Below, in pieces: positions 1 through 64,000 of a stretch of DNA of 64,000 nucleotides. The notes below the pieces were generated by a model that was not told the origin of the DNA, did not search any database, and saw nothing but the letters and a program-made list of their open reading frames with translations. Source of the stretch: Methanomicrobiales archaeon HGW-Methanomicrobiales-1 (GTDB lineage: Archaea > Halobacteriota > Methanomicrobia > Methanomicrobiales > Methanospirillaceae); NCBI GenBank assembly GCA_002839675.1, contig PGYM01000001.1:486683-550682 (forward strand), read 5' to 3'. Each line of letters opens with the position of its first letter. Position 1 is the stretch's first letter. The translations under genes and the position numbers were made by a program.

Positions 1-396
1 GCGATTTACGTAGGCGGGGCTTTCAAGGCCGTCGCGATTATTCGCCAGCTCCGTGAACTGGGAGTAGAGATCGTACTTACCGGTACCCAGACCGGGAAAA
101 AAGAGGAGTACGATAACCTGAGCACCCTGCTCGATCCCGGAACGATTATCATTGACGATGCAAATCCGGCAGAACTGGAAAAATTCCTGCTCGAAAAGAA
201 TGTCGATGTGATGGCCGGTGGCGTCAAGGAACGTGCCCTTGCCTACAAACTGGGCATCGGGTTTGTTGACCACAACCATGACCGGAAAGATGGGCTCGCC
301 GGCTTTGACGGGGCGGTCAGGTTTGCCCGCGAGGTCTTTGTGACTACGTGTTCGCCGGTCTGGAGCCAGTTAAAAGCAACCGGCAGGAGGGTATGA
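1..396 (+). CDS. nifE: Nitrogenase FeMo-cofactor scaffold protein NifE, C-terminal part
   Basis: This gene runs in from the left edge; only its last 131 codons are visible. NifE pairs with NifN as the scaffold on which the iron-molybdenum cofactor of nitrogenase is finished in the cytoplasm. The visible part ends with GGVKERALAYKLGIGFVDHN, a GFDG motif and SPVW, which match the NifE branch of the nitrogenase component 1 family better than NifD. The stop codon overlaps the beginning of nifN as ATGA, so the two are translationally linked. The rest of the nif operon presumably lies to the left. Family assignment is firm; NifE rather than NifD rests on the tail motifs and on the nifN neighbour. 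Confidence 0.88.
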   Translation, partial: AIYVGGAFKAVAIIRQLRELGVEIVLTGTQTGKKEEYDNLSTLLDPGTIIIDDANPAELEKFLLEKNVDVMAGGVKERALAYKLGIGFVDHNHDRKDGLAGFDGAVRFAREVFVTTCSPVWSQLKATGRRV

Positions 397-398
397 GC

Positions 399-1778
399 AT
401 GGAAATCGCAGCCACACCCAAAGTAAAACAGGTCAACGAAAACCAGTGCCAGCAGTGTATGCCACTCGGCGGTGTCGTTGTCTTCAAAGGCATCGAGAAC
501 GCGATGGTGCTCATACACGGTTCGCAGGGTTGCAGCACCTACATGCGCTTAACCAATGTTGAGCATTACAATGAACCCGTGGATATTGCCTCCTCGGCTC
601 TCAATGAAAAACAGACCATCTATGGCGGGGAAGCAAACCTGCACAAGGCGCTCGACAATGTCATCCGGGTGTACGGGCCAAAAGTCATCGGCATTATGAC
701 CACCTGTCTTACCGAAACGATGGGTGAGGATCTCGAACGGATCGTCGCAACCTACCGGCAGAACCGTGGCATCACCGCAGTCGACATCATTCCGGTAGCG
801 ACCCCGAGTTACAGCGGCACCCAGACAGAAGGATTCTGGGCAGCAACCCGGCAGCTGGTGGCGTACTATGCAAAACCTGTTGAACGGCACAATGGGATCA
901 ACGTAATCATCCCCCATATCAGCCCGGCAGATATCCGGGAGATTAAACGCGTCCTTGACCTGTTCGGGCTCTCATATACGATGCTCCCGGATTACTCAAT
1001 GACGCTCGACCGACCCTATGGGGGCCGGTACCAGAAGATCCCACCGGGTGGCACACGAACGCAGGATATCACCCGCATGACCGGGGCAAGAGCCACGATC
1101 CAGTTCGGGCTCACGTGTCCTGACAACCTGTCCCCTGGCCTGCTCCTCGAGCAGGAGTTCGGCGTGCCCCTGCACAACCTGCCCCTGCCCATTGGCCTGC
1201 AGAACATGGACCGCCTGGTTGAAACCTTAGAAAAACTCAGCGGCCGGTCCCTGCCGGATATTCTCGAACGGGAACGCGGGTGGCTGCTGGATGGCATGGC
1301 GGACTCGCACAAGTACAATGCGGACGGTCGGCCGATCGTGTACGGTGAGCCCGAGCACGTGTACGCGTTTTCCAGTATCTGCGTGGAGAATGGTGCTATC
1401 CCCGTTGTCATTGCGAGTGGGACAAAAAGCAGCCGGCTCACTGGGATGTTGACCACGCTCCTTGCTGATGCGGATGAGCAGCCGGTCATCCTGGAGGAGA
1501 CCGACTTTGCTGCAATCGATGATGCAGGATTCATGTCAGGGGCAAATATCGCGATTGGCCATTCCGGTGGAAAATTCTTAACCGAGCGCCGGGGCACTCC
1601 CCTCATCCGGGTGGGATTTCCCATCCATGACCGGACCGGCGGGCAGCGGGTGTTATCGGCCGGGTATACAGGCACCTTAGTGTTTCTCGACCGGTTCACC
1701 AACGCCCTGTTAGAGACCAAATACGAATCGTACCGCGAACTGAGAAAAGAAGAGATGGGTATCAGAGAAGGTGTTTGA
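399..1778 (+). CDS. nifN: Nitrogenase FeMo-cofactor scaffold protein NifN
   Basis: A 459-residue nitrogenase component 1 family protein, the NifN partner of NifE in building the iron-molybdenum cofactor. The N-terminus has QCQQCMPLGGVVVFKGIENA and HGSQGC, which carry the conserved cluster-region cysteines. The C-terminus has the GGQRVLSAGYTGT segment typical of the NifK/NifN side. An aggagg Shine-Dalgarno at 385-390 sits 8 bases before the ATG at 399, the start used here. An in-frame ATG at 393 overlaps the nifE stop but is only 2 bases from the Shine-Dalgarno. The next gene starts one base after the stop, so this is part of one transcript with nifE and the ferredoxin. Confidence 0.9.
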   Translation: MEIAATPKVKQVNENQCQQCMPLGGVVVFKGIENAMVLIHGSQGCSTYMRLTNVEHYNEPVDIASSALNEKQTIYGGEANLHKALDNVIRVYGPKVIGIMTTCLTETMGEDLERIVATYRQNRGITAVDIIPVATPSYSGTQTEGFWAATRQLVAYYAKPVERHNGINVIIPHISPADIREIKRVLDLFGLSYTMLPDYSMTLDRPYGGRYQKIPPGGTRTQDITRMTGARATIQFGLTCPDNLSPGLLLEQEFGVPLHNLPLPIGLQNMDRLVETLEKLSGRSLPDILERERGWLLDGMADSHKYNADGRPIVYGEPEHVYAFSSICVENGAIPVVIASGTKSSRLTGMLTTLLADADEQPVILEETDFAAIDDAGFMSGANIAIGHSGGKFLTERRGTPLIRVGFPIHDRTGGQRVLSAGYTGTLVFLDRFTNALLETKYESYRELRKEEMGIREGV

Positions 1779-1779
1779 A

Positions 1780-2088
1780 ATGCAAAAACCAAAACATCAT
1801 ATTTTTGTTTGTTCAAGTTCACGGCCAAACGGCCAGCAGAAAGGCTTCTGTCATTCGAAGAATAGCGTCGACATCATGATGAAATTCATGGAAGGAATCG
1901 AGGAGCGGGATATTGGCGGCGAGGTCTTCCTCTCCAATACCGGTTGTTTCGGTATCTGCGAGAAAGGACCGGTTGTCGTGGTGTATCCGGAAAATGTCTG
2001 GTACGGGTCGGTTACGCCCGATGATGTTGAAGAGATCCTCGACAGCCATATTGAAGGGGGCACCATTGTCGAAAGACTGGTGATTTAG
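1780..2088 (+). CDS. Thioredoxin-like [2Fe-2S] ferredoxin
   Basis: A 102-residue protein of the thioredoxin-like 2Fe-2S ferredoxin family (Shethna/NuoE-like fold). The four likely cluster ligands are visible as CSSSRPNGQQKGFC near the N-terminus and CFGIC near residue 55, followed by the family-typical GPVVVVYPENVWYG. It begins one base after nifN, with a purine-rich ribosome site at 1765-1771. Such ferredoxins occur in nitrogen-fixation operons and may carry electrons for cofactor assembly or to nitrogenase. That role is inferred from the position only. Confidence 0.85.
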   Translation: MQKPKHHIFVCSSSRPNGQQKGFCHSKNSVDIMMKFMEGIEERDIGGEVFLSNTGCFGICEKGPVVVVYPENVWYGSVTPDDVEEILDSHIEGGTIVERLVI

Positions 2089-2092
2089 TATC

Positions 2093-2755
2093 ATGTGCCA
2101 GAAACGACAGGATTGCAGGGGACCGGAGATTGCCGCAATCCTTGGTAAAGACGGGTGCAGCAGTACCCTGTCCGAACCGGGAACGGTTGTCGTGTACCAA
2201 CGACAGGGCTGCTCCTTTGAACCGGTGCGTGAGATGGCGTTTGCTCTCGACAAAGACAAAGGGCTCAAAGAGCTGCGAGCGAAAATGGCAGAACTTATTG
2301 AGTTCCTTAACGGGTGTAAGATTTTTGTTGCCCGGTCGGCAAGCGGCGCCCTGTACTTCGAGCTCGAGAAAGCCGGTTTCAGTATCTGGGAGATTACGGG
2401 AAAACCGGCAGATTTCCTGGCAATCGTTCTTGAAGATGAAGAGAAAGAGCGGGTGGCCGCACAGGTAACGGGAGTTGCGGGTATTCCGGCTCCTGCTGAG
2501 CGTGCACCGGGCAGTTTCTTCATCTCGATCAAGGAAGTCCAGGGAAAATCACCGGCCATCAGCAGCAAGCAGGTGCTCCAGCAGTTCATCCGCGAGGGAC
2601 AATTTAGGGAACTGGAAATTATCTGCGATCATGTGCCTCCATGGATAGAGATGGATGCAGCGTGCCGGGGTTTTTCCCTGAGTTCGGAAAAACTGGGGCC
2701 CAACGAGGTCCGGTTGCGGCTGATGAAAACCTCAGCAGGATCGTGCGGGTGCTGA
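2093..2755 (+). CDS. AnfO-like nitrogenase accessory protein
   Basis: A 220-residue protein resembling the AnfO family, first described with iron-only nitrogenase. Family-like stretches are EPGTVVVYQRQG near residue 28, then FVARSASGALYFELEKAGFS and WEITGKPADFL in the middle. The last residues are SCGC. It follows the ferredoxin by 4 bases and belongs to the nifE-nifN transcript. Neighbouring modABC and nifEN indicate a molybdenum enzyme, so an AnfO homologue here probably serves general nitrogenase maturation. Its biochemical role is not established. Cysteines at the N-terminus (MCQKRQDC) and C-terminus could bind metal, which is inference. Confidence 0.75.
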   Translation: MCQKRQDCRGPEIAAILGKDGCSSTLSEPGTVVVYQRQGCSFEPVREMAFALDKDKGLKELRAKMAELIEFLNGCKIFVARSASGALYFELEKAGFSIWEITGKPADFLAIVLEDEEKERVAAQVTGVAGIPAPAERAPGSFFISIKEVQGKSPAISSKQVLQQFIREGQFRELEIICDHVPPWIEMDAACRGFSLSSEKLGPNEVRLRLMKTSAGSCGC

Positions 2756-2761
2756 TAGATC

Positions 2762-3040
2762 ATGGTAACGTTTCAATCCCGCACCGGCCTGTTGCTTCCC
2801 GCCACGAAAGGAATTACATTGCCTGACCCGCCGTTCATGACCCGGGAAGAACAGGGACGGATTAATCTGAACGTGAACCGGGACCGAAACCTGAGTATTA
2901 CGTTAGCGGGGATTTCCGGTAAGGATGAAACGGCTGATATCCTCGAGGTCATTGCCAAAGAGATACGCCATGGCAGTGTAGCCGGTAACGACACCAAATG
3001 TTCGTGGACTATTGATACCTTCTCAAAAAGTGGAAGGTAA
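2762..3040 (+). CDS. Small protein of unknown function at the end of the nif operon
   Basis: A 92-residue reading frame that starts 6 bases after the AnfO-like gene and keeps the same direction, so it is likely cotranscribed. I recognise no family. The C-terminal half, from about residue 40, looks like a compact alpha/beta domain containing LEVIAKEIRHGSVAG and ends SKSGR. The first 25 residues are less protein-like, and an internal ATG at 2837 could be the true start, although no better ribosome site precedes it. Tight spacing is the main evidence that it is a real gene. An acgtacgt palindrome lies just after it at 3044-3051. Confidence 0.55.
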   Translation: MVTFQSRTGLLLPATKGITLPDPPFMTREEQGRINLNVNRDRNLSITLAGISGKDETADILEVIAKEIRHGSVAGNDTKCSWTIDTFSKSGR

Positions 3041-3080
3041 AACGTACGTAACTGCAAGAAAACCAAAAAAAAATCCAGGT

Positions 3081-3914
3081 ATGACTATGACCAGAAGAAT
3101 ATCACTCATCTCATTAGCGGCAGGGATCACGATCCTTGCCCTGCTCCTTGCGGCAGGCTGTACCTCTTCCGGGACAGCTCCCGCAGTGGAGAAAAAAGAA
3201 TTGACGGTATTTACCGCTGCATCTCTCACGGGGGCCATGACCGATATTGCCACAGCCTATGAGGCACTGCACCCGGACACAAAAATTGTCCTGAACTTCG
3301 ATGGATCCCAGGCACTCCGTACGCAGATTGAGCAGGGTGCTCCCGCAGATCTGTTCCTGTCGGCAAACACAAAACACATGTCGGCCCTGCAAGGGGAAGG
3401 ATTGATGGTGAACGAATCCGTTGCGATCTTTGCAAAAAACAAGCTGGCCCTCATTGTTCCGAAAGAAAACCGGGCCAACATCACCGGTCTTCCTGACCTT
3501 GCGCAACCCGGTATCCGGCTCGTGATGGGGACAAAGGAAGTCCCGTTCGGGGATTACACCCGGCAGGCACTCGGGAAAATGGCCAATGACTCCGCTTACG
3601 GGCCGGCATACCGCGATGCCGTTATGAACAACGTGGTCTCGGAAGATCCCGCCGTCACAGCACTCGTTGCCCATATCCGTCTCGGTGAGGCAGATGCAGG
3701 AATTGCATATGCGTCCGATGTAAGTGAAGGGGATCGGTTACTGATTACAACGATCCCGATACCGGACCAGTACAATGTAATCGCCTCCTATCCGCTTGGG
3801 ATTGTACAGGACTCTCCGGTTCAGGACCGGGCCGCAGCGTTCGTAGAGTTCATAGAATCCCCAGAGGGAAGTGCGATCTTAACGCGCTATGGGTTTACAC
3901 CCGTAAGCCACTGA
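3081..3914 (+). CDS. modA: Molybdate ABC transporter substrate-binding lipoprotein ModA
   Basis: A 277-residue extracellular solute-binding protein that captures molybdate (or tungstate) for ModBC. The N-terminus has a basic start, a hydrophobic helix and a lipobox ending LLLAAGC, so it is probably a lipid-anchored protein on the outer face of the membrane. ELTVFTAASLTGAM, the NFDGSQAL segment and GAPADLFLSANTKHM are ModA hallmarks. The start chosen is the ATG at 3081, which places the signal peptide at the N-terminus; 3087 is an alternative. It leads modABC directly behind the nif genes, consistent with supplying molybdenum for the iron-molybdenum cofactor. Confidence 0.93.
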   Translation: MTMTRRISLISLAAGITILALLLAAGCTSSGTAPAVEKKELTVFTAASLTGAMTDIATAYEALHPDTKIVLNFDGSQALRTQIEQGAPADLFLSANTKHMSALQGEGLMVNESVAIFAKNKLALIVPKENRANITGLPDLAQPGIRLVMGTKEVPFGDYTRQALGKMANDSAYGPAYRDAVMNNVVSEDPAVTALVAHIRLGEADAGIAYASDVSEGDRLLITTIPIPDQYNVIASYPLGIVQDSPVQDRAAAFVEFIESPEGSAILTRYGFTPVSH

Positions 3915-3963
3915 ACCATTCTGGAATGAGACAGGAATAACCCGGACAGGAGATCAAACGAAC

Positions 3964-4785
3964 ATGACTATCACCATGGAACGGATCTGCAAGAGGGAAA
4001 ACCTGCCGCTCCGTATCCTGATTGCTGTCTTGGTCGTGCTCGCGGTCGCGTTTATTGGCATCCCGCTGGTCGCTCTCCTGCTCAGGGTACCCCCGGAACT
4101 CCTGCTCGCCTCATTGCAGGACCCGGTGGTAATCGATGCCCTGTTTTTGAGTTTTTTTACTGCCAGCATCAGTACTGTAATCGTGATTGGCTTTGGGACG
4201 CCGATCGCGTACATCAATGCCCGCTGCCAGTACCCCGGAAAGAAGATCATCGATACCATCACGGACCTCCCGGTCGTGCTCCCCCCCGCAGTTGCCGGTC
4301 TTGCGCTGCTCATGGCGTTCGGGCGCCGGGGGCTTGTCGGGCAGTACCTGAACCTGATGGGAATCGATATCGCGTTTACGACCATTGCGGTGATCATGGC
4401 GCAGGTTTTTGTCGCCTCGCCGTTTTACATCCGGCAGGCCCGGACAAGTTTTGCCGGGGTCAACCAGGTGTATGAGCATGCCGCCCGGACGCTCGGGGCT
4501 TCACCGCTCACGACATTCTTCTCAATAACCGTCCCTCTTGCCCTCTCCGGTATTCTCTCCGGGGCAGTCATGACCTTTGCCCGGGCTTTAGGGGAATTCG
4601 GGGCAACGATTATGTTTGCCGGGAACCTGCAGGGGAAAACCCAGACCATGCCGCTTGCCATCTATGGCGCGATGCAGGGCGACATGGATGCCTCGCTCGT
4701 GCTTGCGGTAATGCTCGTTATCATATCGTTTGCTGTGATCATTATCGTGAAAGTCTTAACGGAAAAAGAAGAGGCGGCTTCATGA
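3964..4785 (+). CDS. modB: Molybdate ABC transporter permease ModB
   Basis: A 273-residue membrane permease with about six hydrophobic segments. It forms the channel of the molybdate importer in the cytoplasmic membrane. The coupling helix region EHAARTLGASPLTTFFSITV and the following GALGEFGA-type segment (RALGEFGATIMFAG) are typical of ModB. It follows modA after 49 bases and overlaps modC by 4 bases (ATGA), so permease and ATPase are translationally coupled. The length is normal for the family. Confidence 0.93.
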   Translation: MTITMERICKRENLPLRILIAVLVVLAVAFIGIPLVALLLRVPPELLLASLQDPVVIDALFLSFFTASISTVIVIGFGTPIAYINARCQYPGKKIIDTITDLPVVLPPAVAGLALLMAFGRRGLVGQYLNLMGIDIAFTTIAVIMAQVFVASPFYIRQARTSFAGVNQVYEHAARTLGASPLTTFFSITVPLALSGILSGAVMTFARALGEFGATIMFAGNLQGKTQTMPLAIYGAMQGDMDASLVLAVMLVIISFAVIIIVKVLTEKEEAAS

Positions 4786-5498
4786 TGGATATCGTGGTGA
4801 AAAAAGCGCTCCGGGATTTCGTGCTGGATGTCGATATCCAGATGCCGGACGGGGGGACACTTGTCCTTCTTGGTGAAAATGGTGCGGGAAAATCGACCAT
4901 CCTCAACCTTGTTGCCGGGCTCATGACCCCGGATGTCGGGCATATCCGGATAGGCAGTGAAACCTTTATCGACACGGCAACCCGGACCTGCATTCCGGCT
5001 GAATCCCGTGGCACCGGCTATGTCTTCCAGAACTATGCCCTTTTCCCGCATATGACCATGTATGAAAATATCGCTTATGGCCTGCGCATCCGCCATCTTC
5101 CCCGCGATGAGATCGATGCCCGGGTCCGTAACCTTGCCGGGCAGCTCGGTCTGCTCGGGATCTGTGATGAGATGGTAGGAAAACTGTCGGGAGGCCAGCG
5201 CCAGCGGGTCGCCCTGCTCCGGGCACTTGCCGTAAAACCGAATTGTCTCCTGCTCGACGAACCGTTCAGTGCTCTCGATGTCCGGACACAGGTGCAGATG
5301 CGAGAGGAACTCAAAGAGGTCCTGTCTGCGGCAAAGATTCCTGCAATCATCGTCACCCACGATCTCCGGGACGCGGTTGCACTCGGTGACCGGATTTGTT
5401 TAATGGAACAGGGAAAGATCGTGCTCTGCGGGGATGCGGATGCGATCCTTCAGAAAGGGCGGCACCCGTTTATCGACCAGTTTTTTATCGGAACGTAA
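4782..5498 (+). CDS. modC: Molybdate ABC transporter ATPase ModC (no C-terminal MOP domain)
   Basis: A 238-residue ABC ATPase that powers molybdate import. Walker A is GENGAGKST near residue 33, the signature is LSGGQRQR near 136, Walker B is CLLLDEP near 156 and the switch histidine is in IIVTHDLRDA. Many bacterial ModC proteins are about 350 residues and carry a regulatory MOP/TOBE domain after the ATPase domain. This one stops right after the ATPase core, so it has no built-in molybdate sensor. A run of eight T residues at 5521-5528 follows and may end the transcript. Start is ATG 4782 or 4785. Confidence 0.92.
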   Translation: MMDIVVKKALRDFVLDVDIQMPDGGTLVLLGENGAGKSTILNLVAGLMTPDVGHIRIGSETFIDTATRTCIPAESRGTGYVFQNYALFPHMTMYENIAYGLRIRHLPRDEIDARVRNLAGQLGLLGICDEMVGKLSGGQRQRVALLRALAVKPNCLLLDEPFSALDVRTQVQMREELKEVLSAAKIPAIIVTHDLRDAVALGDRICLMEQGKIVLCGDADAILQKGRHPFIDQFFIGT

Positions 5499-5961
5499 AG
5501 AAATATATCATCAGTATCTCCTTTTTTTTACCTGGATGAAACGGTAGTGAGCAGGTTCGCCATGCTATATTCCCTGTTGCCCGGTGATTCCCTTGTGCGG
5601 GTGCCATTTTAGCAACCTTCTGGATAATTTTTGCGATCACTGCATTAATGGTAATTACCAGTTCTTTTGGATACCATTGTGAACCAATGGCTGTGACATA
5701 TTACCAGATAATTTTATCATGAAAAAAAATTAATTCGGAAAACAAAATTTTCTTTGCTTTTGTGCTGAGTCTTAAACTTCATGCATTTTTTTTTGAAAAT
5801 GTATGGCTGTAAAACTCACCGCACCTCGATGAACCGCCAAAAATCCATGGTTCACGCGTATCAGACCGGTTTTGATAAAATACGTTTTATCTAAAAAAAA
5901 GAAACATTTTTAAACCATGGAAGGAATATGCTTTCTTGCAATATTAGGAGGAAAAATTCTG
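5499..5961. other. Intergenic region between modC and amt1
   Basis: A 463-base AT-rich gap with no convincing gene. It holds a T-run just after modC and two palindromes (a 12-base one at 5648-5659 and arms CCATTG/CAATGG at 5674-5690). It also holds inverted TGAACC/GGTTCA arms near 5831-5855 and the amt1 promoter at its right end. GATGAACCGCCA at 5828-5839 recurs at 8912-8923 after the NifI-like genes. Confidence 0.6.
5904..5936 (+). promoter_or_regulatory. amt1 promoter with NrpR-like operator (one mismatch)
   Basis: An AT-rich TATA-like element (about 5904-5914) is followed at 5923-5936 by GGAATATGCTTTCT. This matches the methanogen nitrogen-repressor (NrpR) operator GGAA-N6-TTCC with one mismatch. 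The site lies between the TATA element and the amt1 ribosome site, the usual place for repression. The function is inferred from the consensus and from the ammonium-transport gene downstream. Confidence 0.5.
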
Positions 5962-7663
<1,702 letters not shown>

Positions 7664-8036
7664 GTTGATCCTTAACAATCTGTCATGCCCGCTGATGATT
7701 GAGTTAACAGAGGATCTGTTGATGGGAGCATAACTTCGCTCCCCCTCTTTCAGGTTTTTCATGTTGCAGTTTCAGCACGGGTCGATGATCAGAGATTGCT
7801 GGATGCAGGATCCAAAAATGGATACCGGAGGGATAATGATGGAAGTGTAATCAAAAAAACTATGACCGGTATGATAATGGGGATCACCACACCCCTCATT
7901 GTTCAGAGAACCGGTTGATTTCATACTTCAGAAATGTCCAACCAGAGATGAATACCACAATCAATACTATGTTTTTTTAAGGGAATTATATGGATCTTAT
8001 AAAAAAACCAAAAGGATTCTTTAGGGGTTAGACTCA
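7664..8036. other. Intergenic region glnK1 to NifI1-like gene
   Basis: A 373-base gap. Nothing resembling a gene was found. The right end carries an AT-rich promoter-like stretch (tcttataaaa near 7995-8004) and an aggggtt ribosome site for the next gene. There is no GGAA-N6-TTCC site here. Confidence 0.45.
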
Positions 8037-8369
8037 ATGAAAATGATCTGGGCGCTTATCAGATCCGAATCTGTACAACTGGTAATTGATGCACTCGAAA
8101 AAACAGGAATCCATGCAATGACTAGAATAAATGTCGCTGGCCCTATCAGGGAACTGGGGCTTCCGGCAGGATCGATTTCGTCTGCGGAAATGTCGAAAGA
8201 GATGCTCATGTTCGTACTTGCAGATTGCGATGTCGCCAAGGCTGTTGTGGCAATAAGAACTGCGGCCAAGAACTGCTTAAAGAATTATCCGGATACCGGA
8301 AAGACCGGTAATGGAAAGATCTTTATCACTTATGTTGAAGATTTTTATACCCTCAGGACTGGCCAATAG
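8037..8369 (+). CDS. NifI1-like PII protein with degenerate T-loop
   Basis: A 110-residue PII-family protein closest in pattern to NifI1, the methanogen PII variant that with NifI2 switches nitrogenase off. Family-like parts are the MKMI-ALIRSE start, EMSKEMLMFVLAD in the middle, and TGNGKIFITYVEDFYTLRTG at the end. The T-loop region (INVAGPIRELGLPAGSISSA) lacks the GRG-QKG motif normally seen, and a short insertion, CLKNYP, precedes the TGKTGNGKIF segment. It is followed after 20 bases by a second unusual PII protein. True nifI genes normally sit between nifH and nifD, so this may be a diverged paralogue with another target. Confidence 0.75.
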   Translation: MKMIWALIRSESVQLVIDALEKTGIHAMTRINVAGPIRELGLPAGSISSAEMSKEMLMFVLADCDVAKAVVAIRTAAKNCLKNYPDTGKTGNGKIFITYVEDFYTLRTGQ

Positions 8370-8389
8370 GTGGCTGGGACAAAATTCAT

Positions 8390-8824
8390 ATGAAAATGAT
8401 TGTTGCCATCATCCGGAATGAGTATCAGGAACCATTAAAAACTGATCTGGAAACACTTGGGATAATGGATGTTACGATCATTCCTGTATTGGATAAAGAA
8501 TTGCAGAATGATGTGATTTGCGATGCGTATCCTGAGTTTACCCGGCAACAGAAATCCGGTATCCAAAAGTACCAGCAGCGTGGATTTCTCCCTGATAAAG
8601 AAAGTCCGGTATATCATGAACCTGAAATTACTTCCGAACAGGAATTCATTCAAAAAAGCATGTTTATGATGATAATAATCGATGAAAACGTTCATCCCAT
8701 TGTTCAGACATTCGTTCATATCCATCAAAGCGGGCGATATGGTGACGGGAAATTATTTGTCTGCCCTATGGCCACTGCAATAGAGATCGGGAACGGGGAT
8801 TGTGGTAACAGTGCGCTGTCATAA
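8390..8824 (+). CDS. NifI2-like PII protein, divergent
   Basis: A 144-residue PII-family protein, longer than normal PII because of an extended T-loop region (about residues 38-80) rich in charged and aromatic residues. It starts MKMIVAIIRNEY, has a FMMIIIDENVHPIVQTF core strand and ends with SGRYGDGKLFVCPMATAIEI, the PII C-loop pattern. Length and order after a NifI1-like gene suggest NifI2, whose long T-loop contacts nitrogenase. The sequence is, however, far from typical NifI2. Which protein the pair binds is unknown. Start ATG 8390 has a weak ribosome site. Confidence 0.7.
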   Translation: MKMIVAIIRNEYQEPLKTDLETLGIMDVTIIPVLDKELQNDVICDAYPEFTRQQKSGIQKYQQRGFLPDKESPVYHEPEITSEQEFIQKSMFMMIIIDENVHPIVQTFVHIHQSGRYGDGKLFVCPMATAIEIGNGDCGNSALS

Positions 8825-9463
8825 AAAAAAGTTTTCAACTCTTCTTCGTCTTTGAAATATCATCTGGAGTCTGGAAAAGACTATTCTGAATCATATTTTT
8901 TTTAATACAAGGATGAACCGCCATAAAGATTATGGAATATTTTACCTTCCCCCTCTTTTTCAGATAATATAACGCCATGAGTATCTCCCGGATCCAAATT
9001 CAGTATTAAAAAGGATGATGAGCTCGCCTTAGGGATGCGTGTGAATCGATCATCTTCTCGTGTATTCTTTTTTAAAATTACTCTGAAAATCCGAGGATCA
9101 CACCTTGAGTGAAATTAAGCCATTTGCGGGCTCTGTTTTCAAAAACCCAATCCGGAAAACCCCGCAAAAAAGCCCGTTTCTGATCATTGGAAGAATAACT
9201 CCCATATTCGCTCCGATTGCCGAAATACGAGCGGAAACCCCCTCCCCTAACGGCTGCCAAAGGGTATTTAATCGAGGCTGTTTTTGCCACTTAGTTTATC
9301 CCATCCGGGTCAGGGAAACCCGGCCGGAATGAGAATATGGGGCACTTTTTTCAGGAAAGGGATAAAAAAATGGGTTTTTAAGCAGGTGAATAAAGCGCAG
9401 CCCGTAGCAGTGCCAGGTATGCTGCTGGTCTCCTAAACCAATTATTACGGGATTCTATGGTTT
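8825..9463. other. Intergenic region holding repeat family 1, copy 1
   Basis: A 639-base gap between convergent genes. It opens with A and T runs that could end the NifI-like transcript, repeats GATGAACCGCCA at 8912-8923, and then holds the first copy of the 230-bp dispersed repeat. The last 110 bases before the nuclease-like gene show nothing recognisable. Confidence 0.5.
9116..9345 (+). repeat. Dispersed intergenic repeat family 1, copy 1
   Basis: About 230 bases that align with the reverse complement of 19022-19255 and, more loosely, with 48010-48240. Anchors shared by all three are CCGGAAAACCCCG (9152-9164 here), a GGAAAC block near the centre and a CAAAGGG/CAAGGGC block. Copies 1 and 2 also share GGAATGAGAATATG (9326-9339 here). 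Each copy lies in a gene-free gap. A frame is open on both strands in this copy, but the other copies carry stops in those frames, so it is probably non-coding or a decayed gene. Confidence 0.8.
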
Positions 9464-10612
9464 TTATTTCCTTACCTGTTCTTTTATGGAAAATGTATCC
9501 AGTACTTCAAGAGTAATTCTCGTGCCGAGAGATGGCTGGATCGCCTCTAACCAGAGGAAAAATCCTACCTTGGGCGGAGTTGGGCGTTCAAATTTGAAGT
9601 GGCCGTCTTTTACCTGCACCATCTTGTGGTACTCTTTCTTCTGCTTGGACCGGAGGTAGATGATCAGCTCAAATCCGGGAAGATCCGTGGCGATGATTGC
9701 TTTCGAATAATATTTCGAAAACTCTTCGAACTCGATTTTTTTACCCTTCACAGAAAGCCCATAGGAATCACAGAGTGCTTTTATTGCCGGGGGAAACAAT
9801 CCTCCATAGAGTATTTTTTTAACAATCTGTCCGGTCTGGCTGTTTCTCTCAAAATTTTTCTTCTCGCCCGTTTTTGCAATCTCGGTGAAAAACTGCGTGC
9901 GCACTTCATCATGATAACGTTTGTAATCAAACGGGTTTTTAGTTGGAATGTCTGTTGCCCGAATCAGTTTGGGGTGGTTTTCGGGATTATTATAGAGAAT
10001 GCGGGGGCGGTAATGTTTTACCAAAGATTTGATCTCCTCGCAGGAGCTGGTGTTAATGATCGCATTTGTCTTATCCTTGGCCAGCCGTTTGACAACAGAA
10101 TAGTTGGAAAGGTCAAATGATGAGACCAGAAGGAATGGTGTCACTTTCTGGTTGTAGAGGTAACCCAGGAGTTTTTTCTTGAATTCGATCTCTGCTTCAA
10201 ACTCTTTTAAATCTGCTGGGGAGGTGACAACTTCGGCAAAGGCAATGTGATTGTCCGAGTCGACAAGAAGCATATCAAACTCAGCAAGATCCTGGCCATT
10301 CCCCCGGACCGTAATATCTCCATATTTGGAATAAAAAATCCCATTCTGTCCGAGCCGGACCTCTTCGCGCTGCCGGGGGGCATCAGCGCCTTTCATGGCG
10401 AGATATTTTATCCGGTCGGAAGTATTCGAGATCTCTAAAAACATTTCGTACACGATGGCTTCGAACCAGCGTCCTTCTGCGGTACGCATCGGTTCGATAT
10501 CAGGAGAGAAGAGTTTTTTCCGTTCGATCTTGTTCATGTGCCGCGTGGCATTGAGGGCGATTTTGGCGTTCGGTTTGAAATTTTTAAAATTTAAATTCAG
10601 CCACGGGATCAT
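9464..10612 (-). CDS. Unknown protein with a PD-(D/E)XK nuclease-like core
   Basis: A 382-residue protein not tied to a named family. Residues near 130-160 (FDMLLVDSDNHIAFAEVV) have the strand-turn-strand layout of the PD-(D/E)XK nuclease fold: an aspartate on one strand and a glutamate on the next, but with no clear lysine at the usual place. The N-terminus has EGRWFEAIVYEMF, similar to the helix with a conserved glutamate in such folds. The rest is mixed alpha/beta. It stands alone between a convergent repeat-bearing gap and a divergent nitrogen-regulated promoter. Nuclease activity is inference; it could be an inactive homologue. Confidence 0.6.
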   Translation of the reverse strand: MIPWLNLNFKNFKPNAKIALNATRHMNKIERKKLFSPDIEPMRTAEGRWFEAIVYEMFLEISNTSDRIKYLAMKGADAPRQREEVRLGQNGIFYSKYGDITVRGNGQDLAEFDMLLVDSDNHIAFAEVVTSPADLKEFEAEIEFKKKLLGYLYNQKVTPFLLVSSFDLSNYSVVKRLAKDKTNAIINTSSCEEIKSLVKHYRPRILYNNPENHPKLIRATDIPTKNPFDYKRYHDEVRTQFFTEIAKTGEKKNFERNSQTGQIVKKILYGGLFPPAIKALCDSYGLSVKGKKIEFEEFSKYYSKAIIATDLPGFELIIYLRSKQKKEYHKMVQVKDGHFKFERPTPPKVGFFLWLEAIQPSLGTRITLEVLDTFSIKEQVRK

Positions 10613-10696
10613 AATTGCAGTAGTAAATTTCTTTCATAGTAGTAATTACATTCTGCTATGGATGCGAAGTATGGTTTAATTTTTTCATGGTAAATT

Positions 10697-10721
10697 ATTT
10701 ATATATTGGAAAGATATTTCC
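10697..10721 (+). promoter_or_regulatory. TATA box and perfect NrpR-type operator
   Basis: The TATA-like atttatatat at about 10697-10706 is followed directly by GGAAAGATATTTCC at 10708-10721, a perfect GGAA-N6-TTCC. In methanogens this is the binding site of the nitrogen repressor NrpR. It lies 65 bases before the ATG of the unknown gene at 10787 and about 95 bases before the start of the divergent gene at 10612. It could therefore control one or both. Confidence 0.65.
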
Positions 10722-10786
10722 ATCGTACCTCAGATCTGTACAAAATGCAGGTCGGTGGTAGTACAAAGAAGAAAGGGGGGATAAAA

Positions 10787-11146
10787 ATGCCAAGCGCTAA
10801 AAAAATAAACGGTGTGGATCCTGTGCCGCGGTACATCATGCCGGATGCATCGGAACCTGATTATGCGGCAATTCTTGAACAGTTACAGGAATACCAGTAT
10901 TCGCTCATTGGTTCTTCGTATTTTTATATCCGTGCCGGAGAGGACTATTGTTCCCTGTGCCGGATAGTGCCGGGTGGCGGCAAGATATACTTCCATGAAG
11001 TTGTCGATCATGAAAAACTGGGTATATCAGAAGACGATCTTGAGGAAGCAATACAGCAGGATACCGGAAAATTAATGATTCCGTCTCATTACCCGATTAC
11101 TCCACACATAGAAATGAAATTACACGCCCTACTGGATTTCCAATAA
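10787..11146 (+). CDS. Unknown 119-residue protein, predicted nitrogen-regulated
   Basis: A soluble acidic protein of 119 residues with no family I can name. Visible features are YAAILEQLQEYQYSLIGSSY, a CSLC pair near residue 57 and GGGKIYFHEVVDHEKLGIS followed by an acidic helix. The start at 10787 is set by a strong ggggg ribosome site at 10775-10780; in-frame ATGs at 10706 and 10745 lie at or next to the operator. A perfect NrpR-type site and TATA box lie upstream, and the gene sits between two ammonium-transport loci, so expression under nitrogen limitation is likely. The molecular function is unknown. Confidence 0.75.
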   Translation: MPSAKKINGVDPVPRYIMPDASEPDYAAILEQLQEYQYSLIGSSYFYIRAGEDYCSLCRIVPGGGKIYFHEVVDHEKLGISEDDLEEAIQQDTGKLMIPSHYPITPHIEMKLHALLDFQ

Positions 11147-11283
11147 CTTTTTTTTTATTTCCGCCGTATCATCCTGCTGCATGGGAATGTCGCTACGATA
11201 GAAATTTTGTGCTATGGCCGGTAATAACCAAAAAAAGAGGGGATTAATTCCCCCGGGAAAGTGATAGCTGACCCGATTTTATT

Positions 11284-12833
<1,550 letters not shown>

Positions 12834-13092
12834 TCATTTCACCTGTAAAAATTAATTTTTCATATTTATTGGAGAATATAAAGGTATTTCCTTTACTCCA
12901 GAATTTCGATCCTGCAAGAGGGCCGGTAAAGACTTCCACCAGATGTTAATCCGGATAGAAAGTCCGGGAAATTGATTTGTGTCATAGTGGGAGTTTGTCA
13001 TTCTGATCAATACAACGATTTGTTTTTGGATTTACTAGAAGGAAGTTGCATTCCTACGTATTTAAAATAATTGTTTGTGATCCAAAAAAAAA

Positions 13093-14418
13093 TTAGTAGG
13101 TAGCCAGGTACCTGTCCAGTTCCCACGGGTGAACTGCAAGGCGGAAGGAATCGGTCTCCATCTCTGCGATGCGGGTAAGGTTCTCTACAACATGGTCGCC
13201 AAGAGTCTTGCAGATGATATCATCCTTGAGGAGCGCTGCATTTGCCTCAGAAAGGCTTGCGGGCAGCATTTCGATATGAAGTTTCTTTCGTGCTTTTGCA
13301 TCCATGTGGTAGATGTTGGTATTGGTGCTTTCCGGTGGCATGATCTTGTTCTTGATACCATCAAGTCCTGCTGCGAGCATGGAGGCAAAGGTGAGGTATG
13401 GGTTGCACATCGGATCCGGACTGCGGAACTCTGCACGGGTACTATTACCGCGGGCTGCGGGAACGCGGACAAGGGCTGAACGGTTGGCTGCACTCCATGA
13501 GATGTAGCAGGGAGCTTCATAACCGGGGACGAGGCGCTTGTACGAATTGATGGTCGGGTTTGCTACCCGGGTGATTGCCCGTGCATGCTTCAGGATACCG
13601 CCGATGTAATACATCGCGGTGTCGGAGAGCTGAAGTTCTGCATTTGCATCATAGAATGCATTCTTCCCATTCTTGGCAAGGGAACCGTGGGTGTGCATAC
13701 CGCTCCCGTTAATGCCGGCAATCGGTTTTGCCATGAAGGATGCGTGGAGCCCATACTGGAGGGCAATTGACTTGGTGGCAAATTTGAACGTGATCACACG
13801 GTCAGCAGTGGTAAGGACATCGCCATATTTGAAATCAATTTCGTGCTGGCTGTCGGCGACTTCGTGGTGGGAGGCTTCAATCTCAAATCCCATGTCGGTC
13901 AGTGCCATAACAACATCGCGTCGGACATCTTCTGCAGAATCTGTAGGTGCAAGATCAAAATACGCGCCGTGATCTTCAAACTCTGTAGTGGGTACGCCAT
14001 CGTACATCTTGAACAGGAAAAACTCGAGTTCAGGTCCGGTGTTGAAGGTATATCCCATCTTAGCTGCTTCAGTCATTGTTTTGCGCAGGACAAACCGGGG
14101 GTCTCCTTCAAAGGACTTGTTCCCATAGGTCTGGACATCACAAATGAAACGTGCGACTCTTCCTTCCTGGGGTCTCCAGGGGAGAACCGCGTAGGATTCC
14201 GGGTCCGGTTTTAAGATCATATCGGATTCTTCGATCCGTGCAAAACCTTCAACAGATGATCCATCAAACCAGATTCCTTCTGTAAGGGCTTTCTCCGCCT
14301 GGATTGTAGGGATAGCAACATTTTTGGGCATCCCCTGGATATCCGTGAACTGGAGCCGGATGAATTTGACTTTATCCGCTTCAATTTTCTTGAGCATCTT
14401 CGTTACGTCTGCTGACAT
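13093..14418 (-). CDS. glnA: Glutamine synthetase, type I
   Basis: A 441-residue glutamine synthetase that makes glutamine from glutamate, ammonia and ATP. It is the central entry point for ammonium. Family motifs include WFDGSSVEGFARIEESDM near the N-terminus, NGSGMHTHGSL with metal and substrate ligands near residue 250 and the RVPAARGNSTRAEFRSPDP region near 330. The length fits the short GSI-alpha type, which lacks the adenylylation segment. A perfect NrpR-type operator lies 3 bases upstream of the start codon. It is divergent from the glutamate synthase operon, giving a compact glutamine-glutamate locus. Confidence 0.96.
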   Translation of the reverse strand: MSADVTKMLKKIEADKVKFIRLQFTDIQGMPKNVAIPTIQAEKALTEGIWFDGSSVEGFARIEESDMILKPDPESYAVLPWRPQEGRVARFICDVQTYGNKSFEGDPRFVLRKTMTEAAKMGYTFNTGPELEFFLFKMYDGVPTTEFEDHGAYFDLAPTDSAEDVRRDVVMALTDMGFEIEASHHEVADSQHEIDFKYGDVLTTADRVITFKFATKSIALQYGLHASFMAKPIAGINGSGMHTHGSLAKNGKNAFYDANAELQLSDTAMYYIGGILKHARAITRVANPTINSYKRLVPGYEAPCYISWSAANRSALVRVPAARGNSTRAEFRSPDPMCNPYLTFASMLAAGLDGIKNKIMPPESTNTNIYHMDAKARKKLHIEMLPASLSEANAALLKDDIICKTLGDHVVENLTRIAEMETDSFRLAVHPWELDRYLATY

Positions 14419-14421
14419 AAT

Positions 14422-14455
14422 GGAAGAAAGATTCCACCCAATCGCATATATATTT
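14422..14455 (-). promoter_or_regulatory. glnA promoter with perfect NrpR-type operator
   Basis: On the minus strand a TATA box (aaaatatatatgcg, about 14442-14455) precedes GGAATCTTTCTTCC at 14422-14435, a perfect GGAA-N6-TTCC palindrome. It lies immediately before the glnA ATG at 14418. Position and sequence match NrpR repression sites known for glnA in methanogens. Confidence 0.75.
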
Positions 14456-14537
14456 TGTTAACTAACGTAATTGAGCAAAAACTCAACGAACTTTTAAGAA
14501 AGGCTTAGTATAATGAATCATTGTTCTTTGTGATAAT

Positions 14538-15590
14538 ATGTGTGGTATAATTGGTGTAATTGACAGGAACCGCCAGCTCATGGATGGCGGGAAGATCAGG
14601 GATTCGCTCGCTATGATGGATGAGCGCGGTAGCGGAGAAGGAGCCGGTTATGTCGCCTATGGGATATACCCGGATTACAAGGACTACTATGCCCTGCATG
14701 TATTCTTCGACAATATCCGTGAGAACAAGGGAGCCCTTGATACCCTGCTCGAGAAATGGGGTACCATCGTCCATGATGAGCAGATCAAGACCTACGAGCA
14801 ACCCAATATCCGGAAAGTCCACACCCCCTGGAGATATTTCTTCCGCCCTGACCGCAGCCTGATGCCGAAAAGTACCACACCCGATGAAGACATCATCACC
14901 CACCTGGTCATGAAGGTTAATGCAGAAAAGAACGGTGCGCTGATCTTCTCCTCGGGAAAGAATTTGGGTGTCTTCAAAGCCGCCGGCTGGCCGGAAGATG
15001 TGGCAAATTTTTACCGGATCGAGGATTACAAGGGATATCTCTGGCTAGCCCACAACCGGTACCCGACCAATACCTCCGGGTGGTGGGGTGGGGCACACCC
15101 CTTTAATCTCCTGAACTGGAGCGTTGTGCACAACGGTGAGATCACCTCCTATGGTACGAACCGGCGCTATATCGAGAGTTTTGGCTACAAATGCACCATG
15201 TATACCGATACCGAAGTAGTAGCCTATCTAGTTGACCTGCTGGTACGGAAACACGGCCTCTCTGAGAAACTGGCCGTGCGGGCACTTGCCCCGCCATTCT
15301 GGGAAGACATTGACCGGATGCCACCCAAAGAGCAGGAACTCAACCGGGCTATACGTCTCACTTATGGACCTGCGCTCATGAATGGTCCGTTTGCGATCTG
15401 TGTTGCCAACGAGAATACACTCGTGGGATTTACGGACCGTATCAAGCTCCGCCCGCTCGTCAGCGGTGAATCCGGTGATCGACTCTACATTTCCAGCGAA
15501 GAATCTGCCATACGAAGGATCGATCCGGATGTAGAAAATATTACCATGCCAAAAGCCGGTGAACCGGTGATCGGGAGGGTGTATTCATGA
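14538..15590 (+). CDS. Glutamate synthase, glutaminase subunit (split GltB domain 1)
   Basis: A 350-residue class II glutamine amidotransferase. It starts MCGIIGV, so Cys2 becomes the N-terminal nucleophile after loss of methionine and releases ammonia from glutamine. WLAHNRYPTNTSGWWGGAHP and NWSVVHNGEI are the conserved glutamine-binding parts. In bacteria this domain is the N-terminal part of the large GltB chain; in this archaeon it is a separate gene, followed by genes for the other two domains. It overlaps the next gene by 4 bases. The promoter is shared with divergent glnA, with a TATA-like agtataatg near 14508. Confidence 0.9.
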   Translation: MCGIIGVIDRNRQLMDGGKIRDSLAMMDERGSGEGAGYVAYGIYPDYKDYYALHVFFDNIRENKGALDTLLEKWGTIVHDEQIKTYEQPNIRKVHTPWRYFFRPDRSLMPKSTTPDEDIITHLVMKVNAEKNGALIFSSGKNLGVFKAAGWPEDVANFYRIEDYKGYLWLAHNRYPTNTSGWWGGAHPFNLLNWSVVHNGEITSYGTNRRYIESFGYKCTMYTDTEVVAYLVDLLVRKHGLSEKLAVRALAPPFWEDIDRMPPKEQELNRAIRLTYGPALMNGPFAICVANENTLVGFTDRIKLRPLVSGESGDRLYISSEESAIRRIDPDVENITMPKAGEPVIGRVYS

Positions 15591-17098
15591 GCATCGGCAG
15601 CATTCCTCAAAAATTCAAAGTATCAATTGATCCGGATCGCTGCATGTCCTGCGGACGCTGTGTCGAGAACTGTTCGTATGGCGTGTTCCGGCAGGAAGGA
15701 GATGAGATCCGGATCAACTCCCGGAACTGTGTTGCCTGCCACCGCTGTATCGCCTTCTGCCCGCGCGATGCGATCGATATCGAGGAAAAACCCAATGATT
15801 ACCGGAGCCACCCGCTCTGGACCCGGGAAGTCAGGGAAGCGATCTTCAACCAGGCAAAAACCGGTAAAATTATCCTTGCCGGGATGGGAAATGCCAAGCC
15901 CTACCCGGTCATCTTTGACCGGTTGGTGCTGGATGCCTGTCAGGTAACCAACCCGAGCATCGATCCCCTCCGTGAGCCCATGGAGCTGCGCACGTATATC
16001 GGCAAGAAACCTTCATCGCTTAAATTAAAGCAACACCCTGATGGCGATGTCGAACTCATAACCAAACTCGTCCCCAATCTCCAGATAGAGACGCCCATCA
16101 TGATTGGGCACATGAGCTATGGTGCCATCAGCCTGAATGCCCAGACTGCTCTTGCAAAAGCCGTGACCAAAGTTGGTACCTTCATGGGAACCGGAGAAGG
16201 CGGTCTTCACGATTCCCTCTACCCGTACCAGAAGAATATGATTGTCCAGGTGGCATCAGGCCGGTTTGGTGTGGATATCAACTATCTTGAGCGCGGGGCA
16301 GCCATCGAGATCAAGATTGGCCAGGGAGCAAAACCGGGAATTGGCGGGCACCTGCCGGGCGAAAAAGTCTGCGCGGATGTGTCCTGCACCCGGATGATCC
16401 CGGAAGGAAGCGATGCAATCAGCCCCGCTCCGCATCACGATATCTACAGTATTGAAGATCTCAAACAACTGGTACGCGGCCTGAAAGAAGCCACCGAATG
16501 GAAAAAACCCGTCTTTGTCAAGATTGCCGCAGTCCATAATTCAGCTGCTATTGCTGCGGGGATCGCACGTTCCGCTGCAGATGCCGTTGTTATTGACGGG
16601 TTCCGAGGCGGAACCGGTGCAGCCCCCCGGGTATTCCGGGATAACGTGGGTATTCCGGTTGAAGCCGCGGTCGCCAGCGTTGACGCAAAACTCCGCCAGC
16701 AGGGTATCCGGCACAAAGTGTCCATCATTGCAAGCGGAGGTATCCGCGAGAGTGCAGATGTAGCAAAGATCATCTGTCTCGGTGCTGATGCAGTCTACAT
16801 CGGCACATCAGCACTCGTTGCCATGGGTTGCCGGGTCTGTGGTACCTGTTACCGGGGTAACTGTGCCTGGGGGATTGCCACCCAGAAACCTGAGCTGACA
16901 AAGCGCCTGGATCCCGAGACAAATGCTGTGCAGGTTGCAAACCTGATCCATGGGTGGACCGATGAGCTTGCCGAGCTGATGGGTGCTGCAGGTATCAACA
17001 GCATCGAAAGCCTGCGGGGCAACCGGGACCGGCTCCGGGGCTACATGCTCGACGAAGGCCTGATGGAAGTCCTCGATGTTAAGTCCGTGGGGGCCTGA
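15587..17098 (+). CDS. gltB: Glutamate synthase FMN subunit with N-terminal ferredoxin domain
   Basis: A 503-residue central domain of glutamate synthase, which joins ammonia and 2-oxoglutarate and reduces the product to glutamate on FMN. Residues 10-60 form a two-cluster ferredoxin (CMSCGRCVENC and CVACHRCIAFCP). The FMN barrel follows, with GRFGVDINYLERGAAIEIK, PPHHDIYSIEDL-like PAPHHDIYSIEDL, and GFRGGTGAAPRVFRDNVGIP. CRVCGTCYRGNCAWG near residue 418 supplies the 3Fe-4S cluster. This is the archaeal GltB2 layout. The start overlaps the glutaminase gene (ATGA). Confidence 0.94.
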   Translation: MSIGSIPQKFKVSIDPDRCMSCGRCVENCSYGVFRQEGDEIRINSRNCVACHRCIAFCPRDAIDIEEKPNDYRSHPLWTREVREAIFNQAKTGKIILAGMGNAKPYPVIFDRLVLDACQVTNPSIDPLREPMELRTYIGKKPSSLKLKQHPDGDVELITKLVPNLQIETPIMIGHMSYGAISLNAQTALAKAVTKVGTFMGTGEGGLHDSLYPYQKNMIVQVASGRFGVDINYLERGAAIEIKIGQGAKPGIGGHLPGEKVCADVSCTRMIPEGSDAISPAPHHDIYSIEDLKQLVRGLKEATEWKKPVFVKIAAVHNSAAIAAGIARSAADAVVIDGFRGGTGAAPRVFRDNVGIPVEAAVASVDAKLRQQGIRHKVSIIASGGIRESADVAKIICLGADAVYIGTSALVAMGCRVCGTCYRGNCAWGIATQKPELTKRLDPETNAVQVANLIHGWTDELAELMGAAGINSIESLRGNRDRLRGYMLDEGLMEVLDVKSVGA

Positions 17099-17099
17099 G

Positions 17100-17843
17100 A
17101 TGACTATGGTTCGCATTAACGCACACCAGATCCATTACACGCCCCTGAACCAGCAGATTCGGGCTGCGATTGCCAATGGCGCCAAAGAGATCATTATCGA
17201 CAATGTCTTAGGCCAGCGTTTTATCGGTGATGGTGTGAGGGGAGAGGATGTCACTATCACCGTCAACGGAGTCCCGGGCGGAGATCTGGGCATGTTCATG
17301 AGCGGTCCGACCGTCATCGTCAACGGCAACGCCGACCATGCACCCGGAAATACCATGGACAAGGGCAAAGTCATCATCCATGGAAGTGCCGGGGATGCAG
17401 TTGCCCACAGTATGCGGGGCGGCAGGGTCTATGTCCGCGACAATATCGGGTACCGTGGTGGCATCCACATGAAGCAGTACATGGAGAAGCGACCGATCCT
17501 TGTTGTCGGGGGCGCAGCACGGGCATTCCTCGGAGAATATATGGCCGGGGGGCTTCTCATTGTCCTGGGCCTCAATGGTGTAACGCCGATATCAGAACGG
17601 GGTGTCGGAAGCGGCATTCATGGCGGCGAGATCCTGGTGCGGGGTCCGGTGGATGAACAGTATCTCGGCGTCGGTGCGAAACAGACCCCGGCAACCGATG
17701 AACAGAAAGCCATGATCAAACCGATTATCGAGGATTTTGCGAAGATGTTTAACCTCGACCCGGCTCCGCTGCTGGCTGCTGACTACACACGAATTGCTCC
17801 GGCAAGTGCACGGCCGTTTGCAAACAAGTACACATGGGAGTGA
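17100..17843 (+). CDS. Glutamate synthase GXGXG-domain subunit (split GltB domain 3)
   Basis: A 247-residue right-handed beta-helix protein equal to the C-terminal domain of bacterial GltB. It holds repeated GXGXG-type turns such as GDGVRGEDVTITVNGVPGGD and GGAARAFLGEYMAGG. In the whole enzyme this domain is structural and lines the ammonia tunnel between the glutaminase and FMN sites. The start is 1 base after the previous stop (ATG 17100; 17106 possible). Together with the two preceding genes it rebuilds one complete synthase core from three chains. Confidence 0.9.
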   Translation: MTMVRINAHQIHYTPLNQQIRAAIANGAKEIIIDNVLGQRFIGDGVRGEDVTITVNGVPGGDLGMFMSGPTVIVNGNADHAPGNTMDKGKVIIHGSAGDAVAHSMRGGRVYVRDNIGYRGGIHMKQYMEKRPILVVGGAARAFLGEYMAGGLLIVLGLNGVTPISERGVGSGIHGGEILVRGPVDEQYLGVGAKQTPATDEQKAMIKPIIEDFAKMFNLDPAPLLAADYTRIAPASARPFANKYTWE

Positions 17844-17848
17844 TGAAG

Positions 17849-18871
17849 ATGGCACTCAAGAGTTATCTCGATTTGAAAAGCGAGGTCTGGGACAAGGGTA
17901 TCTGCTCGGGATGTGGTGCCTGCGTGGCGGTCTGTCCGGCCGATGCCATCTCCTTTGATGAAGGGGAGATGGTGCTTACACCAAAGAGCAACGGGTACTG
18001 CAAGCAGGCAACTGATGGCGTGAGCTGCGGGGCATGTTACGCGGTATGCCCCCGGGTTGGCGACCAACCGGCCGAGACACTCGGGAAGTATCTCGAACTG
18101 GCCTGTGCGAAAGCGGCCTTTGACGTCCCGCATAAACAGAGCGGGGGGGCAGTCACAGCAATCCTTGCCAATGCACTGGACCAGGGCCTCATCGACGCAA
18201 TCGTTACGGTCACTGAAGATCGCTGGACTCTCAAACCGTCATCAGTCATCATCACGAAATCCGATGTGCTGGTACAGCAGGCCGGCAGCCGCTACAGCTG
18301 GTGGGTGCCGCTTCTTGCTGCGCTCAAGCACGCGGTGGTGGAACGCAAGTTCAAGCGAATCGCTGTCATAGGAGTTCCCTGTGCAGTCCAGGCGGTTGCA
18401 CGCATGCGGGAGAGCGATAACGATCTGCTCATGCCGTACGGGAAGGCGATCCGGCTGGTCATCGGTTTGTTCTGCACCGAGACGTTCGATTACGCGACCC
18501 TCATCCAGGGAAAAATCCTTACCGAATACAAAGTAGAGGCACACGAGATTAGCAAACTGGATGTAAAAGGAAAACTCGAAATTCTCAAACATGATGGCAC
18601 CACGGTTATCGTGCCGCTTGCTGAACTGGAATCCTGCATCCGCAAAGGGTGTCACTCCTGCACGGATCTCACCGCGGTGTTATCCGATATCTCTGCCGGG
18701 GCCATCGGGAGCCCTGCCGGCAACACAACACTGATCATCCGGACCCCCACGGGCAAAGGATTTGTTGACAGTGCCGTGCAGAACCACAAACTTACCCTGA
18801 CTCCGGGTGTCGATACTGCTCCCATCGAGAAGCTGGCATCGGCAAAAATTAAGAAAAATGCAAAAAAGTGA
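17849..18871 (+). CDS. FrhB-like F420/flavin electron-input subunit, glutamate-synthase linked
   Basis: A 340-residue protein of the FrhB/FpoF (coenzyme F420 hydrogenase/dehydrogenase beta) family. N-terminal clusters are bound by CSGCGACVAVCPAD and CGACYAVCP. The C-terminal F420/FAD domain shows KQSGGAVTAIL, VIGVPCAVQAVARMR and GLFCTETFDY, with a later ESCIRKGCHSC. It is the last gene of the glutamate synthase operon, where NAD(P)H-using bacteria have GltD. The sensible inference is that it brings electrons from reduced F420, or relays ferredoxin electrons, to GltB. Start ATG 17849 is 8 bases after ggag; 17843 is possible. Confidence 0.85.
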   Translation: MALKSYLDLKSEVWDKGICSGCGACVAVCPADAISFDEGEMVLTPKSNGYCKQATDGVSCGACYAVCPRVGDQPAETLGKYLELACAKAAFDVPHKQSGGAVTAILANALDQGLIDAIVTVTEDRWTLKPSSVIITKSDVLVQQAGSRYSWWVPLLAALKHAVVERKFKRIAVIGVPCAVQAVARMRESDNDLLMPYGKAIRLVIGLFCTETFDYATLIQGKILTEYKVEAHEISKLDVKGKLEILKHDGTTVIVPLAELESCIRKGCHSCTDLTAVLSDISAGAIGSPAGNTTLIIRTPTGKGFVDSAVQNHKLTLTPGVDTAPIEKLASAKIKKNAKK

Positions 18872-19021
18872 GTCCTTGTTCCGGTGACTGATTATCGAAG
18901 TGGGGAAAAGAACCCCTGCGATACCCATTTTCCTGAATCTATCATATTCCCTTTTTTTTAACGTGATGCACACCGTTCGTCTACTATCTTATCATCCAGG
19001 AACCGACACGTCGGAAAAAAA

Positions 19022-19255
19022 GATCCTCATATTCTCATTCCGGCAGGGTTTACAGCGCCCGGATGGAGTAAACCAAGTGGCTTTTTTTGACTCGGTTTAA
19101 GGGCCTTTGGCGGGCTTTGAGTGAGATTGTTTCCACCTTTATTTTGGCAAACGGAGCGATATTCGGGAATATTTTCCTTACAATTAGAAAAGAAGGAATT
19201 ATCGGGGTTTTCCGGTATTGACCAGAATCTAAAAACGGGAAAAAGAGCCCGCAAA
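19022..19255 (-). repeat. Dispersed intergenic repeat family 1, copy 2
   Basis: The reverse complement aligns along its whole length with 9116-9345. It keeps CCGGAAAACCCCG (as the complement at 19203-19215), a GGTGGAAAC block, CCAAAGG, CATCCGGG and GGAATGAGAATATG (19028-19041). The frame that is open in copy 1 is also open here for about 40 codons around the GGTGGAAAC block, then ends at a stop. This copy is therefore no stronger evidence for a protein. Confidence 0.8.
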
Positions 19256-19434
19256 TGGCGTATTTTTTTCATTATTTATCATGGGGGTTGGAATCCCCAT
19301 ACCTCCAATAGCGATGAACCCCACCCCCCCCGGAGGGGCGCCACCGCGGCGGTTTTGATACTTTTTAATGCGATCTCATAATCATCGCAGTGCTGCGTGC
19401 AGTTCCGCAAAATTATGAAACCAAAAGAACCTGA

Positions 19435-19510
19435 AAGGGGGTCAAGGGGGGCTCCCCTTGGGTTGCCTCCCTCTCTGGGGGAGAGAGGGGGTCACACTCG
19501 CAATTTTTAA
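19435..19510 (+). repeat. Double-hairpin dispersed element, copy A
   Basis: Almost identical to 35622-35697. It begins GGGGGTCAAGGGG, then folds into CAAGGGG/CCCCTTG and CCCTCTCT/AGAGAGGGG hairpins, then GGGGTCACA, TCGCA and a T-run. Here it sits at the 3' ends of convergent genes. A bidirectional terminator or a small structured RNA are both possible. Confidence 0.75.
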
Positions 19511-19521
19511 AGAGCTGTCTT

Positions 19522-20886
19522 TCACTCCCGTTTGACCCGCACCAGTGGAGAACACCGGTCAAAAAATCCCGCTATAAACGGTGCGAATTCCTCGTGCCAG
19601 CACTCCGTCCCACAATGGAGTTTCCACCCGCTTGCAAGCACCTGCCGGACATGTTTTCCCAATCTTACCTCCAGCAGACTTTCGGAAGTGAGCAGGTCTT
19701 CTACCCGGGTAAATTCCCGGGGCACTTCCATCTCGTACTTCCCTTCATTGATATAGGGTCCCGGTAAGGAAGAGACGACATGCTTTTCCCGGAATTTTTC
19801 CGCATTCACCCGGTTCCAGAGCGGAGGTCCCTGGTGTATGCGGACGCTGGGGAGTTCTGTTACTAATAATTCCATCAGGAACATGCACCGCTCCTCTTCC
19901 ATGGTATAGTGAACGTGGTGCACCGCAAACCCGTTTCGTTCGAGATGTTCAGCAATGGCAATCATGCTCCGTTTGAGCTGCGGCACAATGACTTCTTCAA
20001 TATAGGGAGGTGTTGCAAACGTGATCGCATAGAGGCCCGTGCCCCGCTTTGCAAGAAGGTTGCCAAGCTCTTCTCTGGTGATTGTCTGCGGCGCAGGCAA
20101 TAAAAAATATTTTTCTGAGGGGGATTCGATATATCCCCGGGCCAGTTCCACAAATTCCACCATGCGGTCGAGCGACACTGCCGCTGCAACATTGCGCCGG
20201 GGATCTACCGGATCGATCACGATGAGCGGTTCGTCAAACTCTTTTGCTGCATGATGTTCCGGATCAATGACCATATGCGGGTGCCATTCGGCCGTAGCTT
20301 GCAGGAGCGGGGTAAACCCGCCATAGTAGAGGACCAGCAGTTCGCAGAGGTACCCGGAGAACCCTTCGGTCATCTGATCGGAGCCGTAGATGCCCCCGGC
20401 CTTGGTGAATCGCTTGAGCAGGAGCACATCATCGATCAGGCCATTGATCTTGTCGGTGATATAGCGCGTGTGAAACGGGGTGCGGTCAACTGCGCTCTGG
20501 ATCTTTGTGGCACTGTCCACGTTGTAGCAGGGCACAAGATCTACATCCACATCGTCAATCACGGCATTGATATACGGGTGCTCGGCGTACTTCTCGTGAT
20601 ACTTAGTCGAGAACTCTGTGGCAATCTTTCGTGCAAGGGCAAGTCCCTCCTCTTCAAGCGCCTCGCGGGAGAGACCGGCATCAAAGAGCATGAACACATC
20701 AAGGTCACGGTCTCCCCGCACCCAGGTGTGGCGGGCAATCGATCCCACCACCATGCCCTGCGCCTTCCCGCTCTTGGCAATCGCCTCCAGCAGGCGTTTT
20801 GCGATGCCGCAGACATGCTCGCGCTCCGCGAGTGTCGGGCGGAGAGTAGCAAGCACTGCCTCTTCAAGGGGCAGCCGGGTTACCAT
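19522..20886 (-). CDS. cca: CCA-adding enzyme, archaeal class I tRNA nucleotidyltransferase
   Basis: A 454-residue enzyme that adds or repairs the 3' CCA end of tRNAs without a nucleic-acid template. The nucleotidyltransferase motif is GSIARHTWVRGDRDLDVFML near residue 47, with the catalytic aspartates, and DVDLVPCYNV adds the third carboxylate. The length matches archaeal class I enzymes. The start overlaps the thpR stop by 7 bases, so the two RNA-processing genes form an operon. The start at 20886 is supported by that coupling. Confidence 0.95.
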   Translation of the reverse strand: MVTRLPLEEAVLATLRPTLAEREHVCGIAKRLLEAIAKSGKAQGMVVGSIARHTWVRGDRDLDVFMLFDAGLSREALEEEGLALARKIATEFSTKYHEKYAEHPYINAVIDDVDVDLVPCYNVDSATKIQSAVDRTPFHTRYITDKINGLIDDVLLLKRFTKAGGIYGSDQMTEGFSGYLCELLVLYYGGFTPLLQATAEWHPHMVIDPEHHAAKEFDEPLIVIDPVDPRRNVAAAVSLDRMVEFVELARGYIESPSEKYFLLPAPQTITREELGNLLAKRGTGLYAITFATPPYIEEVIVPQLKRSMIAIAEHLERNGFAVHHVHYTMEEERCMFLMELLVTELPSVRIHQGPPLWNRVNAEKFREKHVVSSLPGPYINEGKYEMEVPREFTRVEDLLTSESLLEVRLGKHVRQVLASGWKLHCGTECWHEEFAPFIAGFFDRCSPLVRVKRE

Positions 20887-21419
20887 GTGACCTCCAGCAG
20901 ATCCTCGTACACCGGCCCCTGCGGTGTAAGGGTACTCTTTTTTAATTTCAGCCCGGTGATTGAACAGCTCCCGTATTCCCTGGTGTCCAGCTGGCTGATT
21001 GCTGCAAAGAGCGAGGGATCCGGCGATTTAACCCGGGCTACCGTTGCATGAGGGGTAAACCTGCGGGTTTCACGGACAAACCCTAAGGGATGAAGTGCTT
21101 CTTCAACGCGCTGGAACACCCGCTCCGACTCCCCGTCATCGTCAATCGTGCACCAGGCCGTGTGCGGGCGTGACGGGTTGTTGAGGGTTACTTTGCGAGC
21201 CGTAACCAAAAACGGGGCAACCCGGATTGTGCGGAGCGCATCCATAACCGCGGGGATCTTCTGCTCTGTGACCTCGCCTAAAAATTTGACCGTGATATGG
21301 ATGAGTGCAGGTTCTACGAAGGTAAGACGCGCCCTGCACCCGTGCAGGACATCCTGTGCTTCTGTCAGCTGCTCCCGTATCTCCGTGAAAAGCTCAAGCG
21401 CAACAAAAACCCGTACCAT
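20880..21419 (-). CDS. thpR: RNA 2',3'-cyclic phosphodiesterase (2H family, LigT-like)
   Basis: A 179-residue 2H phosphoesterase. The two active HxT motifs are HITVKFLGE near residue 43 and HATVARVKSP near 124. Members hydrolyse 2',3'-cyclic phosphates to 2'-phosphate or join RNA ends in vitro. It begins MVRVFVALEL, the usual family start. It is cotranscribed with cca, a common archaeal pairing that points to tRNA processing. Its exact substrate in the cell is not known. Confidence 0.93.
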   Translation of the reverse strand: MVRVFVALELFTEIREQLTEAQDVLHGCRARLTFVEPALIHITVKFLGEVTEQKIPAVMDALRTIRVAPFLVTARKVTLNNPSRPHTAWCTIDDDGESERVFQRVEEALHPLGFVRETRRFTPHATVARVKSPDPSLFAAISQLDTREYGSCSITGLKLKKSTLTPQGPVYEDLLEVTW

Positions 21420-21578
21420 TGAATGTATTATTATTGCATACCTCTACAAATGGTGATCGTTTTTTATGTTCCGCTTTTGTAGTGATGAATTTATGTTTGG
21501 AAAAATCTGCGTGCACAAACCATGATTTTTTTATTCACCTAATGCCTAATTGATAATTACAGAGTGAGGGTTATTTTT

Positions 21579-21848
21579 ATGCCAGAAAATCCGCAGTTGA
21601 TTGTATATACGCTAGAATTTTGCCCGAACTGCGACCTCCTGAAAGGGTTTTTAAAAACGGGGGGTCATGCTTTTGCCGAACGCGATCTATCAACAGCGGA
21701 ATCCCTTACCGAGCTGCGGCTGAACGGAGTCTTTGTTTCAGAAGCTCCCGTCCTGCAAGTGAATGACGACTTCTTTACCTCCGCAGATCTCTTTCCCTCA
21801 GGTAAACTGGATGGCGCACATATAACAAAACTGATTGCGGGTGAATGA
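21579..21848 (+). CDS. NrdH-like glutaredoxin-family redoxin
   Basis: An 89-residue thioredoxin-fold protein with the active site CPNC near residue 15 and a VSEAPVLQV segment containing the cis-proline. The start ATG at 21579 follows a gaggg ribosome site; an upstream in-frame ATG/GTG near 21564 is less likely. It overlaps the ribonucleotide reductase gene by 4 bases, so it most likely supplies the reducing equivalents for that enzyme. Class III reductases of methanogens are known to use a redoxin instead of formate (Methanosarcina barkeri system). Confidence 0.88.
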   Translation: MPENPQLIVYTLEFCPNCDLLKGFLKTGGHAFAERDLSTAESLTELRLNGVFVSEAPVLQVNDDFFTSADLFPSGKLDGAHITKLIAGE

Positions 21849-24031
21849 TGCCCCATAAGGAGACCCGCCAGCAGACTATCTTTGGTGCGTATGCCCCAAC
21901 CCTTCCCCCGGTGCGGACCAGCGATGGGCATATCGTCGAATGGGACCGTGACCGGATCATCCACCAGATTGTACAAGAGACCAAACTTGTCGAGACGTTT
22001 TACGGCTATCACGGTGCGGACGAGGCTACTGCGCAGGAGATTGCCCGGGACGTGGAGAACAAGATAAAAAGCATGGGACTCAAGTCCCTCTCCGGCCCCC
22101 TCATCCGCGAGATCGTGAATATTACCCTGCTTGAAAAGGGAATGATCCAATACCGGAATGTCTCAACCCGGGTCGGTACTCCTGTTTACGATGCTCACAT
22201 GATTGACGTGGGTAAGGGATTTGAAGCGCACGACAATGCGAACCTGCAGGAGAATGCCGAGACCAGCCACAAGAAGAAGGCGGACAAGATCTCCAAGGAA
22301 CAGTACCTGCTCCAGCTCCCGCCCAGTCTTGCCGACTACCACTTATCCGGCGAGATGCACATCCATGATCTCGAATATTTCGGCACGCGCCCGTTCTGCC
22401 AGGACTGGGACCTGCGCTACTTCTTCTATTACGGCCTGATGCCGGATGGCACCGGCACGAAAGCCTCGGTTGCGGGCCCGGCCAAGCGGGCGGAAGTTGC
22501 AATTCTTCACGCGGTCAAGGCGCTCGGCTCCGCCCAGACGAATTTTGCCGGTGGACAGGGCTATTATAATTTCTTAACCTTCCTCTCGCCTTTTGTCGAG
22601 GGCATGGCGTATGAAGAGATCAAACAGCTGATACAGATGTTTGTGTACGAGATGACGCAGATGATGGTGGCCCGGGGCGGGCAGCTCGTCTTCTCCTCCA
22701 TCCAGCTCACTCCCGGTGTCCCTTCCCTCTGGCAGGACAAGCCCTGTGTCTTTAAAGGAAAGGTCTGGGACGGGAAATCCGCACCCAAGCGAACCTATGG
22801 CGAGTTCGAGCGCGAGGTTCGCCTGCTCTTCAAGGCAACCATGGAAGTGATGCTTGAGGGTGACTACTGGGGCAAGCCCTTCAACTTCCCCAAGCCCGAG
22901 ATCAGCATTGAACCGGAGTTCATGGGTGAGCGCGAGGAGTTCAACAAAATGCACCCCGAGCTCCCCACGTACCAGGAACTCTACCTGCTGACCTTTGAGC
23001 TGGCCTCCAAGTTTGGCACGCCCTACTATGACAACCAGCTTCCCGCATACCGCGGTGCGGGCAAGGGCATCTCCTGTTACCAGTGCTGCGCTTACCAGTT
23101 CTCGGCAGTTGCGGAGGAAGATTCGGATTTCGACCGGAAACTCTTCTTTGAAGAAGGCAAGCATTTTTCGATGGGTTCGTGGCAGGTAGTCTCGGTCAAC
23201 TGCCCGCGTGCGGCTTACAATGCGGAGGGAGACGATGCCCGTCTCTTTGCCGAGCTCAAGAAACTCATGGATGTGGCAGTCGAGATCTTCAAGATCAAGC
23301 GCCGCTGGATGGACAATATCCGCGGGAACGGGCGGATGCCCTTTGCCATGCAGCGCCCCAAGGATCCCAACACGGGTGATCGCGGTGCCGTTGCCGTTGA
23401 TCTCGAAGGTCTCGTGTACACGATCGGTGTGGTCGGCGTCAACGAGATGGTCCAGCACCATATCGGAAAGCAACTGCACGAATCCAAGGACGCCTTCAAA
23501 CTTGCTATCCGGGCAATGACCGAGCTGGAACTCTACGGGCGCGAACTCAGCAAGAAGAACAACATGACCATTGCACTTGCCCGCACACCGGCCGAGACGA
23601 CCGGTCAGCGGTTTGCGGTAGCCGATCTTCTTGACCGCCGCTACCACGACTTTGCAGTAAAGGTGATCAAGGGCGACGTCGAGCTCGGCCTTGAACAACT
23701 GGGCAAATCCCGTGATCTCCCGATCTACTATACGAACGGTACGCACGTGGCCCCGGGGGCGAATGTTTCCCTGCCAAAGCGCATGGAGATCGAGCATGTC
23801 TTCTTCCCGATCGTAGATGGCGGCAACATCTTCCATATCTGGCTGGGAGAAGGGCGCCCCGATCCACGAGGTCTTATGGATATGGCCATGAAACTCTGCC
23901 GCACCACCCAGATCGGGTACTTTGCCTTTACCCGCGACATCACGGTCTCGCTCAAGCAGTTCCATGAGATGCGGCCGGAAAAGAAATCCATCAGCCAGTG
24001 GGAACCTTCCGATATTCCCGTGAAAGTATAA
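21845..24031 (+). CDS. nrdD: Anaerobic (class III) ribonucleoside-triphosphate reductase, no glycyl-radical tail
   Basis: A 728-residue NrdD. An ATP-cone fills about residues 20-115 (TSDGHIVEWDRDRIIHQIV). The catalytic barrel includes GEMHIHDLEYFGTRPFCQDW, NFAGGQGYYNFLTFLSPFVE, ISCYQCCAYQFS and NGTHVAPGANVSLPKRMEIE. After IGYFAFTRDITV, where NrdD proteins normally continue into a four-cysteine zinc site and the RVxGY glycyl-radical motif, this protein has about 30 unrelated residues and stops. No frame downstream encodes the missing part. The enzyme should therefore be inactive alone or complemented in trans. No nrdG activase gene is in the window. A redoxin gene overlaps the 5' end. Confidence 0.9.
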   Translation: MMPHKETRQQTIFGAYAPTLPPVRTSDGHIVEWDRDRIIHQIVQETKLVETFYGYHGADEATAQEIARDVENKIKSMGLKSLSGPLIREIVNITLLEKGMIQYRNVSTRVGTPVYDAHMIDVGKGFEAHDNANLQENAETSHKKKADKISKEQYLLQLPPSLADYHLSGEMHIHDLEYFGTRPFCQDWDLRYFFYYGLMPDGTGTKASVAGPAKRAEVAILHAVKALGSAQTNFAGGQGYYNFLTFLSPFVEGMAYEEIKQLIQMFVYEMTQMMVARGGQLVFSSIQLTPGVPSLWQDKPCVFKGKVWDGKSAPKRTYGEFEREVRLLFKATMEVMLEGDYWGKPFNFPKPEISIEPEFMGEREEFNKMHPELPTYQELYLLTFELASKFGTPYYDNQLPAYRGAGKGISCYQCCAYQFSAVAEEDSDFDRKLFFEEGKHFSMGSWQVVSVNCPRAAYNAEGDDARLFAELKKLMDVAVEIFKIKRRWMDNIRGNGRMPFAMQRPKDPNTGDRGAVAVDLEGLVYTIGVVGVNEMVQHHIGKQLHESKDAFKLAIRAMTELELYGRELSKKNNMTIALARTPAETTGQRFAVADLLDRRYHDFAVKVIKGDVELGLEQLGKSRDLPIYYTNGTHVAPGANVSLPKRMEIEHVFFPIVDGGNIFHIWLGEGRPDPRGLMDMAMKLCRTTQIGYFAFTRDITVSLKQFHEMRPEKKSISQWEPSDIPVKV

Positions 24032-24074
24032 TCGTCCAGTTGCCAGTGCCCATTGCCCTTGCGGGCAGCGTAAC

Positions 24075-24096
24075 CGGATAAAATCCGCTTTTTTTA
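24075..24096 (+). terminator. Hairpin plus T-run after nrdD
   Basis: CGGAT and ATCCG arms with a three-base AAA loop, followed by TTTTTTT, 43 bases after the nrdD stop. The form resembles an intrinsic terminator; archaeal termination mainly needs the T-run. Confidence 0.6.
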
Positions 24097-24122
24097 TTAG
24101 TTGCCGGGGTGACTAATTCAGT

Positions 24123-25067
24123 ATGGGACAAAAATTCTGTACTGCTTGCGGGGCTGTCCTCTCCCCGGGGGTAAAATTCTGTGAAAGTTGCGGTGCGGCG
24201 ATTGAGCCGTTTCCCCCGGCGTTTCCCCCGGCGTTTCCCCCGGCCGGGAGCTCACCGGCACCCGCAGCGCCCGTATCTCCCGAACCGGCAGGAACAACGA
24301 AAGCAATCCCCCTTCCCAAGATCATTGTGGGAATCGTAATTGTCCTCGTTCTTCTGGCCGGAGTAGCGTATATTTTTGTGCTGCCAAAACTGTCCGGTGG
24401 ATCTATTCCTCCCGTTCTCCCAGGAACAACGGGAACCCCGACCCCTCTCGCTACCCCCGTGGTAACTGAATCGACACCGGCTATGGTTGCGACAATTGAG
24501 GTACCCCCGACCCTGATTCCCGATCCATTTCCGGATGCATACAAGGTGAAGGAGTTGTTCAATTTTAACGAAGGCAAGTACGCCAGCAGGGCAACCTTAT
24601 ACCGGTACTGGATGAATGCGACCTACCAGTGGCACAATGATATGGATAATCGCTACTATACGGAGAAACCGAAACAGGGATTCAAGTACCTGTTTGTCTT
24701 TGTGAATATCGAAAATATTGGTAAGGATGGGTATCCCTACCCGAAGTCCAGCATGATCCGTGTGCACAATGACGGTGATGTCTACTATGTCGACTCCACC
24801 CATTACCTTCCGGATAAGGCAACGGACCGCAAGGCGATACCTGTCGAGATTAAGGAAGTCGAGACGCAGTCCGATTATTTCAACCTGGAGCGGGTTGAGG
24901 ATTATGGGTACTCTCATGCAACTACCCAGGATTTTGTCTATCCCGGGCAGGGAAATGCGATCGATGGCTACCTGATTTACCAGGTACCCACGTCCCTGAA
25001 ACCAGAGGACACCTACGTTGAGATCCAGTTTGACAGCAATGACCGGGCTGCCTGGAAACTCGGCTGA
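24123..25067 (+). CDS. Zinc-ribbon membrane-anchored protein with DUF4352-like domain
   Basis: A 314-residue protein. It opens with a double CxxC zinc ribbon (FCTACG and FCESCG), then a proline-rich linker containing three tandem FPPA repeats, one membrane helix at about residues 65-90 (IIVGIVIVLVLLAGVAYIFV) and a Pro/Thr-rich spacer. The outside domain of about 180 residues contains FKYLFVFVNIENIG and a later VYPGQGNAIDGYLIYQV. The latter pattern resembles DUF4352/immunoglobulin-like domains of archaeal surface proteins. The function is unknown. It is a single-gene unit between the nrdD terminator and a convergent operon. Confidence 0.75.
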   Translation: MGQKFCTACGAVLSPGVKFCESCGAAIEPFPPAFPPAFPPAGSSPAPAAPVSPEPAGTTKAIPLPKIIVGIVIVLVLLAGVAYIFVLPKLSGGSIPPVLPGTTGTPTPLATPVVTESTPAMVATIEVPPTLIPDPFPDAYKVKELFNFNEGKYASRATLYRYWMNATYQWHNDMDNRYYTEKPKQGFKYLFVFVNIENIGKDGYPYPKSSMIRVHNDGDVYYVDSTHYLPDKATDRKAIPVEIKEVETQSDYFNLERVEDYGYSHATTQDFVYPGQGNAIDGYLIYQVPTSLKPEDTYVEIQFDSNDRAAWKLG

Positions 25068-25128
25068 TATTCATCAATTTCTTTTTGTTTCTGTTTTGCA
25101 CAGAATCTGTGAATTATTAAAAAAAGTA

Positions 25129-25557
25129 TCAGAGTTGGGAATATACCGGCTCTTTCTTGAGCGTGATATCCATCACGCCACGGTGGACCCGGTAGTAACT
25201 GTGGATCCGGTCTACCTTATGCTCAAGTATGATGGTAGTGGTGTGATCATCGGCAATAATTCGCACAACTTCCGGTTCGATGTCAGCGATAGGCGCGTTC
25301 TTGAGGGTAGCCGGCATCTCTGCGGTGATGAAGATCTGGTCTTCGCTCTCAGTCAGCTCGTAAGGGATCTCGCCATCGTCTTCAGGTATGCCTCCCCGGA
25401 AGATACCGGGATCGCCATTCATGGGCTGGCGGGAGATGATGGTATATCCCACGATACGGGCATGTTCATTATCCGGCATGTTCTTGACGATATCTTCAAC
25501 AATCTTTGCCAGGTTGCTGAAAACATCATCGTAGGGATTGTTCGGATTATTCTGCAT
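25129..25557 (-). CDS. Hsp20/alpha-crystallin-like protein
   Basis: A 142-residue protein with a C-terminal beta-sandwich resembling Hsp20: YELTESEDQIFITAEMPATL, then VVRIIADDHTTTIILEHKV and GVMDITLKKEP. The first 60 residues (NPYDDVFSNLAKIVEDIV) form an amphipathic start typical of such archaeal proteins. It overlaps the upstream winged-helix gene by 11 bases, so the two are coexpressed. Chaperone activity is plausible but unproven; related proteins in gas-vesicle clusters (GvpH) have similar layouts, and no gas-vesicle genes are near. Confidence 0.75.
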   Translation of the reverse strand: MQNNPNNPYDDVFSNLAKIVEDIVKNMPDNEHARIVGYTIISRQPMNGDPGIFRGGIPEDDGEIPYELTESEDQIFITAEMPATLKNAPIADIEPEVVRIIADDHTTTIILEHKVDRIHSYYRVHRGVMDITLKKEPVYSQL

Positions 25558-26173
25558 GAACGCCTCGAAGTGAGTACTGTTCTTTTACTCTCTTTACGAT
25601 CCCCACCCGTTCAAATCTTCTGAGGTGGGTGACCAGTTCATTCTGGGGCACCTTGGTTGCTTCCTCAAGTTCAGGAAGGGTAAGTGAATCGTGCGAGAGT
25701 GCGATAATTACAGTAAAATCTCTCTCGCTCAAAAATATATCCTTATGGTTATGGGCAATATCAGAAATCTTGAGCTCTATGTCGTGGTTAACCTGCTCAA
25801 GCGAAGAGAGGATCTGGTCATGCGCCTTGATCATCCGCGCGAGCATGATGACTGAATTTTTCAGTTGTTCGTTCTGCTCTCCCTTAGTGCCCGTCATGGC
25901 GCTTGGAACCCGTGCCTGCCTCAGGCTCACATCGATCAGGATGTCGTTTTCCAGGTAGTAATATTTCCTGCGCCGGTCATCGGTCTCGCAGGACAGGATT
26001 GATTCGCGCTCCATCAACTGGAGGTGATCGATGACCGCTTTTGGGGAGAGCAGGAGCGTGTCAGATATCTCGGTGACAAAACAGGGTTTCTGCCGGAGCA
26101 GTTCGATGATGCGCCGCCGGTTCCGGTTCCCGAGTATATCTAACAGGCGGGCAACTTCCCGATCATCGTCCAT
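25547..26173 (-). CDS. ArsR-type regulator with two winged-helix domains
   Basis: A 208-residue DNA-binding protein. The first winged helix spans about residues 8-80 (LLDILGNRNRRRIIELLRQK, then TEISDTLLLSPKAVIDHLQL). A middle helical linker likely dimerises, and a second winged helix lies at residues 140-205 (LTLPELEEATKVPQNELVTH). It precedes the Hsp20-like gene in one operon. This arrangement recalls archaeal heat-shock control, where a winged-helix repressor governs hsp20; whether it controls its own operon is inference. Confidence 0.8.
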   Translation of the reverse strand: MDDDREVARLLDILGNRNRRRIIELLRQKPCFVTEISDTLLLSPKAVIDHLQLMERESILSCETDDRRRKYYYLENDILIDVSLRQARVPSAMTGTKGEQNEQLKNSVIMLARMIKAHDQILSSLEQVNHDIELKISDIAHNHKDIFLSERDFTVIIALSHDSLTLPELEEATKVPQNELVTHLRRFERVGIVKRVKEQYSLRGVHAE

Positions 26174-26244
26174 GATTTACATAATGTTAGTGTTGGTCAC
26201 AGATAAATCACTTGAGGAGCGTTCATAGGAATTAGAGCGAACAA

Positions 26245-26775
26245 TTACTGCCATTTTGTGACGATATAATAATTGTAGCCATCGCTTGAGACCCCGATTC
26301 CGACATCACTGGTATCCTTGTCCAGTATCCGGGAAACAGAACCGGGATCGCTTGTCCGCCACGCATCAAAGAGCATGGGTTCCAGTCGGATACCGGACAT
26401 GGCCCAGGATAATTTCGGATAAATGAAAACATCGGAATCCTGATCCGCTGGTGTTTTTTGCCAGGTGGAATAGGCTGTCCGGGATACCTGGATTTCCTGG
26501 CTCGCGAGCAATGCCTCATGGGCGAGTGTGTCACTGATGGTGACTGCCGGCAGGCTGGAAGCCGCGCGCTCCGTATTTATCCAGGCAACCAGGTGTCGGG
26601 GAATTTCCGGATTTTCATCTGCAAGGATGCCCGATGAGATGGTGAACCAGGCCATTGCTGCAAAAACAGCAAAAAGAATGACGATCAGGACCTTGAGATA
26701 TTTTTTCTTTCTGCTGACACCCAGGACATGGATCTTTTTCTGGTGATGGTGGGATGCGGGAGTATGATCTGACAT
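26245..26775 (-). CDS. Membrane-anchored CAP/SCP-like domain protein
   Basis: A 176-residue protein with a His-rich cytoplasmic head (HTPASHHHQKK), one membrane helix at about residues 27-48, and an outside domain. That domain has CAP/SCP features: LVAWINTERAASSLPAVTIS at its start, an alpha helix with LAHEALLASQEIQ, and VGIGVSSDGYNYYIVTKW at the end. The domain is shorter than typical CAP proteins and the second metal-binding histidine is not evident, so it may be degenerate. The cell-surface role is unknown. Confidence 0.65.
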   Translation of the reverse strand: MSDHTPASHHHQKKIHVLGVSRKKKYLKVLIVILFAVFAAMAWFTISSGILADENPEIPRHLVAWINTERAASSLPAVTISDTLAHEALLASQEIQVSRTAYSTWQKTPADQDSDVFIYPKLSWAMSGIRLEPMLFDAWRTSDPGSVSRILDKDTSDVGIGVSSDGYNYYIVTKWQ

Positions 26776-27093
26776 AAGAATTCTTAGTCAGACATGAGCA
26801 GAATGCGGATAAATAATCAAAAAATTGTGCAGGTTCATTCGCACAACCGTGAGGTTATGCCATTGAGGTTGTTTGTAAATTATGCGAAAGTTGTATTTTT
26901 TTGCACAACTTCACGCTCTGGAGAAGTGGGGTTGAATCAAATTGGACTGCCCACCAGGTGATAGATGAGACCTTCCAAATATGAAGGGGGTCAAGGGGGT
27001 GCACCTCTTGGGCTGCTTCCCCTTCCTATCAGCCACAGAGGATAACCAAGCAATGGGAAAAAATTTTCAACAGAACAATTTCTAAAAAAAAAA
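26776..27093. other. Intergenic region with double-hairpin copy C
   Basis: A 318-base gap. It holds an inverted pair GAAAGTTGT / ACAACTTC (about 26888-26912) and the weakest copy of the double-hairpin element at 26985-27045. No gene was seen. Confidence 0.45.
26985..27045 (+). repeat. Double-hairpin dispersed element, copy C (diverged)
   Basis: Shares GGGGGTCAAGGGG with copies A and B and then TTGGG.TGC.TCCCC, but the second hairpin is eroded. It lies between two genes on the same strand, unlike A and B, which lie between convergent genes. Confidence 0.55.
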
Positions 27094-27540
27094 TTACGGT
27101 GATATTTTCTGTTTCAGGATCGGTGCAAGACGCTCAAGAATGTTACTGTTGGCAGGAGTCACGTAGATCAGGTGCTGGCCGATAACAACAAGGCTTCCCA
27201 CCGGCTTGCTGCGCCCGACTTGTTGGGCATAATGTAAACGGACCGCCGCATCCCGGGATTCGGCGTTGTCAAATGACTGCGTGGATACGGAAATTGTCTC
27301 GCCGGTATTGTCCGTGAGGACATAGGTTTTCCCACCCTGTGCTCCGGGCAGGTTCCAGGTTGAATCCCTGACACTCGCAACGGTAATTCCCGTTGCCTGC
27401 GCAGCTTCATTCACCGGTTCACCGGATACCTGGTGGTAAGGAGATGCGTTTGCAATTCCCATAATCAGAACAAAGGGCATCAGGACCACCATGATGACGA
27501 GTAGGAAGAGCCCGATCTCCAGCCGGGTGTAGGTGCTCAT
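27094..27540 (-). CDS. Unknown single-helix membrane protein next to the amino-acid antiporter
   Basis: A 148-residue protein with an N-terminal membrane helix (LFLLVIMVVLMPFVLIMGIA) and a soluble outside part rich in beta-strand patterns (GGKTYVLTDNTGETISVST). I recognise no family. It lies 47 bases downstream of the antiporter in the same direction and may be cotranscribed with the decarboxylase-antiporter pair. A link to pH homeostasis is only a guess from this position. Confidence 0.65.
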   Translation of the reverse strand: MSTYTRLEIGLFLLVIMVVLMPFVLIMGIANASPYHQVSGEPVNEAAQATGITVASVRDSTWNLPGAQGGKTYVLTDNTGETISVSTQSFDNAESRDAAVRLHYAQQVGRSKPVGSLVVIGQHLIYVTPANSNILERLAPILKQKISP

Positions 27541-27587
27541 GATTCTCCTCCATTCCGCGTGATGGTATCAGTTGTTTTCATCATCCC

Positions 27588-29024
27588 TCACCGCACTCCT
27601 CCAGCTGATTTGAGCCAGCTGGCCTTTTTGAATTTCAGGAATACCAGCGGTGGCACCGCGAGCAGGAAGGTGCCGAGCAGCACCGAACCCACGTACACAA
27701 ATCCACTGGTCGTGAAATACGAGGGTGGCATGAGACCTACAATGAATGCAAAGATGGTCCCGAACATGCCTAGTCCCCCAACGAGCCAGATGCCGGCCAT
27801 CCCGCCGGGGATCTTGAAGGGGCGTGGGGCATCAGGCTGGCTGTACCGGAGTTTGATCACCGATGCAAAGACCAGGACATACACGATACAGAGCAGTTCG
27901 ACTGTCATTGCCGAAAGAATCCAGTATGCCTGGTTGACTGACGGGAGGAAGACATAGAGAAGGGAGATGACAGAACCGATCAGTGCCTGTATGACAAGTA
28001 CTGCAACAGGTGCGCCATACTTGTTGGTCCGGTCAAAGAGCGGGGGCATGTTACCTTCTTCAGCAACAATACCCAGACCCTTGGCCGGGCCGATCAGCCA
28101 GGCTGCCAGGGAAACAACCCCGCCCAGCGTGATCAATACTGCCATCGGTGCCACAAGCCAGGACATACCGGCAGCTTTGAAGAAGTACTCGATGGCCTGC
28201 ATGACACCCGATGCCAGATTGAGCTGGTTTGCCGGGATCACCATCGCGATTGCAAGCGTGGCAAGCACTGTGCAGATCACAATGATGATTGCTGACAGGG
28301 CCATTGCGCGGGGGAAATCCTTCTGGGGATTTTTTGTTTCGAGAGCATGGAAACCCGCCATCTCCATCCCTGCGAACAGGAGAATGATCGTAGCAAAGAA
28401 TGGGAGGGTTGAAACATTGATTACCGGGATCATTGCATCAAGCGTGAGGGGCGGAAGCACAATGGCTTGTCCGGATCCCATCCACCAGATGCCGAGCATG
28501 ATAATCAGGACCGCGGGAATGATACTACCCAGGATGACCCCCACATTGCCGAACTTCGTTGAAGCCTCTTCCCCGAAGTACGCGATTGCGGTGGTGCCCC
28601 AGAATGCGATCATCATGACGCTGAACATGTACCAGGGGTTATTTGCCAGGGCCGGTGTCAGGGCAAATGCGAGCGTGGATGCGATGAACGAAAGAACGGT
28701 GGGGAACCAGACAAGGTTGTTCGACCATTCACAGAAGAGGGCCGTAAAACCTCCCTTCTCCCCGAATGCCTGTTTGACCCAGGCATAGACACCGCCCCCT
28801 TCCGGCCAGCCGGTTGCCAGTTCAGCACCGGCAAGGGAGATCGGGATGAGGAACATGACCGCTCCTAAAATATACCAGCCGATACATGACCATCCATAGA
28901 CTGCCATTGAAGGGAAGTTCCTGATACTCAGGACCGCAGCCACGTTTATCATTGCCAGGGCAAAAAGTCCCAGCACTTTTTTCGAGGGGAGCCCCGTGCT
29001 CCCGCCGGTTTCTTCGTCACTCAT
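27588..29024 (-). CDS. APC-family amino-acid antiporter (GadC/AdiC-like)
   Basis: A 478-residue transporter with about twelve membrane helices. The N-terminal consensus has NVAAVLSIRNFPSMAVYG and the WPEGGGVYAWVKQAFGEKGG motif typical of the glutamate:GABA (GadC) and related antiporter branch. The start codon overlaps the decarboxylase stop (TAATG), so they are translated together. Such pairs import an amino acid and export its decarboxylation product, consuming a cytoplasmic proton. The transported substrate cannot be told from sequence alone. Confidence 0.88.
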   Translation of the reverse strand: MSDEETGGSTGLPSKKVLGLFALAMINVAAVLSIRNFPSMAVYGWSCIGWYILGAVMFLIPISLAGAELATGWPEGGGVYAWVKQAFGEKGGFTALFCEWSNNLVWFPTVLSFIASTLAFALTPALANNPWYMFSVMMIAFWGTTAIAYFGEEASTKFGNVGVILGSIIPAVLIIMLGIWWMGSGQAIVLPPLTLDAMIPVINVSTLPFFATIILLFAGMEMAGFHALETKNPQKDFPRAMALSAIIIVICTVLATLAIAMVIPANQLNLASGVMQAIEYFFKAAGMSWLVAPMAVLITLGGVVSLAAWLIGPAKGLGIVAEEGNMPPLFDRTNKYGAPVAVLVIQALIGSVISLLYVFLPSVNQAYWILSAMTVELLCIVYVLVFASVIKLRYSQPDAPRPFKIPGGMAGIWLVGGLGMFGTIFAFIVGLMPPSYFTTSGFVYVGSVLLGTFLLAVPPLVFLKFKKASWLKSAGGVR

Positions 29025-31330
29025 TATCTTTTCTCCTTGATGCAGTACATCCGGTATTCCCCGTTAACACACTCGATACCGTGCGTATCATGCTCGAATC
29101 CCGGGAAGTGCCGATCGAAATCCTGCAGGGTTTTAAGGTACTGGAGCACCGGGCCGTTCTGTTTCCCGCAACGCTCTCCCGGTGCGAGGATCGGGATACC
29201 GGGCGGGTACGGGAATATTCCGGTTGCCACGATACGGTTTCCTGCCTTTTCTATGGGTATGTGTTCGACTTCGTTGTGCACCAGTTTTTCAAACGCTTCA
29301 GCGTATGTGATCGCCGGCTCCGGCAGGACTGCGTAAGCCTTCTGGAGAATGTCGCACATTTTATGTCCTTTCTTGAACTGGTGCATCTCATCGGCCAGTC
29401 CCTTAAGCGTCATGCCGCCATAGCGTTCCGGGTGCCCGGTCGTGAGGTCCGGGAAGACCTCTTCAAGCGGGGTATTCTCGTCATACAACCGTTTGAACTC
29501 GAAGAGTTCAGTGATGAGTGTTCCCCATTTTCCTTTGGTAATTCCCATGGAGAAGAGGAACAGGATGGAATAATCGCCGGATTTTTCATTGATGATGCCC
29601 CGGGTATCGAGGAATTTGACCATGAGTGCTGCCGGAATACCCCAGCTGGCCAGGGTGCCGTCATTGTTCACGCCGGGCATAAGCACGGTGACCTTGATGG
29701 GGTCAAGCATGCAGTAATTGTCCGGCAGGCCATTGAACCCGTGCCAGATCTCGTTCGGGTGCAGGACCCAGCAGGACGGGTTGTCCCGGAGAGTATCGAG
29801 CGATGCATCCTGGAATGCAGTCTTCTTCCGGGTTTTGGGATCAGTGACGGTATCCGGCTGCCACATCGGGAACCACCAGTCCTTCTTTCCCTTTACCGTC
29901 TCGATCTCATGCTTGATGCGTGCCATTGTTCTCCGGAACCGGATCGCTTCTTCAATGGACTCGGTAGTCAGCATCTTACCGGATACCCCGTCCATCATCT
30001 TTGAAGCTACATCGAGCGATGCGATGATGGTGTAGAGCGGGGAGGTGGAGCTGTGCATCATGAACCCTTCATTGAAACGGCCATGTTCAATGGGGATTCT
30101 CCCGTTTCTCACGTGGACCATGGATGCCTGGGAAAGGGCCGCCAGCAGTTTATGGGTGGACTGGGTGGCAAAGATGGTCGGGCCTTTTTCGTTCCGGGCG
30201 CCATCCCGCATCGCGAACCTGTCCTTGTAGATCGGGTTAAACCGGGCATACCCGTACCATGCCTCATCGAAATGAATACTGTCTACACTTTTTCCCAGGT
30301 TCTCCTCAACCTGTTTGGCATGGTAACAGAGCCCGTCATAAGTTGAGTTGGTGATGATCGCATGCACCGGCTTCTGGCTGCGGGCGGTTTTTGCCAGCGG
30401 GCAGGCGGCAATTTTAGCCTTCAGTGCTTTCTGCGTCATCTCTTCCGGGGGAATCGGGCCGATGATACCGTACCGGTTCCGTGTCGGGATCATGTACACT
30501 GCAACGGAGTGCGTCATGGTCAGCGCATGTTCCGCTGATTTGTGGCAGTTGCGGTCAACTAAAACGATCTCATCCTTGCTCACCCGGCCGAAAAAGACAA
30601 TCTTGTTTGCCGTGGATGTGCCGTTTGTCACGAAATAGGTCATATCTGCGCCGAATACTTTTGCGGCGTACTTTTCTGCCTCGCCCACAGGTCCTGAGTG
30701 ATCGAGGAGTGAACCCAGTTCGCCGACAGAGATGGAAAGATCGGACCGGAAGAGTTGTTCGCCAAAGAAATTAAAAAACGCACGCCCGGCCGGTGATTTC
30801 CGGAACGCTGTTCCCCCGGCATGTCCCGGCGTGTGCCACGAGTATTCGAAATCCTTGGAGAACTTTACCAGTTCGCCAAAGAACGGGGGAAGGAGATTCT
30901 CCCGGTAGCGTTTTGCTGCGGCAGTGATTCGCCCGGCAATAAATTCGGGAGTATCTTCCATCACCCAGATGTATTCATTGATCTCCCGGACGGTTTTTAA
31001 ATGAAGGGACGTCTGCGGGGCATTGGTTGGTTCGCCCATCAGGAAGATGGGAATTTTTTCATTGCGCTCCCGGATCTCGTCAATGAGTTTTTCCGTCACG
31101 AGATGCTTTTCGTGGGTGTCGCCTCCAAGGTTCCAGTTGATAAGGATACAGTCAACTTCAGGAAGTGCTGCGTAGGCAGCCCGGGCATCTTCAGGTGAGG
31201 CGGCTTCTCCTACCCGGATACCATATTCCTTGAGCCCGTTAATGATTCGCAGGATTGCACGCCCCTGCGGTGAATCGGTCTTATGGGCATCGTCGATGAT
31301 GGCGACCGTCAATGACTCTTCGTTTTTCAT
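29024..31330 (-). CDS. Orn/Lys/Arg-type PLP decarboxylase (AdiA-like)
   Basis: A 768-residue fold-III PLP decarboxylase of the bacterial biodegradative arginine/lysine/ornithine family. It begins with a response-regulator-like wing domain (TVAIIDDAHKTDSPQG to about residue 130). The PLP lysine lies in TQSTHKLLAALSQASM near residue 386, with HFDEAWYGYARF just before. The length matches AdiA. It is coupled to an APC antiporter, the usual acid-resistance layout. Archaea normally make agmatine with a pyruvoyl enzyme, so acquisition from bacteria is likely. Whether the substrate is arginine or lysine is open. Confidence 0.88.
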   Translation of the reverse strand: MKNEESLTVAIIDDAHKTDSPQGRAILRIINGLKEYGIRVGEAASPEDARAAYAALPEVDCILINWNLGGDTHEKHLVTEKLIDEIRERNEKIPIFLMGEPTNAPQTSLHLKTVREINEYIWVMEDTPEFIAGRITAAAKRYRENLLPPFFGELVKFSKDFEYSWHTPGHAGGTAFRKSPAGRAFFNFFGEQLFRSDLSISVGELGSLLDHSGPVGEAEKYAAKVFGADMTYFVTNGTSTANKIVFFGRVSKDEIVLVDRNCHKSAEHALTMTHSVAVYMIPTRNRYGIIGPIPPEEMTQKALKAKIAACPLAKTARSQKPVHAIITNSTYDGLCYHAKQVEENLGKSVDSIHFDEAWYGYARFNPIYKDRFAMRDGARNEKGPTIFATQSTHKLLAALSQASMVHVRNGRIPIEHGRFNEGFMMHSSTSPLYTIIASLDVASKMMDGVSGKMLTTESIEEAIRFRRTMARIKHEIETVKGKKDWWFPMWQPDTVTDPKTRKKTAFQDASLDTLRDNPSCWVLHPNEIWHGFNGLPDNYCMLDPIKVTVLMPGVNNDGTLASWGIPAALMVKFLDTRGIINEKSGDYSILFLFSMGITKGKWGTLITELFEFKRLYDENTPLEEVFPDLTTGHPERYGGMTLKGLADEMHQFKKGHKMCDILQKAYAVLPEPAITYAEAFEKLVHNEVEHIPIEKAGNRIVATGIFPYPPGIPILAPGERCGKQNGPVLQYLKTLQDFDRHFPGFEHDTHGIECVNGEYRMYCIKEKR

Positions 31331-31367
31331 GGTGTTCTCCCCGTATTTGTCCGGTACGATTGTTCAG

Positions 31368-31392
31368 TACCCGGGTTTTTAATTTCCGGGTA
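31368..31392 (-). promoter_or_regulatory. Inverted repeat in the decarboxylase promoter
   Basis: Arms TACCCGG (31368-31374) and CCGGGTA (31386-31392) flank an AT-rich centre that reads attaaaa on the minus strand and could be the TATA element. It lies 38-62 bases before the decarboxylase ATG. A regulator bound here would block TATA-binding protein; this is inference. Confidence 0.45.
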
Positions 31393-31901
31393 TTGTATGA
31401 GAAGCAGTAACGATTCCATATATGTTCCCCGGCGGCTCCAGTTCACAGGTTTTTTTAATCCTTCGTCTGGGCACTACCGTCAGAAGTATCCGTTCCTAAT
31501 CCGGTTACAGGGCAGGTTATCGGTTTATTGGAGAATGATAATCATTCCCCTTCTCCGGTACCTGCCCCGCACAACAGAACTGTTGCGACGTGATATTTAA
31601 GCATATCTTTGGTATATCGCGAACTCTAACCTAGATTTGCGGATACAATTACCTGCTCCAGGATCTCGTGGAGCCTATTTGCGGTTAACGGTGCAAAAAA
31701 ATCCTGTAAAAACTGCAAAAAGAAGCCTGCTACAGATGCAGCAGACATCTCAATCTCACAACCGTCAATGCGTCATCCTGCTACCGCGGAGCAGCGTCCG
31801 GTAGTCTTCATCATCTCGTTTTTATGCAATACCTTGAGCGATACACGAAAAGATAATCGGATTTACGGTAACGCTGGTCTCTTAATGTGACGGCAAGATA
31901 A

Positions 31902-31940
31902 TTCAAAGAAAAAAGTCATGGGAACCAGGCGGTTCCCGGG
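31902..31940 (-). terminator. guaB terminator
   Basis: On the minus strand GGGAACC/GGTTCCC arms with a four-base loop (31920-31937) are followed by a T-rich tract (31902-31917), about 20 bases after the guaB stop codon. Confidence 0.65.
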
Positions 31941-31955
31941 TTTTCATAAAAAAAT

Positions 31956-33425
31956 TTATTCAAATAGCCGGTAGTTCGGCGCTTCATCGGTAATAAGAAT
32001 ATTATGCGGGTGGCTCTCGGTCATGCCGGCATTGGTAATCCGGACGAATTGTGCATTGGCATGCATATCGGCAATTGTTTTTGATCCCGTGTAGCCCATC
32101 GCCGATTTCAGTCCGCCCACGAGCTGGTACATGACTTCCCCGACATGGCCGACATACGGAGTCACCCCTTCAACACCTTCAGGTACAAACTTGGTGGCCC
32201 CGATATCCTTTTTCTGGAAGTAACGATCGCTTGACTGCCCGCTGCTCATCACGCCCAGTGAACCCATGCCGCGGTACTGCTTGTACCGCCGTCCCTTGAT
32301 GGTGATCACTTTGCCGGGCGATTCATCGGTGCCGGCAAACATGCTGCCCATCATCACGCAGTCTGCTCCCGCGGCAATGGCCTTTGCCACGTCTCCGGAG
32401 AACCTTACGCCCCCGTCTGCAATGACCGGCACTCCCGCAGGATGAGCGATGTCAGCTACCTGTGCGATTGCGGTGATCTGGGGAACCCCGGTGCCTGCAA
32501 CAATACGGGTTGTACAGATTGAGCCGGGTCCGATACCGACCTTGATCCCATCAACCCCGGCATTCACCAGCGCCTCGGCCGCTTCGGATGTTGCAATATT
32601 TCCTGCAATCACATCGGCTTTGACACTGCCCTTGATCTCCTTGACGGCAGCCACCACTTTCATGTTATGCCCATGAGCGCAGTCAACCACCAGTGCATCG
32701 ACCCCGTTCTGGTCGAGCAGTTCGGCCCGCGCAAAATCAAACGGCCCGACCGCTGCTGCGACCCGGAGATTACCTTTTGCATCCCGGGTTGCATTGGGAT
32801 ACTGGCGTTTTTCTAAGATGTCCTGCATCGTGATGATGCCGATAAGTTTGTCTTTCTCATTGACCACCGGCAGGCGCTCGACTTTGTTGGTATACATAAG
32901 CTCGAGCGCTTTTTCAGACGTGATATCTTCCGGGGCGGTGACGAGTTTTGTCGTCATGATGGTCTTGATATTCTCATCGCCGCGTTTGGAGACGATTGCG
33001 CGGACGTCCCGCCGGCTGACAATACCAATGATGCATCCCTTATTGACCACCGGGACGCCCCCGATGCTGTACTGGTGCATCAGCCGTTCGGCATCGGAAA
33101 CCGAGGCGTGCTCTTCTACATAGAGTACATCGCGCTCGATCAGTTCCTCAGCCTGCTTGACCTCGATGAGCTCCTGCAGCTCGTGCTCGGCGGTCATGTT
33201 CCGGTGGAGGACCCCGATACCCCCTTCACGGGCAAGAGCGATTGCCATCCCGGACTCAGTCACTGTATCCATCGCCGCAGAGACAAGCGGGAGATTCATG
33301 CGGATATTTTTCGAAAATTTCGAGCGGATATCTGCTTCTGCCGGTTCCAGCCAGGAAGCCTGCGGCCTGAGCAGTACATCATCGAAGGTTAATGAGAGTG
33401 GCACATCCAGTTTCTCGACGTACAT
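31956..33425 (-). CDS. guaB: IMP dehydrogenase
   Basis: A 489-residue enzyme that oxidises IMP to XMP, the committed step to GMP. The (beta/alpha)8 barrel is interrupted at about residues 95-210 by a CBS-domain pair ([20 protein letters not shown] and [20 protein letters not shown]). The catalytic loop is [18 protein letters not shown] with the active cysteine. [10 protein letters not shown] and the flap region near residue 390 are also present. Length and layout are standard. mfnB lies 17 bases upstream on the same strand, so the two are probably cotranscribed. Confidence 0.97.
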
Positions 33426-33442
33426 AGGTCACCTGTAAACTA

Positions 33443-34129
33443 TTACCTGATCATCGCAAGGGCGGTCTTAATCAAATCTTCGCGGACCGTTGCATTCCGG
33501 TCGCCCCCGCATACCATCCCGCGTACGCCAATGATATCCGGGTTGATGCGCTTGAGTGCATCAATGTCTTCAAATTTCAGGGCCCCGGCAAGTGCGGTCT
33601 TGAGGCCGAGTGTTGTGTTGGTTTCGGTAAATGTCCGGAGCGCTTCTTCATCCATGAAGGCAAAGGTGCTCTGCCGGTCCTTGATGCCGGTATCTACCAT
33701 GACAAAGTCGGCACCTTCATCAGCAGCGATAGGTGCCATGTCAAACGGCGAGATCGAACCCATGCGCTGGTAATCGGAATAGGCAGCAATCACGACAAAT
33801 TTTTCGGGAAATTCATCTTTTACTGCTTTTACGACGCCAGCGATCAACTCGCGGGCTTTTTCCTTGCCTTCAAAGGTGAGTCCAATCTTGATGTAGTCTG
33901 CACCGGCGCAGGCTGCACCGTAAGCCGTGAGGGCGGCTCCGCCCGGTTTGAAATCGAAGTCGCCGATGGCCGCACTAACGGGCTTTTTTGCAAAGGATTT
34001 GATCTCGCGAATCACCCATGGATAGTTGGCGCCCAGCGAGCCCTCTGATGGTTTTTTGACGTCGATGATATCTGCAGCAAGCGAATATCTTGCCTCATCG
34101 ATTGAGCTTGGGCTGACCAGCAATTGCAT
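33443..34129 (-). CDS. mfnB: (5-formylfuran-3-yl)methyl phosphate synthase MfnB
   Basis: A 228-residue TIM-barrel enzyme of methanofuran biosynthesis. It condenses two glyceraldehyde-3-phosphate molecules to make the furan ring phosphate. The signature is DIIDVKKPSEGSLGANYPWV near residue 20, holding the catalytic lysines, followed by SAAIGDFDFKPG and later FVMVDTGIKD. The family is restricted mostly to methanogens and methylotrophs, which supports the organism call. It is divergent from a HisA-like gene with only 44 bases between them. Confidence 0.93.
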   Translation of the reverse strand: MQLLVSPSSIDEARYSLAADIIDVKKPSEGSLGANYPWVIREIKSFAKKPVSAAIGDFDFKPGGAALTAYGAACAGADYIKIGLTFEGKEKARELIAGVVKAVKDEFPEKFVVIAAYSDYQRMGSISPFDMAPIAADEGADFVMVDTGIKDRQSTFAFMDEEALRTFTETNTTLGLKTALAGALKFEDIDALKRINPDIIGVRGMVCGGDRNATVREDLIKTALAMIR

Positions 34130-34173
34130 AGAATTTAATGATCTTTTGTCCTAATAGTGATTGCTGTTCACCT

Positions 34174-34845
34174 ATGGATCTCGTTCTTGCGATGGATTTG
34201 CGGCAGAATTGTGTAGTTCATGGTAAATCCGGGAACCGGGAGACCTATAAACCGCTGGACTGGGGGCTGTCACCGACGGCAGAACCCCTTGGGTACGTAA
34301 CCGCTATCCGGCCAAAATATCTCTACATCGCAGATCTCGATCGCATTGAAGGCACCGGTGCGCATGATGCAATCGTAAAACAGTGCGCGGAAAAAGTCGC
34401 ATGCTGTTATGTTGATCGCGGCTGCCGTTCACCAGCAGATCTGCTTTCCGGAAAAAATATTAAAAATATTACCGGCACCGAGACCGGGGGAGCGGACCTT
34501 TCGTGTTACCGTGGCGGCTACCTGAGTGTCGATGTGAAAGATGGCAGGGTGATCCCAACCAACGAAACGCCGGAAGCATTCCTCACCCGGGTAAATGACT
34601 GGCATTTCGAAGGATGCATTATCCTCAACATTGGTGCCGTGGGAACGGAATCGGGTATGGACTATGATGCTCTCAAAGCATTGCGGGCTGCCTATCGCGG
34701 CAGGCTATTGTACGGGGGGGGGGTGGCAACCGTCAAGGATCTCGAAACCCTCAGCGCAGCAGGATTTGATGGCGCAATCATTGCCACGGCCCTGCACCGG
34801 GGCCAGATTCCAATTGAATGGATACGGAGGGGAACCTGTTGTTAG
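34174..34845 (+). CDS. HisA/HisF-like TIM-barrel protein
   Basis: A 223-residue phosphate-binding barrel related to HisA but without an obvious full active site. It begins MDLVLAMDLRQNCVVHGKSG, has YIADLDRIEGTGAH in place of the HisA VDLDGA motif, and ends with YGGGVATVKDLETLSAAGFD. Methanogens carry this HisA-like paralogue in addition to true HisA, so the reaction is uncertain. Position beside mfnB is suggestive of cofactor metabolism but does not prove it. The start ATG at 34174 gives the family-typical N-terminus. Its 3' end overlaps tmk. Confidence 0.8.
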   Translation: MDLVLAMDLRQNCVVHGKSGNRETYKPLDWGLSPTAEPLGYVTAIRPKYLYIADLDRIEGTGAHDAIVKQCAEKVACCYVDRGCRSPADLLSGKNIKNITGTETGGADLSCYRGGYLSVDVKDGRVIPTNETPEAFLTRVNDWHFEGCIILNIGAVGTESGMDYDALKALRAAYRGRLLYGGGVATVKDLETLSAAGFDGAIIATALHRGQIPIEWIRRGTCC

Positions 34846-35456
34846 TCACGATTGAAGGAATTGACGGGAGCGGCAAGAGCACCCTGCTCACCGCACTCAA
34901 GAGCCAGCTTACCGATCTCGATCCCCTCTTCACCCGGGAGCCGGGCGCTACCTGGGTTGGCGAAGCAGTGAGGAGAGCGATTGCCGAGCAGATAGATCCG
35001 ATCACGGAAGCCTCGCTCTTTGTTGCGGACCATGCCGCACATCTCGCAACGCTCGTGCGTCCTGCTCTTGCTGAAGGCCGGCTCGTTATCTCGGACCGGT
35101 ACAGCGACAGCCGCTTTGCCTACCAGTCCGTGACGCTCAAAGGAATTGTCCCGGACCCGGAAGGATGGTTACGGGCAATGCATGATGGCTGGTCGATCAC
35201 GCCGGACCGCACGTTTTTGCTCGTGCTCTCGATTGACGATGCGCTTGCCCGTCTCGCAGATAAGAGCGGGCGGGAGCATTTCGAGCGGCGGGAAGTGCTC
35301 GAAGGAGTCCAGAATAATTATCTCGCGTATGCCCGCAACGAACCCTCGCGGTTTGTGATCGTGGATGCTTCTTTGGGAAAAGAAGATATTGCGAAATTTG
35401 TTGCGGATGGGATCCGGCAGGCTGTGCGGTCGGGGAAAGAGGGGCGGAAGCGGTAG
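34839..35456 (+). CDS. tmk: Thymidylate kinase
   Basis: A 205-residue kinase that phosphorylates dTMP to dTDP. The P-loop is EGIDGSGKST at residue 6, DRYSDSRFAYQS carries the DR motif near residue 85, and the LID region lies near DKSGREHFERRE. A TTG start at 34839 is chosen because ggagggg lies 6 bases upstream and the N-terminus then matches the family (MLVTIEGID); an in-frame ATG at 34818 adds seven residues and lacks a ribosome site. It overlaps the HisA-like gene by 7 bases. Confidence 0.93.
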   Translation: MLVTIEGIDGSGKSTLLTALKSQLTDLDPLFTREPGATWVGEAVRRAIAEQIDPITEASLFVADHAAHLATLVRPALAEGRLVISDRYSDSRFAYQSVTLKGIVPDPEGWLRAMHDGWSITPDRTFLLVLSIDDALARLADKSGREHFERREVLEGVQNNYLAYARNEPSRFVIVDASLGKEDIAKFVADGIRQAVRSGKEGRKR

Positions 35457-35762
35457 AACGGGTCAGGTTATTAGGATTCTAATGTTGGGATGTTTCCCAC
35501 CCCTGATGGGGGTCGCCGCGACGCCTCGTCGGGTCGCGGCTGGGCAGGTTCTTATTTTGTTTATTTCAGTCACCGTAAATTTTTCCAAAGTGTGATAACT
35601 CCGGAATGTTTGTAAAAAAACAAAAAGGGGGTCAAGGGGCGCTCCCCTTGGGGTGCCTCCCCCTCTGGGGGAGAGAGGGGGTCACATTCGCATTTTTCTA
35701 TGAGCATCAACGGAAGAATGCAATCGTAAAAAATTGAAAAAAAAGAGTTAGAGAGTAAAATC
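35457..35762. other. Intergenic region between convergent tmk and valS with hairpins
   Basis: A 306-base gap. A GC-rich hairpin with GCCGCGAC/GTCGCGGC arms lies near 35515-35541, about 100 bases before double-hairpin copy B at 35622-35697. The same order (GC-rich block, then double hairpin) is seen at 19.33-19.51 kb. No gene was seen. Confidence 0.55.
35622..35697 (+). repeat. Double-hairpin dispersed element, copy B
   Basis: Nearly identical to 19435-19510: GGGGGTCAAGGGG, then CAAGGGG/CCCCTTG and a second stem ending GGGAGAGAGGGGGTCACA, then TCGCATTTTT. Like copy A, it lies between convergent genes. Confidence 0.75.
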
Positions 35763-38357
35763 TTACACTTTCGCGATCGTCAGGATCACATCGCCGACCG
35801 TGATCACATCCACCTGTGCGCCCTCTTCCATATACGAATATTTTGGTGTAAAGGCGTTCTCGGGAACTGCGGTTTCTGTGCCTTCGAGCATAATCGTTGC
35901 CGGCGGGTTTGCGAGTTGTTCCGGTGTGAGGGCCTTGATCGCGGCCATGAACGCCCCTGCCTGTTTGCGGAAGGTCGGCCCGATAACCGAGCGGTTGAAA
36001 TCGATATCGGTGATCACCCGGTCGAGTTTCGCTGCATCCGTGCGCCAGTGAACATCCGCATTGAGCGTGCGACCGGTATCGCCTTCGTCATTCACCGTGT
36101 GGGGTGCATAGATGGTGACTTTACCGAGCGGTGCATTGAGCGCAAGACCGGCGTCGTGCTTGTACTTGCGCACTTCGGCTACCACCTGCACGAGCAGGTT
36201 GCCTTCCATACGGGCTGCATCATCATCGTACGTGAATGCAACCCACGGCTGCTTGTGCACGCTCTTACCCGGGCTGAGGTGCGAGTAGCACTCCTCGGCA
36301 AAGTAGGGGGTGAACGGGGCAAGCAGCCGGCAGAGCGCATCGAATGCGGTGTGGAGTGCGAGGCATGCTCCCTTCCGGGATGCGTCGTCCTTGTACAGAC
36401 GGCCCTTGACCAGCTCGATGTAGTTGTCGGCCAGCACATCCCATGCGAACTCGCGGATAGCCTTGAGGGCGATGTCGAACTGGTAGGCTTCCAGTGCATT
36501 GCTGACCTGTTCAACCGTATCCGAAAGCCGGACGAGCAGCCAGCGGTCGGCAAGTGCGGTGATCTGCGTTTCGGGATCAAAACCCTCTTTCTCCAGCTGG
36601 ATTAAGGCGAACTTAGTGATGTTCCACATCTTGGTCTGGAACCGCGAGGCCGCAACCACATCGTTCCAGTTGAACATGATATCCGAGCCGGTTGCCGCAC
36701 CCATTGCTCCCCACTGGCGGAGTGCATCGGCGCCATACTTCACAAGGATCTCTTCGGGCACAATGATGTTGCCCCGGCTCTTGCTCATCTTGAAGCCATC
36801 TTCTCCGAGCACCATGCCGTTGACCAGGATCTCGTTCCAGGGTTTCTGGCCGGTGAGTGCTACTGAGCGCAGGATGGTATAGAACGCCCAGGTGCGGATG
36901 ATATCGTGGCCCTGCGGTCGGATCTGTGCCGGGAAGAACGGCGGTGTGCCATTGCCATCCCAGCCGGTTACGTTCAGCACCGAGATGGACGAGTCCATCC
37001 AGGTGTCGAGCACATCGACTTCTCCGGTAAATTCCGTGCTGCCACATTTTTTGCAGGGGTGCTTCGGGCTGACCTGCGTGGGATCGATCGGGAGATCCTT
37101 GTCTTCCGGTACGGTCATCTCGCCGCACTTTTTACAGAACCAGACCGGAATCGGGGTGGCAAAGATACGCTGCCGGGAGATACACCAGTCCCACTCCATC
37201 TGTTCCACCCAGTTCTCCATCCGGAGAAGCATGTGCTCGGGGAACCATTTGATCTGGTGGGCTGCATCGGCAATCTCCTTGGGTTTGATCTTCACAAACC
37301 ACTGGCGTTCGGAGAGGATCTCGATCGGCGTCTTGCAGCGCCAGCAGGTGCCAACGCGCTGGGCGAGTTTCTCCTGCCGCTTTAAGATATCCTGCGCTTT
37401 CATCTCGGCGATGATTGCGGTACGGCATTCGGTGGTATTCAGGCCCTTGTATTTGCCTGCGATTTCGGTCATCCGTCCCTGGCGGTCGATCGCTTTCCTG
37501 AGAGCAAGGTTGTGCTGTTTCCACCAGTGGACATCCTGCTTGTCCCCAAAGGTACAGATCATCACTGCGCCGGAACCAAATGCGGGATCGACTGCCTCAT
37601 CCAGTACCACCGGCACATCGTGACCAAAGAGCGGGACTTTCATGGTCCTGCCCTTCAGTTCGCGATAGCGTTCGTCTTCCGGGTGAACCGCAATCGCAAC
37701 ACAGGCTGCCAGCAGCTCCGGCCGGGTGGTGGCGATCTCCACGCCATCGAAATCGAAATAATTGAGCTGGGTCTCCCGGTCTTCATAGGCAACTTCGGCA
37801 AACGCGATTGCCGTCTCGCACCGGGTGCAGTAGTTCACCGGGTGCTCGCTCTGGTAGATGTAGCCCGACGCAAGCATGCGCAGGAACGAGAGCTGCGTCT
37901 TGCCGTAATACTTCGGCTGCATCGTGACGTACTCGTTTGACCAGTCCGTGGAGAATGCCATCTTCCGCAGCGTGATGCGCATCAGGCCGATGTTCTTTTC
38001 TGTGAGCTCGCGGCACATCCGCCGGAACTCTTCGCGGGAGACATCGTTTTTTGTGATATGGTTGAGCTCTTCGACTTTCACTTCGGTCGGAAGCCCGTGG
38101 CAGTCCCAGCCCTGCGGGAACATCACGTTGAATCCCTTCATCCGTTTGTAGCGGGCGAAGAAGTCGATGTAGCACCAGTTCAGGGCATTGCCGATATGGA
38201 AATTGCCGGTAGGGTACGGCGGGGGGGTGTCGATCACGAACTGCGGTTTTTTTGAGTTTTTGTCAAAATAGTGATCTTCATCGCGCCAGATACTGCGCCA
38301 GCGCTCCTCCACCTCTGCAAAATCATAATTTTTGGGTAGATCCTGTGATGACGCCAT
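35763..38357 (-). CDS. valS: Valyl-tRNA synthetase
   Basis: An 864-residue class I synthetase that charges tRNA-Val. The ATP site has [15 protein letters not shown] near residue 48 (HIGH variant HIGN) and KMSKSRGN near 515. The editing domain lies between them and includes [19 protein letters not shown]. The C-terminal anticodon-binding domain is present ([20 protein letters not shown]), and no long coiled-coil tail follows. [13 protein letters not shown] supports valine/isoleucine-type specificity. It is a single gene with its own promoter. Confidence 0.96.
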
Positions 38358-38515
38358 TGTCGCAGATGTTTGTCGTTGTAATAAAATATAGTAATCGGAT
38401 TCCCCAGCGATGGTCAGGGGTAATCTCCGTCTGTGGGGACATCAACCCGGTCTCATTGGGATAAAGTCATAAGGATAAAGCTCTTTTTTTTGTTACAACA
38501 ACACATGATGTACTA

Positions 38516-39721
38516 ATGGTGCGACAAAGAGGACTTGGCTATGCAGCCGCTATTACTGGTGCAGCTATCCTTGTAGGCCCCTATCTCAAGCCGGCCTGGC
38601 TCATGGGAATTGTCGTGATCCTGTTCGCTCTTATCCTCTGGCGATTTTTCGATACCAAATATCTCAGTTATGCCATGTGCGCACTCGGCGCCCTGTATGG
38701 CGTCACGCTCCTGCCGTTCTTTGTCTTTGCCACATCGCTTGCAATGATCGTGCTGGGAGAACTCGTCTTCCAGACGGGCGCCGATGATCTCAATACGTAC
38801 CTGTATTACGTTATCTCGACTGCATGGGCAGGAGTCCTGGTCATGGCGTACCTGAACGAGCGGGCGTTTCTTACCATCATCTTCGGTATCATCGCGGCCG
38901 TTCTCCTAAAAGTGATCCTGCTCAAGTACGAGGACTCGCTGATTCTCGAAGCCATTGGTGTTGCCATGACGATGTGGCTGATCCAGGAGCTCAATTACCA
39001 GGTGAATCTCCAGCTGGTGGTTGCGGCGGTGATCGTCGGGTTTACGTTCGGCTACTTTGCTTTCCGTGCAAAAACCGCAGACCTCTCCGGGCTCTTCTCC
39101 GCTGCGCTCGTGGGAATTATCCTCTTAGTCTTTGCCGATGTCCGGTGGTTCATGATCATGCTCGCGTTCTTCATCCTTGGTTCCCTTGCCACCAAGTACA
39201 AGTTTGAATACAAAAAGCGGATCGGCGTTGAGCAGGGGCGTGGCGGGGCACGGGGATACCGGAATGTCTTTGCCAACGGGATCGTTGCCGCAGCTGCGGC
39301 AGTGCTCTATGGCGTTTTCCAGCAGCCGATCTTTATTGTGATGTATGTCGGCTGCGTGGCCACGGCCGCGGCCGATACGCTGGCAAGCGAGATTGGGGTC
39401 ACCGGCGGTATTCCCTACATGATTACCACGCTGAAAAAAGTGCCCATCGGTACGAACGGGGGGGTAACCCTTGTCGGTCAATCGGTTGCGCTTGCCGGTG
39501 GTCTGGTTGTTTCGCTGGTTGCTCTCCTGCTGGGAGTCATCACCCTTCCCATGGCAATTATCTGTACGTTCGCCGGGTTTGTCGGCACGAATATCGACAG
39601 CCTGGCCGGTGCAACCTTCGAGAACCGGGGCATCTGGGGCAATGCCGGTACGAACCTGATCGCAACTATTGGTGGCGGACTGGTAGCGATGGGGCTGTTC
39701 TTTGCGTTCCACCTGAATTAA
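38516..39721 (+). CDS. DUF92/TIGR00297 integral membrane protein
   Basis: A 401-residue protein with about ten membrane helices. The C-terminal two thirds match the DUF92 family: GARGYRNVFANGIVAAAAAV, ADTLASEIGVTGG and FVGTNIDSLAGATFENRG are its conserved loops. Plant and cyanobacterial relatives (VTE6) phosphorylate phytyl phosphate, so a polyprenyl-phosphate kinase role in isoprenoid lipid or dolichol metabolism is possible. The archaeal reaction is unproven. The start at 38516 has no obvious ribosome site and may be near-leaderless. Confidence 0.82.
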   Translation: MVRQRGLGYAAAITGAAILVGPYLKPAWLMGIVVILFALILWRFFDTKYLSYAMCALGALYGVTLLPFFVFATSLAMIVLGELVFQTGADDLNTYLYYVISTAWAGVLVMAYLNERAFLTIIFGIIAAVLLKVILLKYEDSLILEAIGVAMTMWLIQELNYQVNLQLVVAAVIVGFTFGYFAFRAKTADLSGLFSAALVGIILLVFADVRWFMIMLAFFILGSLATKYKFEYKKRIGVEQGRGGARGYRNVFANGIVAAAAAVLYGVFQQPIFIVMYVGCVATAAADTLASEIGVTGGIPYMITTLKKVPIGTNGGVTLVGQSVALAGGLVVSLVALLLGVITLPMAIICTFAGFVGTNIDSLAGATFENRGIWGNAGTNLIATIGGGLVAMGLFFAFHLN

Positions 39722-40117
39722 CGGGGCCTGCCTTTTTTGCCGATGTTGTTTTGGGATTTTATTATTGTCGCCGATTTTTCTTCGCTGCCCTTTGGATTTT
39801 GAAACCGGCCAGACTGAGAAAGTAAATTTTATAGACCGGGGCTGATGCCCTATGCCCTTATACCCGCCTTTACGATCGACCCCGCTGTTCATGACTGGTT
39901 GCTCCCGCGGCGGAGCGATGACTGTTTTTAGAAATTTTGCCAGAGCAGATGGTCGAGAGCAGGTCACCGGGCAGATCCCCGGGCTTATCCGCAGATCTCT
40001 GTGCATTCCCTAAAAAGAGCGCTTGTAAGCTGCATACAATGGTGGTGCAAAAAATCAAAAAAAATCTGGTTGATTTGCCGGAGCCTGAAGGATTTTTAAA
40101 AAATCCCCAAGACGGCT
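39722..40117. other. Intergenic region between convergent genes
   Basis: A 396-base gap. A TATA-like aaattttatag near 39826-39836 points right, but no gene follows within 250 bases. GGATTTTTTAAAAATCC-like inverted arms at 40090-40106 with A/T flanks could end the minus-strand membrane-protein gene. Nothing else was recognised. Confidence 0.4.
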
Positions 40118-40963
40118 TTAATATTTGTACCAGCGTCCCTTGCTGTCAAATTCCCCGGAAGTGGCTTCCGGGCTGACCGGGACTGACGCCTTGGTGAGCG
40201 AGCGGAAGAAGCATGCCTTGTAGGTCGTGAGGATGGGCAGGAGTACCAGAAAGCCAAGGAAGAGGCAGACTGCGGTTATTACCGTCCCGTCAGCCCCGAT
40301 AATGCCGACCAGCTGTTCCGGTGTGAATGTCGCGATCTGCGTCTCGTTGAAGTGCGTAAGGGGTTCGAGTTTATCGTACAGCGCCGCTTCCCAGACCATC
40401 ATGAGCGAGAACATAATCGTGAAGCATACCGCAGCGGAGATGACAAAGAACCCGAGAACCCGGCCCGACTGGACGCTCACCAGTCCGATACTGCGCCGGA
40501 TGGCGTCAAAAACCCGCAGGTTTTCAAATACTGCTGCCGTGTCAAAGAAAATGGTGAAGAATATTACCGGCACAAGAATGCAGAAGGCAAAAATCCCCAC
40601 AAACTCCTGGTCCACCGGGATCCCGGCAAACGAGAACGTTATCGCGACAAGGGAAACGAGAATCAGCGTGCAGAAGATGATCACCAGCAGGGGCAGCAGC
40701 ACCCGGAAGAAATACTGGATGCTACTGTTGATGAGTTCGCGGATATTTCCGCTCCCGTTCATGATCAGGACATAACTTCCGGTAATCAAAAAGAAGGAAA
40801 TAAGTGAACAGATCAGGATGAAGCGGCTGGCAAAGAAGCTGCCCTCATTATTGTAGATCATCCAGATACCCGCAGCAAAAATTCCGGTAACCAGCCCCGG
40901 GATCCAGAGTGCCGGGATGCTCCGGAGCAGCCCGAGGGCTTCTTTGAGTTCTTCCAGAACCAT
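40118..40963 (-). CDS. Unknown polytopic membrane protein
   Basis: A 281-residue protein with about six membrane helices and a polar C-terminal tail ending KGRWYKY. It resembles archaeal DUF-type membrane proteins whose helices include a conserved DAIRRSIGLV segment (here FENLRVFDAIRRSIGLVSVQ), similar to the membrane domain of glycerophosphodiesterase-like proteins. The function is unknown. It starts 2 bases after the upstream pyruvate-kinase-domain gene stops, so the two are cotranscribed. A TTG at 40969 is an alternative start. Confidence 0.7.
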   Translation of the reverse strand: MVLEELKEALGLLRSIPALWIPGLVTGIFAAGIWMIYNNEGSFFASRFILICSLISFFLITGSYVLIMNGSGNIRELINSSIQYFFRVLLPLLVIIFCTLILVSLVAITFSFAGIPVDQEFVGIFAFCILVPVIFFTIFFDTAAVFENLRVFDAIRRSIGLVSVQSGRVLGFFVISAAVCFTIMFSLMMVWEAALYDKLEPLTHFNETQIATFTPEQLVGIIGADGTVITAVCLFLGFLVLLPILTTYKACFFRSLTKASVPVSPEATSGEFDSKGRWYKY

Positions 40964-40965
40964 GA

Positions 40966-41556
40966 TCAACGGTTCCTTGGCATGGCCACGATCTCGCGCA
41001 CCTGGAGATCGAAGAAGTTTCCGGTGTGCGCAGGCTTAATCACACAGACCGTATCTGCACCACTCGCGGTACCGCCGACCGCGATGACCTCTTCACTAAT
41101 GCCGATGGCACCCTGGTCAGCAGCAATGAGAATGCATTCGACTGCGACCTTGAGCCCGACAGCAACCGTGCGCCGGAGGGATTCAGCGATTGCATCGGAG
41201 CGCGACCCGCCGCCGATCTTGGGTGAGCGGGAGATTGCCCGTTCCAGTCCCGAGAGCGCGTGCGTGCCGGTCACAATCTTCACACCCTGTCCGCGCAGCC
41301 GGTCTGCGATCTCCTGCGAGAACTCCCACTCACCGGGTTTTGCAAAGCCCATGACATGCGAGACAACGATGAGGTTCAGGCCCGATCCTTTCATGGCAGT
41401 GAAGAAGACTTCCGCCGTTGCGCCGGAGGTGCTCGCAACCACGATGGTTTTGAGGCTGAGTTCTTTGGCGCGCTCAATGGCAAACCGGGCAGCATCGGCA
41501 GTATTTGCCTCACCCGGCTTTTCGAAATACCAGATTTTCTTTTGTGTAAACGTCAT
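40966..41556 (-). CDS. Stand-alone pyruvate-kinase C-terminal-domain protein
   Basis: A 196-residue protein consisting only of a pyruvate kinase alpha/beta (C-terminal) domain. TIVVASTSGATAEVFFTA and later GADTVCVIKPAHTGNFFDLQ are the recognisable parts. It has no catalytic barrel, so it cannot be a pyruvate kinase. In true pyruvate kinase this domain binds the effector. Free-standing copies are common in methanogens and might bind a small phosphorylated ligand. Cotranscription with a membrane protein is suggestive. The role is unknown. Confidence 0.82.
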   Translation of the reverse strand: MTFTQKKIWYFEKPGEANTADAARFAIERAKELSLKTIVVASTSGATAEVFFTAMKGSGLNLIVVSHVMGFAKPGEWEFSQEIADRLRGQGVKIVTGTHALSGLERAISRSPKIGGGSRSDAIAESLRRTVAVGLKVAVECILIAADQGAIGISEEVIAVGGTASGADTVCVIKPAHTGNFFDLQVREIVAMPRNR

Positions 41557-41654
41557 AAGTACCTTTTATTAAGCCGGGATGGAAAAACTTTGTCAGATTC
41601 TTACCAGATCTTATTGATAGTTTTACGATCTATTATTCACACAAGGAGCCAGAT

Positions 41655-42824
41655 ATGATTACCCTAGCGCTTGCAGGCAAACCAAACTGCGGAAAATCCA
41701 CGTTTTTTAAGGCCGCTACCATGGCAAACGTCGAGATTGCCAACTATCCTTTTACGACCATCAACCCGAACTTCGGTGTCGGGTACGTGCGGGCAAAGTG
41801 CCCGTGCCATGACCTCAAGCTCACCTGCACGCACTGCGTGGATGGCAACCGGTTCGTTGCGGTGAACTTAATCGATGTAGCCGGTCTCGTGCCCGATGCC
41901 CACAAGGGCAAGGGCCTGGGCAACCAGTTCCTCGACAACCTCCGGCAGGCGGATGCGATCCTCCACGTGATCGACGCGAGCGGCGGCACTGACAGCGAGG
42001 GTAACCCGGTGGGCGTGGGCAACCATGACCCGGCAGAAGATATCAAGTTCCTCATCTACGAGATGACGATGTGGGTCCACGGGATCCTGGACAAGCACTG
42101 GACCCGGATCAGCCGGCAGTCGCAGGGCAAGGGATCGGCTATCGAGCTGGGCATTGCAGAGACGTTTGTTGGCCTTGGCATCACCACGGAAGATGTGCGC
42201 GATATCGAACTGGAACTCAAGATCGACTTAGTCCATGCATCGATTGAGGATCTCATCCCCCTCTGCGCAGAGATCGTGAAGATCTCAAAACCGATGCTGG
42301 TCATCGGCAACAAGATCGATGAGACGCCCGAGGCGCTGCGCACGAAACTCGCAGCCGCCAAGGTAGCATTTGTGAGCGCGGCCTCTGAACTTGCGCTTCG
42401 TAATGCAGCGGGTGCGCACATGATCCAGTACCTGCCGGGCGATGAGGAGTTTAAGATCGCCAATGAAGGCACGCTGACTGCGCCCCAGAAGGCCGGGCTC
42501 GCGAAGATTGCGGAACTGATGAAGCAGAACCATGGCACGGGCGTGCAGCAGGCCATCAACCGGGCAGTCTACGAGTTACTCGATATGATCGTTGTCTACC
42601 CGGTAGAAGATGAGAACCACTTCTGCAACAAGCAGGGCGATGTGCTGCCCGATGCGTTCCTGATGAAGAATGGCTCGACCCCCCACGATCTCGCGTTCCA
42701 GGTGCACACGGATATCGGTAAGGGATTCCTGTATGCAGTGGATGCCCGGACCAAGATGCGCATCAAGGAAAATCACATTCTCAAGAACGGCGACATCATC
42801 AAGATCGTGAGTGCGGCCAAGTAG
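41655..42824 (+). CDS. YchF/OBG-family translation-associated P-loop NTPase
   Basis: A 389-residue OBG-family NTPase. The P-loop is AGKPNCGKSTFF at residue 6, switch/G3 is VNLIDVAGLVPDAHKGKGLG near 75, and the specificity loop is VIGNKIDE. A small CxC...CxxC insertion (CPCHDLKLTCTHC) near residue 52 could bind zinc. The last 75 residues form a TGS domain. Relatives bind ribosomes, and some prefer ATP to GTP. A good aaggag ribosome site precedes the ATG. The gene stands alone. Confidence 0.9.
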   Translation: MITLALAGKPNCGKSTFFKAATMANVEIANYPFTTINPNFGVGYVRAKCPCHDLKLTCTHCVDGNRFVAVNLIDVAGLVPDAHKGKGLGNQFLDNLRQADAILHVIDASGGTDSEGNPVGVGNHDPAEDIKFLIYEMTMWVHGILDKHWTRISRQSQGKGSAIELGIAETFVGLGITTEDVRDIELELKIDLVHASIEDLIPLCAEIVKISKPMLVIGNKIDETPEALRTKLAAAKVAFVSAASELALRNAAGAHMIQYLPGDEEFKIANEGTLTAPQKAGLAKIAELMKQNHGTGVQQAINRAVYELLDMIVVYPVEDENHFCNKQGDVLPDAFLMKNGSTPHDLAFQVHTDIGKGFLYAVDARTKMRIKENHILKNGDIIKIVSAAK

Positions 42825-43014
42825 GGAAATCATTTTTCTCTGATAGAGAAGGAAATTTTTTTTTATTTTGTTGATTAGCCGAAAGTGCCGGTTTTTTTCA
42901 TGCAAATTCCTGAACGATGCATGCTCCGGATAACCGTTTACTCTGCGGAAGATTCCCGGCAAAAGTGATTTGATGGAATATACAGAATAACCAGTCGGGA
43001 TTATAGGTACTGCT

Positions 43015-43371
43015 ATGGTGTTGCACAATCTCGAACATCGTGCAGAAAAACTTCTGCCACAAAAGGAATTTTATAAGCGCCTCATGTGGTTTGGTCTCCT
43101 GTCGCTGGGTATCATCCTCCTGTCTCTGGGCGTGGGAATCCTGGGATATATGTCATTTGAGGGCCAGGACCTGATCGATGCCTTCCTCAATGCCGCGATG
43201 CTCATGGGGGGCATGGGGCCGGTCAATGTACTGAATACCAGTGGAGGAAAGATCTTTGCAGGACTTTACGCGATGTACTGCGGGTTTATCCTGATATTTT
43301 CCGTTGCAATTTTCATGACGCCCATATTCCACCGCCTGCTCCACCGGTTCCACCTGGAAGGAAGGGAATAA
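43015..43371 (+). CDS. Small conserved membrane protein
   Basis: A 118-residue protein with two to three membrane helices. Between them lies AFLNAAMLMGGMGPVNVLNT, a segment I have seen in short bacterial and archaeal membrane proteins of unknown function. The last helix is followed by RLLHRFHLE. The pore-like GGMGP loop is reminiscent of ion-channel turns, but no selectivity filter is present and I do not infer a channel. It is a single gene, with a weak ribosome site at its start. Confidence 0.75.
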   Translation: MVLHNLEHRAEKLLPQKEFYKRLMWFGLLSLGIILLSLGVGILGYMSFEGQDLIDAFLNAAMLMGGMGPVNVLNTSGGKIFAGLYAMYCGFILIFSVAIFMTPIFHRLLHRFHLEGRE

Positions 43372-43595
43372 CTGCATTCGTTCCCCCTCCTTCCGGAACA
43401 TCCTCCCCATTTCGGGATATACAGCACTGGCAGGGATCTCACGATTCAAATGCCGGGGTCCTGCGGCGCAGTATCCCGATCCGCCCGTCAGAGTATGACG
43501 GGTGTCATACAATTGTCAGACAATCCAGCCGCTCTTTGCAAAAACAGCGGCAAAAAATCCCTTTTTCTGGCTGAAAACAGCATTTTCCCCGCAAG

Positions 43596-43608
43596 CCTTA
43601 TATAATGA
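43596..43608 (+). promoter_or_regulatory. TATA-box promoter of the gene at 43658
   Basis: CTTATATAATG forms a textbook archaeal TATA box 50-60 bases before the ATG. An exact aggaggtga Shine-Dalgarno at 43645-43653 follows at optimal spacing, suggesting strong expression. Confidence 0.65.
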
Positions 43609-43657
43609 AAATTCGAACAGGAGAAATACCTAGAAAAAAATGGTAGGAGGTGAAGTC

Positions 43658-43978
43658 ATGAGTGGAGAAATATACCAGGCACAGGTGATTCGGAATTTCT
43701 TTGAGTGCATCACAGGAACCGACCGGAACTTAACCCGCATCTACATGTGCGTAATGAGTCTTGCAAAACTCCGTATGGAGTCTCCCGAGAGAATGTCGGC
43801 CCTTGTCGACCAGCTCAGGAAGAGCAAGATGCAGAAGGAGTTGTCCGTTGACATCCTCGATTACATGTGCGATGCAGCGAACCAGATCGAACTCAGTATG
43901 GTCCAGACCGCGTTCGGTGTCAAGGATATCCGTGAAGTTGCTCAGGACTTCGGCGGTATTAGTATGGACAGTTTATAA
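43658..43978 (+). CDS. Unknown small helical protein, probably highly expressed
   Basis: A 106-residue soluble, all-helical protein of unknown family. Helices are suggested by AQVIRNFFECITG, LTRIYMCVMSLAKLRM and VDILDYMCDAANQIELSMVQ; three cysteines are spread through it. The ATG at 43658 is preferred over 43640, since the former is 4 bases after a perfect ribosome site. A strong TATA box precedes it and T8 follows the stop. These signals support a real, well expressed gene. I cannot assign a function. Confidence 0.75.
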   Translation: MSGEIYQAQVIRNFFECITGTDRNLTRIYMCVMSLAKLRMESPERMSALVDQLRKSKMQKELSVDILDYMCDAANQIELSMVQTAFGVKDIREVAQDFGGISMDSL

Positions 43979-44165
43979 TCTTTTTTTTGGCTGGTTTTGA
44001 GGTAAGATTTTCGTTAAGCCTGTCGTTTTTTCTTTTAATAGGTTTTATGTACGAGGTGTGGATTGCGATCGGTTTTTTCAACCTTTGTAATGAATCATCT
44101 TTTTTTTTTAATATTATTGAGTTAAAACGCTAGCTTGATTATATCGTAGACTATTTTACATTCAT

Positions 44166-44561
44166 ATGTCAACTGGCACGACTTCCACACCAATAAAAGA
44201 TTTTATCAAATCAGCACTGTTGCAAATTAAGGAGGCACTCCCTAATGATGCAAGAATAGATGGTGTCATAAATATTGAATTGTCTACTGTTGTTCAAAAG
44301 GGAAAAGGTGGAAAATTTGATATTAATGTTGTAAATTTTGGTGCAGATGTATCTGAAAATCAAACACAAAAAATCTCTATACCAATACGAATACTTACAG
44401 AAACTGGTCTTACTGTCGAAGCTGCATTAAAGGCAAAGGCAGAGTCCAAAAAAACTCGATCTGAAGCTGATAGAATTGCTGATGAACAAAGAATTGAAGA
44501 ATTAAAACAGCCACGAGCACTTCCTGATCTTTCAATGGCATCATTTGGTGGAATAAAATAA
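44166..44561 (+). CDS. trypco2-like (trypsin-co-occurring domain) protein, AT-rich
   Basis: A 131-residue protein. Residues 8-80 resemble the trypsin-co-occurring domain 2: an amphipathic helix (IKDFIKSALLQIKEAL), then alternating strands INIELSTVV, KFDINVVNFG and TQKISIPIRI. A charged helix follows. Such domains occur with trypsin-like proteases in bacterial conflict systems, but no protease or other partner lies near here. Codons and base content are much more AT-rich than in neighbouring genes, pointing to transfer. A gattatatcg TATA-like site 20-30 bases upstream suggests a nearly leaderless mRNA. Confidence 0.65.
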   Translation: MSTGTTSTPIKDFIKSALLQIKEALPNDARIDGVINIELSTVVQKGKGGKFDINVVNFGADVSENQTQKISIPIRILTETGLTVEAALKAKAESKKTRSEADRIADEQRIEELKQPRALPDLSMASFGGIK

Positions 44562-45546
44562 GATTTTAATCTCAACTCTGTGGAATGATTGTCTACAAGT
44601 GTCAGATGCCATCCTCAAATACGATGCCCCCGCCGCGCCCGAAGGGGCGCCCCCGCGCCGGTTCAGGAACCGGCATCCCCATTAAACCGCCCCGCCCAGC
44701 GACCCCCCGCAGGGGGGGCTCCCTCATTTTTTCAAATGCCTACCAACAAACAAACCAAAAGGGGGGGGAGGTACCCTGTCCAAACTTCGAGAGGGGGATA
44801 CCTACCCCACCCACCCCCACTCCAAAACCCGAGAGGGGGATACCGGCCCTGCCTACCCCCACTCTTACGAAAGACAGGGTACCACCCCCCTCCGGTTGCA
44901 CGCACCCGGCTACGGTTTCCGCTGGAGTCATGACTGAACTTCCCTTTCCTCACACAAAATAAAAAGGGGGGACCCCCCCACTCAAAAGTACGAGAGGGGG
45001 TACCCTACCCCCCTGTCCAAAAAGAGAGTGGGGGTATACCCACCCCCTCTCCAAAAAACGAGGGGGGGATACCTGCCCTGCCTACCCCCCCTCCAAAGTA
45101 AGAGGGGGGGTCCCCCTCCCCCCCTGTCGTACGAAATAATTCTCCCTTTGCCGCATGAACCGGAGCAGTGGTTCGCGTGGAGTCACGACGGAGATGGTAT
45201 CGCACGGCCGGGTGTCCGGAACGGAGGATACCCCCTCTCATTGCCAAGACAGGGTACCACCCCCTCCCCCCCTCCAAAAAATGAGGGGGGGATACCCGCC
45301 TTACCTACCCCCCCTCCAAAGTAAGAGAGGGGGTCCCCCCACCCCCACTCTTGCGCAAGACAGGGTACCCCCCTTGTTATGCGATCGGTCAACCTTGCTT
45401 GAACCAGGACAGGGACACCCTGTCAGTCCAGCACCGGGAATCGTCCCGGAAAAACAGATTCCGCGTGCATGACAACCGAGACGGCTAAATCCTCTTCGTT
45501 TCTAAAAAATAGTTTTAATTGCAGTCCGTGATATACTCTCAGAAAA
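44562..45546. other. Large gene-free gap occupied by hairpin repeats
   Basis: A 985-base gap. Reading frames here are translations of C/G runs (repeating Pro, Gly and Tyr) and are not credible genes. It contains the G/C-run hairpin array described separately. The last 150 bases before the CNNM gene are ordinary AT-rich sequence with a tgatatact TATA-like element near 45528. Confidence 0.7.
44700..45380. repeat. Array of C5/G5-armed hairpin repeats
   Basis: Eight variants of GAG(A)GGGGG-N-TACC or TCCC start near 44789, 44831, 44992, 45025, 45060, 45101, 45283 and 45324. Most are preceded by a complementary CCCCC(A/C)CTC arm and a CAAA-type loop, so each unit folds into a hairpin. GACAGGGTACC recurs near 44873, 45249 and 45359, and CCCTGCCTACCCCC occurs twice. 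Non-repetitive islands such as 44892-44960 and 45125-45230 share GGAGTCA-GAC pieces, suggesting old duplication of a larger unit. Confidence 0.75.
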
Positions 45547-46848
45547 ATGATGTATTTCTTTGAGATTTTTATCATTCTTGTCCTAATCATACTCAACGGC
45601 ATCTTTGCCATGTCTGAATTTGCCCTCATTTCGGCCAAAAAATCCCGCCTTCAGCAGCGGGCAGATGATGGGGATACCCAGGCAGCAGCTGCACTTGAAC
45701 TCGTGAATGAACCCACACAGTTCCTCTCGACCGTGCAGATCGGAATTACCCTTGTGGGTATCTTAGCCGGTGCATTCGGTGGTGCCACGGTTGCTGAAGG
45801 ACTCTCGGCATACCTTAAAGAATTCCCGGTATTTGCACCCTATAGTTATCTCCTGAGTATCGTTCTTGTGGTACTGGTAATTACCTACCTGACCTTAATC
45901 TTCGGCGAACTCGTCCCAAAACGCCTTGCGCTGAATAATGCTGAAAATATCGCATCCCTTATCGCAAAACCCATGCTGCTCCTTTCTTTTATCGCAGCGC
46001 CACTGGTGATCATTCTCAGCCATTCGACCGATGCCGTTCTCCGGGTCCTGCGGTTCCATAAAGTTGCTGAGCCCTCGTTAACCGAAGAAGAGATCAAGAT
46101 TATGCTTGCGGAAAGCACCAAAGCCGGTGTATTCGAGAAGGCCGAACTGAGCATGGTTGAGGGGGTATTTGACCTTGGGGACCGTCGTGTTGAATCCGTA
46201 ATGACCCATCGTTCCGATCTCATTGCGCTCGACTTAAATGATCCCGTTTCTGAGAACCTGCGGAAAATGACGAAAAGCGGCCGATCACATTTTCCGGTAT
46301 ATGAAAGGGAACTGGACAATATTATCGGCATGGTGTCGGTAAAGGATGTTCTGGCCCGGATGGTGGATAGTGGCATTCCCGATATCAGGGCCTCGATAAC
46401 AAAACCGCACTTTGTCCCGGAAGCGATAAAAGTCTTAAAACTCCTCGAATCATTCAGGCAATCCGGCGAGCATATCGCACTGGTTACGGATGAATACGGT
46501 AGCATCCAGGGCGTCATCTCCCTGCATGATATCCTTGAAGAGATCATAGGCGAGGTCCGTTCACCCGGAGAACCGGAGGATACTCCGGTTGTGGTGCGGG
46601 AGGATGGCTCATGGCTGATCAACGGGCATACACCGGTTGAAGATATCCGGAATATCTTATCGGTGGCATCCTTTCCCGGAGAGGGATCGGGACATTACCG
46701 GACCCTTGCCGGGCTGATCCTGTTCATCCTTGAGCGGATCCCAAAAACCGGCGATCACATCGAAGTTGACGGGTTGCGCTATGAAATCGTGGATATGGAT
46801 GGTAACCGGATTGACAAGGTGCTGGTCACGCGGGTCCCCCGTCAATGA
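45547..46848 (+). CDS. CNNM/CorC-type membrane protein (hemolysin family)
   Basis: A 433-residue protein with three parts: an N-terminal CNNM (DUF21) membrane domain (FFEIFIILVLIILNGIFAMS through about residue 190), a CBS pair at about 200-325 (VMTHRSDLIALDLNDPV and SIQGVISLHDILEEI), and a C-terminal CorC/HlyC domain. Relatives export magnesium or sodium/cobalt ions; the old hemolysin label is historical. The FAGAFGGATVAEGL-like loop (LAGAFGGATVAEGL) is typical. There is no clear ribosome site; the start may be leaderless after the TATA-like element. Confidence 0.9.
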   Translation: MMYFFEIFIILVLIILNGIFAMSEFALISAKKSRLQQRADDGDTQAAAALELVNEPTQFLSTVQIGITLVGILAGAFGGATVAEGLSAYLKEFPVFAPYSYLLSIVLVVLVITYLTLIFGELVPKRLALNNAENIASLIAKPMLLLSFIAAPLVIILSHSTDAVLRVLRFHKVAEPSLTEEEIKIMLAESTKAGVFEKAELSMVEGVFDLGDRRVESVMTHRSDLIALDLNDPVSENLRKMTKSGRSHFPVYERELDNIIGMVSVKDVLARMVDSGIPDIRASITKPHFVPEAIKVLKLLESFRQSGEHIALVTDEYGSIQGVISLHDILEEIIGEVRSPGEPEDTPVVVREDGSWLINGHTPVEDIRNILSVASFPGEGSGHYRTLAGLILFILERIPKTGDHIEVDGLRYEIVDMDGNRIDKVLVTRVPRQ

Positions 46849-47086
46849 AACCGGGCGGGAGCATATCTTACCGGAAATTTTTGAGCAGATTTCGATTGAA
46901 ATTTTTTTACATAAACTTTGATAAAAAAACAGTATTCTGATTTTTTTTACACGTCAGTATTCACTTAAAAATGATTTGCACCACTCCATTGCCCATTGTA
47001 CCCTGCACGCTTATTCTCTATCCTGGTATCAATGCCCGCTCAAATCGCTAGAAATTTCATCCATCCCCACCAATTCCGGCATAATC

Positions 47087-47869
47087 ATGACTTCACAGGT
47101 CAATCCCTGGAAAATCCTCATCGCTCTCATATTGATAGCCTTAGTTTTTTTTGCTTTGATGTCTTACCAGTTCGATAAAATGGCAACCCAGAGTGAGCGC
47201 CATATGTATCGCTATTCAATCGATCTCTCCTATGACACCACGATCGACAACGTGACCTTGTATCTCCCCGTCCCTGAACGAAACTCTACCCCGCTTTTCA
47301 CCGAATCCCTGTTGAACGGGACTGCCTATGGAGTATCACCGGACTGGAACCTTTCGATCGTTCACGAGAACGGAACCCCCATGCTCGCGATACAGGCCGC
47401 CCGGATGGTCCCGGAATATCACGGTTACCCGATCCGGATCGAACCGGGAGCGACAGTTCTCCCGACAACCCTTGTTCCCGGTCATGAGTACTCCAGTAAT
47501 ACGCCAATTCTCCAGCCCGTCTCAATCGTTGCATCGGAACTGATCACTTCGGCAATCGATACCCGTTCCCCGGTTGATCATGAGCCGGTCTTTTTCCCCC
47601 GGGGAGTATTCACTCCGGGAACCGGCATCGCCACGGCATACAATGGTCCCGTGTATGACCATAAGGTCCCGGTCTATATCCGGTATACATCGGAGCGGCC
47701 TGCGGCTATCTCGCTCCGTATCGGTATCCATGGAAGTAATATGATCTGGAGAGGCGGCTGGGAGAGTAATTCCTACTCCGATAGCGTTGTTCTTGAGACC
47801 ACAAACGGTACGCAGGGATGGGTAATGGGGGAGGGGAAACTCTCCACTGCGGATGGGGTATATTATTGA
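47087..47869 (+). CDS. Unknown membrane-anchored surface protein
   Basis: A 260-residue protein with one N-terminal membrane helix (ILIALILIALVFFALMSY) and a beta-rich outside domain with many potential N-glycosylation sites (for example NVT, NGT, NLS). It begins IDLSYDTTIDNVTLYLPVPE after the helix, a layout seen in archaeal envelope proteins. No family could be named. ATG 47087 is chosen because it places the helix at the N-terminus; the longer frame from 46976 adds unlikely residues. It stands alone. Confidence 0.7.
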   Translation: MTSQVNPWKILIALILIALVFFALMSYQFDKMATQSERHMYRYSIDLSYDTTIDNVTLYLPVPERNSTPLFTESLLNGTAYGVSPDWNLSIVHENGTPMLAIQAARMVPEYHGYPIRIEPGATVLPTTLVPGHEYSSNTPILQPVSIVASELITSAIDTRSPVDHEPVFFPRGVFTPGTGIATAYNGPVYDHKVPVYIRYTSERPAAISLRIGIHGSNMIWRGGWESNSYSDSVVLETTNGTQGWVMGEGKLSTADGVYY

Positions 47870-48348
47870 AAATGTTAGGGTCCGGGGTGTGAGATGGAGG
47901 TCCGCTTGCTGGAGATGGAGGTGGCCCGGTTTTGTTCCCGTGGAAAGGTGCTGATGAGGCATATCTGGTACTAATCTATACCTGCATTGACTTCAATGAA
48001 AACAAGCCTGTATAGGGCTTCTTTTCCCTTTTCGATCACATTCTCCCTGCCGGAAAACCCCGCAAAATCGTTCTTTTCTGATCCTGTAAAAACGGGGACT
48101 GGTTTGCGCCCTGTTCGCTAAAATAGGGGTGGAAACGCCCTCACACGGTGGCTGTCAAGGGCATTTTTATCGGGGCTTTTTCTGCCATGTTGTTGTACCC
48201 GAATATGCCTTTCAATCCCTGCCAGAATCCCGCTATTGCCCAATAATGCGATCACGTCGGAGAGTTGAGAAATTTTGTATTAATCGACAAAAAGGTGAGG
48301 CAGGTATTTTTCGTTTTGACCGCCCGACAATCCCACAGAAAAAAAATT
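47870..48348. other. Intergenic region with repeat family 1 copy 3
   Basis: A 479-base gap between convergent genes. Apart from the 230-bp family 1 repeat it has A8 near 48341-48348, which on the minus strand lies just after recQ. No gene was recognised. Confidence 0.5.
48010..48240 (+). repeat. Dispersed intergenic repeat family 1, copy 3 (diverged)
   Basis: Aligns with copies 1 and 2 through GGGCTTCTTTTCCC, CCGGAAAACCCCG (48050-48062), TTTTCTGATC, GCTAAAATA, GGTGGAAACGCCCTCAC, GGCTGTCAAGGGC and CTTTTTCTGCCAT. The 3' tail is poorly conserved. Its frame equivalent to copy 1 has a TAA stop soon after TTTTCTGATCCTG. Confidence 0.7.
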
Positions 48349-50136
48349 TCACCCTTTTCTTATCTCTTCCATAAATTCCGGCCCGTACTTCCCCAGCTTG
48401 TATTCCCCGACACCGGAGATCAGGGAAAAACTCTCCCGGTCCCCGGGCCGGGTGCAGGCCATCTCATGCAGGCTCTTGTCCGGGAAGATGACATAGGGCG
48501 GCACACCGTTCCGGTCCGCGATTGCCTTGCGCAGGGATTTCAGGCGCAGGAACAATGCGGAATCTTCAGCGCTCGCGCTTGCCATGGATACGGCCGGTGC
48601 ACGCTTTGCAGTCTCGCGTTCAGGAACCGGCAGCATGACCCGCGCCCGTCCCTTGAGCAGTTCCTCGCTCCTTCCGGTACAGCCGATCACCGGGTACTTG
48701 TCGCCCGTCCGGTCAAGGTATCCCTGCCGGACCAACTCGTTGATCCACGTCCGGTACTGGGCCTTGCTGTACTTTTTCCCGGAACCATAGGCCGGCAGGA
48801 TGTCGAGCTTATAATCCTGGATCTTTGTGCTCTTTGAACCGCGGAGCACATCAGAGATCAGTTCAATGCCGAACCGGGAGGGCAGCTGCTTGACGCAGCC
48901 GACAATCATCGCTGCCGGTTCGGTGCAGTCGATCATATCGGGCGGATGATCGCAGTTGTCGCACGATGCGCAATTTTCTTCGGTATATTCCTCGCCAAAA
49001 TAGTTGAGAAGGAATTTCCGCCGGCATGTCGTGGTCTCGCAGTACTCCGTCACGTCCTGCAGTTTTTTGAGCGCCAGCCGGAGATTCCGTTCGCCCGCAT
49101 CGTCATGCTCCAGCATGGAGCGGACCCGCGAGTAATCCCCCCGGCTGTAGAGCAGGACGCACTCGCTGTACTGGCCGTCGCGCCCCGCCCGCCCGGTCTC
49201 CTGGTAATAGGATTCCACGGTCTTGGGCAGATCGAAATGGATCACATACCGTACATCGGGCTTGTCGATGCCCATGCCAAACGCAACGGTGGCACAGACT
49301 ACCTGTATCGCATCGCGGATGAATGCGTCCTGGACTTTTTCCCGGACCGGTTTCGAGAGCCCTGCGTGATAGGCCTGCGCCTTGAACCCGCGTTTCTGGA
49401 GATCGGCTGCAATATCTTCGGTCTCTTTCTTGCTCATGCAGTAGATGATGCCGGCATCATTGCGGTGCTGGCCTACGTAATTGGCAAGAAAGATCATCGC
49501 GTTCTTCTTCGGGATGATCCGGTACTGGAGATTTTTCCGGTTGAAACTGCCGATAAATTCCTGTGCGTGCGACAACCCGAGTTGCTCGCGGATATCCCGG
49601 CGCACTTCGGGAATTGCCGTTGCCGTTAATGCCACGAGCGGCACGGCCGGAAAGACTTTTTTCAGCTGGGCCAGCTGCCGGTATTCCGGCCGGAAGTTGT
49701 GGCCCCATTCCGAGATGCAGTGCGCTTCATCGATAGCGATGAGATGTATCGGCGACACCTTGAGCGATTCCAGGAAATTGGGCTGCATGCATTTTTCGGG
49801 AGATATGAACAGCAGCCGGAGCGTTCCTTCTTTGAGCTCGCTCTCGATCCGGGTCCGGTCGCGGTAATCCAGCGAACTGTTGTACGCAGCCGCAGGAATT
49901 CCCCGGGCATTTAGATCGTCGACCTGGTCCTTCATGAGCGAGATAAGCGGGGAGATGACGACCGTGAGCCCGCCAAGGTACAATGCCGGCAACTGGTAGC
50001 AGAGCGATTTTCCACCGCCGGTTGCCATGATCGCGAGCGTGTCGTTGCCGTTTAAGACAGATTCGATGATCTCCTTCTGGTGGGGCAGGAACTCCCGGTA
50101 GCCCCAGTATTTTTTCAAGAGTTCATCGGTTTTCAT
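48349..50136 (-). CDS. recQ: RecQ-family DNA helicase
   Basis: A 595-residue superfamily 2 helicase that unwinds DNA 3' to 5'. Walker A is IMATGGGKSLCYQLPAL near residue 38, the DEAH box is IAIDEAHCISEWGH, and the arginine finger region reads GRAGRDGQ. The RecQ-C-terminal zinc site (CRRKFLLNYFGEEY followed by CASCDNC) and a C-terminal HRDC domain (LFLRLKSLRKAIADRNGVPP) are complete. This is a bacterial-type, full-length RecQ, which is patchy in archaea and was probably acquired. A stretch of A/T follows its 3' end. Confidence 0.95.
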   Translation of the reverse strand: MKTDELLKKYWGYREFLPHQKEIIESVLNGNDTLAIMATGGGKSLCYQLPALYLGGLTVVISPLISLMKDQVDDLNARGIPAAAYNSSLDYRDRTRIESELKEGTLRLLFISPEKCMQPNFLESLKVSPIHLIAIDEAHCISEWGHNFRPEYRQLAQLKKVFPAVPLVALTATAIPEVRRDIREQLGLSHAQEFIGSFNRKNLQYRIIPKKNAMIFLANYVGQHRNDAGIIYCMSKKETEDIAADLQKRGFKAQAYHAGLSKPVREKVQDAFIRDAIQVVCATVAFGMGIDKPDVRYVIHFDLPKTVESYYQETGRAGRDGQYSECVLLYSRGDYSRVRSMLEHDDAGERNLRLALKKLQDVTEYCETTTCRRKFLLNYFGEEYTEENCASCDNCDHPPDMIDCTEPAAMIVGCVKQLPSRFGIELISDVLRGSKSTKIQDYKLDILPAYGSGKKYSKAQYRTWINELVRQGYLDRTGDKYPVIGCTGRSEELLKGRARVMLPVPERETAKRAPAVSMASASAEDSALFLRLKSLRKAIADRNGVPPYVIFPDKSLHEMACTRPGDRESFSLISGVGEYKLGKYGPEFMEEIRKG

Positions 50137-50229
50137 CGCAGGTACCTAAAAAGAATGGTGAGGAAAATGAGTGGGAAATAGTTCGCCGGATCGCTACAAG
50201 AACCTATCACAAAAAAGAAACGCAGTGCT

Positions 50230-50721
50230 TTATTTGATCCCGAGCGCTTTTTTGTAACCTGCCAGCAGTCGTACAATATATTTCCGGTGTTCCCCCATGG
50301 CCCCTTCATCCTCAGGAGAAGCAATGAGTGCGGCTACGTACACCAGGACAAGCGCATTGTCCAGCTCAAGCGTCCCGGGATCTTCAACCGTATCCGGAGC
50401 AAGGGTGATCGCAATATACCTGCGCTCCTGTTCATCGAACTGTCGTGCCATATCGGCAGTTACCTTCGAATTATCGAGGTCCTCTGCATTCGCGAGAACA
50501 ATTGCAAGCGCTTTTTTCAGTGCAGCATATGCCCCGCTATGAGCCGGATTCGCTCCCGCACCCAGTAATCCGATGGCATGCGAGCATTCCCGGGCCGCGT
50601 TGGCATAGAGACCGAACCGGAATGCAAGAAAGGCAGATGCGATCTCATGGGCAGTTGTATCGGGAATATCGTCGAGTTCGGTTCGGAGTCGCTTGATATA
50701 GTCATTGAGAAATTGTTCCAT
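50230..50721 (-). CDS. Unknown helical protein
   Basis: A 163-residue soluble protein predicted all-helical from its pattern. EIASAFLAFRFGLYANAARE and DNALVLVYVAALIASPEDEG suggest paired helices like TPR or HEPN-like bundles, but no catalytic motif such as RX4-6H is present. It is a single gene between recQ and a divergent phosphoesterase. I do not recognise the family. Confidence 0.6.
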   Translation of the reverse strand: MEQFLNDYIKRLRTELDDIPDTTAHEIASAFLAFRFGLYANAARECSHAIGLLGAGANPAHSGAYAALKKALAIVLANAEDLDNSKVTADMARQFDEQERRYIAITLAPDTVEDPGTLELDNALVLVYVAALIASPEDEGAMGEHRKYIVRLLAGYKKALGIK

Positions 50722-50870
50722 GCGGTCAGATCGCTCCTGTCAGGTTATACTAAAATGATTATTGATAATTCCTTACCTAATTTTTAGAATCACTCTGACA
50801 TGAACATATCCCAATGATCGGCTGAAGTTTGTGATGTGTATAACCCGGACCATCAGAGGATTATTAGGAC

Positions 50871-51650
50871 ATGAAGTGCCAACATAGAGAAACCGGTATG
50901 GGTGCAGTAATATTTTCTGATGTGCATGCCGATGCAGGAGCGATTGCCGCGCTATCTGCATGTATCCGCATGCCGTCATTCCTGGAAACCTTTGGCCCTG
51001 TAGACCGGGTCATCAATCTCGGGGACATACTCCATCGGGGGGATCACCCGGCAGAAGCACTTGAAAAGATCCATACCCTTTCCCGCGAGTATAAGCTCGT
51101 ATCGGTGATGGGCAATCACGACCATGCCTATCTCCACGGGCTTATGGTCAGCGGGAGCGATGCAGCGAGCATGTACCGCCATGAACAGCTGCGGGATTCA
51201 CCCCTCCTCTCGATATTTGAACGGATGCCCATGGAATGGTCGGACAACGGGATGCTTTTCGTTCACGGGGGGCCGCTGGAGTTAGGGACCCAGACCCTCC
51301 AGCTCAAATGCTGGCAGCGGCTTTCTCACCAGGCAGGAGAATCATTTACCGGGTATCATTATACTGCGGACATGGCATTCGATGCCCTGCAGGCACGGGG
51401 ATTGACCCATCTCTGCTGCGGGCACCAGCATACGCACATCTGCTGCCGGAAAACCCCGCAGGGGATCGAGCAGTACCCTCTTGACTTCCAGCCGCTCCCG
51501 CTGAAAAAAAAGGGAGGGAGCCTGAAGCTTGAAGTGGCAAGGGTTCCTCTTGACCTGCCGACTATCAACCGGCTGGGTGGCTGCCATGGAAGCGAACCGG
51601 AATTTGCCTACACTGATTATTCCACGTTTTCCTATATCCGGATTGTCTGA
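50871..51650 (+). CDS. Metallophosphoesterase
   Basis: A 259-residue calcineurin-like phosphoesterase. The metal ligands lie in FSDVHADAGAI (residue 13 onward), NLGDILHRGDHP, GNHDHAYLH, and the C-terminal FVHGGP and CCGHQHTHI. The order is canonical, so the enzyme should be an active metal-dependent phosphatase or phosphodiesterase; its substrate is unknown. A TATA-like gtgtataac at about 50834 fits the ATG at 50871. An internal ATG at 50898 (MGAVIFSDVHA) is an alternative start and would give the family-typical N-terminus. Confidence 0.87.
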   Translation: MKCQHRETGMGAVIFSDVHADAGAIAALSACIRMPSFLETFGPVDRVINLGDILHRGDHPAEALEKIHTLSREYKLVSVMGNHDHAYLHGLMVSGSDAASMYRHEQLRDSPLLSIFERMPMEWSDNGMLFVHGGPLELGTQTLQLKCWQRLSHQAGESFTGYHYTADMAFDALQARGLTHLCCGHQHTHICCRKTPQGIEQYPLDFQPLPLKKKGGSLKLEVARVPLDLPTINRLGGCHGSEPEFAYTDYSTFSYIRIV

Positions 51651-51733
51651 CCCACATGTTTTTTCTTTTTTACCCGCCGGTTATCCGGCGTGAAGATACC
51701 GGAACTCGCTGATTTGCGACCGCTTTGACCATT

Positions 51734-51786
51734 GTATATAAAGTCAGACACGTATTAGGATTTTTTATGGGTTATATTTATATAAC
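51734..51786 (+). promoter_or_regulatory. Antitoxin-gene promoter with a 16-base palindrome
   Basis: GTATATAAAG at 51734-51743 is a good TATA box. At 51771-51786 lies GTTATATTTATATAAC, an inverted repeat with 7-base arms, itself TATA-like. It sits 20 bases before the ATG of the ribbon-helix-helix gene, so it is a likely autoregulatory operator. Confidence 0.55.
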
Positions 51787-51805
51787 GTGACCACAGAGTG
51801 GTATT

Positions 51806-52000
51806 ATGCCTCGTGCAGGCGAGGGACGTTCGATCCGCATCGATCCTGAGGTGTATGAGGCGCTGCTCGTATTGAAACGAGGGAATATGACGTTCTCAGA
51901 TGTCATTGCCCAGATGCTCCAGGAAAGCTATGGATGGTCGGAAAATTTCCCGGCAAACCAGAGCGATCTGACAGACTTTGTGGAGATCAATGCGCGCTAA
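51806..52000 (+). CDS. VapB-like ribbon-helix-helix antitoxin, no toxin partner seen
   Basis: A 64-residue protein of the archaeal VapB-like antitoxin group (DUF217/DUF7557 type). RSIRIDPEVYEALLVLKRGN gives the DNA-binding strand and first helix, and MTFSDVIAQML the second helix. The tail ends TDFVEINAR. A toxin (usually a PIN nuclease) would be expected downstream, but the next 190 bases hold only an inverted-repeat element and then an opposing gene. It may act in trans, be a free regulator, or be a remnant of a lost module. Confidence 0.75.
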   Translation: MPRAGEGRSIRIDPEVYEALLVLKRGNMTFSDVIAQMLQESYGWSENFPANQSDLTDFVEINAR

Positions 52001-52011
52001 CCCATTGAAGG

Positions 52012-52117
52012 GGTTGTCCCAACGGATCAGTCCCTGCAAAATTCTATCGGAGGCAGGAAGAAAGAAGTACCGAAAATCTCACCCTCGATAAGCTAAAACC
52101 AGCGTATCGGGACAACC
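52012..52117. repeat. 106-base element bounded by 9-base inverted repeats
   Basis: GGTTGTCCC (52012-52020) and GGGACAACC (52109-52117) are perfect inverted ends. Inside, CCTGC/GCAGG arms lie near 52034-52057. It directly follows the orphan antitoxin gene. It may be a structured RNA, or the scar of a small transposable element that removed a toxin gene. No flanking duplication is clear. Confidence 0.45.
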
Positions 52118-52190
52118 GATGAGATGTTTAGCGGATCTTGATGAAAATGGAAATGAAACCTGATGGCAGGAATGAACCGGTTGCAAACCC

Positions 52191-53486
52191 TCATACCGGT
52201 GCATTCGCGTCTGCCTGAAATTGCACGTCTACCCCAATAATCTCCCCAATCTTTTTTCTGATTTCTTCAGTTTCGACCGGGATCTTTTCGATAGTTTTAG
52301 CTTTCCAGTCAACAAGTTCGCTAAGAACCTGTTGTTCTTTTTCGAGCATACTGTTGAGCTGGGTCTTTTCCCGCGCCAGTGAATTTGCCCGGACAACCAT
52401 GGTGTGTGCAGATACCGCGGTCTCGGCAAGCCGGCAGGCTTCATCGCAGGCAGACAGTTCAGCACACAGTGCCGACATCAGGGTGCAGAATTCATCGGAA
52501 TCGGAAAAAATTTCACGTTCTTCACGGTTTTTTAAGGGAATATCCCCGGCTGCAATCATCCGTTGCGCTACCGGGCACGCCGCGGCAAGTGCGGTTTTCA
52601 GCGCCAGAGTGTCCGGCAGGTCATGATCCGAGAGTATTTCGATTGCCTGCCGGATGGCTGCGACCTCTCCTCCGGAAAGATGCTGTTTTCCTGCAATCTT
52701 TTCTGCTTTCCTGAAAACGTGGGAAGCGGTCATGGACCGTGCGGCATAGTTCCGGGTGACTTCATTGCGGGTCTTCTCTTTTTCAGCAAGCACTGACCTG
52801 CATTCGTTTACGGCAAGGTTGCCTTCCGCATCCGCTGCAAGCGCAGCTTCTTCGCGTTCGATTGCCCCGGTGCGTGTCGTGATCTCATCGATGCGTGCCG
52901 TGATACGGCGCTCTTTCTCTCCGGAACGTTCCAGGTCCTCCTGCATATCCTTCACGGACTGGTAGAGGGTTCGTACCGCTTCAACCGCCCCTTCCTGCTT
53001 CCGGTACGTTGCGAGTGCGGTGGTCAGGATATTCAACTCCTTTCCCATCCCATCGATCGCCATCTTTACCGCTTTCATCTCATCAGGAAATACTGCCTGT
53101 AAGTATCGTCCCCGGCCACGGTTGCTGTTGATGCAGGATTTCAGGCATTCAACAGCATCGGTATAGAATTCCTCAATATCCTCCGAAAGGGGTTTTTCAA
53201 GGGAGGCATTCATTGCTTTTACATACAGCGGGAGGGTATTTTTTGCAACGGCCCTGAGTTTCGGGTGGAGAGCGGGATCCTGTTCGGAACCGGAGATACT
53301 GTTGACAATGTGCTGCAGCTGTGCAGCGGAATTCCTGATTACCTGCATCGGATCCCGGGCTGCATCTTCAAGAGCCGTCCGGGCGGTCTTTTCCTTCTCA
53401 TCAGTCCACGCAGGAATTGTATTGAAAGCAATAACCAGAGGTTCTGGTTTTTTCGGGTTCAGGAGATTTTTTATGAACTTATACAT
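52191..53486 (-). CDS. Unknown coiled-coil protein
   Basis: A 431-residue soluble protein, almost all helical. Long heptad-like stretches occur at about residues 150-265 (LYQSVKDMQEDLERSGEKER, ITTRTGAIEREEAALAADAE) and 370-415 (EKTQLNSMLEKEQQVLSELV). It begins with a basic MYKFIKNLLNPKKP. No ATPase or nuclease motif is visible, so although the pattern recalls SMC/SbcC arms, it has no head domains. It is a single gene downstream of nadM in the same direction. The function is unknown. Confidence 0.65.
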   Translation of the reverse strand: MYKFIKNLLNPKKPEPLVIAFNTIPAWTDEKEKTARTALEDAARDPMQVIRNSAAQLQHIVNSISGSEQDPALHPKLRAVAKNTLPLYVKAMNASLEKPLSEDIEEFYTDAVECLKSCINSNRGRGRYLQAVFPDEMKAVKMAIDGMGKELNILTTALATYRKQEGAVEAVRTLYQSVKDMQEDLERSGEKERRITARIDEITTRTGAIEREEAALAADAEGNLAVNECRSVLAEKEKTRNEVTRNYAARSMTASHVFRKAEKIAGKQHLSGGEVAAIRQAIEILSDHDLPDTLALKTALAAACPVAQRMIAAGDIPLKNREEREIFSDSDEFCTLMSALCAELSACDEACRLAETAVSAHTMVVRANSLAREKTQLNSMLEKEQQVLSELVDWKAKTIEKIPVETEEIRKKIGEIIGVDVQFQADANAPV

Positions 53487-53533
53487 GGTTTTTCCTGTAT
53501 CTGTTTCTTATCGGTGAAGCCTGCTGTGATGAC

Positions 53534-54828
<1,295 letters not shown>

Positions 54829-54879
54829 GGTTTTGACAATACAGATATGGAACGGCGTATAATAAGTTAGTTCATAGCC

Positions 54880-55200
54880 ATGTCCTATCTGATCTATGTT
54901 GCCATGTTCGGCGCTGCTGCGGTCCTCTTCCTCTGGCTGCGGGACGCACGGATCTTTTTCAGGTCGGGTCTCCCCGGTTACCGGAAGGCGGCGTATCATG
55001 GCGTGGGATACGGGGCCCTGGCATCGCTTGGCTGTGCCTTTACTCTCACGATGCCCAATTTTGAATTACTTGGCCTTGGCATGATCCTTGCTGCCATGTA
55101 CCTGCAGGGAAGAATCGAGCGGGAGAAGGTCTGGGGAAAGGAAGACACCTTCACCCGGTTCATTGGCAGCGTGCCGAGACCCAGGGCGAATAAGAAATAA
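54880..55200 (+). CDS. Small unknown membrane protein
   Basis: A 106-residue protein with two or three membrane helices (IYVAMFGAAAVLFLWL and ASLGCAFTLTMPNFELLGLG) and a basic tail ending PRPRANKK. It is divergent from larB and lies 35 bases before hisS, so it may be the first gene of the hisS-top6 transcript. I do not recognise a family. Confidence 0.65.
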   Translation: MSYLIYVAMFGAAAVLFLWLRDARIFFRSGLPGYRKAAYHGVGYGALASLGCAFTLTMPNFELLGLGMILAAMYLQGRIEREKVWGKEDTFTRFIGSVPRPRANKK

Positions 55201-55235
55201 CGATTGCAAACAAAAACAGATTAAGGATTTTTACC

Positions 55236-56468
55236 ATGCTCCAGAAACCGAGAGGAACGCGGGATTTTTTACCGGATGAGATGGAGGCGCGGCGCGCTGT
55301 CGAAAGAAAGCTGCGCGAGGTTGCGCGCTGCTACGGGTACCGGGAAGTCTGCACTCCCGAGTTTGAGGATCTCGAACTGTTCACCGCGCGATCCGGGGAA
55401 GGTATCATCGATGAGATGTATGTTTTTGAGGATAAGGGTGGCAGGAAGCTTGCCCTTCGCCCGGAGATCACCGCTGCGGTGATCCGGATGTACATCAACG
55501 AGGCAAAGGTCGCCCCCAAGCCCCTGCGCTGGTGTTATTTTGCCGATTGTTTCCGGTACGAGCGCCCCCAGAAGGGCCGGTACCGCCAGTTCTGGCAGTT
55601 CGGGGTCGAGCTGATCGGTGCGGACACGGCCGCGGCTGATGCGGAGACGATCATGCTTGCGTCCGATATGCTCAACGCAACCGGTGTCACGTACGAGCTG
55701 AAAGTCGGTCATCTCTCGTTCATGAAGAATCTCGTCAAGGATCTCGAACCGGCCATGCAGCGAAAGGTGCGGGCACATCTTGACAAGAAGGATTTCGATG
55801 GGCTGAATGTCACGCTTGAATCTTTAAACCGGACGGACCTTGCAGCCTCGCTCGCGGCACTGGTCGGCACCCGTGACCTTGCGGAAGCGTTCGAGATTGC
55901 GGGGGTAATTCCGGAGAAAGAACGGTTCGAGAAGACGGTTGGATCGCTTGATGCAGCCGGGGTAAAATATAGCCTCAACTTTGGCATTGCGCGTGGACTG
56001 GATTACTATACCGGGATGGTCTTTGAGGGATTTGCGCAGAACCTCGGGGCCGAGAACCAGATTATGGGAGGAGGGACGTACCGGCTTGCCCATCTCTTTG
56101 GCGGCGATGACGTGGCCTCCTGTGGTTTTGCCATCGGGTTTGACCGCGTGATGGTCTCGCTTGGCGATGTCCAGCCGGCTGTTGTTCCCATTGTCGGACT
56201 TGTCTGCACAAGCGAAGGGCGCAACCGAGCGCTCGAAGTTGCAAAGGCATTGCGCGATGCAGGCATCCGCACAGAAATGGATCTCATGGAGCGCGGACTG
56301 GGGGCGCAACTCGCTCATGCTGCAAAGACTGCGAACTTTGCGATCGTGATCGGGCAGCGTGAGGCAGAGTCCGGTCAGGTTACGTTGAAAAACCTGACAA
56401 CTGCCGAGCAGAAGACCGTGGATCTTGCAGCAGCCGTTGCTGAGGTGAGAGCGTTTGGTCCTCGCTGA
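55236..56468 (+). CDS. hisS: Histidyl-tRNA synthetase
   Basis: A 410-residue class II synthetase. Motif 1 region PRGTRDFLPDEM is at the N-terminus, motif 2 is FADCFRYERPQKGRYRQFWQ near residue 100, the histidine-A loop is ARGLDYYTGMVFEGF near 252, and motif 3 is FGGDDVASCGFAIGFDRVM. The C-terminal anticodon-binding domain is present. The stop codon overlaps the TTG start of top6B by 14 bases, linking translation of synthetase and topoisomerase. Confidence 0.96.
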   Translation: MLQKPRGTRDFLPDEMEARRAVERKLREVARCYGYREVCTPEFEDLELFTARSGEGIIDEMYVFEDKGGRKLALRPEITAAVIRMYINEAKVAPKPLRWCYFADCFRYERPQKGRYRQFWQFGVELIGADTAAADAETIMLASDMLNATGVTYELKVGHLSFMKNLVKDLEPAMQRKVRAHLDKKDFDGLNVTLESLNRTDLAASLAALVGTRDLAEAFEIAGVIPEKERFEKTVGSLDAAGVKYSLNFGIARGLDYYTGMVFEGFAQNLGAENQIMGGGTYRLAHLFGGDDVASCGFAIGFDRVMVSLGDVQPAVVPIVGLVCTSEGRNRALEVAKALRDAGIRTEMDLMERGLGAQLAHAAKTANFAIVIGQREAESGQVTLKNLTTAEQKTVDLAAAVAEVRAFGPR

Positions 56469-58257
56469 CGATCTCGCCAAGCAGCAGCGCAGCATCAGTG
56501 TCGCAGAATTTTTCGAGAAGAACAAACACCTGCTGGGTTTTGATTCTCCCACGCGGGGAGTAATTACCACCATAAAAGAAGCGGTGGACAATGCGCTGGA
56601 TGCCTGCGAAGAAGCGCAGGTACTCCCGGATATTTTCATCAGCATCAAGAAAGTTTCCGGTGATATCTTCCGGATTATCGTTGAGGACAATGGCCCGGGA
56701 ATCGTTCCTGCACAGGTGCCGTTCGTGTTCGGCAAGCTTCTCTACGGTTCCCGGTTCCACCAGATCCGGCAGACGCGCGGGCAGCAGGGTATCGGGATCT
56801 CTGCTGCGGTGCTCTACGCGCAGCTGACCAGCGGTGTCCCCACGGTTGTGATCTCGCGCACCGGCCACAAGGAGCCGGCTTACAAATTTGAGATCCAGAT
56901 CAAGATCGAGACCAATGAACCGGATATCATTTCGCAGCAACCGATCGATTGGGACCGGATTCACGGCACCCGGGTGCAGATCGAGTTCAAGAGCACGATG
57001 TCGGCAAAAAAGAAGCTGCTCGAGTATCTCAAGTATACTTCCATTGTGAATCCCCATGCCCGCTTCCGGGTGGAGCTGGATGATGATGCGTTCACGTTCG
57101 AACGGGTAAGCCAGGAAATCCTCGCGTGCCCGATAGCGGTCAAACCCCACCCGCACGGGATCGAGTTCGGGCAACTCAAACGGATGGCCGTGGCAAGCAA
57201 TGAGAAACTTGCTGATTTCCTGATGGAGAATTTCAGCCGGGTCGGGAAGAAGACTGCACAGGAGATGTGCGATAAGTCCGGCCTGAAGGCGACGGCAAAG
57301 GTATCGGGACTCTCTGCGGATCAACTTAAGGCGCTCCTTGCTGCCATGCAGGATGTCCCGGTACCTCCCCCGCTCACGGTCCAGTGTCTTTCACCCATTG
57401 GTGAGGAACTGATCCGGCGCGGGCTCGATAAGGAGTTCCAGATGGACTTTGTCGGGGCCCGCACGCGGCCCGCATCGGTCTTCTCGGGCCACTCATTCGT
57501 AGTCGAGGCGGCGATAGGGTACGGGGGCAAGCTGCCTTCCGAGGGAAATGCAATTATTCTCCGCTTTGCCAACCGTGTCCCGCTGATGTACCAGCAGGGC
57601 GCGTGCGCAATCACCCAGAGTGTTGCCAACGTGAACTGGAAATCCTATAACCTTTCCCAGCAGGGACTCCCGATGGGACCGGTGCTGATCCTGGTCCATG
57701 TTGCCTCCACCAACATTCCCTTTACCAGCGAAAGCAAGGATGCGATCGCGAGTATTCCTGAGATAGAAAAGGAGATTGTCCTTGCCCTACAGGACCTGGG
57801 ACGGGATCTCAAGCTCTTTGTCTCGCGGCGGGACAAGAATAAAGTAGCCGAAGACCGGGCTCGGGCCGTCTGCGCGATCATTCCGGAGATTGCTGCAAAG
57901 GTGAGCGAGATCGTGGAAAAACCACTGGTCGATACCACGCCCATTGAAGGTAAACTGATGCGCAAGCTGATCGTGAAGAAGGGGACCGTTGATGGCCGGA
58001 TTACGATTGAGCTGAACAATTATACTGCGCATGAGGTGGATGTGTCCATCTACGATATCTCACAGGACGATGCAGCCGATGCCGAGCCCAAGGCAGCATT
58101 CGTGAGCGAGATGGACGGGCAGTTTACGAAAGTCTGGAAGATGGTGATACCCTCCCAGACGGTCTCGCGCGTGATTTATACCGGTAAGGGCGGGGGGCTG
58201 CTCGATATCCGCGGGGTTGACGACAACAAGAAGATGGTGGTGGATCTCGATGTCTAA
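56455..58257 (+). CDS. top6B: DNA topoisomerase VI subunit B
   Basis: A 600-residue ATPase subunit of the archaeal type IIB topoisomerase, which passes one DNA duplex through another. GHKL ATP motifs are EAVDNALDACEEA near residue 42, VEDNGPGIVPAQVPFVFGKL and RGQQGIGISAAVLYAQ. The H2TH and transducer domains follow, with the switch lysine region later (IILRFANRVPLMYQQGA). A TTG start at 56455 is supported by gaggtga 6 bases upstream. top6A follows with 8 bases of overlap, so the heterotetramer subunits are coupled. Confidence 0.96.
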   Translation: MVLADDLAKQQRSISVAEFFEKNKHLLGFDSPTRGVITTIKEAVDNALDACEEAQVLPDIFISIKKVSGDIFRIIVEDNGPGIVPAQVPFVFGKLLYGSRFHQIRQTRGQQGIGISAAVLYAQLTSGVPTVVISRTGHKEPAYKFEIQIKIETNEPDIISQQPIDWDRIHGTRVQIEFKSTMSAKKKLLEYLKYTSIVNPHARFRVELDDDAFTFERVSQEILACPIAVKPHPHGIEFGQLKRMAVASNEKLADFLMENFSRVGKKTAQEMCDKSGLKATAKVSGLSADQLKALLAAMQDVPVPPPLTVQCLSPIGEELIRRGLDKEFQMDFVGARTRPASVFSGHSFVVEAAIGYGGKLPSEGNAIILRFANRVPLMYQQGACAITQSVANVNWKSYNLSQQGLPMGPVLILVHVASTNIPFTSESKDAIASIPEIEKEIVLALQDLGRDLKLFVSRRDKNKVAEDRARAVCAIIPEIAAKVSEIVEKPLVDTTPIEGKLMRKLIVKKGTVDGRITIELNNYTAHEVDVSIYDISQDDAADAEPKAAFVSEMDGQFTKVWKMVIPSQTVSRVIYTGKGGGLLDIRGVDDNKKMVVDLDV

Positions 58258-59338
58258 AGAGGAACTGGAAAGGAAATCGATGGCGGCCCTGCTCAGGATC
58301 GCAAGCGCCTGGTACGACCAGATGAAGGCCGGTGAGATCCCCTCCATCTCGCTGCCCACGCGGACGAAATATAATATCGAATATGATGATGTGAGCGAAG
58401 TCTGGAAATACGGTGACAAGGAGAGCATGCGCACCGCGGCCTCGGCCAAGAGCGCGACGCACCTCCTCAAGATGGCGTACGTGATCGGGTTCATCAAGCA
58501 GCAGCTGAAGGAGAACCGGTCGTCAACACTCAGGGAGATGTATTACATCTCGGAGGGCTGGAAGCGTGCGAAGTTTGGTGCTCAGGAGGAGAGCAATTTC
58601 CTTATTGAGGATCTCGAGATTATCTCTGAAGTTCCGCGCGAGGGGTTCCATCTCCATCCTGAAGAGAATGGTGCCTCTATCTATGGGCCGATGCGGATCC
58701 GGGAAGAGACACGCCGGGGCATGCGGGCGATTCACTGCCAGGATGATGTGGGGCAGGCGGGGTATACAATCCCCAACAATGTCGAGAATATCGAGTTCGT
58801 GGATCACGATGCAAAGTTTGTGATTGCTCTTGAAACGGGTGGTATGTATGACCGTCTTATCGAGAACGGGTTTGATGAGGAGCACAACGCGATTCTTGTG
58901 CACCTGAAGGGTCAGCCGGCGCGCTCGACCCGGCGCATGCTCAACAAGATCAGTACCACGTGGAATCTTCCCGTGATGGTTTTTACTGATGGCGACCCGT
59001 GGTCGTACCGTATCTTTGCCTCGGTTGCGTACGGTTCTATTAAGAGCGCGCACATGTCGGAGCTGCTGGCAACGCCTAAGGCGCAGTTCCTGGGCCTGCA
59101 GCCGAGCGATATCCGGGATTACAATTTGCCGTCCGATAAACTGTCGGACAAGGATGTTGAGGCGTTACATGCGGAGCTGACGGACCCCCGGTTTGCATCG
59201 GAGTACTGGAAGAAGCAGATCAATTTGCAGATCAGCCTGGGGCTGAAGTCTGAACAGCAGGCGTTTGCGGCACGGGGGCTGGACTTTGTTACGAAGAAGT
59301 ATTTGCCGGATAGGTTAAGTGAGATGGGGATAATCTGA
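58250..59338 (+). CDS. top6A: DNA topoisomerase VI subunit A
   Basis: A 362-residue Spo11-like DNA-cleaving subunit. The active tyrosine lies in [11 protein letters not shown] near residue 95 in the winged-helix domain. The Toprim domain has [20 protein letters not shown] with the first acidic residue and [20 protein letters not shown] with the DxD metal site. The start ATG 58250 has ggtgga 5 bases upstream. It ends the hisS-top6B-top6A operon; the next gene begins 94 bases on, at the edge of the glycan cluster. Confidence 0.96.
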
Positions 59339-59432
59339 AAATTGAGGATAGCATGAGTTCCGGTGAGATCAATGCCCGGTTGACGTTCGGGGTATGGAGG
59401 GAGCATTTATTATCAGGTTCTGGTGAAATACC

Positions 59433-60473
59433 ATGAGTTCCAGCTATACACTCGGTCTCTTTGCCAACATGTACCCGGCCTTTGATGGGGATTACCGGGG
59501 AATATTCATCGGGCAGATGGTCAGGGATCTGGAATTGAGGAATATTGCCGTGAAAAAGGCGGTAAAGACCTCTTCATCAGTCACCGGGTATGGTCCGTTT
59601 TTCTGGCAATCCCTGTCTCTTGCACGGGATAAGGATCTCGATCTGATACAGGCGGAATATATTCCGCACAGTAGTCTTGTTCCTGCATTATTCAAACGGG
59701 AGGATTGTCCTCTTGTCTTGAAATTTCACGGAGATGACGCCCGGATATATCCTTTTAAAAACCGTTTCAATCGGATGGTTACCTGCACGATGCTCAAGGC
59801 ATCTGCCCATGTAATAACCGGAAGCGAAGAGATGCGGATTATTCTTATCGGGCTTGGAGTACAACCGGAAGATATCTCGACAATTCATACTGGCGTCGAT
59901 GTATCATTTTTCACTCCCCAACCCAAAGAAAAAATCAGACCCTCTCTGGGAGTATTACCGGAATCAACAATTTTCCTTTTTGTCGGCAGACTGCATTCGT
60001 GGAAAGGGATTAGTGAAATCCTTACTGTCGCAAAGCGTTCACCCCATCTTCAGTTTTATTTTGTAGGTCCAGGAACGATTCCATCGCACCCGGGTAATTG
60101 TACCTTTTTGGGCACTCAACCTCCTGAAATGGTGAGAATGTGGATGAATGCAGCAGATTGTTTTCTTCTGCCTACTTATACCGAGTCTGTTCCCACTTCA
60201 GTCATGGAGGCGTTCGCCTGCGGGACACCTGCCATAACCAGTAATGTAGGGGGCTGTCCTGAAATTGTGGCGCCCGGTAATAATGGACTTCTGATTCCAC
60301 CCAGGGATACTCAATCATTGTATGAAGCAGTCGAATGGATGAATAAGAATCCTGAAGCACGGATAAAAATGGGGGAAAATGCCCGTAAAACGGTTCTGGA
60401 CAGGTATGACCATAACATATTGACTGAAAAGCTTATCTGTCTGCATCACCGTCTGATTGACTTGGGGGAATAA
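59433..60473 (+). CDS. GT4-family glycosyltransferase
   Basis: A 346-residue glycosyltransferase with two Rossmann-like halves (GT-B fold). The donor-binding half has FVGRLHSWKGISEILTVAKR near residue 183 and the EX7E signature in ESVPTSVMEAFACGTPAITS near 255. It lacks a signal or membrane helix, so it acts in the cytoplasm, probably adding sugars to a lipid carrier for surface glycans. It is the first gene of a polysaccharide cluster and converges on the next one. The sugar donor cannot be told from sequence. Confidence 0.88.
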   Translation: MSSSYTLGLFANMYPAFDGDYRGIFIGQMVRDLELRNIAVKKAVKTSSSVTGYGPFFWQSLSLARDKDLDLIQAEYIPHSSLVPALFKREDCPLVLKFHGDDARIYPFKNRFNRMVTCTMLKASAHVITGSEEMRIILIGLGVQPEDISTIHTGVDVSFFTPQPKEKIRPSLGVLPESTIFLFVGRLHSWKGISEILTVAKRSPHLQFYFVGPGTIPSHPGNCTFLGTQPPEMVRMWMNAADCFLLPTYTESVPTSVMEAFACGTPAITSNVGGCPEIVAPGNNGLLIPPRDTQSLYEAVEWMNKNPEARIKMGENARKTVLDRYDHNILTEKLICLHHRLIDLGE

Positions 60474-60514
60474 ATTACAATGCATTGGCCATGGATTCTT
60501 ATGGGGATTGGGTA

Positions 60515-61699
60515 TCAAAGATTGAGAAGATCATAGATTTTTTTCTGTGCAACCAGGAGATCAAAATCCTCTCTTGCACGAGAATAGGCATTTTTTGAAA
60601 ATGTCCTTTGCATATCAGTGTCCTGAAGTAACCGGATTATTGCCTGTGCAAGTTTTCCAGAATTATCTTCATCCACAACACAACCGCAGTGGTGTTTTTT
60701 GAAATAGCCTGAAATGAATGAGTCTGATGGTGCATGCACCAGAACAGGCTTTTTTGCTGCAAGATACTCCCCGATTTTTCCTGGTGCGGATGTTTTTATG
60801 ATTTCAGGATAGGGTGAATTGAATGCCAGGGGGAGAAATAAAATGTCCGCGTCGCACTGGACTCCCGGCATCTGGTTGTTGGGGAGGTTTTTATGGATCT
60901 CCACAGGGCCTGAAATATTATTATTTTTCAGGTAACTGATGGACTGGGGCGTGTAGATATGTAATTTCAGATTCGGAATTCCCGTTTTTTTAATTGCAGA
61001 TATCAGGTTGTGGAATGCGGTGAAATGAGCGTCATATATGGCGCCCGTGTAGACAATTTTCAAGTCGCCCGATATGGACGGTTTGTTCCTATCTGCATTT
61101 CGTTCATATTCTGCAAGATCAAACGGGTTATATATTACCATGGCCTGAATGCCGTATTTTTGAAAATATTCTGTCTCCATATATTCGTTGGGGACAATTA
61201 CCTGGGAAGCACCGGCCAGCATTTCCCGCTCTTTCTTTTCAGAAAATTCCATCAGGACCGGATGAGTCCACTGGCGGGAGTAAAAATCGAACGTATAGAG
61301 AACAAATGGGATCCCAAGTTCTTTTCCTGCAAAGAATGCCGCTGGAGGATCGAAAAGATCTCCAGTACATCCAATAATCACTTTGCATTGTTCTTTTTGC
61401 AGAATCTTTTTGAACTGGTATATCCGTAATTTCAGGAGAATCTCAAGCAGTGCGGTCGAATGAATGAGTGATGCTGTTTTAATCAGCAACCGGATAATTT
61501 GGTAATCCGGATGCAAAAAATAGTGTTTTGCTGCAAGTTGCAGTGAACTGGTACCAAGATAATTGTACAGATGGAAATTTTTTAAGGTAATAAGGCAGTA
61601 GTTTTCCGGATCGAATTTCTTGAGTAGATGATAAAGTACGATTGACTGACCTGACTGGGTGGGTGGGAGGCCAAGTGAGATCAGGGCAAATTTTTTCAT
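60515..61699 (-). CDS. Glycosyltransferase (GT-B type)
   Basis: A 394-residue glycosyltransferase. The N-terminus MKKFALISLGLPPTQSGQS has the glycine-rich loop common to GT4 enzymes, and the later LPLAFNSPYPEIIKTSAPGK with IGEYLAAKKPVLVHAP is the donor-phosphate region with the second acidic residue. Base content is more AT-rich than the housekeeping genes, common for glycan clusters. The start ATG 61699 gives the family-like N-terminus; a TTG three codons earlier is possible. The gene is downstream of the epimerase on the same strand. Confidence 0.83.
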   Translation of the reverse strand: MKKFALISLGLPPTQSGQSIVLYHLLKKFDPENYCLITLKNFHLYNYLGTSSLQLAAKHYFLHPDYQIIRLLIKTASLIHSTALLEILLKLRIYQFKKILQKEQCKVIIGCTGDLFDPPAAFFAGKELGIPFVLYTFDFYSRQWTHPVLMEFSEKKEREMLAGASQVIVPNEYMETEYFQKYGIQAMVIYNPFDLAEYERNADRNKPSISGDLKIVYTGAIYDAHFTAFHNLISAIKKTGIPNLKLHIYTPQSISYLKNNNISGPVEIHKNLPNNQMPGVQCDADILFLPLAFNSPYPEIIKTSAPGKIGEYLAAKKPVLVHAPSDSFISGYFKKHHCGCVVDEDNSGKLAQAIIRLLQDTDMQRTFSKNAYSRAREDFDLLVAQKKIYDLLNL

Positions 61700-61731
61700 G
61701 GTGCTCAAAAAGAAATAGAATTACCCTCTCT

Positions 61732-62823
61732 CTATCCGAATACGTGTGAATATCCCAGAACAATTTTCACGATAGTACTGCTGACATCCTGCTTGAGATA
61801 TTCCGGGGGTGCAGCCCATGTCTGGGACTGATACATCACAATCTGCACACATTTAAGGATGGTTTCGTGGTCTGCACCCGACAGGATGTTGCTACCGCAT
61901 TCAAGGGTCTCTGGACGCTCCGTAACATCGCGGATCGTAACATTCGGCACATGGAAAATGCAGCATTCTTCCTGAACTGTTCCGCTGTCGCTTAACACGC
62001 ACAGGGCATCGCGCTCAAGCCTTACAAAATCGAAAAACCCGAAGGGTTCGTTGAACCGGATTGCATCCGGGTCCACATCGATGTTGAATTGACGGATCTT
62101 ATCACGGGTACGCGGGTGAAGGCTGCAGATCACCGGCACTCCGTATTTCTTGCTTATTGTGGTGAATGCCCGGATAAACTCGCGCAGCCGGTGTTCGAGA
62201 TCTACGTTCTCCGCGCGATGGAGTGTGACTAGAACATATTTCTGCTTCTTGATTTTCAGACGTTTCAGGATGTCTGATCGGTTAATTGGATTCTCGTAAT
62301 GGCTGATTACTTCGAGGATCGGGTTTCCTGTAACAAGGATGCGTTCGTTCGGGATCCCTTCCCTGACAAGATTTGCCCGGCTGCGTTCGGTGTACGGGAG
62401 CAGAATGTCGCTGGAATGATCGATGATGCGACGGTTGACTTCCTCAGGAACGCGGTCATCATAACACCGGTTTCCCGCTTCCATGTGAACCACGGGGATC
62501 CTGAGACGTTTGGCAATAATCGCTGACAGGCTGCTGTTGGTGTCCCCCAGTATCAGCACTTTATCAGGTCGCTCTTTTTCCATGACCTTTTCTGTTTCCA
62601 TCAGGATATGAGCTATCTGTTCGCCAAATGTTGCACTTGTTACGCTCAGAAAATAATCCGGTTTCCTTATTTTCAGATCCTCAAAAAAGATGTCGCTTAG
62701 GTTCTTATCGAAATTCTGACCTGTATGAACGAGAATATGGGTACAGTGCGAATCCAGTTTTTCGATAATGCGGCTCAGACGAATAATTTCAGGGCGTGTA
62801 CCCAGAATCGTCATCACTTTCAT
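61732..62823 (-). CDS. wecB: UDP-N-acetylglucosamine 2-epimerase (WecB family)
   Basis: A 363-residue non-hydrolysing UDP-GlcNAc 2-epimerase. It starts MKVMTILGTRPEIIRLS and carries HTGQNFD, GDTNSSLSA, HMEAGNRCYDDRVPEEVNRR and SDSGTVQEECCIF, all conserved family parts. It overlaps the preceding dehydratase gene by 4 bases. With a 4,6-dehydratase and a reductase encoded upstream, it may act last in making a UDP-2-acetamido-2,6-dideoxy-L-hexose (as CapG/FnlC or WbvD do), rather than making UDP-ManNAc. Confidence 0.92.
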   Translation of the reverse strand: MKVMTILGTRPEIIRLSRIIEKLDSHCTHILVHTGQNFDKNLSDIFFEDLKIRKPDYFLSVTSATFGEQIAHILMETEKVMEKERPDKVLILGDTNSSLSAIIAKRLRIPVVHMEAGNRCYDDRVPEEVNRRIIDHSSDILLPYTERSRANLVREGIPNERILVTGNPILEVISHYENPINRSDILKRLKIKKQKYVLVTLHRAENVDLEHRLREFIRAFTTISKKYGVPVICSLHPRTRDKIRQFNIDVDPDAIRFNEPFGFFDFVRLERDALCVLSDSGTVQEECCIFHVPNVTIRDVTERPETLECGSNILSGADHETILKCVQIVMYQSQTWAAPPEYLKQDVSSTIVKIVLGYSHVFG

Positions 62824-63878
62824 CGGAGCAATTCTCCATTTGTTATATGTTGCTCGTTGATCATCAGATCAAATCTCTCCAGTGTTTCTTTGAGCTCCCT
62901 AAAAGTCATGACATTATCATTTGATGAATATTCATGCCCCAATGCAGTTTTTTTATCATCCATGGTGCAGAGTTCCGGAAGGATAGGTTGAATAACGTAG
63001 TAGTTGCCCCGCTCTATTGTCCTGTGTGCTTCTTCTTCGGAAACGAGAATTTCATGGATCTTCTCTCCGGGACGAATTCCGGTTATGACTGTTTCTATCT
63101 TACGATCTTCAATAAGGACCGCTGCAATATCCGTAACTTTTGACGATGGCACTTGTGGGATGTAGGTTTCACCACGTTTTGCATTGCGTAATGCTGCAAA
63201 GATGGTATCTACCGCTTGATCCAGACTCAGTAAAAACCGGGTCATATCCGCTGTTGTGATGGTTACCGGGCCTCCTGCAAGAATTTGTTCATGAAACAGG
63301 GGAATTACTGAACCACGGGACGCAAGTACGTTACCGTACCGCACACAGATAAACCGGGTGCGTGGACAATCAATATTCGCCGTTATAAAAATGCGTTCCT
63401 GGATTGCCTTTGTCATTCCCATGACATTTACCGGTTTGCATGCTTTATCTGTGGATATTCCGACAACGGTCTCGACTGGGATTTTTAATTCGCGAATCGC
63501 GCGAACTATGTTTTCAGGTCCGGAGATGTTTGTCCTGACTGCTTCGTAAGGGAAATATTCACAGGATGGAACCTGTTTTAATGCAGCAGCGTTGAAGACA
63601 ACATCGACTCCCTGAAGTGCAGAACTAACGCTATGGAAATCTCTTACATCCCCGATACGGAATTCGAGAAGTCTGCAGAAATTATTATAGATTATTTCAT
63701 CGGTAGGAGCTTTGCTGTTCAGATAGGAGATCCGCATATCATGCTGTTTTGCCTCGTCGCGGGACAGGACAATAATTTTTTTGGGTGTACCCACTTCCCC
63801 GGAAAGCAAACGGCGGATCAATACTTTACCAAGAGAGCCAGTCCCCCCGGTTACAAGGATGGTTTTATTGCTGAGCAT
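62820..63878 (-). CDS. UDP-GlcNAc 4,6-dehydratase (CapE/FnlA/WbvB-like)
   Basis: A 352-residue extended short-chain dehydrogenase. The NAD-binding loop is LVTGGTGSLGK at residue 8, DVVFNAAALKQVPSCEYFPY and VVGISTDKACKPVNVMGMTK flank the active site, and ADMTRFLLSLDQAVD is typical of inverting UDP-GlcNAc dehydratases. It should convert UDP-GlcNAc to a 4-keto-6-deoxy intermediate, with epimerisation. The ATG at 63878 is chosen; an in-frame ATG at 63899 lies further inside the preceding gene without a ribosome site. It overlaps genes on both sides. Confidence 0.9.
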   Translation of the reverse strand: MLSNKTILVTGGTGSLGKVLIRRLLSGEVGTPKKIIVLSRDEAKQHDMRISYLNSKAPTDEIIYNNFCRLLEFRIGDVRDFHSVSSALQGVDVVFNAAALKQVPSCEYFPYEAVRTNISGPENIVRAIRELKIPVETVVGISTDKACKPVNVMGMTKAIQERIFITANIDCPRTRFICVRYGNVLASRGSVIPLFHEQILAGGPVTITTADMTRFLLSLDQAVDTIFAALRNAKRGETYIPQVPSSKVTDIAAVLIEDRKIETVITGIRPGEKIHEILVSEEEAHRTIERGNYYVIQPILPELCTMDDKKTALGHEYSSNDNVMTFRELKETLERFDLMINEQHITNGELLR

Positions 63879-64000
63879 GTTGTTCCCTGATTGCTGCATA
63901 GGGTGTGGGATCCCGATGCATCTGGTCTATCATATATTCCCATGATGGAATCTTAATGTTTGTTTCTTTTCTGAATTTTTCCGGGTTCAGACTGCGATCG
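63865..64000 (-). CDS. RmlD-like sugar-nucleotide reductase, C-terminal end (partial)
   Basis: Only the last 44 codons are inside the window; the gene continues to the right. The tail reads SLNPEKFRKETNIKIPSWEY and then MIDQMHRDPTPYAA, which resembles the end of dTDP-4-dehydrorhamnose reductase (RmlD) family proteins. It does not show the cupin end of CapF. It overlaps the dehydratase start by 14 bases, so the reductase, dehydratase and epimerase are one unit. Assignment is tentative because the catalytic part is not visible. Confidence 0.55.
   Translation of the reverse strand, partial: DRSLNPEKFRKETNIKIPSWEYMIDQMHRDPTPYAAIREQHAQQ

Follow-up and report, generated by a model that had tools for sequence, protein, structure and literature searches.

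The class III ribonucleotide reductase (RNR) of the archaeal order Methanomicrobiales is encoded in two separate pieces. The 64,000-nucleotide stretch of DNA analyzed here (the window) carries the catalytic core of NrdD without its glycyl-radical domain (GRD), and a complete GRD is encoded as a small protein on a different contig of this genome. This division of NrdD is order-wide in Methanomicrobiales. Both chains and an activase are encoded, conserved, retained together and lost together; the genes for the two chains are adjacent in viruses, and the catalytic residues are intact. Judged from these sequences, the NrdD core and the separate radical subunit almost certainly form a two-chain class III RNR, and the pair is very probably functional in Methanomicrobiales, its activity being predicted from the conserved features described below.

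The truncated NrdD core

The core gene and its features were located as follows (window positions, all on the forward strand):

21564..21848, +: NrdH-like glutaredoxin, 94 aa, with a CPNC motif (ORF; PF00462, 21.5 bits, just below the cut-off of 22.9)
21845..24031, +: NrdD catalytic core, 728 aa, without a GRD (ORF, PF13597, TIGR02487)
21911..22153, +: ATP-cone, residues 23-103 (PF03477, 26.0 bits; cut-off 25.8)
22397..22399, +: Cys185 (RPFCQD), invariant in fused and split cores (alignments including the viral set)
23075..23089, +: finger-loop motif CYQCC with Cys411, Cys414 and Cys415 (alignment)
23912..23932, +: last predicted barrel strand, residues 690-696, IGYFAFT region (AlphaFold2 model)
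23939..24028, +: 30-residue non-homologous tail in place of the fused GRD, predicted to be disordered (AlphaFold2 model)

The core matches the Pfam family NRDD (PF13597) over model positions 1-513 of 562 only, with 438 bits, and its match to TIGR02487 stops at position 529 of 581, with 460 bits; both scores lie above the curated cut-offs. Its identity to fused archaeal NrdDs is 65-68%, and the alignment holds through GYFAFTRDITV. The original prediction had described an NrdD that lacks the zinc and glycyl-radical C-terminus and follows the family until about 30 unrelated final residues; the end of the PF13597 match confirms the former, and the alignment with fused NrdDs the latter. The AlphaFold2 model of the core has a pLDDT of 76, falling below 50 at residues 697-728; the PDB entries that it resembles most are class III RNRs (E 8e-22). 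Among the cores of relatives, the tail is variable in sequence and similar in length.

Based on the roles of the corresponding residues in the family, Cys185 is the probable β-A active-site cysteine, and the CYQCC motif would include the thiyl-radical cysteine. Cys411, Cys414 and Cys415 are invariant among eight aligned proteins, and Cys415 is invariant in the viral set as well. The NrdD3 subtype, of the M. barkeri type, is distinguished by an extra finger-loop cysteine, the absence of an active-site Glu and an NrdH partner; the cysteine-rich CYQCC loop and the redoxin gene are both seen at this locus. The redoxin stop codon overlaps the core start by four bases (ATGA). Of 30 relatives, 24 have a CPxC redoxin ORF immediately before the core, showing that the redoxin coupling noticed originally is real and conserved.

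The missing domain was sought in the three frames downstream of the core and is absent from them, as had been claimed. Scanning all six frames of the window for R[VIL]xGY returned a single, unrelated match and gave no sign of a frameshift that would restore the domain. The core is truncated at the same point in every Methanomicrobiales relative read, which excludes chance, a sequencing frameshift and misassembly as causes. The gene that follows the core (24123-25067) starts with two CxxC pairs (MGQKFCTACGAVLSPGVKFCESCGA) and continues with an apparent membrane segment; considered as a possible cysteine donor, it was rejected as an unrelated zinc-ribbon/membrane protein without RVxGY.

A stand-alone glycyl-radical protein and a NrdG2-type activase

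The genome that contains the window comprises 2.47 Mb in five contigs and is 97.7% complete. Two further loci are relevant here:

C2:364119-364481: stand-alone GRD protein, 120 aa, on a different contig from the core (NRDD positions 508-562, 54.2 bits)
C1:669444-670004: NrdG2-type radical-SAM activase, at a third locus (TIGR02495, 148 bits; cut-off 131)

A search of this genome with the NRDD family gave exactly two matches, which are complementary: the core covers positions 1-513 and the small ORF positions 508-562. The 120-aa protein contains YCPLCGKPVCPECGSHDVTQISRVTGYLQDVSGWNAGKQQELKDRTRY, a complete NrdD zinc/glycyl-radical domain with the motifs CPLCG..CPECG, SRVTGY (Gly95) and WNAGK..ELKDR, preceded by approximately 55 residues with extra cysteine motifs. 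The invariant positions of the GRD alignments include the CPxC cysteines, RVTGY and GWN-GK. Near this gene, the order is deoxyhypusine synthase (dhs), pyrF, GRD. AlphaFold2 modeled the GRD poorly (pLDDT 64, and under 50 from residue 90 onward), and a fold search with this poor model returned no significant match.

One of the possibilities raised originally, a radical domain encoded at another locus in the manner of YfiD for pyruvate formate-lyase (PFL), is thus borne out by the small protein with CxxC pairs and RVxGY that had been proposed as a search target. The same holds for nrdG, of which one NrdG2 over the curated cut-off is present, and the family search found no second full-length nrdD in the genome. 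Neither a class I or II RNR nor a PFL-type glycyl-radical domain was found in this genome, and PF01228 did not match the 120-aa protein up to E 1.

Distribution across Methanomicrobiales and related archaea

An NRDD match is present in 174 of the 199 genomes of the order; among the matches listed, the long one almost invariably represents a core and stops at model position 510-516. Strong matches to the stand-alone GRD occur in 169 of the 199 genomes (14 further weak matches, all in genus g27, were discounted); the frames are short and in no case continuous with the core, and among the matches listed these proteins are 70-95% identical over nearly their full length. The organisms with the split include Methanoregula, Methanolinea, Methanoculleus, Methanospirillum and Methanofollis. 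Core and GRD genes are far apart in host genomes, a point that we count against the two-chain reading. Of 80 GRD loci, 76-77 have dhs and pyrF genes nearby. Other orders of the phylum have a fused NrdD of 760-830 residues that includes the GRD.

Several genomes show additional arrangements. In G001, a cassette (L071:1525-4312) holds an additional fused NrdD of 565 aa, of the MGCR type, an NrdG-like protein and a thymidylate-kinase-like gene, with a transposase-like gene beside it (names assigned by eye); this NrdD was probably acquired horizontally. Many cores of the order, among them those of G052, G063, G096, G072 and G046, lie in frames of ~1,160-1,740 aa with broken family matches, and these long frames probably contain inteins. 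G034 has two NrdD cores with equal scores, at C1:285076 and C1:300796, 15.7 kb apart.

Selection, co-loss and genomes without another reductase

Within the order, pN/pS of the core is 0.11-0.22, and dN/dS of the GRD is 0.02-0.13. In genus g27 (family f6), the core, the GRD and NrdG2 are all missing and a class II RNR is present; NrdG2 was found in 26 of 26 genomes, against 0 of 11 in g27. This co-loss is one evolutionary event, but it involves three unlinked genes.

A class II RNR is also present in many relatives. However, no class I or II RNR was found in 24 of the 135 genomes of the order with at least 90% completeness, and the 20 of these that are listed all belong to the window's family. 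For draft genomes, this absence may stem from incompleteness. The complete chromosome CP121470.1 (Methanoregula sp. SKADARSKE-2) is nevertheless among the genomes without a class I or II RNR, as are the one-contig assemblies G156 and G182; each of the three contains core, GRD and NrdG2, and in CP121470.1 the core and the GRD are 1.06 Mb apart. Since no class I or II RNR was found in these 24 genomes, the split enzyme would be their sole RNR, and for such cells the only route to dNTPs.

Viral copies

Scans of IMG/VR revealed stand-alone GRDs on eleven contigs. On three of them (IMGVR_UViG_3300002220_006617, 3300027715_000146 and 3300044712_001062), the genes for GRD, NrdH redoxin and truncated core follow one another in this order on one strand:

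L264:3327-6076: viral GRD - NrdH redoxin - truncated core
L265:3383-6025: viral GRD - NrdH redoxin - truncated core
L281:3358-6016: viral GRD - NrdH redoxin - truncated core

The viral cores have 671-690 residues and end just past the same last strand as the host core. Surrounding genes include those for thymidylate synthase, MCM, DNA polymerase B, dCMP deaminase and tail fibre. The adjacency of GRD and core on these contigs provides the most direct evidence that the two are subunits of one enzyme.

The remaining viral GRDs are located at:

L238:2553-2939: viral GRD, no core found
L239:3736-4071: viral GRD, no core found
L240:4989-5303: viral GRD, no core found
L241:4995-5318: viral GRD, no core found
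L242:2422-2724: viral GRD, no core found
L243:5001-5333: viral GRD, no core found
L244:5001-5306: viral GRD, no core found
L261:6106-6462: viral GRD, no core found

The search for a core covered the whole record, possibly a fragment, for seven of these eight contigs, and 14 kb for L261. Neighboring viral genes include those for terminase, portal, a Cas4-type exonuclease, single-strand binding protein and primase. In the GRD at L241, the radical glycine is kept but is followed at once by ~11 additional residues (RVTGSKSKSCASLHGNLQDV), and the Tyr is gone; this GRD possibly carries an insertion or is an inactive copy. Among the INPHARED phages no stand-alone GRD was found, the five matches falling within genes of Enterococcus phages annotated as the large subunit of anaerobic RNR.

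Evolution of the split and stand-alone domains beside fused NrdD

In a tree of the cores built without the GRD columns, the split cores of the hosts form one clade (support 99/97), and host and viral split cores together are separated from the fused cores by one branch (support 99/96), the viral branches being long. Stand-alone GRDs also occur besides a full-length fused NrdD in some Methanosarcina-type (g63, g48) and f24 genomes:

L136:4982-5335: stand-alone GRD
L138:5467-5820: stand-alone GRD
L140:5362-5712: stand-alone GRD
L123:1483-2019: stand-alone GRD
L124:123-503: stand-alone GRD

These proteins are candidates for YfiD-like spare parts for RNR, and they share the extra cysteine motifs with the stand-alone GRDs of Methanomicrobiales. 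The GRD tree places the stand-alone group apart from the fused domains by a single split, which, with only 53 columns, is suggestive only. One reading, tentative as to its direction, is that the domain may have existed first as a YfiD-like spare part and become obligatory in Methanomicrobiales upon the loss of the core's own domain. A shortened GRD-like ORF without the WNxGK end was also observed (L143:5834-6160); the gene that immediately follows it probably encodes a class II RNR (name assigned by eye).

Proposed mechanism

In the two-chain enzyme, the 728-aa core would supply the ATP-cone, the specificity and active sites and the finger-loop cysteines, and the 120-aa subunit the catalytic glycine (Gly95). 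The GRD subunit would fold around its own zinc site and dock into the open end of the core barrel, with its N-terminal cysteine-rich module of ~55 residues probably acting as the docking element. Before or after docking, the NrdG-type activase would form the glycyl radical on the GRD. As in the family, this radical is expected to oxidize a finger-loop cysteine and thereby start nucleotide reduction, after which the NrdH redoxin encoded just upstream would re-reduce the cysteines, as in M. barkeri NrdD. For PFL, the small chain YfiD is activated only in the presence of the cleaved core, and its N-terminal half aids binding (PMC8683613); by analogy, the conserved N-terminal module of the GRD may serve the same end. 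A broader proposal, which we put forward tentatively as somewhat short of probable, treats the archaeal GRD as a component that can be exchanged. Methanomicrobiales would depend on it, some Methanosarcina-type genomes would keep it as a spare, and viruses would bring it in alone to seize or re-arm the NrdD core of the host while infecting it.

Alternative explanations

The GRD could instead serve mainly to repair oxygen-damaged NrdD in the manner of YfiD, having become obligatory once the core had lost its own domain. This is suggested by the g63, g48 and f24 genomes in which a stand-alone GRD accompanies a full-length fused NrdD, by the shared cysteine motifs and separate clustering (over few columns) of the stand-alone GRDs, and by the existence of such parts for PFL in T4 and E. 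coli (PMC8683613). Methanomicrobiales, however, have no fused copy to repair, so that repair cannot be the basic role there; we consider this account rather unlikely as the main explanation, and it describes the history and a possible second role of the GRD more than a competing mechanism. It is far less probable that the core works without a glycyl radical, through a new thiyl-radical route, and that the GRD serves another enzyme. The barrel and cysteines are indeed present in the core alone, but the genome holds no other glycyl-radical enzyme for the GRD to serve, and the GRD adjoins the core in three viral contigs and was lost along with it.

A dead or dispensable paralogue, with the GRD as a remnant zinc protein, had been among the original possibilities, and both the lack of a radical domain in the chain and the class II RNR of many relatives would agree with it. 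Order-wide conservation, strong purifying selection on core and GRD, intact catalytic residues, co-loss with NrdG2, viral operons and the 24 good genomes, including a complete chromosome, in which no class I or II RNR was found leave this explanation scarcely any probability, and we regard it as excluded. Least credible, to the point of being negligible, is an assembly or sequencing artefact that divides a continuous gene: although the pieces lie on different contigs of a draft genome, the same separation recurs in more than 100 genomes, including one-contig and complete ones, the GRD keeps its dhs and pyrF neighbors in nearly all loci, and the viral gene order is GRD, redoxin, core.

Comparison with known systems

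The closest characterized enzyme in the literature surveyed is the class III RNR of M. barkeri, of the NrdD3 type with NrdH (PMC9176816, PMC4493059). The split enzyme is of the same kind, given the 65-68% identity of the fused Methanosarcina-family NrdDs to the core, and has the same finger loop and a redoxin gene adjoining the core. In the fused Methanosarcina-family NrdDs, however, the GRD is the C-terminus of one chain, in frames of 760-830 aa, whereas the split enzyme has it as a protein of its own, extended at the N-terminus by a further cysteine module. In the class III RNRs of the literature surveyed, the radical glycine and the active site are always in one chain. A description of a split NrdD was not found in the literature searched, in which M. 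barkeri NrdD is covered through PMC9176816 and PMC4493059, so that a prior mention is possible.

Similar to YfiD/GrcA and phage T4 Y06I (PMC8683613), the 120-aa protein is a small stand-alone glycyl-radical chain predicted to act in trans on a large core, with an additional N-terminal half and virus-borne copies. Unlike YfiD/GrcA, it belongs to a different family, without a PF01228 match, and its expected partner is RNR rather than PFL; the two are analogous and, at the family level, not homologous. As the only GRD in Methanomicrobiales, it would be obligatory there rather than a repair copy like YfiD. PFL is the only enzyme for which spare-part proteins had been validated; that other glycyl-radical enzymes might have them too was left as an open possibility (PMC8683613). 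The split NrdD bears directly on whether stand-alone glycyl-radical parts extend beyond PFL, and our scans show that viruses carry such a part of the NrdD type. It also offers a system for studying the timing of activation, possible turnover or exchange of the radical subunit, and the way in which the barrel tolerates an open C-terminal end.

Among RNRs, a distribution of function over two chains is also seen in class I (NrdA and NrdB), with the radical on the second chain, and in the split class II enzyme of P. aeruginosa (NrdJa/NrdJb). In contrast to both, the split NrdD retains a whole barrel and has only its glycyl-radical domain on another chain, and the radical cofactor and the second chain are unrelated to theirs. 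The two-chain form, apparently the sole RNR of some archaea, would thus set radical storage apart from catalysis, a separation that class I RNR also achieves, by quite different means.
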